Source: an uncultured Bacteroidota bacterium
GTDB taxonomy: Bacteria > Bacteroidota > Bacteroidia > JABEUT01
Direction: 5' to 3'
Assembly (NCBI GenBank): GCA_903863935.1
Contig: CAIPDV010000077.1
Location: 1-35,550, forward strand
DNA length: 35,550 bases
Made by a program: the position numbers and the translations under genes. A model generated the notes under the pieces. It had not been told where the DNA came from. It saw nothing but the letters and a program-made list of their open reading frames with translations, and made no database searches. Numbering within the stretch: the first letter of the stretch is position 1; each line of letters starts with the position of its first letter. Below are positions 1-35,550 of this stretch, in pieces.

Positions 1-28
1 CCCCTTCAATGGCTGAAAACTACACTAT

Positions 29-334
29 CTAAACTTCCTGACCACAAAGCCAACAGACTACATGAGTTACTTCCCTGTTAAAAAAAGTACTTTGGAATCT
101 TATTTTTACTATTTTTGTGGAATTATTAACCGATAGCTTACGTAGATTTCTGATTCCCTTTCTATGAGGGATAGCCTGTTTCGGATGGGTGTGGATTAAA
201 TAATGTGCTTCGGCGGAGGTAGTACATTCCCCTAAAGTAACAACCCCCGCTTTAGCACATACAAATAATAACAAAACAAACACTGTCAATTTGAAAATGT
301 TCTCGAAGATATTAGACGATAACTTATTTATCAT
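29..334 (-). CDS. Small hypothetical secreted or membrane-anchored protein (doubtful)
   Basis: This is an open frame of 101 codons with an ATG start. The N-terminus has a hydrophobic stretch at about residues 15-30 (LTVFVLLLFVCAKAG), which could be a signal peptide or a membrane anchor. The remainder is basic and carries four cysteines, two of them close together near the C-terminus (CWLC). I recognise no family. It lies downstream of, and on the same strand as, two other small unknown genes, after a gap of about 217 bases that contains a hairpin. Because it is short and has no conserved motif it could be a chance frame. The hydrophobic N-terminus is the main reason for listing it. Confidence 0.35.
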   Translation of the reverse strand: MINKLSSNIFENIFKLTVFVLLLFVCAKAGVVTLGECTTSAEAHYLIHTHPKQAIPHRKGIRNLRKLSVNNSTKIVKIRFQSTFFNREVTHVVCWLCGQEV

Positions 335-551
335 CCTTCGGAGGAAAGAAAAAAACGGATTTATTAATAATTACTAACAATTTATCTATATCATGTTTGC
401 TGTAAAAGAACAATTCTATTTTGCGGTGCTTCCTTAACGAGAGGATTGGGGAGGGAACTTGTTTTTCCTCCCTTAATACTCTGCTAAACCAGCAAAGATT
501 AAGAAGCATATAGGTGGCAGGCAGAAATTTATTTCTGTCTGCTGCTTTTTT
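335..551. other. Intergenic stretch, no gene seen
   Basis: I see no convincing gene here. A 61-codon minus-strand frame at 324-509 overlaps the neighbouring frame and has no family features. On the plus strand the longest obvious frame near 393 is about 14 codons. The only structure is the hairpin and T-run at 517-553, listed separately. Confidence 0.5.
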
Positions 552-553
552 TT
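517..553 (+). terminator. Intrinsic terminator-like hairpin with T-run, plus-strand orientation
   Basis: The arms GCAGGCAGAAAT (517-528) and ATTTCTGTCTGC (531-542) pair over 12 positions with a single G-U pair. They are followed at 546-553 by eight T residues, as in a rho-independent terminator read on the plus strand. The T-run overlaps the stop codon of the minus-strand gene ending at 552. Read on the minus strand, the hairpin follows that stop codon but has no T-run after it. No plus-strand gene ends here, so it may insulate the minus-strand genes from antisense transcription or end an unrecognised short RNA. Confidence 0.6.
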
Positions 554-830
554 AGGGTCGTTGAATACGAAAAGGCTGTAACTTATTAATTACAAGCGGA
601 AGAATTTCGGCAGGCAAAGTTTTATCTTTATTAATTGCATAGCACCTGTTTAACCATGCAGGCACTTTATCTGCCTGAGAATTGGCAATGGGGCCAGGCT
701 GTTTGCTATCTGCAATATACCATGCTTCAAGAAGAAAGTTAATTAGCTTTTTATCGTTTTGTTTAAACCAACTTATGGATGATTCAATCTCATCAATTTT
801 TTCGTTTTTTAATCCGTACCAATTTTCCAT
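552..830 (-). CDS. Hypothetical protein, 92 aa
   Basis: This encodes a soluble, mildly charged protein of 92 residues starting at ATG. It has a WYGLKNEKIDEIESSISWF segment near the N-terminus and ends in QPFRIQRP. There is no signal peptide, membrane segment or motif that I recognise. The start lies 15 bases after the stop codon of the 846-1217 gene on the same strand, so the two are probably co-transcribed. The hairpin at 517-542 follows its stop codon directly. The amino-acid composition looks like real protein, but the function is unknown. Confidence 0.55.
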   Translation of the reverse strand: MENWYGLKNEKIDEIESSISWFKQNDKKLINFLLEAWYIADSKQPGPIANSQADKVPAWLNRCYAINKDKTLPAEILPLVINKLQPFRIQRP

Positions 831-845
831 AAAGCGGTGTACGGT

Positions 846-1217
846 TTAATTATCTTTATATGAATTGTCTTCCTGCAAATGATAGGCAATCAAATTCAAT
901 TCTTCGGTTCTTTTGTTTGGGAAAATAGTCCGTAGTTGTTCGGCACTTACAGCATGAGGGTTATCGTAATGCTTTTTTACTTTTTTGTAATATCTTTTTC
1001 GTATCACTCTTTCCTGAATACTCAGGAATGGATAATATAATATTAAAATAGGTAAGGGTAATGCAATAAGGGCAATGAAGCAGTATTGTAAAAACTTTTG
1101 AATAGTTATGTGCATATATCCAATACAGGGGGTTGGTTTATACAAAACAAAGAATACAAATACAGAAATGAACTGATATAAGACCGTAAGGCTAATGATA
1201 TTTTGCAGCCAGGTCAA
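846..1217 (-). CDS. Hypothetical small membrane protein
   Basis: The protein is up to 123 residues with two hydrophobic segments, at about residues 10-26 (LTVLYQFISVFVFFVLY) and 43-66 (QYCFIALIALPLPILILYYPF). A strongly basic stretch follows (RVIRKRYYKKVKKHY), and then a soluble C-terminal tail. The longest frame begins with TTG at 1217. An internal ATG at 1115 would remove the first membrane segment, so the start is uncertain. It sits 81 bases downstream of the GT117/DUF2723 gene on the same strand and 15 bases upstream of the 552-830 gene, so it may be part of that transcript. No family is recognised. Confidence 0.5.
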   Translation of the reverse strand: MTWLQNIISLTVLYQFISVFVFFVLYKPTPCIGYMHITIQKFLQYCFIALIALPLPILILYYPFLSIQERVIRKRYYKKVKKHYDNPHAVSAEQLRTIFPNKRTEELNLIAYHLQEDNSYKDN

Positions 1218-1298
1218 TGATGCAAATCATTTTCCGGGAAAATCTCGATTTTCCTAAAGATACTTTACCGCAAAAAATAATTACAGAAGCAACTAAAA

Positions 1299-4200
1299 TT
1301 ATTCCAGCAATCCTTCTTTCTGAATGCGGTCGAGCTTCGTTTCAAAATCTTTCAGTAAATCCTTTTGCCCACTTGTGTTGGCAAGGTAATACAGGTTTTT
1401 AAGAATATCGATATTATCTTTCATCATGTTATTGTAATAGGCTCGGTTAGTGGGTGCGAGTGTTTTTAAATATTCCACCCAGCTCTCTGCATTATTGAAC
1501 ATGGTTTTAGCCAGTTTATTGGCTTTATCATAGTCATGAGCTTCATAATAGCCCTGCACCAGGAATGTTTCATAAAAATCATAGGGGCTGTTCTTCTCCG
1601 GAATTGAATCGGTAACCAGATCCATAACTTTTATAGCTGAGTCTCTTTTGTTTTCATGGATCAACTGTTCGGCAAGCAATCCCGATTCAATACGCAGGTC
1701 GGCAGCCATACGGCGGATATTCTCATCCAGGTAAATACCTGAATGCATATTACCCCAACGGAATTTATGCATAACATTATCATACATCCGGTCGGTTGCT
1801 ACCCGGCGACCTTGAAAACTGTTGCTCGCAGTATTAATAATAGGTGTTAATTCGTATACTAAGCCATCAGTCTGGAAATATTTTTCAAGTCCCAGGTAAT
1901 TGTCGGGTGGCAGTGTGGTAGCGAAACAAATGGGTCTAACCCAATCGTTATGGGCTATCGCATCCAGCACCAGAATTTTATTGCGCTCCAGCAAGGTGCC
2001 GGGAACTTTCCACTTTATCTCCGGAACTATACTATCATAAAGTGCAGGAGAAATATCCCCGTTTTTAATCACTTGTTCTTTATTTACTTTTAGTGAGAAG
2101 TATGGGGTTGGGAAATAATTGTGCTGTTTCCTGTCGCCAAGCTCAATCATATTGGCAGGGTCGTCGCTTTTAATAAAATCAATAACACCTTTCAGGTCGT
2201 AATAATTTCCTGCTTTGTAATTCGGGTTTGCATTATTTGCAATGTATAAATAGTCGCGGGTGCCTTCCCTGTATTGTTCATGCGTGAGTGAAAATGGCAT
2301 CCTTTCCGATTCGTATGCTTTACGGTTCATTTGGTCGCCATACCAGGCCATGCCTAATAATTCGAGGTTGCAAACTCTTACATCGGTCCGGATTCCTTCT
2401 ACCTCTTGGGCATACCATAAGGGGAAAGTATCGCAATCGCCATCGGTGAATAGTATTGCATTCTTGGGGCATGATTCAAGGTAATCTATAGCCAGATCGC
2501 GGCAAGTATAACGTCCGCTACGGTCGTGATCATCCCAATTGGCATGGGCCATTACTACCGGAACAACCAGTGCAATAGCGGTAGCCCCAAAGGCAGCTCC
2601 CGGTCCGGCTATATCCATTTTTGCCAAGCGTTTGAATAGTTCAACCAAGCCCAACACACCCAAACCTATCCAAATAGCAAATGCGAAGAATGAACCAACA
2701 TACGAATAGTCTCTTTCGCGCGGCTGGTAAGGTGGCTGGTTAAGATATAATATGATGGCAAGTCCTGTAAAGAAGAACAACGTGGCAACTACAAATGAGT
2801 TGCGTCTGTCTTTCATAAAATGGAATCCCATACCAAGCAAGCCCAGTATCAAAGGCAGGCCATACATAGCATTGTGGCCTTTATTCTGTGCAAGTTCTGC
2901 GGGCATATTATCCTGCGGAGCTCTTAAATTGTCAATAGCCGGAATACCGGTTATCCAGTTACCATGCAGGTTATCTGCCGGGTCTAATCCGGGAATATCA
3001 TTTTGTCTTCCACAAAAATCCCATAAGAAATAACGGATGAACATAAAGCCAACCTGGTAATTGAAAAAGAATTTTACATTTTGATAAAAGGTTGGCCGTT
3101 CAAGCATTGCCGTTTGCCCTTCCTGGTTAACGGTCTTTACTTTTATCATGTCTTCGCCACCCCACCAGTTCTTATATCCCTGCGGGCGATGTTGAGATGG
3201 GTCGAACATACGTGGTAAAAAGGTGCACATGGCAGCGTCGTAATGGGCGACATCGGTTTTGGTTATTTCAACATATTTTCCTTTCCTTTCATCTTTGGCA
3301 TATACAGAACTTCCTTCGGTACTGCTGGTAGGGGAGGCCGTGAAATATTGTCCGTAGAGTTGCGGCCATGAGCCATATTGTTTGCGGTCGAGGTAATCAT
3401 TCAATGCCATCGGATCGCTCGGGCTGTCTTCATTCATGGGTGTGAATGCATTGGCGCGCACCACCAGCAGCATGAAAGAACAGTAACCTATAATTAAAAC
3501 AGCTCCGCTCAGTATAGCGGTATTCCAGCCGGGCAGGTTTCTTTCCCGAGTAACTTTAAGACCCCATACTATTAACACAACAAGCAACAGTCCATAAATA
3601 AGTACACCTGAATTAAATGGTAATCCGATTACGTTAACGAAAAATAATTCGAACGAACTTGCCAGTCCAATTACACCCGGAATTACAATGGCTTTAACAG
3701 AACCAAGCACTGCTACACCAATAAAAAATCCGGCAATGCCAACCTGTTTAACTTTATCTTTTGTGAGTATTGAAACTATAAATATCATCCACCTTGCACG
3801 TAAGCCATCCTTATAATTTTTCAGGAAGTAAAGTAAAACTGCCGCAGGAATAAACAACAGGCAAAGGAAGTGAACCCCAATAGCCAAACCAATCAGCATG
3901 GATAGTAATATAAGCCAGCGTTCGGCATGGTCAGTTGCACGGGCATACTTTGTGCTGCACCAAAACATTAATGCCGTGAAACAGGCTGACATAGCCCATA
4001 CCGATGCTTCGGTGGCGGAAAACCAAAGTGAATCGGCAAAGATGAACGACGTAGCTCCGATAAATCCCGCACCTAAAATGGCATATATCCGGCCTTCGGT
4101 AAGCGGACCCGAACGTTCATATAATTTCTTTGCAAAAAAGGTGGTGATCCAGAATAGGAACAATATTGTAAACCCGCTAAAAGTGGCGCAGGCGCGGTTA

Positions 4201-4463
4201 AGTATGGGGGCTACTTTGTGTACATCGCCAAAACTTAACAACGAAATACAATGTTGAAGCAATTGGAGGAATGGCTCCCCGGGCGGGTGACCAATTTCAA
4301 GTTTGTAGTAAATGGAAATATTCTCACTGCAATCCCAGAAGCTGGCAGTCGGTTCTGCTGTGCTCCAATAAACAAAACAAGCTATCAGGAATACACCCCA
4401 GCCTATTATGTTATTTAAATTGGTGAATTTTTTTTCGAGTGGGTTTATTTCGCCAAGTGCCAT
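1299..4463 (-). CDS. GT117/DUF2723 membrane protein, probable protein O-glycosyltransferase
   Basis: This 1054-residue protein has a multi-spanning membrane N-terminal half and a large soluble C-terminal part. The DUF2723 hallmark is near the N-terminus: FWDCSENISIYYKLEIGHPP at about residues 42-61, with D44 and E47 as likely catalytic acids, comparable to the WDCGE motif of the family. Further family landmarks are QPRERDYSYVGSF and FTDGDCDTFPLWYAQ in the second half. DUF2723 is classed as GT117, a GT-C fold family related to protein O-mannosyltransferases and common in Bacteroidota. The expected role is transfer of a lipid-linked sugar to exported proteins on the outer face of the inner membrane. 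The length is normal for the family. A 225-base leader with 9-bp tandem repeats precedes it. Family confidence is high; substrate and donor are inferred. Confidence 0.92.
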   Translation of the reverse strand: MALGEINPLEKKFTNLNNIIGWGVFLIACFVYWSTAEPTASFWDCSENISIYYKLEIGHPPGEPFLQLLQHCISLLSFGDVHKVAPILNRACATFSGFTILFLFWITTFFAKKLYERSGPLTEGRIYAILGAGFIGATSFIFADSLWFSATEASVWAMSACFTALMFWCSTKYARATDHAERWLILLSMLIGLAIGVHFLCLLFIPAAVLLYFLKNYKDGLRARWMIFIVSILTKDKVKQVGIAGFFIGVAVLGSVKAIVIPGVIGLASSFELFFVNVIGLPFNSGVLIYGLLLVVLIVWGLKVTRERNLPGWNTAILSGAVLIIGYCSFMLLVVRANAFTPMNEDSPSDPMALNDYLDRKQYGSWPQLYGQYFTASPTSSTEGSSVYAKDERKGKYVEITKTDVAHYDAAMCTFLPRMFDPSQHRPQGYKNWWGGEDMIKVKTVNQEGQTAMLERPTFYQNVKFFFNYQVGFMFIRYFLWDFCGRQNDIPGLDPADNLHGNWITGIPAIDNLRAPQDNMPAELAQNKGHNAMYGLPLILGLLGMGFHFMKDRRNSFVVATLFFFTGLAIILYLNQPPYQPRERDYSYVGSFFAFAIWIGLGVLGLVELFKRLAKMDIAGPGAAFGATAIALVVPVVMAHANWDDHDRSGRYTCRDLAIDYLESCPKNAILFTDGDCDTFPLWYAQEVEGIRTDVRVCNLELLGMAWYGDQMNRKAYESERMPFSLTHEQYREGTRDYLYIANNANPNYKAGNYYDLKGVIDFIKSDDPANMIELGDRKQHNYFPTPYFSLKVNKEQVIKNGDISPALYDSIVPEIKWKVPGTLLERNKILVLDAIAHNDWVRPICFATTLPPDNYLGLEKYFQTDGLVYELTPIINTASNSFQGRRVATDRMYDNVMHKFRWGNMHSGIYLDENIRRMAADLRIESGLLAEQLIHENKRDSAIKVMDLVTDSIPEKNSPYDFYETFLVQGYYEAHDYDKANKLAKTMFNNAESWVEYLKTLAPTNRAYYNNMMKDNIDILKNLYYLANTSGQKDLLKDFETKLDRIQKEGLLE

Positions 4464-4477
4464 TTTTCTTCAAGTTA

Positions 4478-4510
4478 AAAGTTTGTAAAGTTTATAAAGT
4501 TCTTAAAGTC
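4478..4510 (-). repeat. Imperfect 9-bp tandem repeat upstream of the GT117/DUF2723 gene
   Basis: On the plus strand the units are AAAGTTTGT, AAAGTTTAT, AAAGTTCTT and a partial AAAGTC. On the minus strand this is a run of ACTTT cores every 9 bases, ending about 15 bases before the start codon at 4463. It could be a regulator-binding array, part of the 5' leader, or slippage-prone low-complexity DNA. The rest of the 225-base gap (4464-4688) shows no gene. Confidence 0.55.
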
Positions 4511-4688
4511 GTGTACTATCAACTAAAAGAACTTTCACCTTTTCACGGTTTTTATAGGCGTGAAAGTAGGTAAATATTTTATCTGGAAAATCCTGTTAAC
4601 TTCTTTTAACGAAAAAAACGGCATATAACGGCTTATTTTTTAAAGCATGTAGATGGCATTGCTTTGCCTTTGCAGCAAGTGAGTTCAA

Positions 4689-5387
4689 TCAATAGAAGTA
4701 GGCATCAAACTTATCAAGCTTGCGTTTTTTGAAAATCATTTTAAGACTTCCCTCGGCATCTGTTTTTTTTCCTAATATTCCTGTGGCCGGTGTCCATTTT
4801 ATACGCTTTAAAACAAGGGTAAGCTTATTTAAAAAATCAGGACAAAAACTTTTCAAAACCGTGAGGTCTTTAATGTAACCGGTTGAGTTTATTTCCAGTT
4901 TTATTTCAATGATTCCGGAAAGGCTGTCGCATTGATTTGGGCTTTGGCGGCCGCAAAGCGAATCGATCGTACGGTCCCATGCACCATAAAAATTAAGTGC
5001 GTTGGATTGTTCAATTGCATTCATACTATCGACAATTTTTTTGCAACGGACATCCAGGTCTTTTCCAAATCGTAAATCAAGAACACTGTCCATATAGGCA
5101 TTATAACAGGTGGAAGCCGCATTGAATTTATTGCCAACATATTCGTATGTAATACCATATTTATCTGCCAGGTATTCATCCAGCGTGTGTCTGCGAAATG
5201 AATACGAGTCTTCCTCTACATTTTTTACAACCGGAAATGCATTAATTTTAATTTTCAGTTTTCCTATGGCAATATCTTCTTTAGCTGAAATAATACCGTT
5301 CATACAATTGCTGTCAGTCTGGGCTAAGGCGGAAAATCGGAAAAGGACAAATAAAAATGCAGGGATGATGTTGAGCTTAATTCTCAT
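4689..5387 (-). CDS. Secreted protein with TonB C-terminal-like domain
   Basis: This 232-residue protein has a signal peptide (MRIKLNIIPAFLFVLFRFSALAQ region, cleavage after about residue 22). The C-terminal third resembles a TonB C-terminal fold: GIIEIKLEINSTGYIKDLTV at about residues 158-177, then IKWTPATGILGKKTDAEGSL, matching the family pattern of a strand, a glycine turn, and W-x-PA-x-x-x-G. There is no N-terminal TonB transmembrane anchor and no proline-rich spacer, so this is a periplasmic protein with a TonB-C-like module rather than a true energy transducer. It has its own likely promoter (TATATTTG, 5410-5417) in the 72-base gap behind the TMTC-like gene. Its partner and function are unknown. 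Confidence 0.7.
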   Translation of the reverse strand: MRIKLNIIPAFLFVLFRFSALAQTDSNCMNGIISAKEDIAIGKLKIKINAFPVVKNVEEDSYSFRRHTLDEYLADKYGITYEYVGNKFNAASTCYNAYMDSVLDLRFGKDLDVRCKKIVDSMNAIEQSNALNFYGAWDRTIDSLCGRQSPNQCDSLSGIIEIKLEINSTGYIKDLTVLKSFCPDFLNKLTLVLKRIKWTPATGILGKKTDAEGSLKMIFKKRKLDKFDAYFY

Positions 5388-5409
5388 TAAATTTGGGGAG
5401 GCAGGTGAA

Positions 5410-5417
5410 CAAATATA
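5410..5417 (-). promoter_or_regulatory. Bacteroidota-type -7 box (TATATTTG)
   Basis: TATATTTG on the minus strand matches the Bacteroidota -7 consensus TAnnTTTG and lies 22 bases upstream of the start codon at 5387. A TTTG is present further upstream (5444-5447 on the plus strand as CAAA), but the 26-base spacing is longer than usual. It probably drives the secreted TonB-C-like gene. Confidence 0.5.
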
Positions 5418-5459
5418 CTGTTTTAAGGCTAAGAAGATGTTAACAAACCAAAAGTGTTC

Positions 5460-7184
5460 TTATTGTTTTGGTCTTTTCCGCTTGTAGAAACTCCGGTATA
5501 AAATTGCATTGCTGCTGTCGCCCATTGCCTGGTAATATTGGGAAAGGACTTTGTAAGGCTGAGCGAATGAAGAATCGAGGGTAAGCGATTTTTTCCACAT
5601 CAAAACAGCCAGTGAATCTTTTCGTTCATATTGAAACAGAACAAGTCCCATGTCAAATACTCCAATGGCGTTTTTGGGATGCTTACTGAGTTCAATGGTC
5701 AGTTCTTTTTCAGCATTTTGAAAATCATTCATTCGGATGTATTCCCCGGCAATATTGCTGTGTATGGTTTCAAGCATCGAATCCCGGCGTAATGCTTCTT
5801 TGTTTGCTTCAATTGCTAGGTTATAATTTTTAGCTGCAATATCATTATATCCTGCCATTTTATTGGAGTCTCCGGCTTCCTCGTAATGCTTTGCCAGATA
5901 AAGGCACGGCAAAGTGGATTGAGATGTTTCCATCGCACTTTTATCAAAGGCAAACTTATTCCTGAAAATCGGGAGCCGTTCAATTGAAATGGAAAGATAC
6001 ATGATGAAAACCGCACAGAGAATAATAAAACCTGCAAAGCCTTTGGAGCGCATAGGTGTAATTCCTGCATGTTGAATCCAACCAAGTTGGGAAACCGATA
6101 GTATAATGCCAATAAGTGGTAAGTAAGCTCTGTGCTCCAACCCGCTGAATCCTGAAAGGAAAGAGGGCGCGAGGAAAAACAGAAACCATAAAACTCCAAA
6201 TAGTACTGTTGAGATGTTTTTTTCTTTACTGATTACAAAATAACCCACAAACAACCCAATTGTAACCAAGCCTAACAGGTAATTAGTATCTGCCGGGGCC
6301 GACATGACGGACAGGTTGAATGGCAATAATGTTTTCCCTGCATATTGAATAAAATAGGGCAGGTTGGAAATAAAAACATGCAAAGAATCAGATATGGTAT
6401 TGTTATTAATATTGTTTGCAAGTGCATGCTGCCGAATGAATATCCATGGTAGAATGCACAACAGGTAGGCAATGCCAAGTTTTTTATAATTACCGCCTGA
6501 AGCAGGTTCTTTATAAATAAAACGGAGTAAAATAAATACCAATGGAATAAACATAACTGCATTTTCCTTGGTAAATAAGGCAAGAACAAAAAAGAAGATG
6601 TGGAGCGAAAATTGGCTTGTTTTTTTTGTCTTCCTGTATTTAAGAAGAAAGAGTAACGAGAGCAAAATAAAAATAGTTAACAAGGAATCATTCCGGCCGG
6701 GTATCCATGCTACGGCCTGATTTAGCAAGTGGTGAACCGCAAAAATTAATGTCATTAACAACGATGGAATACGGTCGAGGTTAAGTTCAAGTAGCAGCAG
6801 CATTAATAGTATACAGGCCACCATGTGATAAAAAATATTGGCTCTTAAAAAGGGTGCAGGGTTTGGGCTATAGGAGGATGATAGTTTTGCATCAATGATA
6901 AATGAAACTGTCATGACAGGGCGGTAGAAAGAAGCCAAGGTATCTTTTTCTCCGGGAATCTGAAATACCCCTTGGGTAAAGGCTTTCGGGATATTACCGG
7001 CATTTTTAAGGAAAGGATAATTCTTCACAATAATGGTAGAATCATCCAGATCGAGAAACTGATTATTGGTTGATTTGTAATACAGTGAAATACATACCAA
7101 ACAAATTACAAGCAAAAAAGGCCAGAGCATTTTTTTGCCTTCATCCGGTTTTTTAATTTGTTTAGTATTTTCTTTGTTTACCAT
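5460..7184 (-). CDS. TMTC-like (GT-C fold) membrane glycosyltransferase with C-terminal TPRs
   Basis: The protein has 574 residues. After a short cytoplasmic tail comes a first membrane segment (WPFLLVICLVCISLYY), then a luminal loop with the acidic pair DLDDST (D47, D48) and a YRP motif at 87-89. Next are HHLLNQAVAWIPGRND at about 151-166 and many membrane helices up to about residue 400. The order of acidic pair, YRP, H-x-x-N-A-V-A and GRND is that of the TMTC/GT105 O-glycosyltransferase group. The C-terminal region, from about 440 to 570, contains about three TPR units. It probably glycosylates exported proteins at the inner membrane, with the TPRs contacting substrate. It lies beside another GT-C enzyme (GT117). 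The donor sugar and targets cannot be read from sequence. Confidence 0.75.
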   Translation of the reverse strand: MVNKENTKQIKKPDEGKKMLWPFLLVICLVCISLYYKSTNNQFLDLDDSTIIVKNYPFLKNAGNIPKAFTQGVFQIPGEKDTLASFYRPVMTVSFIIDAKLSSSYSPNPAPFLRANIFYHMVACILLMLLLLELNLDRIPSLLMTLIFAVHHLLNQAVAWIPGRNDSLLTIFILLSLLFLLKYRKTKKTSQFSLHIFFFVLALFTKENAVMFIPLVFILLRFIYKEPASGGNYKKLGIAYLLCILPWIFIRQHALANNINNNTISDSLHVFISNLPYFIQYAGKTLLPFNLSVMSAPADTNYLLGLVTIGLFVGYFVISKEKNISTVLFGVLWFLFFLAPSFLSGFSGLEHRAYLPLIGIILSVSQLGWIQHAGITPMRSKGFAGFIILCAVFIMYLSISIERLPIFRNKFAFDKSAMETSQSTLPCLYLAKHYEEAGDSNKMAGYNDIAAKNYNLAIEANKEALRRDSMLETIHSNIAGEYIRMNDFQNAEKELTIELSKHPKNAIGVFDMGLVLFQYERKDSLAVLMWKKSLTLDSSFAQPYKVLSQYYQAMGDSSNAILYRSFYKRKRPKQ

Positions 7185-7238
7185 TTCAGGGTAAAGATAT
7201 AAAAGATAAAATAATTAAAGGAAAGATGCTAAAAACCT

Positions 7239-7910
7239 TTACTGGTCATCCTTCCGGAAGAGTAAAGTGTTCGTGAACATGGTTCCGGTCCAGTTAAAAA
7301 CCATCGTGTTTCCGTTCAGCCATTTTTCATCTTTTTCTGATTTTACAATGATTCGGTATATAACTTTATCATCCGATCGGGCATCTAAATCGAAGGTATA
7401 ATAGGAAGTTTTTTCGAGATATGTTCTTATGGAATCAGGGGTTCCGAATTTAAGGAATACTGCATAGTCAAGGTCTTCGGGTATAAAACTTTGAAAATTC
7501 TCAATGAGTGAATTTCCCGAAATATCATAGGCTCTTAAGATATATTTATTGGAATGAACACGCGGATCTCCGGTCTTTGAAAAGAGTACAAAACTTTTGC
7601 CGTTACTAAATTTAAAACGTTTTAATTCATAGTTCTCATTCGTTCCTCGGCCTTTACTGTTACTGAATTCATAGGCAATATAATTTTTGGTAACTGTGTC
7701 GATGGTATAATCAATTTCATCCTCCTCTTTTGAGGCTGTTACTGTATACTCAGTATCTTTAATAAGGCTTTTCCTTCCCGAATTATTAAGGCCAGGAGTG
7801 CAATAGGCGGGGAGCTGCAAAAACAGATCGTACATTGATTGAGCCCGAACTGTTCCGGAAAAATTAAATAACCCCACCAGGAATAATCCTGTGGTAAAAA
7901 ATCGTTTCAT
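7239..7910 (-). CDS. Secreted protein resembling DUF3256
   Basis: I place the start at the ATG at 7910, because it yields a clean signal peptide (MKRFFTTGLFLVGLFNFSG, cleavage near VRAQ). The open frame extends to 7988, but that would add 26 residues before the signal. The mature protein of about 200 residues begins with SMYDLFLQLP, which resembles the start of DUF3256 proteins of Bacteroidota. Beta-strand-rich sequence follows (for example YNRYELKRF-like and SFVLFSK segments) and it ends with FNWTGTMFTNTLLFRKDDQ. The function of that family is unknown to me. It lies between the YbhGFSR-like exporter operon and the TMTC-like gene, on the same strand as both, with a gap of about 100 bases to the exporter. 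Family assignment is tentative. Confidence 0.6.
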   Translation of the reverse strand: MKRFFTTGLFLVGLFNFSGTVRAQSMYDLFLQLPAYCTPGLNNSGRKSLIKDTEYTVTASKEEDEIDYTIDTVTKNYIAYEFSNSKGRGTNENYELKRFKFSNGKSFVLFSKTGDPRVHSNKYILRAYDISGNSLIENFQSFIPEDLDYAVFLKFGTPDSIRTYLEKTSYYTFDLDARSDDKVIYRIIVKSEKDEKWLNGNTMVFNWTGTMFTNTLLFRKDDQ

Positions 7911-8011
7911 AAGGTAAATTCGGGAGACGAAATTAGGGCTGTTTTTGCCACTACTTAGCTGCTTAGCCCAATTGTTATTAACGAGCAATTGTGCAGACCG
8001 AAGTCAATCTG

Positions 8012-9130
8012 TCAGGTGGTTTTACGATAATTGATAATGGCCCAGGTATTAAGAATAACACCCATTAGCAATACAATTAATATATGCGGAATAATGTCAT
8101 GAAAGTGGCTGCCTTTAATTACGATCATTCGCATTACCTTAATAAAATAGGAGATAGGAATTACATCGGTAATTACCCGGGCCCAGGCCGGCATACTGTC
8201 AATTGGTGTATAAAGCCCACCCATCATATTAAATATTTGAAGGAAGAAAAATATAAGGGAATTGGCTTGCATAGGTGTTTCTGAATAGGTTGATATCAAT
8301 AGCCCGAAGCCCATAATTGCAATTAAATAAACAGAAACAAAAAGATATAACAATGCAATACTTCCCAAAGGAATAATACCGTATACAACTCTTGCAATGG
8401 TTAACCCCAATGTGAAAATAATAACACCCAATAACCAGAATGGAATTAGTTTTCCGAGGATGAACTGATACTTTTTTACCGGTGTCACATTTATCTGTTC
8501 AATGGTTCCCGATTCTTTTTCAATTACAATATTCTGGGCAGTCATGTTCCCTCCAATCATGGTTACCAAAAGCACCAGGATGCCGGGCACCATAAACAAA
8601 TAATACGATAGATTTGGATTGTACCAATTGGAAGAAGCAACATCGATAGTTGGCATTTGGTTCATCATGGAAGGTTGAACCCAATCAAGGCGTATCTGCC
8701 CATTGAAATCCTGAATTATCCTTGTCAGATAGGCACTTCCTACACTCGCTTTCACTCCATTTATCGCATCCACAGAAAGTGAAATTTTTTGGTTTCCTTC
8801 GCGCTCCAGGTTATGCTCAAAGCCTTGCGGGATTTCAATTACAATATCCGCTTTGTCATTTTCAATTAGATGATATGCTTCTTTGTATGTGTGGGAAAAT
8901 TCAGCCAGTTTAAAGTAGCCGGAGGAAAGAACCTTATTTACTAATTTGGAGGAATACGAAGAACGATCGAGGTCAACAACGGCAATATTTATATTTTTAA
9001 TAGTGTAATTGGCTGCCTGCGGTAAAATTATAAGTTGAATTACAGGCACCATGAACATCATACGTAATATGTTTTTATTACGGAATATCTGCCTGAATTC
9101 TTTTTGCAATAAAAATTTAAGTGTTCTCAT
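8012..9130 (-). CDS. ABC-2 type transporter permease (YbhR/YbhS-like), second permease
   Basis: This 372-residue ABC-2 permease has an N-terminal cytoplasmic helix (FLLQKEFRQIFRNKNILRMMF), TM1 (about residues 26-45), a large extracytoplasmic domain (about 50-170), and a block of five TMs in the C-terminal half. The block includes GNMTAQNIVIEKESGTIEQINVTPV in the coupling region (about 195-220). This architecture is that of YbhR/YbhS and other permeases that work with HlyD adaptors and TolC. It overlaps the preceding permease gene by four bases (ATGA), implying translational coupling and heterodimer formation. It is the last gene of the exporter operon. The substrate is unknown; E. coli YbhGFSR-type pumps export drugs or cations. 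Confidence 0.9.
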   Translation of the reverse strand: MRTLKFLLQKEFRQIFRNKNILRMMFMVPVIQLIILPQAANYTIKNINIAVVDLDRSSYSSKLVNKVLSSGYFKLAEFSHTYKEAYHLIENDKADIVIEIPQGFEHNLEREGNQKISLSVDAINGVKASVGSAYLTRIIQDFNGQIRLDWVQPSMMNQMPTIDVASSNWYNPNLSYYLFMVPGILVLLVTMIGGNMTAQNIVIEKESGTIEQINVTPVKKYQFILGKLIPFWLLGVIIFTLGLTIARVVYGIIPLGSIALLYLFVSVYLIAIMGFGLLISTYSETPMQANSLIFFFLQIFNMMGGLYTPIDSMPAWARVITDVIPISYFIKVMRMIVIKGSHFHDIIPHILIVLLMGVILNTWAIINYRKTT

Positions 9131-10233
9131 TCCAGGCGGGTTTTAAAGTTCCTTAAACTAAGCATGAGAAAAAACATTGCCATACCAAACAAAATCAATG
9201 TTTCCTTCCAGATATATGTAATGTCGAGACCCTTAAGCATTACATCTTTTATAATGATGTAAAACCATTTTGCCGGAACTATGTTCGATAATATGCGCAA
9301 TACCAAGGGCATGTTTTCAATAGGAAACATATATCCACTCAACATTAAAGTAGGAAGCATCATACCGACAAGTGAAATTGTCATAGCTCCATATTGAGAT
9401 TTTGCTCCTGTTGAAACCAGCAACCCAAGTGCAAGACAGGTAACAATATAAAGAATACTTTCAGCATAAAGAAGAATAAGGCTACCACGGATCGGCAGAT
9501 CGAGGGCGAAATAACTCAGTAAAAGAATAACTGTAAGGTTAATTAAAGAAAGTACAAGGTAAGGAACAGCTTTTGCCAGAATAACATAAATCGGTTTAAA
9601 TGGGGAAACCAGCAACACTTCCATGGTTCCTAATTCCTTTTCACGAACAATAGAAATAGATGTCATCATAACACAAACCAATAACATAACCATTGCAATT
9701 ACACCCGGAACGAAGTTGGGCGCACCTTTCAGGTCAGGGTTATAGAGCATCCGTGTATCTAAATTAATTTGCTCAGGGGCCTTGATAGTTGCATTTAATT
9801 GTGCCTGGTAATCGGCAACAACTGAAGTTACATAATTAGTAAGCGTGTTACCGGTATTCGGGTCTGAAGCATCTGCAATAATTTGTATCTGGGCCTTATT
9901 GGTGTGTAATAAATCATTGTAAAAGTTTTCAGGGAAAACAATAGCGAGTTTAATATCGCCCGATTTAAAAGCATCATCAATTTGGGATGAGCTAAGCAAG
10001 GCTTTATTGATTTTGAAATATTGTGTTGATGCCAGTTTGGTAATAATTTGTTGTGATGCCATATCCTTGGCATTATCAACGATAACGATATTGGAGTTTT
10101 TAATTTCATTCGTTAAGGCAAAACCAAAAAGCACGATCTGCACTACTGGCACACCAAACAACATGAGCAATGTTTTCCTGTCACGAAAAACGTGAGAAAA
10201 CTCCTTACGTATGAATGAAAAAAACTGTTTCAT
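9127..10233 (-). CDS. ABC-2 type transporter permease (YbhR/YbhS-like), first permease
   Basis: A 368-residue paralogue of the downstream permease with the same layout. It has FFSFIRKEFSHVFRDRKTLLMLFG at the N-terminus, which contains the start of TM1, then an extracytoplasmic domain to about residue 165 and five C-terminal TMs. The SISIVREKELGTMEVLLVSP stretch (about 193-212) is the typical ABC-2 coupling segment, and the LMLSGYMFPIENMP loop near residue 295-308 is typical of the family. It starts six bases after the second ATPase gene and overlaps the next permease by four bases. The two permeases probably form the heterodimeric channel energised by the two upstream ATPases. Confidence 0.9.
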   Translation of the reverse strand: MKQFFSFIRKEFSHVFRDRKTLLMLFGVPVVQIVLFGFALTNEIKNSNIVIVDNAKDMASQQIITKLASTQYFKINKALLSSSQIDDAFKSGDIKLAIVFPENFYNDLLHTNKAQIQIIADASDPNTGNTLTNYVTSVVADYQAQLNATIKAPEQINLDTRMLYNPDLKGAPNFVPGVIAMVMLLVCVMMTSISIVREKELGTMEVLLVSPFKPIYVILAKAVPYLVLSLINLTVILLLSYFALDLPIRGSLILLYAESILYIVTCLALGLLVSTGAKSQYGAMTISLVGMMLPTLMLSGYMFPIENMPLVLRILSNIVPAKWFYIIIKDVMLKGLDITYIWKETLILFGMAMFFLMLSLRNFKTRLE

Positions 10234-10239
10234 ATTAGT

Positions 10240-10980
10240 TTAATCGTCTCCGCGTTTTGCTGTCCTTGCTAATTGATAGAATACCTCGGTTATGTTATCT
10301 GCTTTAAAATTTTGTTTCAGTTGAAAGGGGGTATCGAGTGCTTTAATCTTCCCATCAACCATAATGCAAATGCGGTCGCAATATTCAGCTTCATCCAGGT
10401 AGTGGGTGGTTACGAATATGGTTATGCCTCTTTCTGATGCATCATATATCATATCCCAAAACTGCTTGCGGGTTGAAGGGTCAACACCCCCAGTAGGTTC
10501 ATCCAGAAACACAACTTTGGGCTCATGGACAATAGCAACAGAAAAAGCCAGTTTTTGTCTCCAGCCAAGAGGTAACAGTTTTACTAATACTTTTGCCTGG
10601 CTTTGCAATCCAAGTTTTTCTACCAGTTCGTCGCTTTTGTCTTTAATTTGTTTATCGGTAAGTCCATAAATACCTGCATAAAACTTAATGTTTTCAAGTA
10701 CAGTCAAGTCTTCATACAATGAAAACTTCTGACTCATATACCCAATGTTTTTCTTGATGTCCTCCGGTTTATGGTAAACGTCAATTCCTGCTACCATGGC
10801 TTCGCCCGAAGTGGGTCGTGATAAACCGCAAAGCATACGCATAGCTGTTGTTTTACCTGCTCCGTTTGCACCAAGAAAACCAAATATCTCACCCTTTTGG
10901 ACCTCAAAAGTTATTTTGTCCACGGCCACAAAATCGCCGAAACGTTTGGTAAGATCTTTTGTTCTAATTACTGTTTCCAT
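10240..10980 (-). CDS. ABC transporter ATPase, equivalent to the C-terminal half of YbhF
   Basis: This 246-residue nucleotide-binding protein has Walker A GANGAGKT (37-44), Q-loop YMSQKFSLYEDL (Q84), Walker B VVFLDE (156-161) and H-loop TTHYLDEAEYCDR (H193). The signature motif is not LSGG but LPLGW (136-140). From what I recall of E. coli YbhF, its second nucleotide-binding domain also carries an LPLG signature and a TTH H-loop. This gene would therefore supply the catalytic Walker A, Q-loop and H-loop of the one complete ATP site. The start overlaps the end of the preceding ATPase gene by 17 bases. The product powers export through the two permeases that follow. Confidence 0.93.
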   Translation of the reverse strand: METVIRTKDLTKRFGDFVAVDKITFEVQKGEIFGFLGANGAGKTTAMRMLCGLSRPTSGEAMVAGIDVYHKPEDIKKNIGYMSQKFSLYEDLTVLENIKFYAGIYGLTDKQIKDKSDELVEKLGLQSQAKVLVKLLPLGWRQKLAFSVAIVHEPKVVFLDEPTGGVDPSTRKQFWDMIYDASERGITIFVTTHYLDEAEYCDRICIMVDGKIKALDTPFQLKQNFKADNITEVFYQLARTAKRGDD

Positions 10981-11899
10981 CGGTGTGTCCTAATAATCTG
11001 ATAAAACAATCCTCAACTGTTGGTATGGTTTCTTTAAATACTAAATCCGTTTCTCCTTTTTCTTCTAAAAACTTTTTAAGCGAGCCTTCATTTTCTTTTG
11101 TTGTGTTTTTAAAAGACAGATGGATATACTCTCCCGATGCATAACAGGTAAGGATTTCATCGTTCGTTCTCATATCCCTGAGCAACTTGTGCATGTTTGG
11201 AGACTTAATGGCGTAAAGCTTTTCCGGGTATGCTTCAATGATTTTGGCCGGAGTATCCAGCGATAATATTTTACCGCCTATCATTAAGGCTATCCGGTCG
11301 CAAAGACTGGCCTCATCCATATAAGAGGTAGATACCATAATGGTAATACCCTGAGCTTTTAACCTTGCCAGCATTTCCCAGAATTCCTTTCTTGAAACCA
11401 CATCTACACCAGTTGTTGGTTCGTCTAAAAACAACACTTCCGGTTTATGAATTAATGCACAGCAAAGTGCCAGTTTCTGTTTCATCCCACCTGATAACTT
11501 GCCTGCCCGCCGGTCTTTAAAGGGTTCGAGCATTATATAAATATCCTTTATCTGGTCGTAGTTTTCTTTAACAGTTGTACCAAAAACAGTGGCAAAGAAA
11601 TTGAGGTTTTCCTCTACGGTTAAATCCTGGTAAAGCGAGAACCTGCCTGGCATATAACCCACTATACCCCTGATTTTTTGAAAATCTTTAACCACATCAA
11701 ACCCTACAACCGATGCGGTGCCTTTATCAGGTATCAATAAAGTAGTAAGTATTCTAAATATGCTAGATTTTCCTGCACCATCCGGCCCTATTAGCCCAAA
11801 TAATTCACCCTTTTCAACAGAAAACGAAATATCATCTACTGCCAACACAGTACCTTTATTATAGGTTTTTGTAATGTTATTTAGGGTGATGGCACTCAT
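10964..11899 (-). CDS. ABC transporter ATPase, equivalent to the N-terminal half of YbhF
   Basis: The protein has 311 residues: an ABC domain of about 220 residues and a C-terminal extension of about 85 ending in EDCFIRLLGHTDGN, as at the domain end of YbhF. Walker A is GPDGAGKS (38-45), signature LSGGM (135-139) and Walker B VLFLDE (155-160). Two catalytic positions deviate. The Q-loop reads GYMPGRFSLY, with Gly85 in place of Gln. The H-loop reads VSTSYMDEA, with Ser192 in place of His. It can therefore give a good signature motif to its partner but probably forms a weak hydrolysis site itself. It starts 2 bases after the small membrane protein gene and overlaps the next ATPase by 17 bases. 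Confidence 0.93.
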   Translation of the reverse strand: MSAITLNNITKTYNKGTVLAVDDISFSVEKGELFGLIGPDGAGKSSIFRILTTLLIPDKGTASVVGFDVVKDFQKIRGIVGYMPGRFSLYQDLTVEENLNFFATVFGTTVKENYDQIKDIYIMLEPFKDRRAGKLSGGMKQKLALCCALIHKPEVLFLDEPTTGVDVVSRKEFWEMLARLKAQGITIMVSTSYMDEASLCDRIALMIGGKILSLDTPAKIIEAYPEKLYAIKSPNMHKLLRDMRTNDEILTCYASGEYIHLSFKNTTKENEGSLKKFLEEKGETDLVFKETIPTVEDCFIRLLGHTDGNSN

Positions 11900-11901
11900 T
11901 T

Positions 11902-12288
11902 TTAAATTGGCATATAATAAAGTAATACCGCTGTCACAAGTCCAAATAATATTCCGGTTATTATCATCTTCCAGGCTTTAATGCGGTCTTTTTTAAAGTT
12001 CTCCTTTTGTTCCACAGAAAAGGTTTTGCCTATGTTGCCGAAATTAAAAACTCCGCGTAGTCCAAAGTTTACGCAGAACTTAAAATACCATTGCTGAAAA
12101 CCCACGGCAAATGAAGCTAAAGGAATAAAAGTTGTCAGTCTCCAAATTTTATCAGCGTGAAAAGCAACAAGCAGGGCAATTAAAATAATTGAGAAAACTC
12201 CTGCGTATATTGCAAAGATTTTTCTTGCTTTTATTTCAGAAGGCCCAATATTGCAGGCGCCCGGAATATATTCAGCTTTTGTGTTCAT
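11902..12288 (-). CDS. Unassigned small membrane protein inside the ABC exporter operon
   Basis: This 128-residue protein has about three hydrophobic segments, at roughly residues 26-44 (IFAIYAGVFSIILIALLVA), 51-68 and 106-126 (MIITGILFGLVTAVLLYYM). The N-terminus carries a distinctive PGACNIGPSEIKARK, and a glycine- and phenylalanine-rich loop (FGLRGVFNFGNIGKTF) separates the second and third segments. I cannot name a family for it. It lies 5 bases after the HlyD gene and 2 bases before the first ATPase gene, so it is certainly co-transcribed with the exporter. It could be an accessory or assembly subunit, though it might also be a passenger. It has no counterpart in the E. coli ybhGFSR operon as I know it. 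Confidence 0.75.
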   Translation of the reverse strand: MNTKAEYIPGACNIGPSEIKARKIFAIYAGVFSIILIALLVAFHADKIWRLTTFIPLASFAVGFQQWYFKFCVNFGLRGVFNFGNIGKTFSVEQKENFKKDRIKAWKMIITGILFGLVTAVLLYYMPI

Positions 12289-12293
12289 AATAT

Positions 12294-13229
12294 TTATTTT
12301 GAAAGAGAATTATCAAATTTCACCTCACCGTACATGCCAATTTTAAGGTACCCGTCATTAACCACTCTTACTTTAATTGCATAAACCAGATCGGCGCGTT
12401 CGTCCTTAGTTGGTATTGTTTTTGGCGTGAATTCCGATTTGTCGGATATCCAGTAAACCACTCCGGAGTATTGCCTGTATTTGTCAGAACCTTCATCTGA
12501 ACGGACTTTTACGGTTTGTCCCAATTTTACATTCGTTAACTGCGAACCGGTAATATAGGCTCTGAGAATAAGTGTGTCCGTTTCGGCTATTTTGTAAAGT
12601 GCTTTACCCGGATTTACTACCTCATGGTTTTCGCTATACTTGGTCAGGACTGTTCCATGTATGGGATTGATGATCCTGCATTTTTGCAATTGGTCATTTA
12701 GCTGATCAATCTGGCGTTGAAGCGGAGTTACATTCTTTTCAATGGTTGATGAAGTAATCCCTAGTGTTGATTTTTGCGCTTCAATTTGTTTCTTAATTAC
12801 ATCAACCTGTGTTTGGGCATCATCTAATTGTTGCTGAGTTGCCGCATTTGATTTTACCAGGTTCTGATAGCGGTCACGGTTTTTTTCTGCCTCGGAAAGT
12901 TGGGAGTAAAGTGACGCTACTTGCACAGGTATGTTGGGCTGCTGGCTTAATGTAGAAGCTATCTGTGCTTCAAGTTGTTGTTTTCGATAGTAAAGCTGTG
13001 TACTGTCAATATATCCTATCCACTGGTTTTTATTCAGCGTTTGACCTTCTTCTACATTAAACTGCATCAGTGTTCCTGATGATTCTGTTGACACAATGGT
13101 TTCAACTGATTCAAATGCACCTGAAGCGTCATAATCTTTATCTTTATTGGTGCAGGAAGTAAAGATCAAGCCAATGGTGGCTGTTATTAAAATGGATGTT
13201 GCTTTCATCTGTTTTTTATTTTTTATCAT
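12294..13229 (-). CDS. HlyD-family periplasmic adaptor lipoprotein (YbhG-like)
   Basis: This membrane-fusion protein has 311 residues. A lipoprotein signal runs to LIFTSC at about residue 26, which would be the lipidated cysteine. A lipoyl half-motif follows (GTLMQFNVEEGQTLNKNQ at about 51-68), then an alpha-hairpin coiled coil (about 85-185, with QVASLYSQLSEAEKNRDRYQ). After that come the second lipoyl half (RIINPIHGTVLTKY) and a beta-barrel domain. It bridges the inner-membrane ABC complex and the TolC channel. The start used here (13229) overlaps the TolC gene by 14 bases. An ATG at 13208 gives a shorter signal (MKATSILITATIGLIF) and no overlap, and is equally credible. Confidence 0.92.
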   Translation of the reverse strand: MIKNKKQMKATSILITATIGLIFTSCTNKDKDYDASGAFESVETIVSTESSGTLMQFNVEEGQTLNKNQWIGYIDSTQLYYRKQQLEAQIASTLSQQPNIPVQVASLYSQLSEAEKNRDRYQNLVKSNAATQQQLDDAQTQVDVIKKQIEAQKSTLGITSSTIEKNVTPLQRQIDQLNDQLQKCRIINPIHGTVLTKYSENHEVVNPGKALYKIAETDTLILRAYITGSQLTNVKLGQTVKVRSDEGSDKYRQYSGVVYWISDKSEFTPKTIPTKDERADLVYAIKVRVVNDGYLKIGMYGEVKFDNSLSK

Positions 13230-14505
13230 AATTTCCTATTGAACTTTTGTAGTTGTATTCAGCCAACAATAATTGTACATGGTGCACTAAAAGGCTTTGC
13301 TTTGCCTGATCTTCTGCATCAAGTGCATTTATATAATCATGTGTTGTGGCTGTTCCATTTTCCATTTGCATTTTCGTTGCGTTTTTAATGCTTGTTCTTT
13401 TTGCAATAATGTCATTGTCTAAATTCATCATTGCCGAATATTTGCTCATATCCGCGTTTTCCTGTTTTATAGTTAATCTAGTGTTAAAAACGAACGTCTC
13501 TTTTTGTATATCTGTTGTCTGTTTGTCTATTTCAAGTAATTGTTTTTGGTTCTTTAATGTATAATAACCTCCCAAAGCCCAGCTTAAGCGGAATCCGCCA
13601 ATATAATAGGCGGCAAAATTATTGTCGAAAGCATTTAGCCCGGGCCGGCCATACCCACCCTGGAAGAAGAACGAAAACTTGGGCCTGTTATTGGCTGAAA
13701 GCATATTTTCCTGAATGTCGTAACCTCTTTTTTGCAAATCATAAAGAGCTTGTTCGGGCCTCATAATGCTATCAGGAATAGCAATGGCTTCACTTGATTG
13801 AAGTTCTGTATTCTCATCCAACTGCTGATTGATGAATACTCCGAGCATTGCCAAATAAGCCTTTCGCGAGCCTTCCAATTGGATTTTATTTTGCTGCTGT
13901 TGTAATAATTCAGTCTGGAGTTCATCAACATTGGTTGTTGTTGCAACTCCATTTTTAACACCTTCCTGCATTTTATCAATGCTATTCTGAATATCTTTTT
14001 GAACGATTACATTTTGCTTTATCTGTTCACTAATTAGCATAGCACCAAAGAACAATTGATTTATCCTATCCTCTAACGCATAAAGTTCCACTTTCAAATT
14101 TTGTTGTTGTATGCCTGCATTTGCAATGTCAGTCTCTTTTGTATATTTAATAATTCCACCATCGTAAATTAATTGGTCAACTTCACCATATGCTTTATAT
14201 TGGTCCTTATTGGGGGTAGGGATACTCAAATCCAATCCGAGTGCTGGAATGTTTAAGCTGAATGGGACCGAAGTTACAGCCGACTGATAGGTAGCCTGTG
14301 CATTAACTGAGAATTGAGGGTAATAACCCTTTGATGCATTCTGAATGCTGTAGTCTTTTGTTTTGTCTATAAGATCGCGCTGCTTAATTAGCGGATATTG
14401 TTGTTGGGCCAGTTTGTAACAGTCTTCCAGGTTAATGGTTTTAGCGGATTGTCCGTATCCTTCAACAACCAATGACAAGCTGAAGAGTAAAAGGATATTT
14501 TTCAT
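13216..14505 (-). CDS. TolC-family outer-membrane efflux channel
   Basis: The product is about 429 residues from the ATG at 14505, chosen because it begins a signal peptide (MKNILLLFSLSLVVEGYGQ). The frame stays open to 14598, but that would overlap the regulator gene and put 31 residues before the signal. The mature N-terminus reads TINLEDCYKLAQQQYPLIKQ, the usual TolC opening. Long heptad-like helices surround it (for example QNSIDKMQEGVKNGVATTTN) and the C-terminal repeat includes ATTHDYINALDAEDQAKQSL. It forms the outer-membrane exit of the exporter. It lies 34 bases after the TetR gene and is followed by the HlyD adaptor. Confidence 0.9.
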   Translation of the reverse strand: MKNILLLFSLSLVVEGYGQSAKTINLEDCYKLAQQQYPLIKQRDLIDKTKDYSIQNASKGYYPQFSVNAQATYQSAVTSVPFSLNIPALGLDLSIPTPNKDQYKAYGEVDQLIYDGGIIKYTKETDIANAGIQQQNLKVELYALEDRINQLFFGAMLISEQIKQNVIVQKDIQNSIDKMQEGVKNGVATTTNVDELQTELLQQQQNKIQLEGSRKAYLAMLGVFINQQLDENTELQSSEAIAIPDSIMRPEQALYDLQKRGYDIQENMLSANNRPKFSFFFQGGYGRPGLNAFDNNFAAYYIGGFRLSWALGGYYTLKNQKQLLEIDKQTTDIQKETFVFNTRLTIKQENADMSKYSAMMNLDNDIIAKRTSIKNATKMQMENGTATTHDYINALDAEDQAKQSLLVHHVQLLLAEYNYKSSIGNYDKK

Positions 14506-14539
14506 AATAAAGTAATATTTTGTTGGTATGGGTTGCATC

Positions 14540-15160
14540 TTACTTGTTGATATCAAGCATGGCTTTGATCCATTGGGGAACAAGTTTCTTTCGTTCAAGC
14601 ATTAGCTCTTCAAATTCAGTATCGTTAATATTTCTGATTCTTTGAACCATTGGCCGGGCTGCAAATGGGAATATTGCAAGGCCAAGAATGTTGATCATCA
14701 GGTGCCCCGGGTTCATTTTTGAAATTCTCCCCATTTTTGTTTCCTCCATATATTGCTTCATAAAGTAGGAATTCATTAAGTTGAACTGAAGTGGAAGGTT
14801 TTTAGGGTTGTTCCTGGCTTCATTTAAAACAAAAAGAGGAACATCAGGATTTACCAATAATCGACTTATATAAAAATCTACAAGCAGTTCTATTTTGTTG
14901 TGAAAACCAGTTTTTTCATCGTTTACTATTATGGAAACTCCCTGAAAAAAGTGCCCAAGATTTTCGAGCATGATAATTTCAAACAGTTTTTCCTTACTCC
15001 GGAAATAGTAGTTCAATAAAGCAAGATTTATGCCAGCTTCAGTGGCTATATCTCTTGTTTTGGTGGCCGAAAATCCCTTTTTAGTAAAAAGTTTCCGTGC
15101 TGCCGACTTAATTTTTTCTTCAGTAGAATCGTCTGCTTTTATTTTTTGTGCAACTACCAT
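14540..15160 (-). CDS. TetR/AcrR-family regulator of the exporter operon
   Basis: The protein has 206 residues with an N-terminal helix-turn-helix at about residues 12-60: KIKSAARKLFTKKGFSATKT, then RDIATEAGINLALLNYYFRS with the typical NYYFRSKEKL recognition end. The rest is a helical ligand-binding and dimerisation domain. It is the first gene of the exporter operon, as the TetR protein CecR is linked to ybhGFSR in E. coli. An inverted repeat in its promoter (15192-15220) is the likely operator, so autorepression with relief by an exporter substrate is the simple model. The ligand is unknown. Confidence 0.92.
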   Translation of the reverse strand: MVVAQKIKADDSTEEKIKSAARKLFTKKGFSATKTRDIATEAGINLALLNYYFRSKEKLFEIIMLENLGHFFQGVSIIVNDEKTGFHNKIELLVDFYISRLLVNPDVPLFVLNEARNNPKNLPLQFNLMNSYFMKQYMEETKMGRISKMNPGHLMINILGLAIFPFAARPMVQRIRNINDTEFEELMLERKKLVPQWIKAMLDINK

Positions 15161-15178
15161 TTCGTATCAAATAGGCTG

Positions 15179-15186
15179 CAAATATA
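15179..15186 (-). promoter_or_regulatory. -7 box of the exporter operon (TATATTTG)
   Basis: Minus-strand TATATTTG fits TAnnTTTG. A TTTG at 15210-15213 (CAAA on the plus strand) is the likely -33 element with a 23-base spacer. The box lies 18 bases upstream of the regulator start codon, giving a leader of around 10 bases. The inverted repeat at 15192-15220 covers the spacer and the -33 element. Confidence 0.6.
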
Positions 15187-15191
15187 TAGAG

Positions 15192-15233
15192 TTAATCATT
15201 CATTTTAAACAAATGATTAAAATAAATGATTAA
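15192..15233. promoter_or_regulatory. Putative TetR operator: inverted repeat plus extra half-site
   Basis: TTAATCATT (15192-15200) and AATGATTAA (15212-15220) are exact inverted copies separated by 11 bases. Inside them, CATTT and AAATG extend the symmetry. A second AAATGATTAA (15224-15233) repeats the right half-site exactly 13 bases further on. The sites sit between the likely -7 and -33 elements and just upstream, the normal place for TetR-type repression. Confidence 0.6.
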
Positions 15234-15452
15234 ACCGATTGAAATAGAGTGAAATAATTTTATAGATTAAAATACATCTGGGTGTTTAATTGTGGAGAAA
15301 TAATGGCTAATAATTAAATGAGGTTAAATCGATTGCTACCCTATTTAGGAGATGTTCAATATCGCCCATTGATTTTTGTATGATTGTAAATATAATTGGC
15401 TCGGATTTAATTGATGTCCAAATGAATTTAATGACTTAAAAAGATAAAGTTC

Positions 15453-15493
15453 ACCTGTATCAGGTAATTAAAAGGCTTAAAAATGTATATTTG
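15453..15493 (+). promoter_or_regulatory. Dyad and -7-like box at the start of the polysaccharide cluster
   Basis: The dyad ACCTGtatCAGGT (15453-15465) lies about 20 bases upstream of TATATTTG (15486-15493), a match to TAnnTTTG. No TTG is visible at the usual -33 distance, where the dyad sits instead. The box overlaps the first codons of the annotated Wzm frame (ATG at 15483). If it is a real promoter, translation would have to begin at the GTG at 15498. If not, it is a chance match. Confidence 0.3.
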
Positions 15494-16319
15494 TCCTGTG
15501 GAGTACGAAATTAAACCGCACCAGAAGCTTAATCTGGGCTTAAAAGAGATTTGGCTGTTTAGAGAAATGCTCTTTTTCTTTACCTGGCGCGACATTAAGG
15601 TTAAATACAAACAGACCGTATTGGGCTTTTTATGGGCCATTATACAACCGTTGGTACTAATGACCATCTTTTCGCTGGCTGGAAGTGCCTTAAGTATTCC
15701 TTCTGAAAATCTGCCACATCCGTTATTTACATTCTCTGCTCTAACCTTGTGGATGATATTTTCTACAGGTATCACAAACTCTGGAAATAGCATGTTGAAT
15801 AATGCCAACATCATCCGGAAAATATATTTCCCGCGCCTTATTATACCAATATCATCCGTTTTTACTGCCCTTTTTGATTTTTTTATGGCTTTCCTTATTT
15901 TAATAGGGATGCTGATATTCTACCATAACCGGATCTCATTTGACTGGGTGAAATTTCTCTTATTGGTGCCTGTTAGTATCAGTATTACACTCATTTCAAC
16001 CTTCGGAATAGGATCATTGCTTGCGGCTTTAACTATTAAATATAGGGATTTTAGATATGTAACACCATTTTTGGTTCAGGCACTTATGTTCCTTACCCCT
16101 GTAATTTATCCTATTTCAATGTTCCACTTTCTTGGTTCAAAATATGTGCTGGCATGCAATCCAATGTATAGTGCAATTGAGTTGTTCAGGTCAACATTTA
16201 ACGGGCAGGTGTTAGAACTCCGGTTGGTAGGAATAAGCATGATTTTTGCCCTGATGTTTTTAATTTCAGGCATATATTATTTTAGAAAAACTGAGGCTTA
16301 TTTCGCAGATCTCGCCTAG
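15483..16319 (+). CDS. wzm: Polysaccharide ABC exporter permease (Wzm-like)
   Basis: This 278-residue ABC-2 permease has six membrane segments and the Wzm/KpsM N-terminal signature: LKEIWLFREMLFFFTWRDIK at about 20-39, then VKYKQTVLGFLWAIIQPL. A YRDFRYVTPFLVQALMFLTP loop lies near residues 182-201. The length is normal. With the ATPase encoded one base downstream it forms the channel that moves a lipid-linked polysaccharide across the inner membrane. The start is ATG 15483; a GTG at 15498 is possible because a -7-like box overlaps the first codons. It is the first gene of the glycan cluster and its presence implies ABC-dependent, Wzy-independent assembly. Confidence 0.93.
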   Translation: MYICPVEYEIKPHQKLNLGLKEIWLFREMLFFFTWRDIKVKYKQTVLGFLWAIIQPLVLMTIFSLAGSALSIPSENLPHPLFTFSALTLWMIFSTGITNSGNSMLNNANIIRKIYFPRLIIPISSVFTALFDFFMAFLILIGMLIFYHNRISFDWVKFLLLVPVSISITLISTFGIGSLLAALTIKYRDFRYVTPFLVQALMFLTPVIYPISMFHFLGSKYVLACNPMYSAIELFRSTFNGQVLELRLVGISMIFALMFLISGIYYFRKTEAYFADLA

Positions 16320-16320
16320 T

Positions 16321-17505
16321 ATGAAACCAATACTTGAAATAAAGAATGTTTCTAAAAAATTCCTGATTCACCATAACAGGCAACCATACATGAGTATGCG
16401 TGAATCCATTACTTCTGTTTTTAAAAGAGGTAATTCAATTAGCGAAGACTTTTATGCCCTTAAAGACATAAGTTTTAATGTTGAAGCAGGTGAATGTATT
16501 GGCATTATCGGCAAGAATGGTGCGGGAAAATCTACCCTCTTAAAAGTGCTTTCCAGAATAACTCCGCCCACTACAGGTAGTATAATTTCCAGAGGCAGGA
16601 TAGCTAGTTTACTGGAAGTTGGAACAGGTTTCCATCCGGAATTAACCGGAAGGGAAAATGTGTTGTTGAATGGGTCAATACTCGGAATGTCGCGAAAAGA
16701 GATACAGGCTAAGTTTGATGAGATAATTGATTTTAGCGGGGTTGAGAACTTCCTAGACACACCGTTGAAATTTTATAGCAGTGGTATGCAATTGCGGTTA
16801 GCGTTTTCTGTTGCAGCCTTTCTGGAACCCGAAATAATGGTGATAGATGAAGTGCTTGCCGTTGGTGATGCGGAGTTTCAGAAGAAGTGCATGGGGAAAA
16901 TGGAGGATGTAAACAAGAATGGACGTACAATAATATTTGTCAGTCACGATTTGAATGCTGTCCAAAACCTGTGTAAGTCTGCTATCCTGTTAAAGGACGG
17001 AAAGATATTTCTTACAGGCGAATCGGGGATGGTAATCAATAATTACTTGCATGCAGGAAGTCATGCATCTACAACATGGACGCAGAAGGAGGGAAACAAG
17101 CATCCGCATTTCAATACGATTAATGTAAAGATTGAAGGAAAACAACCGCATTTAAAATTGGTTGTCGACTCAAGCATAAAATGTATGCCTGAAATGGCTG
17201 CATCATTCATTTCGTATGATATTTTCAGTAAACTGGGAACCCCTGTTGGGCAGGCCATCCCAAATCTTGATCCATTTGTAAAGCCTTCCGGCGAAGTTGT
17301 AAATATTACAACCCAGATAGACTTGAACGGGTTTATCCCGGGAGACTATTACCTGGATGCATGGATTGGTCCGCATTTCAGTGAAACATACGATTGGCAA
17401 AAAGAATGTATTGAGTTTTCTATTGTTGAAAGCCCTCAACTTACCAGAACATACCCGCACTATCCTGCACATGGTTTCATTGTGCCTGAGTCAAGAAATT
17501 TGTGA
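16321..17505 (+). CDS. wzt: Polysaccharide ABC exporter ATPase with C-terminal carbohydrate-binding domain (Wzt-like)
   Basis: The protein has 394 residues. The ABC domain has Walker A GKNGAGKS (64-71), the signature YSSGM (152-156) typical of polysaccharide exporters, Walker B IMVIDE (172-177), and H209 in the H-loop. The segment ASLLEVGTGFHPELTGREN is also typical of Wzt/TagH. From about 245 to 394 there is a beta-rich domain (for example VVNITTQIDLNGFIPGDYYL), as in Wzt proteins that bind the modified end of the O-antigen before export. KpsT and other capsule ATPases lack this part. This suggests that a chain-end modification, perhaps methylation by a neighbouring enzyme, gates export. One base separates it from Wzm. 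Confidence 0.93.
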   Translation: MKPILEIKNVSKKFLIHHNRQPYMSMRESITSVFKRGNSISEDFYALKDISFNVEAGECIGIIGKNGAGKSTLLKVLSRITPPTTGSIISRGRIASLLEVGTGFHPELTGRENVLLNGSILGMSRKEIQAKFDEIIDFSGVENFLDTPLKFYSSGMQLRLAFSVAAFLEPEIMVIDEVLAVGDAEFQKKCMGKMEDVNKNGRTIIFVSHDLNAVQNLCKSAILLKDGKIFLTGESGMVINNYLHAGSHASTTWTQKEGNKHPHFNTINVKIEGKQPHLKLVVDSSIKCMPEMAASFISYDIFSKLGTPVGQAIPNLDPFVKPSGEVVNITTQIDLNGFIPGDYYLDAWIGPHFSETYDWQKECIEFSIVESPQLTRTYPHYPAHGFIVPESRNL

Positions 17506-17542
17506 GGTGAATAATAAATGAGATTGTACAACATAAAGCTGA

Positions 17543-18313
17543 ATGCAACCAAAGGACTATAAAGATAATTTTTTTGAATACCATTTACAGGGTGCGGTAA
17601 ATTCTGCAAAAGCAGTTATTCCTGTTGTCAGGGATTATATTATGCCAGCCTCTGTTATCGATATTGGTTGTGGAATTGGGGCCTGGCTGAGTGTTTGGAA
17701 GAGTACAGGTGTGGCAGCGGTTTTTGGGGTTGATGGGGAACATGTTGATTCCACCAAACTTGTTATTGATGGCTCTGAATTCAAAGCATTCGATCTTTCT
17801 AAAATATATGCTACCGATAAGAAATATGATTTAGTTACTTGTCTTGAAGTTGCTGAACATTTGCCTTCAAATGTCGCTGATAAATTTGTTGCATCTCTTT
17901 GTTCATTGGGAGATGTTATTTTGTTTTCTGCAGCAATACCGGGGCAGGAGGGAACCATGCACATAAATGAACAATACCCGGAATACTGGATAGCTATTTT
18001 TAAGAAAAACAAGTATGTTGCCATTGATTGTATTCGTCACCGAATATGGAATGATAAAACAATTCAATGGTGGTATAGACAAAACATCATGTTTTTTGTA
18101 AGAGAAGATACGTTGCCAAAATATCCTTCATTAAAGAAAGCTCATGATGAAAATAAAGGAGATGTACTCTCTTTGGTTCATCCGGAATTATTGGATTTTA
18201 AGGAGCATAAAGTAAATTATTATGAATCTGTTCTCCGTTCCAGCAGTGCTACATTGAAATATTTTTTTAACTATCTATTTAAGAAAAAGGCGGATGAGAG
18301 AAGAGAATATTGA
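17543..18313 (+). CDS. SAM-dependent class I methyltransferase
   Basis: This 256-residue protein has a Rossmann SAM-binding motif VIDIGCGIGAWLS at about 38-50, an acidic loop GVDGEH at the end of beta-2, and motif DLVTCLEVAEHLP at about 95-107. This is the layout of small-molecule and sugar methyltransferases (Methyltransf_11/23 type). HINEQYPEYWIAIFKK and WWYRQNIMFFVRE stretches later in the chain resemble methyltransferases found in O-antigen loci. It follows Wzt by 37 bases and overlaps the next methyltransferase by 20 bases. It probably methylates a sugar of the exported glycan or its end. The acceptor is unknown. Confidence 0.85.
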   Translation: MQPKDYKDNFFEYHLQGAVNSAKAVIPVVRDYIMPASVIDIGCGIGAWLSVWKSTGVAAVFGVDGEHVDSTKLVIDGSEFKAFDLSKIYATDKKYDLVTCLEVAEHLPSNVADKFVASLCSLGDVILFSAAIPGQEGTMHINEQYPEYWIAIFKKNKYVAIDCIRHRIWNDKTIQWWYRQNIMFFVREDTLPKYPSLKKAHDENKGDVLSLVHPELLDFKEHKVNYYESVLRSSSATLKYFFNYLFKKKADERREY

Positions 18314-18974
18314 ACGCTTTAGTGACTATAGCAAGATAGCAAAAGATGACCATTATTATCTTGTTTATAAGCCATTGATACTGGACCTGGAATATGCAGT
18401 GAAAAAATATGCAGGTGCCAGGGTGCTCGATCTGGGGTGTGGAAATAAGCCTTATCAGGGAATGTTCCGGGGAATAGCTAAAGAATATGTAGGGTGTGAT
18501 GTGGTTCAATCGAGCATGAATAAAGTGGATGTCATTTGTGAAGCAACCAATATTACTTTACCCGATTCTAGCTTTGATACGGTGTTTTCAACCCAGGTGA
18601 TAGAACATGTGGAAGACCATCAGGCATTGGTGCGTGAAGCTTTTCGTTTGTTAAAACCAGGCGGACATTTTATCGTGTCAGGGCCCATGTACTGGCATTT
18701 GCATGAAGAACCGCATGATTTTTTCCGTTTCACGAAACATGGGTTCAAATACATACTTGAAAAAAATGGTTTTACTGTCCTCGAAATACTATCTAACGGA
18801 GGTAAGTGGGCTCTTATTGGGCAAGTTATTATACATACAATGCCTGCAAGGCTTGTCCGGTTAAAACTTTACCGTACAATTGTCAACTCTATATTTTCGT
18901 ATCTTGATAAGAAATACTACAACGATTTTAATACGATGAATTATGTTGTTGTTGGAAAAAAGGTTGTCAAATAA
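18294..18974 (+). CDS. SAM-dependent methyltransferase, Methyltransf_11 type
   Basis: The protein has 226 residues. The SAM-binding motif is RVLDLGCGNKPYQGMFRG (about 43-60), followed by LPDSSFDTVFSTQVIEHVED (about 88-107) and EAFRLLKPGGHFIVSGP, the three classical Methyltransf_11 blocks. An HEEPHDFFRFTKHGF segment follows and is common in methyltransferases of polysaccharide loci. The start codon lies inside the previous gene (20-base overlap) and the stop overlaps the next start by one base (TAATG), so translation of the three is probably coupled. It is expected to act on the lipid-linked glycan in the cytoplasm. Confidence 0.87.
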   Translation: MREENIERFSDYSKIAKDDHYYLVYKPLILDLEYAVKKYAGARVLDLGCGNKPYQGMFRGIAKEYVGCDVVQSSMNKVDVICEATNITLPDSSFDTVFSTQVIEHVEDHQALVREAFRLLKPGGHFIVSGPMYWHLHEEPHDFFRFTKHGFKYILEKNGFTVLEILSNGGKWALIGQVIIHTMPARLVRLKLYRTIVNSIFSYLDKKYYNDFNTMNYVVVGKKVVK

Positions 18975-19807
18975 TGGACCCTGTTATTTCCATAATTATT
19001 CCTTGCTATAACCAGGGTAATTACCTTGAAGAGGCTTTGCAGAGCATAGCTCAATTCAAGGATCATGACAGCGTGGAGATAATTATTGTGAACGATGGTT
19101 CAACCGATAATTCAACAATCAATATCCTTAAACAACTTTCCGGTAAAGGGTTCACGGTTATAAACCAAATCAATAAAGGATTGGGTGCAGCAAGAAATAC
19201 AGGGATAAAGGCATCGCAGGGTAAATATGTTTTACCACTTGACAGTGATAATAAAATTAGACCGGAATATATTTCAGAAAGTAGTGCATTGCTTGACGGA
19301 GATACTCAACTTGATGTTGTTTATGCCAACGCGGAATATTTTGGCGAAAAAACAGGTTTATGGGAAAGTGGTGGATTCAATTTGCAGCGATTGATGCTCG
19401 AAAATTATATTGATGCTTGTGCAGTTTTTCGTAAATCAACATGGGAAAAAGTTGGTGGTTATGACGAGAACATGCCTGTAATGGGTTATGAAGATTGGGA
19501 TCTGTGGTTGCGCATAGCATTTCAAAGCGGAAAATTTCACTACATAAATAAGGTAATGTTTGATTACCGTTATTCATCTAAGTCTATGATTCGTTCTGTG
19601 GAAAAAGAGAAATTGGCAGCCATTTATGAGTACCTTGATAAAAAAAATAGTGGCTATTTAAACCTCAAATACCTGAATAGGTTAATCACCACCAATACTT
19701 CAAAAAATAAAGGTCTGGCGTTCAATCTTGCGCTAAAATCGTACTTCCCGAGAATTTATAGCCTACTTAAAAAGGCCGGTATTTCAAAAGATAAGGATAT
19801 TATTTAG
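18974..19807 (+). CDS. Glycosyltransferase family 2 protein
   Basis: This 277-residue GT-A enzyme begins with VISIIIPCYNQGNYLEEAL. It has VNDGSTDNS for nucleotide binding (about 41-49), the metal-binding LDSDN (about 90-94), and the catalytic-base region GYEDWDLWLR near residue 172. These match GT2. It has no membrane segment, so it works at the cytoplasmic face on the lipid-linked acceptor. It is coupled to the preceding methyltransferase by a one-base overlap and is followed after 17 bases by another GT2. Donor and linkage cannot be predicted. Confidence 0.9.
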   Translation: MDPVISIIIPCYNQGNYLEEALQSIAQFKDHDSVEIIIVNDGSTDNSTINILKQLSGKGFTVINQINKGLGAARNTGIKASQGKYVLPLDSDNKIRPEYISESSALLDGDTQLDVVYANAEYFGEKTGLWESGGFNLQRLMLENYIDACAVFRKSTWEKVGGYDENMPVMGYEDWDLWLRIAFQSGKFHYINKVMFDYRYSSKSMIRSVEKEKLAAIYEYLDKKNSGYLNLKYLNRLITTNTSKNKGLAFNLALKSYFPRIYSLLKKAGISKDKDII

Positions 19808-19824
19808 TTCAATATAAGGTATAA

Positions 19825-20775
19825 ATGGATTCAACTGTTGAAATATTACTCTCTACATTTAACGGTGCAAAATACCTTCGTGAACAATTGGATAGCATTA
19901 TTCAGCAGGATTATCAATATTGGAAATTGATAGTAAGAGATGATGGATCTACTGATAGTACTTTAGAGATATTGAATGAATATATCAAGAAGTATCCTGA
20001 TAAAATTTCTCTTATAAAAGATATCGAAGGTAATCTGGGTCATTCTAATTCATTTTCAAAGTTGTTAAGCTCATCCACCGCTGATTTTGTAATGTACTGC
20101 GATCAGGATGATTTGTGGTATCCTTCAAAAGTATCTACTATGCTTTCAAAAATGCTAGCGGAAGGAAAACATAACCCAAGTTTGCCTTTGGTGGTTTTTT
20201 CAGATATCCATGTAGCCGACTCAGAGTTGAATATTATTTCGGATTCATTCCTTGATAAGGTGCATTACAGGAATGATAGAGGACAACAGGTGTTTTTTCT
20301 GCGGAATTATGTTCCGGGGTGTAATATTATGTTCAACCGAAGCCTGATAAAACAAGCGTTGAAAACAAATAACATTGTAAAGCAGCATGACCACTGGCTG
20401 TTGATGGTATGTAGCATTGCAGGTAAAATAGTGTGCATAAACACACCTCTTATGAAGTACAGGATTCACGACAATAATACCATTGGATATTTTCAACCAT
20501 CGTATTCTTTCGCTGACGATTTGATTTTATTCTTCAAAACTATTTTCAAATACGGATTCCGTAACAAAAAATACAGGGAGTCATTACACATAAATAATAT
20601 TCAGCAGGTAGAGAATATTTGTGCCCGCATATCTTCATCAAAGTCAAAGGAGGCGGAATATTTATTGAATATTTATGAAAGCAATTTTTTCTCAAGAAAA
20701 GCCAGGAATATAACGAAGCCATATATTCTTGAAACGAGCTCGCTCAGACAACTTACGTATATTATTTGCTTTTAA
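19825..20775 (+). CDS. Glycosyltransferase family 2 protein, rhamnosyltransferase-like
   Basis: The protein has 316 residues, with VEILLSTFNGAKYLREQLDS at the N-terminus, RDDGSTDSTLEIL for nucleotide binding, CDQDDLWYPSKV around residues 92-103 as the metal site, and HDHWLLMVCSIAG where the catalytic ED-type motif is usually found. The DQDDLW form is characteristic of the GT2 subgroup around dTDP-rhamnosyltransferases. Whether this one uses rhamnose is only a suggestion, because no dTDP-rhamnose genes are in the window. The stop codon abuts the GTG start of the next gene. Confidence 0.88.
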   Translation: MDSTVEILLSTFNGAKYLREQLDSIIQQDYQYWKLIVRDDGSTDSTLEILNEYIKKYPDKISLIKDIEGNLGHSNSFSKLLSSSTADFVMYCDQDDLWYPSKVSTMLSKMLAEGKHNPSLPLVVFSDIHVADSELNIISDSFLDKVHYRNDRGQQVFFLRNYVPGCNIMFNRSLIKQALKTNNIVKQHDHWLLMVCSIAGKIVCINTPLMKYRIHDNNTIGYFQPSYSFADDLILFFKTIFKYGFRNKKYRESLHINNIQQVENICARISSSKSKEAEYLLNIYESNFFSRKARNITKPYILETSSLRQLTYIICF

Positions 20776-21669
20776 GTGGATGTATCAATCATCATATTAA
20801 ACTATAATACGTTTGACCTGACCTGTCAGTGTATTGAGTCTGTGATAAAGCTTACTCAAAATTGCAATTATGAAATAATTTTGGTTGATAATGCCTCTGT
20901 TGAATGTTCACCGGATTTGTTTCAGCAAAAATATCCTTCCGTTAAGCTTATTAAAAGCCCAATAAATACTGGGTTCACAGGAGGTAATAATCTTGGTATG
21001 GAAAAAGCTACAGGTGAATATATTTTATTATTGAATAGTGATGTTGTGCTTACTGAAAACAGCACTCAAATATGCCTGGAGAATTTAAAAAGTGATAAAA
21101 CAATTGGTGTTATAACTTGCAAACTAAAATATCCCGATGGCGGAATTCAAAGGCAGTGCCAGCGTTTTCCATCAATATCCAGAACCTGGATCGAGTTGTT
21201 GAGAATTCATAAAATAATGCCTGCAAAAATGCAAGCCAAAGTTATGCTCAATGGTTTTTTTGATCACCTGACAAATATTGACTCAGATTCTGTTTGGGGT
21301 ACCTTTTTTATGTTTCCTGTGAAACTATTAGAGCAATTTCAGGAAAGAAAATTACCTGTTGCATTTTTCATGTATGCAGAAGACCTGCTGTGGTGTTACA
21401 AAATAAAGAAGTTGGGGTATCGAATATATTACCTTGCCGACACTTCTGTAATACATTACTCAAAAGGTTCTTCAGCTGTTCCTGATTCGAACCTAAGGCA
21501 GAATAATGAATATGATTTTGTTTCTAAAAACTATGGCAATACCTATGCCCGGCTATTCGCATTAAGTCGGGGTTTACTTTTCTGCACCCACTTGGGAAAT
21601 AAAATTTCGAAAGATATAGCTGCAGGTTATTTCGCTTTATTCAGGAGGGGAAGAATCTCATCCAAATAG
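20776..21669 (+). CDS. Glycosyltransferase family 2 protein (WbbL/RfbF-like subgroup)
   Basis: This encodes 297 residues from a GTG start that abuts the stop codon of the previous gene (TAA then GTG); the only nearby ATG is out of frame. Motifs are VSIIILNYNTFDLTCQCIES, ILVDNASVE, NTGFTGGNNLGM (about 67-78), LLLNSDVVL in place of DXD, and the catalytic-base motif FMYAEDLLWCYKIKKLGYRI near residue 200. NSD in place of DXD and the GG-NN motif are usual in the WbbL-like branch. The last 43 bases overlap the minus-strand methyltransferase gene tail to tail. It is the last gene of the first plus-strand block. Confidence 0.9.
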   Translation: MDVSIIILNYNTFDLTCQCIESVIKLTQNCNYEIILVDNASVECSPDLFQQKYPSVKLIKSPINTGFTGGNNLGMEKATGEYILLLNSDVVLTENSTQICLENLKSDKTIGVITCKLKYPDGGIQRQCQRFPSISRTWIELLRIHKIMPAKMQAKVMLNGFFDHLTNIDSDSVWGTFFMFPVKLLEQFQERKLPVAFFMYAEDLLWCYKIKKLGYRIYYLADTSVIHYSKGSSAVPDSNLRQNNEYDFVSKNYGNTYARLFALSRGLLFCTHLGNKISKDIAAGYFALFRRGRISSK

Positions 21670-22364
21670 TCGGAGTCCTTTAAATTAAGCCATTTTGCCC
21701 TGTTTGTATCCAGATCACTATAGGTCAATTTATCTATTTCGGCCAACGTAAAGCCCAAGTTGTTTTTATTTTCTCCTTTTACAATAACTGCCATGCCATA
21801 ATCAGCATCCAGGGTAACAATATTCAAATCATTTCTTTCCGATTGAAGCCTTACTAGAGCCTTCCATACGTCGCCTGTCCAGCGGCCTGTCCAGCCTGCC
21901 AATTCACCTTTTTTTGCTTTTTCCCAAACTTCGGTTATTGAGTCAACTACGGGAGTTTCTACAACTGCCGAAGGAGGATTGCAGTCATCAATGATCATTA
22001 CACCATTAGGAGATAAAATATCAAGTACATTCATAATGTCGATATAGACTTGGGCATAAGTATGCAACCCATCAATCAAAGCAACATCAACCTTCTCCGT
22101 AGTAAATTGCTGTTTGTGATGCTTGAAAAAATCATTACTTGTTTGTTCGTAGAAGTATTCATGGTTGCCATAGAAAAGTGAGTTGACAAGCCTGTTCTTG
22201 CGGAGTTTTGACCTTCCTTGAAATAAAAATTGAGGATCAACGGCAATCTTCTTTGGGGCTTTTACCCGGTAAAAAACAACCCCTTCTTCAACTCCAATTT
22301 CAAGGTAAACCTTGGTTTGCACTGCATCTACTATATCCTGTATTACTTGTAATCTTGTTCGCAC
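21627..22364 (-). CDS. SAM-dependent methyltransferase, Methyltransf_24-like
   Basis: The 245-residue product starts at GTG 22364. YLEIGVEEGVVFYRVKAPKK (about 20-39) is the SAM-binding loop. VDVALIDGLHTYAQVYIDIM (about 92-111) and GVMIIDDCNPPS (about 121-132) form the IDG-H and IDD pattern of Methyltransf_24 enzymes, which often methylate sugars or their amino groups. A WTGDVWKALVRLQ stretch lies later in the chain. It forms a two-gene minus-strand unit with the gene upstream (15-base gap). Its 3' end overlaps the convergent GT2 gene by 43 bases. The substrate is unknown. Confidence 0.8.
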   Translation of the reverse strand: MRTRLQVIQDIVDAVQTKVYLEIGVEEGVVFYRVKAPKKIAVDPQFLFQGRSKLRKNRLVNSLFYGNHEYFYEQTSNDFFKHHKQQFTTEKVDVALIDGLHTYAQVYIDIMNVLDILSPNGVMIIDDCNPPSAVVETPVVDSITEVWEKAKKGELAGWTGRWTGDVWKALVRLQSERNDLNIVTLDADYGMAVIVKGENKNNLGFTLAEIDKLTYSDLDTNRAKWLNLKDSDYLDEILPLLNKAK

Positions 22365-22379
22365 TTTTTTAATTTTTAT

Positions 22380-23138
22380 TTATAATTTTTTGTATTTTCT
22401 ATGTTTGCCATGATATTGCCATACTCCCTCGGAGGTGCCTCTGAAAAGCATAAACCACAAGGCAACATTGCCTGTAATGATACACGCTGTTTTACATTTT
22501 GATAATGCTATAAGCGCCGCCAGAAAATTCACAGCAAAATCCACTCGTTTTCCTGCCTCCGGCAAAACAAAACTTTCTGAGTTCTTTTTTATCCTCGGGA
22601 TTTCATTAAAAGCAATTGTATCAGGGAAAATGTTTTTAAAGTGTGCGAAGAATTCTTCCTCATCGGTTTGGACAATAAATTTAGTACTCCCAGTTTCCTT
22701 TGCCATTGCAATCATTGCTTCATAAGGAGTTTCCCTTATTTCTTTTTGTTTATCGTTGCCACGATAAAGTATTGCTGTTCGTCCTTCCGTTAGTTTTGCT
22801 AATTCTTTGGCTTTATTTAGAACTAGTTCAGAAGGAGTACAAACACCCATGGCAAGTTTGCCAATATTTTCAAGTTCAATCTTTTTGTACCATTTAAATT
22901 GCCATGGATGCTTGAAATTAACTTTTGGCAATGAATTATCGGCATGATAGGGTGCCATTAATTTTTCATTTACATCCTCGCCTTCAAAATCCCGGTATTG
23001 TAAGAACAGATCATGGCAATCAATGTCCTCAGGTAAATGGCCATGTTCTTGCCTGTATTTGCAAATATCATGCAGCCTTATCGTAAGACAAGACGTTAAT
23101 CCCGCGTGGTGCCAAATCCTGAATTTATTTTCCGCCAT
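22380..23138 (-). CDS. Probable glycosyltransferase with fucosyltransferase-like (NodZ/GT-B) features
   Basis: The protein has 252 residues and no signal peptide or membrane segment. RTAILYRGNDKQKEIRETPY (about 138-157) resembles the HxRRtD-type donor-binding loop of the NodZ/O-fucosyltransferase group. STKFIVQTDEEEFFAHF follows, matching the conserved TDD-type strand, and the last block ALIALSKCKTACIITGNVAL resembles the part before the conserved Ser-x-x-Ser. The family is not certain; I see a resemblance, not a full match. It is the first gene of a two-gene minus-strand unit with the Methyltransf_24-like enzyme, so it probably adds a sugar that is later methylated. Confidence 0.5.
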   Translation of the reverse strand: MAENKFRIWHHAGLTSCLTIRLHDICKYRQEHGHLPEDIDCHDLFLQYRDFEGEDVNEKLMAPYHADNSLPKVNFKHPWQFKWYKKIELENIGKLAMGVCTPSELVLNKAKELAKLTEGRTAILYRGNDKQKEIRETPYEAMIAMAKETGSTKFIVQTDEEEFFAHFKNIFPDTIAFNEIPRIKKNSESFVLPEAGKRVDFAVNFLAALIALSKCKTACIITGNVALWFMLFRGTSEGVWQYHGKHRKYKKL

Positions 23139-23360
23139 TTGCTGATTTTCTTAGCCTCACAAAAATATTCAAATTCTGCGTGGTTATTCATGATATGGAA
23201 TATTTAGAGATAATTTCGTAAGTTGTTAATATGCAGGTTGTTGTGTCGGGCCCTATAATAATGTTTATTAAACCATAACCGGTATGGTCAAAGTTTCTTT
23301 TTTGTTTCCCTATCTTTGAAGCAGTACAATAATTAACTAGTTGCATATATATAAGTAGTA
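23139..23360. other. Divergent promoter region inside the glycan cluster
   Basis: These 222 bases separate two divergent units. A minus-strand TATTTTTG (23160-23167) is a possible -7 box for the 23138 gene, though no -33 is visible. The plus-strand TATCTTTG at 23311-23318 is the better box. A near-palindrome, ACCATA-ACCGGT-ATGGT, lies at about 23272-23288. Confidence 0.4.
23311..23318 (+). promoter_or_regulatory. Bacteroidota-type -7 box (TATCTTTG)
   Basis: TATCTTTG fits TAnnTTTG exactly and lies 42 bases upstream of the GT2 start codon at 23361. No clear TTG -33 element is seen at the usual distance, so strength is uncertain. Confidence 0.5.
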
Positions 23361-24263
23361 ATGGTTAGTCTGATAATCCCCAGTTTCAACCCGGTTTTAA
23401 AATTGCCGGATACCCTAAATTCTCTGGTAAGTCAAACAGGGTTTATTGACGAGTTGATTCTGGTAATTGACCATAACCATTACGATTCCTTTCCAAAAGA
23501 ACTAATATCAAAATATCAGGTTATTTTCAACCTTGTTATAATAAAGCAAGAGGATTCAGGACGGGCAAAATCGAGAAATAAAGGGGCTGAGGTGAGTAAG
23601 GGTGACTTACTTATCTTTTTAGATGATGATATGCTTGTGGAAGATGGCTTGATTGAAAAGCATATTCGGCATCACAAAAATGAGGGCAGTTTGATCTTAA
23701 CCGGAAACGGATACCGAAATCCAAAAGATGCAAACAATGATTTCGGTAAATTTCTCGTCGGTATGGAAAGACCCTGGAGAGAGAAGGTAAAGGATATTAA
23801 AAATGTGACTTTGGATAATTTCACCTTCACAGCATGTAACATGTCTATCCCACGGAAAGTTTTTATGGAACTAGGTGGTTTTGACGTAAAATTCCCGGAC
23901 GGAGAAGATTTTGACTTTGCAGTGCGAGCACTTTTAAAGAGCTACGTTGTTAAATATGATAATTCATTAATTGCATGGCATAATGATTGGCCCGTTATTG
24001 ATTCCTTTATAAGGAGGCAAGCAGAATATACGAAAGCCAAGAAAATTATATTTGAAGCCCATCCAGAATATATACAGCACTTCTCACATATGGTACCTAA
24101 AACTATGACTGGCATGAAGAAAACCGTCATGAAGGCATTGAAAGGTCCACTTCTTTGGTTTGTAAACTCAGGGAATGTTATTTTTGCAAGTCTTCCGGCT
24201 AATCTTAAATCTGTTATATATAATTATACCATTGCCTTCAACACCAATTCCAATAACGATTAA
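23361..24263 (+). CDS. Glycosyltransferase family 2 protein
   Basis: The protein has 300 residues. It opens with VSLIIPSFNPVLKLPDTLNS and has SGRAKSRNKGAEVSKGDLLI before the metal-binding LDDDM (about 91-95). The catalytic-base region is FPDGEDFDFAVRA near residues 178-190. These are GT2 (GT-A) motifs. The usual DDGS loop is replaced by VIDHNHYD. No membrane segment is evident. It leads a plus-strand unit of three genes (GT2, FkbM methyltransferase, GT4) that are closely spaced, and a good -7 box lies upstream. Donor and acceptor are unknown. Confidence 0.88.
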   Translation: MVSLIIPSFNPVLKLPDTLNSLVSQTGFIDELILVIDHNHYDSFPKELISKYQVIFNLVIIKQEDSGRAKSRNKGAEVSKGDLLIFLDDDMLVEDGLIEKHIRHHKNEGSLILTGNGYRNPKDANNDFGKFLVGMERPWREKVKDIKNVTLDNFTFTACNMSIPRKVFMELGGFDVKFPDGEDFDFAVRALLKSYVVKYDNSLIAWHNDWPVIDSFIRRQAEYTKAKKIIFEAHPEYIQHFSHMVPKTMTGMKKTVMKALKGPLLWFVNSGNVIFASLPANLKSVIYNYTIAFNTNSNND

Positions 24264-24287
24264 AGGATAACCCCGATAGAAACCACA

Positions 24288-25238
24288 GTGAAAAAACTAT
24301 TAAAATCATTACGGAAGTTATCTATAATCAACGCACCGGTAAGGTATCTGGTGAAAAGACGTACGAATTTTAGTCAGAGGGTTTTCAGGTTTTTCTCTTT
24401 GCATTGGCCTGTTACCGGGACAATTAGTTTCAAGTTGCCACAGGGTGAGAACGTGAAAATATTCACAAAAGGCGATGACTATGTGTCTACGCAGGCTTTC
24501 TGGAAAGGGTATATGGGTTATGAAGGAGCCAGTGTTCAGTTGTTTTACTATCTCTCAAAAAAATGCAATAATATTCTGGATATTGGTGCTAATGTGGGTT
24601 ATTTTACCTTGATTGGTGCAAGCTCAAACCCAAAAGCCAGACTGTTTTCTTTTGAACCTGTTAAGTATATTTTTGAGCGTCTGAGTAAAAACATCAACCT
24701 TAATTTCTTATCGAATGTTACGGCCGAAAATAGTGTTGTTGGTAACTCCGAAGCTCTGGTAAAATTTTATCTGCCGAAGGTTGAAGGTATTGCCCTGGCG
24801 GGTTCTACCAAGAAAGGCTGGGCAGATGAGGCTGAGGAAATAGTGGTTCCCTCCGTTTCATTGGATAATTATAAAAAGAATAAAAAAATTACTTCCATCG
24901 ATCTTATAAAAATGGATTGCGAATTCCACGAAAAGGAAGTTTTGGAAGGTATGAAAGACATTTTGAAAGAGGATAAACCTGTAATATTGATGGAAGTACT
25001 TTTTCCGGAAGGGGAGGGGCAAAAGGGGCATTTTGAAGTGGAAACCTACAAAGAGATTGAAAAGATAATGGGAGAAAATAATTACTATTTCTACCTCGTA
25101 AGCAATGTTGCCCTGATAAGATTGGACAAACTGGAATACAACCCTGACGAAAGAAATTATCTGTTTTCCACCAAAAAGTCAGAGAAGATTTATCTTTCAT
25201 ATTCTGATATGGATTCGCTTATAAAAACAATCCTGTAG
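24288..25238 (+). CDS. FkbM-family methyltransferase
   Basis: This 316-residue protein from a GTG start has the SAM motif NILDIGANVGYFTLIGASSN (about 95-114), FSFEPVKYIFERLSKNI and the FkbM hallmark IDLIKMDCEFHEKEVLEGMK (about 204-223), though with MDCEF instead of the usual IDVEG. FkbM enzymes make O-methyl groups on sugars or secondary metabolites. It lies 24 bases after the GT2 gene and 17 bases before the GT4 gene. Together with the other methyltransferases it implies a heavily methylated glycan. Confidence 0.9.
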   Translation: MKKLLKSLRKLSIINAPVRYLVKRRTNFSQRVFRFFSLHWPVTGTISFKLPQGENVKIFTKGDDYVSTQAFWKGYMGYEGASVQLFYYLSKKCNNILDIGANVGYFTLIGASSNPKARLFSFEPVKYIFERLSKNINLNFLSNVTAENSVVGNSEALVKFYLPKVEGIALAGSTKKGWADEAEEIVVPSVSLDNYKKNKKITSIDLIKMDCEFHEKEVLEGMKDILKEDKPVILMEVLFPEGEGQKGHFEVETYKEIEKIMGENNYYFYLVSNVALIRLDKLEYNPDERNYLFSTKKSEKIYLSYSDMDSLIKTIL

Positions 25239-25255
25239 AATTATACCATTAGAAA

Positions 25256-26371
25256 ATGCATGTCGTTCATGTTATAGCCAATAATTCTACAGTTCCATAT
25301 TTGAATTGGTGGGCGGATAGACTAAGCAAGTATCCTGAAGTGAAGTTTACGTTTATTGTGCTATACCCTGAAAAGCCTCAATTAATTGAGGAAATGAAAA
25401 AACATGGGTTTGAAGCACACTGGATTGTGTTTGATCAATCGAAAAGAAAATCGGGGATGTTAAAAGCCTTTTTCCGATTGTACAGACTTTTCAGGGAAAT
25501 CAAACCTGATGTTGTGAATGCTCACTTGTTTGATGATTCTGTTCCTGCTTTGTTAGCGGCGAGGCTGGCGGGTATTAAAAAGCGTGTTATCCGTAAGCAA
25601 GACACCGCCTACCACTGGTATTTCACACCTAAGTGGGTTTGGGTGGACAGGTTCAATAATCGAAATTCAACAGATATAATTGCTATTAGCGAAGATTCAA
25701 AAAAGTTTTTAATAGAAAAAGAAAAAGCTCCTGCCCGGAAAGTGAGAATGATTCATAATGGCATTCCCATAAAGGATTTCACAGCTCAGTCAGATGCAGA
25801 CAAAGAGTTTCTGATTAAGAAATATGGGCTCGAAGGAAAAATAGTAATTGGAACGATTGCCCGCTATATAGAGTGGAAGGGCTATCGTTATATTATTGAA
25901 GCTGCAAAAATACTGGTTCAAAAGAACAAGAATTTAAAATTCCTTTTTGTCGGATACGGTGAGCAGCAAGAGGAACTGGAAGAATTGGTAAACAAGAATG
26001 GACTGTCAGAATTTATCTTATTTACAAATTGGATTGACCGAAAACATATTCCTTCTCTCTATGGGATAATGGATATATATGTTCATGCTGCATTTATGGA
26101 GCCTTTTGGCTTTGTGTTTATTGAGGCTATGGCGAATGGTGTGCCTATTGTTACCTCAAAAACCGGGGTTGCAGCCGATGCACTTGAACATAAAACTACC
26201 TGCTACTTTACTGGAGATAAAGACTCCAAAGGTATAGCTGAAGGAGTACAATGGATGCTGGATAATCCTGTTGAAAGGAACGCAATGAAAGGGAAAATAA
26301 AGAAAATGGCGGCAGAGCAATTCAGTGTGGAGCACATGCTGGATGAACACATCAAGGTCTACCAAAAATAA
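25256..26371 (+). CDS. Glycosyltransferase family 4 protein
   Basis: This 371-residue GT-B enzyme has a GT4-type N-domain (MHVVHVIANNSTVPYLNWWA, then NAHLFDDSVPALLAARLAGI). The C-domain is classical: IGTIARYIEWKGYRYIIEAA (about 198-217), FLFVGYGEQQEELEEL and FMEPFGFVFIEAMANGVPIV (about 280-299), whose E-x7-E motif binds the nucleotide sugar. It is the last gene of the 23361-26371 plus-strand unit and ends 7 bases from the convergent gene. The sugar specificity is not predictable. Confidence 0.92.
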   Translation: MHVVHVIANNSTVPYLNWWADRLSKYPEVKFTFIVLYPEKPQLIEEMKKHGFEAHWIVFDQSKRKSGMLKAFFRLYRLFREIKPDVVNAHLFDDSVPALLAARLAGIKKRVIRKQDTAYHWYFTPKWVWVDRFNNRNSTDIIAISEDSKKFLIEKEKAPARKVRMIHNGIPIKDFTAQSDADKEFLIKKYGLEGKIVIGTIARYIEWKGYRYIIEAAKILVQKNKNLKFLFVGYGEQQEELEELVNKNGLSEFILFTNWIDRKHIPSLYGIMDIYVHAAFMEPFGFVFIEAMANGVPIVTSKTGVAADALEHKTTCYFTGDKDSKGIAEGVQWMLDNPVERNAMKGKIKKMAAEQFSVEHMLDEHIKVYQK

Positions 26372-26378
26372 AGTTAGC

Positions 26379-27203
26379 CTATTTATATTGGAACTTGAAA
26401 ACCCTGTGCCTGAGAAAGTCGAGGTATTTTCTTCTGTTCAACGGTGTCTTTGTGTAAAGCCGCCTGAACTTATATTCGAATTTTGTTTCTACTCCTCTGG
26501 TTCCAATAGTCACAGGAATATTTTCCTTCTTACAAAGTTCGAGGGCATCGAGCATCCAAATTCCTTTGCTTAAAGCGGAACATAAGTATGTGATTGGTCC
26601 ATGCACATAGTCCTTTTTAGGATCTTCCACAATGCATAGGCAGGGATTTGAAATTTCATCTGAACGTTTGGAGCCCTTAAGTTCAAATTCCCATGGCGAC
26701 TCTCCACTGATGAGTAAGTTGTGTAACAAATCCTTATTCCAGGCTCCTAACTGAAGATTAACCCGATACTCCTGTCCATTTCGTATTTGCCCCATAAATG
26801 GAATATTAACTAGTTTATCATATTCCCACAAGGACTTGTGCGTTGTCGGGAAACAGCTAAGCTTTAAAAACAGGGCATCCCTATTTTTCATCTCCTGTAT
26901 AGAATTGAGCAGTGTAGCCATGTCTACCGATTGGTAAATAAAGTAATCATCAAGTATAAGTATGACATACTTTTCCTTGATTTGTTCCAAGATAACTTTT
27001 GTTTCTGTTGACCAATCTGAATCCAGGCCTGAATGAATATTAGTTATTCGGGGATGATCGAAACTTAAATGGTTGCTCGCATTGTAAATTTTAAAGGGGC
27101 AATCGTTCCAATACTTGAAAAAGAAAGAATAGAACACAGGCCATATATCAGAATACTTATCGCACGACAACACTAAAACCGCTATGTCATCAGTTTCAGT
27201 CAT
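26379..27203 (-). CDS. Probable glycosyltransferase-like protein (GT-A type), unassigned family
   Basis: The protein has 274 residues. It begins with AVLVLSCDKYSDIWPVFYSF, and YVILILDDYFIYQSVD (about 75-90) looks like a GT-A core with a DD metal-binding pair. SGESPWEFELKGSKRS near residue 168-183 has the look of a conserved acceptor-site loop. I recall similar proteins from O-antigen loci but cannot name a family. It is the third gene of a minus-strand unit with an FkbM methyltransferase (3-base gap) and a GT2, which supports a role in glycan assembly. It ends 7 bases from the convergent GT4 gene. Confidence 0.55.
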   Translation of the reverse strand: MTETDDIAVLVLSCDKYSDIWPVFYSFFFKYWNDCPFKIYNASNHLSFDHPRITNIHSGLDSDWSTETKVILEQIKEKYVILILDDYFIYQSVDMATLLNSIQEMKNRDALFLKLSCFPTTHKSLWEYDKLVNIPFMGQIRNGQEYRVNLQLGAWNKDLLHNLLISGESPWEFELKGSKRSDEISNPCLCIVEDPKKDYVHGPITYLCSALSKGIWMLDALELCKKENIPVTIGTRGVETKFEYKFRRLYTKTPLNRRKYLDFLRHRVFKFQYK

Positions 27204-27206
27204 CGG

Positions 27207-27983
27207 TTAAAATACAAACTTTATAAACAGATCTCCCATGGCATCCTTCTCCTTCAAATTCCGTAATATGGAAACTACAATTTCCGGTTTCATCCATTTG
27301 CTTTCATCACGTATTACACTCGTGTCGTCCGGCAGAATTAAAATATCTCCAATGCTATTCAGGTATTCAATACATTTTACTGCGTTTTCAATTATCTCGA
27401 AAGTATATTCAATAGATATTAGTGGAACCTTACTCTTTAAACCTTTCAGCACATTTAGTTCGTAACCTTCTACGTCAATTTTAATAAAATCGGGGCGGCC
27501 ATATTTCGCAATCAATGATTCCAGTGTAACGGTCTTTACTGTAGCTTCCTTTGTCCACTCCGCATCGGGAAAGCGTTTGCTGTCTTTAACGGCAGTTATC
27601 CAGTCTTCTGACATGGAAGAAATGGTATTCATATTTGAAATGTGAATTTTCTTTTCACCTTCTTCATTATCTACTGCACAATTCAATAAATGAACTTTGG
27701 AATTATTTCTATAGCGTGTTGTGAGGATTTTAAAACAAGCTGCCTGTGGCTCGGCGCAGACAACCTCTGCACCAAGTTTTAAAAATGCAGCGGCATAATG
27801 GCCCATATTGGCACCGATATCAAACACCAGGGAACCGGGTTTTAAAATATGAGAATATACTTTACTTATATCAGCCGCTTTTTGCTCAAACAAATCTTTG
27901 CGCATGCCCAACTTAATCATGGCAACTTCCTTAGGAGTATCAAGGTTTAAATCGGAAATGACTTTTGAAATAATATTTTTCAT
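27207..27983 (-). CDS. FkbM-family methyltransferase
   Basis: The protein has 258 residues with SAM motif SLVFDIGANMGHYAAAFLKL (about 51-70), VVCAEPQAACFKIL, and the FkbM hallmark PDFIKIDVEGYELNVLKGLK (about 169-188), which here has the canonical IDVEG. Methylation of a sugar hydroxyl is the usual role. It starts 13 bases after the GT2 gene upstream and ends 3 bases before the next gene, so the three are co-transcribed. It is a distant relative of the other FkbM gene (24288-25238), not a recent duplicate, as the sequences differ along their length. Confidence 0.9.
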   Translation of the reverse strand: MKNIISKVISDLNLDTPKEVAMIKLGMRKDLFEQKAADISKVYSHILKPGSLVFDIGANMGHYAAAFLKLGAEVVCAEPQAACFKILTTRYRNNSKVHLLNCAVDNEEGEKKIHISNMNTISSMSEDWITAVKDSKRFPDAEWTKEATVKTVTLESLIAKYGRPDFIKIDVEGYELNVLKGLKSKVPLISIEYTFEIIENAVKCIEYLNSIGDILILPDDTSVIRDESKWMKPEIVVSILRNLKEKDAMGDLFIKFVF

Positions 27984-27996
27984 TGGGCTAAAATCG

Positions 27997-28887
27997 TTAT
28001 TTTCTATTGAATAAGGAGGTTGTTTTACTCAATAACCTGAAAAATGCCGGAGGATATATCATAATCGCCTTAATGGCAAACTTTATTGCCCGCAGAGGTT
28101 TGTGTGCATCCTTATGCCAGCTGCCTGAAACAATAAAATACATATTTGCAATTACCTTTCTCCTGAATTTTCCTGGAGGCAGTATGTTCTCCTGAATAAT
28201 TTTTTTTGCAATATATAGCTCATCATGTTCCAACAGCCATACCTTTTTACTCATGCTTCCGGGGGTGTTACGGTATTTTACCAGGGCCTTCGGAATGTAT
28301 GCAGGTACAAGGCTTTTGGAAAGCATGATCTTCATATACCGGTCAGCACAGTTCGATAGATTTTCATCGAACAGAAATCGTTGCTGCATCAATTCTGTTT
28401 TCACCATAACATTGGAAGGAAGGGTGGGAATAGTCTCGCCTTGCCATTGCATTACTTTTGTAAAAAGGTTATCTGTTTCAACTCCTTTTTCAATCCTTAC
28501 ATCGTTAAGGTTTTCATCGCATTGCATCACATCGCAATAAACAAAGTCAATTCCCCTGTCACTTTGCAATACAGAATATTTTTCCGATAAGTTAAATGGC
28601 AAATAGTAATCATCGGCATCCAGAAAGGTAATATATCTGCCCTGTGCAACTCTTATTCCTGCATTGCGTGCTGCTGATACACCTTTGTTGGCTTGTTTTA
28701 GTAAGGTAATTCTAGGGTCACTTAATAAAGTGCTTACTATTTCCGATGTATTATCTGTTGAACCATCATCCACCACAATAAGCTCCCAGTTGGAAAAGGA
28801 TTGCTTCAATACTGAAGTAATACTGTCATTAATGTAACTGGCAGCATTATATGCAGGAATAACTATGCTTATTTCGGGGGTGTTCAT
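27997..28887 (-). CDS. Glycosyltransferase family 2 protein
   Basis: This protein of about 296 residues has the GT2 start EISIVIPAYNAASYINDSIT, the nucleotide-binding VVDDGSTDNTSEIV (about 35-48), NKGVSAARNAGIRVAQGRYI and the metal site FLDADDYYLP (about 87-96). I chose the ATG at 28887 because it puts the conserved IVIPAYN close to the N-terminus. The frame runs on to 28959 with no family sequence in the extra 24 residues. TAATTTTG (28902-28909) is a likely -7 box just upstream of this start. The C-terminus is basic with a weakly hydrophobic patch. It leads the minus-strand three-gene unit. Confidence 0.88.
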   Translation of the reverse strand: MNTPEISIVIPAYNAASYINDSITSVLKQSFSNWELIVVDDGSTDNTSEIVSTLLSDPRITLLKQANKGVSAARNAGIRVAQGRYITFLDADDYYLPFNLSEKYSVLQSDRGIDFVYCDVMQCDENLNDVRIEKGVETDNLFTKVMQWQGETIPTLPSNVMVKTELMQQRFLFDENLSNCADRYMKIMLSKSLVPAYIPKALVKYRNTPGSMSKKVWLLEHDELYIAKKIIQENILPPGKFRRKVIANMYFIVSGSWHKDAHKPLRAIKFAIKAIMIYPPAFFRLLSKTTSLFNRK

Positions 28888-28901
28888 ACGCCGGGAAAAC
28901 A

Positions 28902-28909
28902 CAAAATTA
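28902..28909 (-). promoter_or_regulatory. Candidate -7 box (TAATTTTG)
   Basis: Minus-strand TAATTTTG fits TAnnTTTG. TTG at 28932-28934 (CAA on the plus strand) gives a 22-base spacer. Transcription would begin about 8 bases before the ATG at 28887, which supports that start over the upstream one at 28959. Confidence 0.45.
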
Positions 28910-28974
28910 TCAATCCCATGGTCATTACTCACAATAATCATTGATATTTGTAGTGTCATTAAAGATTATACGCA

Positions 28975-30174
28975 TTGAAAATCAGTTGGAATAGGATATT
29001 ATTCATCACCCAATGGCAGTTTGAGGATGCCTTGGTGCAAACCTATACGCTTCCGTATGTCAGGATCATTCAAAAAATTACGGCGTGTTATCCCTATGTT
29101 GTTACTATTAATAAGGGTATAAATCGTATTTGTGTTAAGAAAATAGGAGGTATTATTTCAATCCAAATCCCATCGGGTAAACGGCTGTTATTTTTAGGAT
29201 GGCTGTTGAATATTTTAGCATTACGCAAAATTATTCAAAAGAAAAAGATTGCGGTGGTTCATCCCTGGTGTACAACAGCAGGGGCAGTCGGGGCAATTTT
29301 AAAAATATTCGATAAGAACTTAAAACTGCATATCGATAGTTTTGAACCCCACGCCGAAGCTATGGTTGAAAATAAAACTTGGAAGAAGAGCGGATTAAAA
29401 TTCAAAGTGCTTTTTTACTTTGAAAAAATAGAATCGATGGCTGCCGATTACTTGATTTTTGCTGCCCCGGGAATGGAAAAATATATTCGTGACAAATATA
29501 AAACATCTGTAGTCAACTTCTCTGTAAAGCCTGCCTGTATTGACCTGAATGCCTTTTCTGTTAAATCGATAAAAACCCCTGATCTCGTAAAGAAATATGA
29601 TCTTGAAAATAAAATAGTTTGTGTTTATGCCGGAAAGTTTGGAGGCATTTATTTAGAAGATGAAACCTTTGTATTTATTAAAAGTTGTGAAAGTTATTGG
29701 GGTAAAGAGAGGTTCATGTTTTTATTGTTGAGTAATGCGTCTGACGAATACCTGAACGTGAAACGTTCAAAATTCAATATTGAGAATACAACCATCATAA
29801 AAATGTTCATTCCTCATTCCCAAATGCCAAAATATTTGGGATTGGCCGATTTTGCAATTAGCCCGGTAAAACCTGTCCCTACTAAAAAATATTGCACTCC
29901 CATTAAAGACGGAGAGTATTGGGCCATGGGACTTCCTGTTGTAGTCCCTCCCAATATTTCTGTGGATTCACAAATAATAAGAGAGAATAAGGCAGGGGCC
30001 GTACTCGAAAGCTTTGATGAAAAGGGAAACAAAGATGCCATCATCCAGATAGATTCAATAATCAAAGGAAAGAGTAGGATGGAAGTTTACAATTTAATAC
30101 GTCCGCTGGCCGAAAAATACAGGAATTTCAGCATTGCTGAGGATATTTATAAAAAAATCTATGGAACAGAATAA
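28975..30174 (+). CDS. GT4-like glycosyltransferase (GT-B)
   Basis: The 399-residue protein starts with TTG at 28975; no ATG is near. The N-domain has ILFITQWQFEDALVQTYTLP and VVHPWCTTAGAVGAILK. The C-domain has IVCVYAGKFGGIYLEDETFV (about 214-233) and CTPIKDGEYWAMGLPVVVPP (about 305-324), which resembles the GT4 nucleotide-binding block but with less conservation than in the 25256 gene. It is the last plus-strand gene of the glycan cluster. Its stop codon directly abuts the stop codon of the convergent beta-barrel gene. It probably transfers a sugar; the precise GT family is less certain. Confidence 0.75.
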   Translation: MKISWNRILFITQWQFEDALVQTYTLPYVRIIQKITACYPYVVTINKGINRICVKKIGGIISIQIPSGKRLLFLGWLLNILALRKIIQKKKIAVVHPWCTTAGAVGAILKIFDKNLKLHIDSFEPHAEAMVENKTWKKSGLKFKVLFYFEKIESMAADYLIFAAPGMEKYIRDKYKTSVVNFSVKPACIDLNAFSVKSIKTPDLVKKYDLENKIVCVYAGKFGGIYLEDETFVFIKSCESYWGKERFMFLLLSNASDEYLNVKRSKFNIENTTIIKMFIPHSQMPKYLGLADFAISPVKPVPTKKYCTPIKDGEYWAMGLPVVVPPNISVDSQIIRENKAGAVLESFDEKGNKDAIIQIDSIIKGKSRMEVYNLIRPLAEKYRNFSIAEDIYKKIYGTE

Positions 30175-31053
30175 TTAGAGCTCCCCAGTTATTCCGAAGG
30201 TAAACTGCAATAAATTTACAGAAAGGATTTTGGTTTCATTTACTGTTCCGGAATCAATGTAATTGTTAGATAAATTTGGGTTGCTCGGGTTGGGTTGCGT
30301 GTAATAAGCTACGCTATAACTGGTAAATTTAATATCGGAACCTGAATATGTCATATTTACATGCACACCAATATGACCTTCGGCTGTAATAAATTTAAGT
30401 CCAACTCCTCCACAATAAGCAAAACCAGAGCCTTCGGGAAAAGTGTAAATTTCAGACTCATCCTGGGCGCCAATGTTGATATATGAAAGGGGTGGATAAT
30501 TAGAATTTGCAAATCCTGCCATTGCCCGGCATTCCAGGCTAAAGTGTTTTCCTGTTGGAATATTATAATTGGCACCCAACATATATTGTAAAACATAGTA
30601 ACTATCACCCAATGTTACTGATACTGTGTTGGGTTTGAAGTAAGTGATAAATTGAGAGTTTAATGAAGTTATGTCGTATCCCAAATTACTACCACCAACT
30701 GATGCCATAATACTGAAATTATGAAAGAGCCTCAGCGCCGCATAAAATTCATAGTGAAACCCATATTTGGCATACCCTCCAAGGTGAGATGTATCCCCGC
30801 TATTATATCTGCTGTTAGGGTATTTTGAAATATCTGCTTTCCTAAATGGCCCTATTGGTATCCCATAGCCATCATTAATTCCAAAAGTGAATCTTTTGGT
30901 AGTATCCGGCCTTTTAACTTTTGCTTTGCCAACACCTCCGGTAATAGCAAATGAATGTCTTTTTTCTTTTTTTGTGCTGTCGGCATTACCCTGACCAATG
31001 CATAGATTGCCAAAGAATAATACTACGATACCCACCAAAATGAAACGTTTCAT
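30175..31053 (-). CDS. Secreted beta-barrel-like outer-membrane protein, unassigned
   Basis: The product is about 292 residues from the ATG at 31053, which starts a signal peptide (MKRFILVGIVVLFFGNLCIG). The open frame runs to 31110, but the likely -7 box (31116-31123) would place the transcript start around that upstream codon, so the internal start is preferred. The mature part has alternating strand patterns with aromatic ends (for example YGFHYEFYAALRLF, FSIMASVGG, YVLQYMLGANYNI and LLQFTFGITGEL at the C-terminus), as in small outer-membrane barrels. No specific family is recognised. A 34-bp perfect palindrome covers its start codon. It lies between the glycan cluster and the metal-efflux operon with no obvious link to either. 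Confidence 0.65.
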   Translation of the reverse strand: MKRFILVGIVVLFFGNLCIGQGNADSTKKEKRHSFAITGGVGKAKVKRPDTTKRFTFGINDGYGIPIGPFRKADISKYPNSRYNSGDTSHLGGYAKYGFHYEFYAALRLFHNFSIMASVGGSNLGYDITSLNSQFITYFKPNTVSVTLGDSYYVLQYMLGANYNIPTGKHFSLECRAMAGFANSNYPPLSYINIGAQDESEIYTFPEGSGFAYCGGVGLKFITAEGHIGVHVNMTYSGSDIKFTSYSVAYYTQPNPSNPNLSNNYIDSGTVNETKILSVNLLQFTFGITGEL

Positions 31054-31063
31054 TTTGGTGGGT
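31030..31063. repeat. 34-bp perfect palindrome over a start codon
   Basis: The left arm ACCCACCAAAATGAAAC (31030-31046) is followed directly by its exact reverse complement GTTTCATTTTGGTGGGT (31047-31063). The ATG of the beta-barrel gene (minus strand, 31053-31051) lies inside it, so both strands read ATGAAACG at this place. In RNA the two arms could fold into a stem of about 15 pairs covering the start codon. Confidence 0.95.
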
Positions 31064-31115
31064 TGTATATATAATATATTGGTAATTCTGTTGAGTATAA
31101 ACCTTTCCATCGGGG

Positions 31116-31123
31116 CAAATATA
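31116..31123 (-). promoter_or_regulatory. Bacteroidota-type -7 box (TATATTTG)
   Basis: Minus-strand TATATTTG fits TAnnTTTG. Transcription from it would begin around 31110, giving a leader of about 57 bases before the ATG at 31053, and the palindrome would be transcribed. A clear -33 TTG is not seen. Confidence 0.5.
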
Positions 31124-31166
31124 CTTTTTAATTTGCCATATATGCTTAATGGTTATCACACGTAAA

Positions 31167-34100
31167 TTAGTCCATCCGGTGGTGAGGATGATACACCATG
31201 TAATAAATGATTGGCAGAATTAGCAATACCAAAATGGTGGCGGAAACTAACCCGCCTATCATAACAATGGCAAGTGGTTTTTGGGCTTCAGAGCCTATTC
31301 CGGTGCTAATGGCGGCAGGAAACAAACCTACCATATCAATTAATGCGGTCATAACAACCGGCCTCACACGTTCGCGAACCCCATTGTGAATGGATTCAAC
31401 TAGGTTTTGTTTTTTATGCAGGTTTCGTTTGAACTGTACCAATAATATCACTCCATTCTGAATACAAACACCGAATAGTGCAATGAAGCCAATACCGGCC
31501 GAAATACTGAAATTTGTATCGGTTAACAGCAAGGCAAAAATTCCACCAATCAAAGCAAACGGAACATTCAGGAGAATAATTGTAGAATCGCGAAAATTCC
31601 CGAATGCTACAAAAAGTATTACAAAAATCAGCAGGAGACTAATAGGTACTACTTGTTTTAGTCTATTAACCGCCCTTACCTGGCTTTGAAATTCACCAAC
31701 CCAATCCATTTTATACCCTTTGGGGAATTTTATATCCTTTGTTTTTTTCTGTGCATCAGCTATAGCACTTCCCATATCCTTGCCACGAACAGAAAATTTT
31801 ACACCTATTCCGTGCATATTATCCGTTCGGAAAATTTGGGTTACTCCTGTCTTTAAAGTGATATTTGAAATAAGCTTCAGCGGCACTTTTCCCCCATTAA
31901 GGGTCGGTACCATAAGGTTTCCAAGTTCCTCCGGGGTTTTTCTGAATTCCTGCATATAACGCACCCGCAGGTCAAATAATCTTTCTCCTTCAAAAACCTG
32001 GGTGGCTGCCTGACCACCGACCGCCATTTGTATTATAGCGTTGGCATTTGCTGCGGTTACGCCGTATCTTGCCATTTTACTTTGTTCCAGGTCAATATCA
32101 AGTTCCGGTTGCCCGAGGTTTTTCAAAATTCCCAGATCCGTTATTCCTGGTACTTTTAGTAGAGTATCTCTAACTTCCTCTGCTTTTTGATTTAAAATGT
32201 TGATGTCATCACCTGATATCCTTACAGCCAGCGCAGCATTCATGCCTGCAACAGCTTCTTCTACATTATCGCGTATAGGTTGCGAAAAGTTAAATACATT
32301 CCCGGCATATTTATCATTCAGCAGTTCGCTCATCGCATTTATCAAAGAATCTTTACTGATCTTTCGTTTCCAGTCATCCTGTGGATAGAGTGAAACATTG
32401 CATTGGATATTGGAAAAAGATTTAGGGTCAGTTCCGTCATCGGGCCTGCCGGTTTGAGAAATAACACTTTTTACTTCCGGAAATTTTAGGAGATCCTTTC
32501 GCATACTATCTGCCAGCATAGAAGATTGGGTGAGTGAAATTCCCATGGGAGTCTGGGCTTCTACCCAAAGTGCGCCTTCATCTAAATGAGGTAAAAATTC
32601 CGATCCTAAAAAGGTAGCAATATAAAGACTGCCACCCAGCACAACTATTGCAATTGCGAGGCTTGTGCGTTTATGTTTGAATGTAAAATTGAATAATTTT
32701 CCATAAGCTTTTTCAAGCCCGCCGACAATTGGATTGTGTTTTTCATACACATTCTTATTTAATAGGATCTGAATTAAAACAGGAACCAGGGTTAACGTGA
32801 AAATAAGTGCTCCAAGTAAGGCAAACCCTAACGTCCATGCAAGAGGCGAAAATATTTTTCCTTCAATATCTTCGAACGAAAAAATAGGAATAAGTGCAGT
32901 GATAATAATTAGTTTGGCAAAGAGTATTGCCTTACCCATATCAATGCTGGTGTTTTTGATCCAGCCCATCTTGGCTCTTTTGTTGAATTTTTCTTTCCCA
33001 AGTTCTCGATAATACCCATCGAACATTACGAAGCACCCTTCAACCAGAACAACCGCACCATCTATAATAATTCCGAAGTCAACCGCTCCTAGAGACAATA
33101 GGTTTACGGGCATGCCTTTTATCTGCATACATATGAAGGCAAATAAAAGCGAGAGCGGAATAACAAGGGCTACAATTAAAGTCGCTCTCCAGTCTACCAT
33201 GAAAAGAAAAACAAGCCCAATTACAAGTATGATGCCTTCAAGCAGATTTTGCAAAACGGTTTTTGTGCAAAATGTAATGAGCGTACTTCTGTCATAAAAA
33301 GGAATAATTTTTACATCTGAAGGAAGGATGGAGTTATTCAGTTCTTCAATTTTAGCTCGTATTCCTATAAGTATTTCCTGTGGATTTTTCCCTTTGCGCA
33401 TAACAACAACCCCTTGCACCACATCTGCAGCAGTATCCAGACCAACCTTGCCCAGGCGCGGCATGTTGCTTACAGAAACATTCGAAACATTTTGTACAAG
33501 CAAGGGAACACCATTCATATTTTTTATGATGATATTTTTTATTTCATCAATATTATTGATTAAGCCTATTCCCCTTACTACAAAAGACATTTCACCCTGT
33601 TCAATCGCATCGCCTCCGGCATTTATGTTACTGTTTGCAATGGCGTTGTATACATCCAGTGCAGTTATGCCATATTTGTTTAACAAATACGGATTAACAT
33701 CCACTTCATAAGTTTTGGTCGGGCCTCCATATGTATTAACGTCTGCAACACCATCAACGGCATGCAGGTTTCTTTCCACCACCCATTTTTCAATAGTTTT
33801 TAATTCCAAGGCCGATTTGGTTTTGCTTTGAAGCGTAAAGCGGTATATCTCGTCTGTTGGGCCATACGGTGGTTCAACACTGGCCTGAACACCTACCGGC
33901 AGCCCCACATTGTTTAAAAGATTCATTACCTGCGCACGGGCATGGTAATCATCCACACCGTCTTTAAAAATGATGGTGATCTGTGAAAGCCCAAACATGG
34001 TAATGGAATGCATCGATTTCTTATCCTGCACTGAATTCATAGACAACTCAATCGGAATGGTGATTTGCCTTTCCACTTCCTCGGCTCCTCTTCCCTGCCA

Positions 34101-34274
34101 CTGGGTAATAATTATTATCTGCGTGTTGGTAATGTCAGGATACGCTTCAATAGGGGTATTGCTATATGCAATGGCTCCCAATATTCCAATAACAATAGTT
34201 GCAAAAAGTATAAAGACTTTATTCTTTAAAGAGAAGGCAACGATGTTTTTTATGATCCTGTTCATCCGTTGCAA
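31167..34274 (-). CDS. czcA: Heavy-metal RND efflux pump (CzcA-like)
   Basis: The protein has 1035 residues, the normal length for the heavy-metal efflux RND family. It opens with SLKNKVFILFATIVIG and PIEAYPDITNTQI, the usual CzcA start. The proton-relay helix TM4 reads AVDFGIIIDGAVVLVE with D399, D405 and E412, equivalent to CzcA D402, D408 and E415. This form goes with divalent Zn/Co/Cd/Ni pumps; the Cu/Ag pump CusA reads differently. Further landmarks are SEFLPHLDEGALWVEAQTP and the C-terminal KPLAIVMIGG. It exports metal from the periplasm or cytoplasm through the adaptor and channel encoded upstream. The start is ATG 34274; an ATG at 34265 is also possible. It is the last gene of the operon. 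Confidence 0.95.
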   Translation of the reverse strand: MQRMNRIIKNIVAFSLKNKVFILFATIVIGILGAIAYSNTPIEAYPDITNTQIIIITQWQGRGAEEVERQITIPIELSMNSVQDKKSMHSITMFGLSQITIIFKDGVDDYHARAQVMNLLNNVGLPVGVQASVEPPYGPTDEIYRFTLQSKTKSALELKTIEKWVVERNLHAVDGVADVNTYGGPTKTYEVDVNPYLLNKYGITALDVYNAIANSNINAGGDAIEQGEMSFVVRGIGLINNIDEIKNIIIKNMNGVPLLVQNVSNVSVSNMPRLGKVGLDTAADVVQGVVVMRKGKNPQEILIGIRAKIEELNNSILPSDVKIIPFYDRSTLITFCTKTVLQNLLEGIILVIGLVFLFMVDWRATLIVALVIPLSLLFAFICMQIKGMPVNLLSLGAVDFGIIIDGAVVLVEGCFVMFDGYYRELGKEKFNKRAKMGWIKNTSIDMGKAILFAKLIIITALIPIFSFEDIEGKIFSPLAWTLGFALLGALIFTLTLVPVLIQILLNKNVYEKHNPIVGGLEKAYGKLFNFTFKHKRTSLAIAIVVLGGSLYIATFLGSEFLPHLDEGALWVEAQTPMGISLTQSSMLADSMRKDLLKFPEVKSVISQTGRPDDGTDPKSFSNIQCNVSLYPQDDWKRKISKDSLINAMSELLNDKYAGNVFNFSQPIRDNVEEAVAGMNAALAVRISGDDINILNQKAEEVRDTLLKVPGITDLGILKNLGQPELDIDLEQSKMARYGVTAANANAIIQMAVGGQAATQVFEGERLFDLRVRYMQEFRKTPEELGNLMVPTLNGGKVPLKLISNITLKTGVTQIFRTDNMHGIGVKFSVRGKDMGSAIADAQKKTKDIKFPKGYKMDWVGEFQSQVRAVNRLKQVVPISLLLIFVILFVAFGNFRDSTIILLNVPFALIGGIFALLLTDTNFSISAGIGFIALFGVCIQNGVILLVQFKRNLHKKQNLVESIHNGVRERVRPVVMTALIDMVGLFPAAISTGIGSEAQKPLAIVMIGGLVSATILVLLILPIIYYMVYHPHHRMD

Positions 34275-34277
34275 TTT

Positions 34278-35372
34278 TTATTGACCGTATACATAAAGGC
34301 TGCCTTTGCATACAACTACATCCTTAGCTTCTAATCCTTTTGTAACATAAGCATCTCTTTCGTTTGTACCTTCTATAGAGATCTTTCTTTTTTCAAACTT
34401 GTTTTTCCCTTTTGATACCATTACATAATAATCGTTATCGTAAAATACCAGAGCTTCTTTGGGAACACCCAGTGCTTTTTTATGTTTATCCAGATGCACA
34501 TTAACGGTTGCAAACATGCCTGACTTTAAATGTCCGTCAGGGTTATCCACAACTATCCTTGCCTGCATAGTGCTTGCGGAAGAATCGAGCATGTTTGAAA
34601 TTTTGGATATTACTCCCTTAATTTTTTTATCGGGATAGGCTACAGTAGTTATATCAGTTGAATCACCAATCGAAATTAGCGGAATATCATTTTCGTAAAC
34701 GTTAGCTTCAACCCATACTGTTTTTAAAATGGAAACGGTAAATAACGGACTTGTATTATCAGGCCGGATATTCATTCCTTCATTTATGGATTTTGAAACA
34801 ATGTAGCCGTCAATGGGGGAGATGATGCTATATACCGCATTCGTGTCAGTTGAAGTTACTTTGTAGTTTTTCAAATAGGTTTGTACCTTCTGAAGTGTTG
34901 CCAGTGCTGACTTGTAATCATTCTGAGCCTGCATCACATCCTTGTCGGAATATACTTTTGTTTTATATAACTCTTGGGCTATTTCAAGATTTCGCTGAGT
35001 CGTTTTAACCTGCGCCTGCGCAACAATGTATTGGCCTTCATAATCGCTAACGTCCCCGCTTCTCAATATGGCCAGTGTTTGTCCTTTAGTCACATAATCG
35101 CCCTGCGATGCCTCCACTTTAGTAACATTTCCACTTACAAGGCTATAAACAGGTGAGAGATAATCCTTATCGTATGACACCTTTCCGCTTAATATAAGGT
35201 CAGTTCTTTCCTCCTGAATTCTTACCGTATCAACTGTGATCTGGTTTATTTGAATTGAGTTCAACTCAACCAAGTTCGAATCGGTGGATTGTTCAGTTAC
35301 CTGCTGTTCGGGGCCTTTGCAAGATACTATCCAGAGAACCGTTAGTACCAATAATAAAATCTTATATCTCAT
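34278..35372 (-). CDS. czcB: RND efflux periplasmic adaptor lipoprotein (CzcB/CusB-like)
   Basis: This 364-residue adaptor has a lipoprotein signal MRYKILLLVLTVLWIVSC (lipidated Cys18), the first lipoyl half GNVTKVEASQGDYVTKGQTL (about 78-97), an alpha-hairpin (about 110-165), the second half SIISPIDGYIVSKSINEG, and beta-barrel and membrane-proximal domains (for example GHLKSGMFATVNVHL and AYVTKGLEAKDVVV). No His- or Met-rich metal-binding extension is seen. It lies 3 bases before the RND gene and 9 bases after the truncated channel gene, so it belongs to a czcCBA-type operon. Confidence 0.92.
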   Translation of the reverse strand: MRYKILLLVLTVLWIVSCKGPEQQVTEQSTDSNLVELNSIQINQITVDTVRIQEERTDLILSGKVSYDKDYLSPVYSLVSGNVTKVEASQGDYVTKGQTLAILRSGDVSDYEGQYIVAQAQVKTTQRNLEIAQELYKTKVYSDKDVMQAQNDYKSALATLQKVQTYLKNYKVTSTDTNAVYSIISPIDGYIVSKSINEGMNIRPDNTSPLFTVSILKTVWVEANVYENDIPLISIGDSTDITTVAYPDKKIKGVISKISNMLDSSASTMQARIVVDNPDGHLKSGMFATVNVHLDKHKKALGVPKEALVFYDNDYYVMVSKGKNKFEKRKISIEGTNERDAYVTKGLEAKDVVVCKGSLYVYGQ

Positions 35373-35381
35373 ATATTATAT

Positions 35382-35550
35382 TTATTTTATAATATCTATT
35401 CCGGTTGAATAATTAATGGCATGAATTGCATTGAAGTATTGGACCTTCATATTTATTAGGTTAGTCTTGCTGTCTGTGTATGTATTTATCTGGCTTAATA
35501 AGTCAAGCAGATTAATGTATCGTTTGTCATAATTCGATACTGCATTATTC
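35382..35550 (-). CDS. czcC: Truncated CzcC/CusC-like (TolC-family) outer-membrane channel, C-terminal 55 residues
   Basis: On the minus strand, from 35549 to the TAA at 35384-35382, an open frame of 55 codons reads to the stop without interruption. It includes SNYDKRYINLLDLLSQINTY and VQYFNAIHAINYSTG, matching the C-terminal helices of TolC-family metal-efflux channels (the Y-x-x-A-x-x-x-L/I-N-Y-x-x-G pattern). It is cut by the right edge of the window. It sits 9 bases upstream of the adaptor gene, completing the C-B-A order. Confidence 0.75.
   Translation of the reverse strand, partial: NNAVSNYDKRYINLLDLLSQINTYTDSKTNLINMKVQYFNAIHAINYSTGIDIIK

Follow-up and report, generated by a model that had tools for sequence, protein, structure and literature searches.

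Organization of the locus

The window analysed here is the whole 35,550-nucleotide stretch of contig CAIPDV010000077.1 from an uncultured Bacteroidota bacterium (assembly GCA_903863935.1). Its right-hand part carries a gene whose start region contains a long perfect palindrome, together with the following genes and sequence elements (G010 is the related genome that holds the orthologue of the gene).

28975..30174, plus strand: convergent glycosyltransferase-like gene, syntenic in G010
30175..31110, minus strand: palindrome-bearing gene, with a signal-peptide-like N-terminus and a product of 311 aa (start 31110) or 292 aa (start 31053)
31167..34274, minus strand: upstream RND (AcrB/CusA-type) efflux pump gene, PF00873, syntenic in G010
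34278-35372: membrane-fusion protein gene, next to the RND pump gene
31123-31116, minus strand: -7 box TATATTTG, of the TANNTTTG type (consensus from PMC6847099); the orthologue has TATCTTTG
31108..31110, minus strand: in-frame ATG, 5 nt past the -7 box, predicted transcription start site (TSS) and likely leaderless start
31051..31053, minus strand: second in-frame ATG, within the palindrome and 57 nt downstream of the first, the start by homology to G010 (MKRFIL...)
31030..31063, no strand: palindrome, 34 bp, 17+17, no spacer
31040..31053, no strand: inner core ATGAAACGTTTCAT, 14 bp, the codons M-K-R-F-I; MKRFIL is shared with G010
31030..31046, minus strand: coding-side arm GTTTCATTTTGGTGGGT, residues R-F-I-L-V-G, aligned to the orthologue with no gap
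31054..31063, minus strand: outer leader-side arm ACCCACCAAA, unalignable to the orthologue (identical in 1 of 10 columns, with a length difference of 4 nt)

A Pfam search with the product of the palindrome-bearing gene, described as a beta-barrel in the original prediction, returned no domain. The peptide MERFILNRITNILYIQPTK would come from a start at 31110. The -7 box that was considered likely at 31116-31123 is present, and the palindrome lies downstream of it and so within the transcript.

A single-copy perfect palindrome over a start codon

The palindrome, ACCCACCAAAATGAAAC joined directly to GTTTCATTTTGGTGGGT, stands in the window sequence exactly where it had been reported, with all 17 positions of one arm complementary to the other (17/17) and ATGAAACG read on both strands. 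It is flanked by ATCGTAGT (minus) and TGTATATA (plus), and on the minus strand takes in the ATG at 31053 and the codons M-K-R-F-I-L-V-G. The original judgement that such a structure is unlikely by chance agrees with the expectation from the genome base composition, which for spacerless palindromes with arms of at least 17 is about 5e-6 per window and about 6e-4 per genome. The genome search that had been proposed returns a single copy in the 3.76-Mb draft genome (126 contigs), even with 3 mismatches allowed, and no copy was found in the 10 other congeneric genomes searched.

Long perfect palindromes as such are not rare in this genome; the placement over a start codon is the unusual part. The 1.22 Mb sampled contains 14 perfect inverted repeats with arms of at least 15 and a loop of 0-8, distributed between intergenic sequence (8), ORF edges (4) and the interior of ORFs (2), and many of the long perfect palindromes of the genome look like terminators. 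The two that lie within ORFs are the start-codon palindrome and one copy of a repeat family. Of the 894 ORF starts sampled, only 31053 combines a credible start codon with a perfect palindrome around it whose arms exceed 9; the 2 other start-overlapping cases are hairpins over mis-called GTG/TTG starts.

Two familiar classes of palindrome were considered and rejected. An intrinsic terminator finds no place here, as the terminator scan detected none at this site and the hairpin is followed by no U tract. REP- or RPE-type mobile palindromes resemble the present one in lying within an ORF, but they form repeat families, whereas the start-codon palindrome occurs once at up to 3 mismatches. A separate palindromic repeat family, CCCCAAACCCCTAAAGGGGCTTTGAATA with its reverse complement, does exist elsewhere in the genome: with up to 3 mismatches allowed, its arm matches 51 times, compared with 0 in the control (copies at L157:4223-4286, G000:C89, and L131:17270-17329, G000:C42). 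A 614-aa two-domain ABC ATPase ORF carries one copy of this family (31-nt arms) in frame within its linker, and that copy resembles REP- or RPE-type mobile palindromes.

The gene adjoins an efflux operon, and perfect dyad symmetry near the gene's promoter also invites comparison with an operator, that is, with a site for a dimeric protein within the transcribed leader. We regard this as very unlikely. The palindrome is a single genomic copy at up to 3 mismatches; half-site matches at that threshold number 21, two of which are the palindrome itself, compared with 31 in the control; and no other half-site lies within the window. Moreover, a perfectly symmetrical stretch of 34 bp would be long for an operator, one half of the palindrome is coding, and the orthologue lacks it altogether. 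The dimeric protein-binding site put forward in the original prediction is thus disfavoured by the single copy and by the lack of a similar site elsewhere in the window.

Comparison with relatives

The comparative set consists of 11 congeneric genomes, and searches at the family and order level give the same 11. Among them is one syntenic orthologue (L003, G010), the only one near enough for comparison, which has 52% amino-acid identity and the same neighbours on either side; a search of genome contigs with the protein found no relatives. The orthologue begins with MKRFILLAIL and keeps the -7 box and the leader, but its start region has no palindrome. There the codons for M-K-R-F-I are ATGAAAAGATTTAT, and the 14-bp palindromic core is not formed. 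No such palindrome was found at the start of the other family members examined in the genus. The palindrome is seen in one species and, from this comparison of sequences, is not a conserved regulatory element; the loss of symmetry in orthologues was the observation that the original prediction had named as arguing against its proposed leader hairpin.

The difference between the two species is not spread evenly over the start region. Identity to G010 is 86% in the promoter, 58% in the leader, 67% over the first 24 coding nucleotides from the ATG and 54% further downstream, while in the outer leader arm, a block chosen after inspection, it is 10% over 10 columns with a 4-nt gap. Because the low identity and the 4-nt gap fall in the outer leader arm, the unalignable block corresponds to one arm of the palindrome. 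Ahead of this block the two leaders align with only a 1-nt gap. A tandem duplication, suggested by the resemblance of an upstream peptide, MERFIL, to MKRFIL, is not supported by that leader alignment.

Further observations concern palindromes outside this gene. Among about 85,000 species genomes, 29 stretches contain the 20-bp core AAAATGAAACGTTTCATTTT, and three of them have arms that reach 17-18. These matches were rejected as a family with the present palindrome, since most lack a long ORF from the core ATG and two of the three long-armed ones look like one shared element. In several Chlamydiae-type genomes (L036, L044, L051, L053, L056, L060, L062), AAAATGAAACGTTTCATTTT lies inside a similar long ORF with arms of 12 each, and is probably a conserved coding motif that is palindromic by accident. 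In G004 (L006), a 30-bp spacerless perfect palindrome, ACAAATCCCCGCCTTAAGGCGGGGATTTGT, lies in the intergenic region upstream of a family member and is probably a terminator.

A predicted mRNA hairpin masks the internal start codon

In the computed fold of the mRNA, the palindrome forms a stem-loop of 15 pairs with a 4-nt loop (-22 kcal/mol), in which the AUG at 31053 is fully paired. The minimum free energy (MFE) of the start region, -23.7, is below that of all 815 starts tested (mean -6.9). The original proposal of a start codon hidden in a stable stem is therefore borne out as far as the pairing of AUG 31053 is concerned, whereas a conserved regulatory role is not supported, given the orthologue with no palindrome. 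In Bacteroidetes, initiation is reduced where the start region is structured (PMC6847099), and translation from AUG 31053 is predicted to be poor if the hairpin is taken alone.

In silico, no pair of the stem opens between 10 and 65 C, which is why an RNA thermometer was rejected. An Rfam search gave only sub-threshold chance matches, and a literature search on palindromes that hide start codons found none. Like start-codon-sequestering leader hairpins, used in translational repression and RNA thermometers, this hairpin holds the AUG within a stable stem of the transcript. Unlike them, it is a perfect 15-bp helix that does not melt over that range in silico, it lacks conservation, and it may be circumvented by a leaderless start upstream.

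These properties bear on the idea that AUG 31053 is the true start and that selection maintains the palindrome because it makes translation low or conditional. In favour of it are the complete pairing of this AUG in the most stable of 815 start regions, the effect of such structure on initiation in Bacteroidetes (PMC6847099), the homology that places the start at 31053, and adenines at -3, -6 and -13 relative to AUG 31053. We nevertheless consider a selected leader hairpin unlikely, in view of the orthologue that lacks the palindrome, the failure of the stem to melt in silico, the lack of any known leader family at its gathering score and the likely leaderless start upstream.

A probable leaderless start upstream of the hairpin

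Many TSSs of F. johnsoniae stand 4 or 5 nt past the -7 box, and leaders exceed 10 nt in 87% of the predicted transcripts that have a probable promoter (PMC6847099); a minority of transcripts is therefore short-leadered or leaderless. Counting exactly 5 nt on from TATATTTG gives the A of the in-frame ATG 31110. In the 1.22 Mb sampled of its own genome, 21 ATG starts of ORFs of at least 100 aa fall 4 nt past TANNTTTG and another 21 fall 5 nt past it, compared with a background of 5.5 per position at distances of 40-79, that is, 42 seen and about 11 expected at 4-5 nt. Three altered control boxes gave 1-10 ATG starts, and of six other codons tested only GTG had a clear peak, weaker and at 3-5 nt. 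Several of the N-termini at leaderless spacing resemble what we take to be well-known housekeeping proteins. Judged from the excess over background, about three quarters of the ATGs at this spacing are likely to be real leaderless starts, with about a quarter there by chance.

Because the spacing of AUG 31110 coincides with this peak, and because the AUG is mostly unpaired in silico and lies 47 nt ahead of the hairpin, translation of the gene most likely starts at 31110. The transcript would begin at or beside this AUG and be translated leaderlessly, and ribosomes would then probably run through the hairpin, melting it as they elongate, so that the palindrome is tolerated; initiation at the internal AUG 31053 would be strongly reduced. 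The product, as suggested by the promoter spacing, would be the 311-aa form with a 19-residue N-terminal extension. Two points count against a start at 31110: the start by homology is 31053, and the G010 orthologue has no in-frame N-terminal extension. The original preference for ATG 31053 is doubtful all the same, as an in-frame ATG stands at the exact leaderless spacing in a genome rich in such starts. The arrangement resembles the leaderless mRNAs of Bacteroidetes (PMC6847099) in having an ATG 5 nt past a TANNTTTG box, and differs from them in that a second in-frame ATG 57 nt downstream, the homology start, is masked.

Proposed origin of the palindrome by template switching

Taking these data together, we lean towards the reading that the palindrome is a lineage-specific template-switch scar, tolerated through leaderless translation from AUG 31110 past the hairpin. 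The gene start ATGAAACGTTTCAT, which encodes M-K-R-F-I, would by accident have been a 14-bp palindrome, and this core is probably older than the rest. During replication, a nascent strand fresh from copying the 5' end of the gene would fold back on the core, use its own coding arm as template for about 10 nt and return. The leader next to the start codon would thereby be replaced by the reverse complement of codons 5-8. The coding-side arm, which aligns with the orthologue with no gap, would be the template of the copy, and the unalignable outer leader-side arm would be the new copy.

Quasipalindrome-associated template-switch mutations are documented in E. coli, with reporters (PMC7202029), and template switching has been proposed to make perfect RNA hairpins in a single event (PMC8794818). 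The present case would share with such mutations the conversion of a short inverted repeat into a longer perfect one, the clustering of changes in one arm and a small change in length (PMC7202029, PMC8794818). It differs from the known cases in that the 14-bp core gains 10 bp per arm on a start codon, and in that the event is inferred from a single orthologue at 52% identity rather than from a reconstructed ancestor.

Could substitutions alone have lengthened a coding 14-bp palindrome? The codons do account for the core, and many genomes were scanned and odd items picked out. However, the probability that the core is extended by 10 chance pairs is about 2e-6, the whole palindrome is expected 6e-4 times per genome, and the departure from the orthologue falls mainly in one arm, together with a change in length. 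Template switching, which needs one step, is favoured for the origin, and we consider chance improbable. Still less probable is an artefact of assembly or amplification, such as a fold-back chimera. The genome is a 126-contig draft, judged from the assembly rather than from reads, but the site is interior to its contig, the reading frame is intact, and the sequence on either side is unique and aligns collinearly with the orthologue, which makes an artefact unlikely.

A possible rewiring of the gene start

In G010 (L003, minus strand, about 2414 to 2361), there is a possible leaderless GTG ORF of 17 codons. Its GTG sits 4 nt from the box, and it ends in TAATG, the TAA overlapping the ATG of the gene. 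The distance from the first to the second start is 53 nt in G010 compared with 57 nt in the palindrome-bearing species. Tentatively, and with a small likelihood in our estimation, one template switch could have rewired the start, with a palindromic block 4 nt longer removing the stop, framing the leaderless ORF as a 19-aa extension and masking the old start. In this way, the palindrome-forming event may have joined the gene to a leaderless upstream ORF, a reading that two sequences leave indistinguishable from coincidence.

In sum, a palindrome may lie on a start codon and be striking and statistically improbable, and still have no regulatory role. The one described here is probably better seen as a curiosity than as a new means of control. 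It provides a testable natural case of a template-switch mutation that alters a translation start. If the rewiring is true, a single replication error would have moved a gene between modes of initiation.
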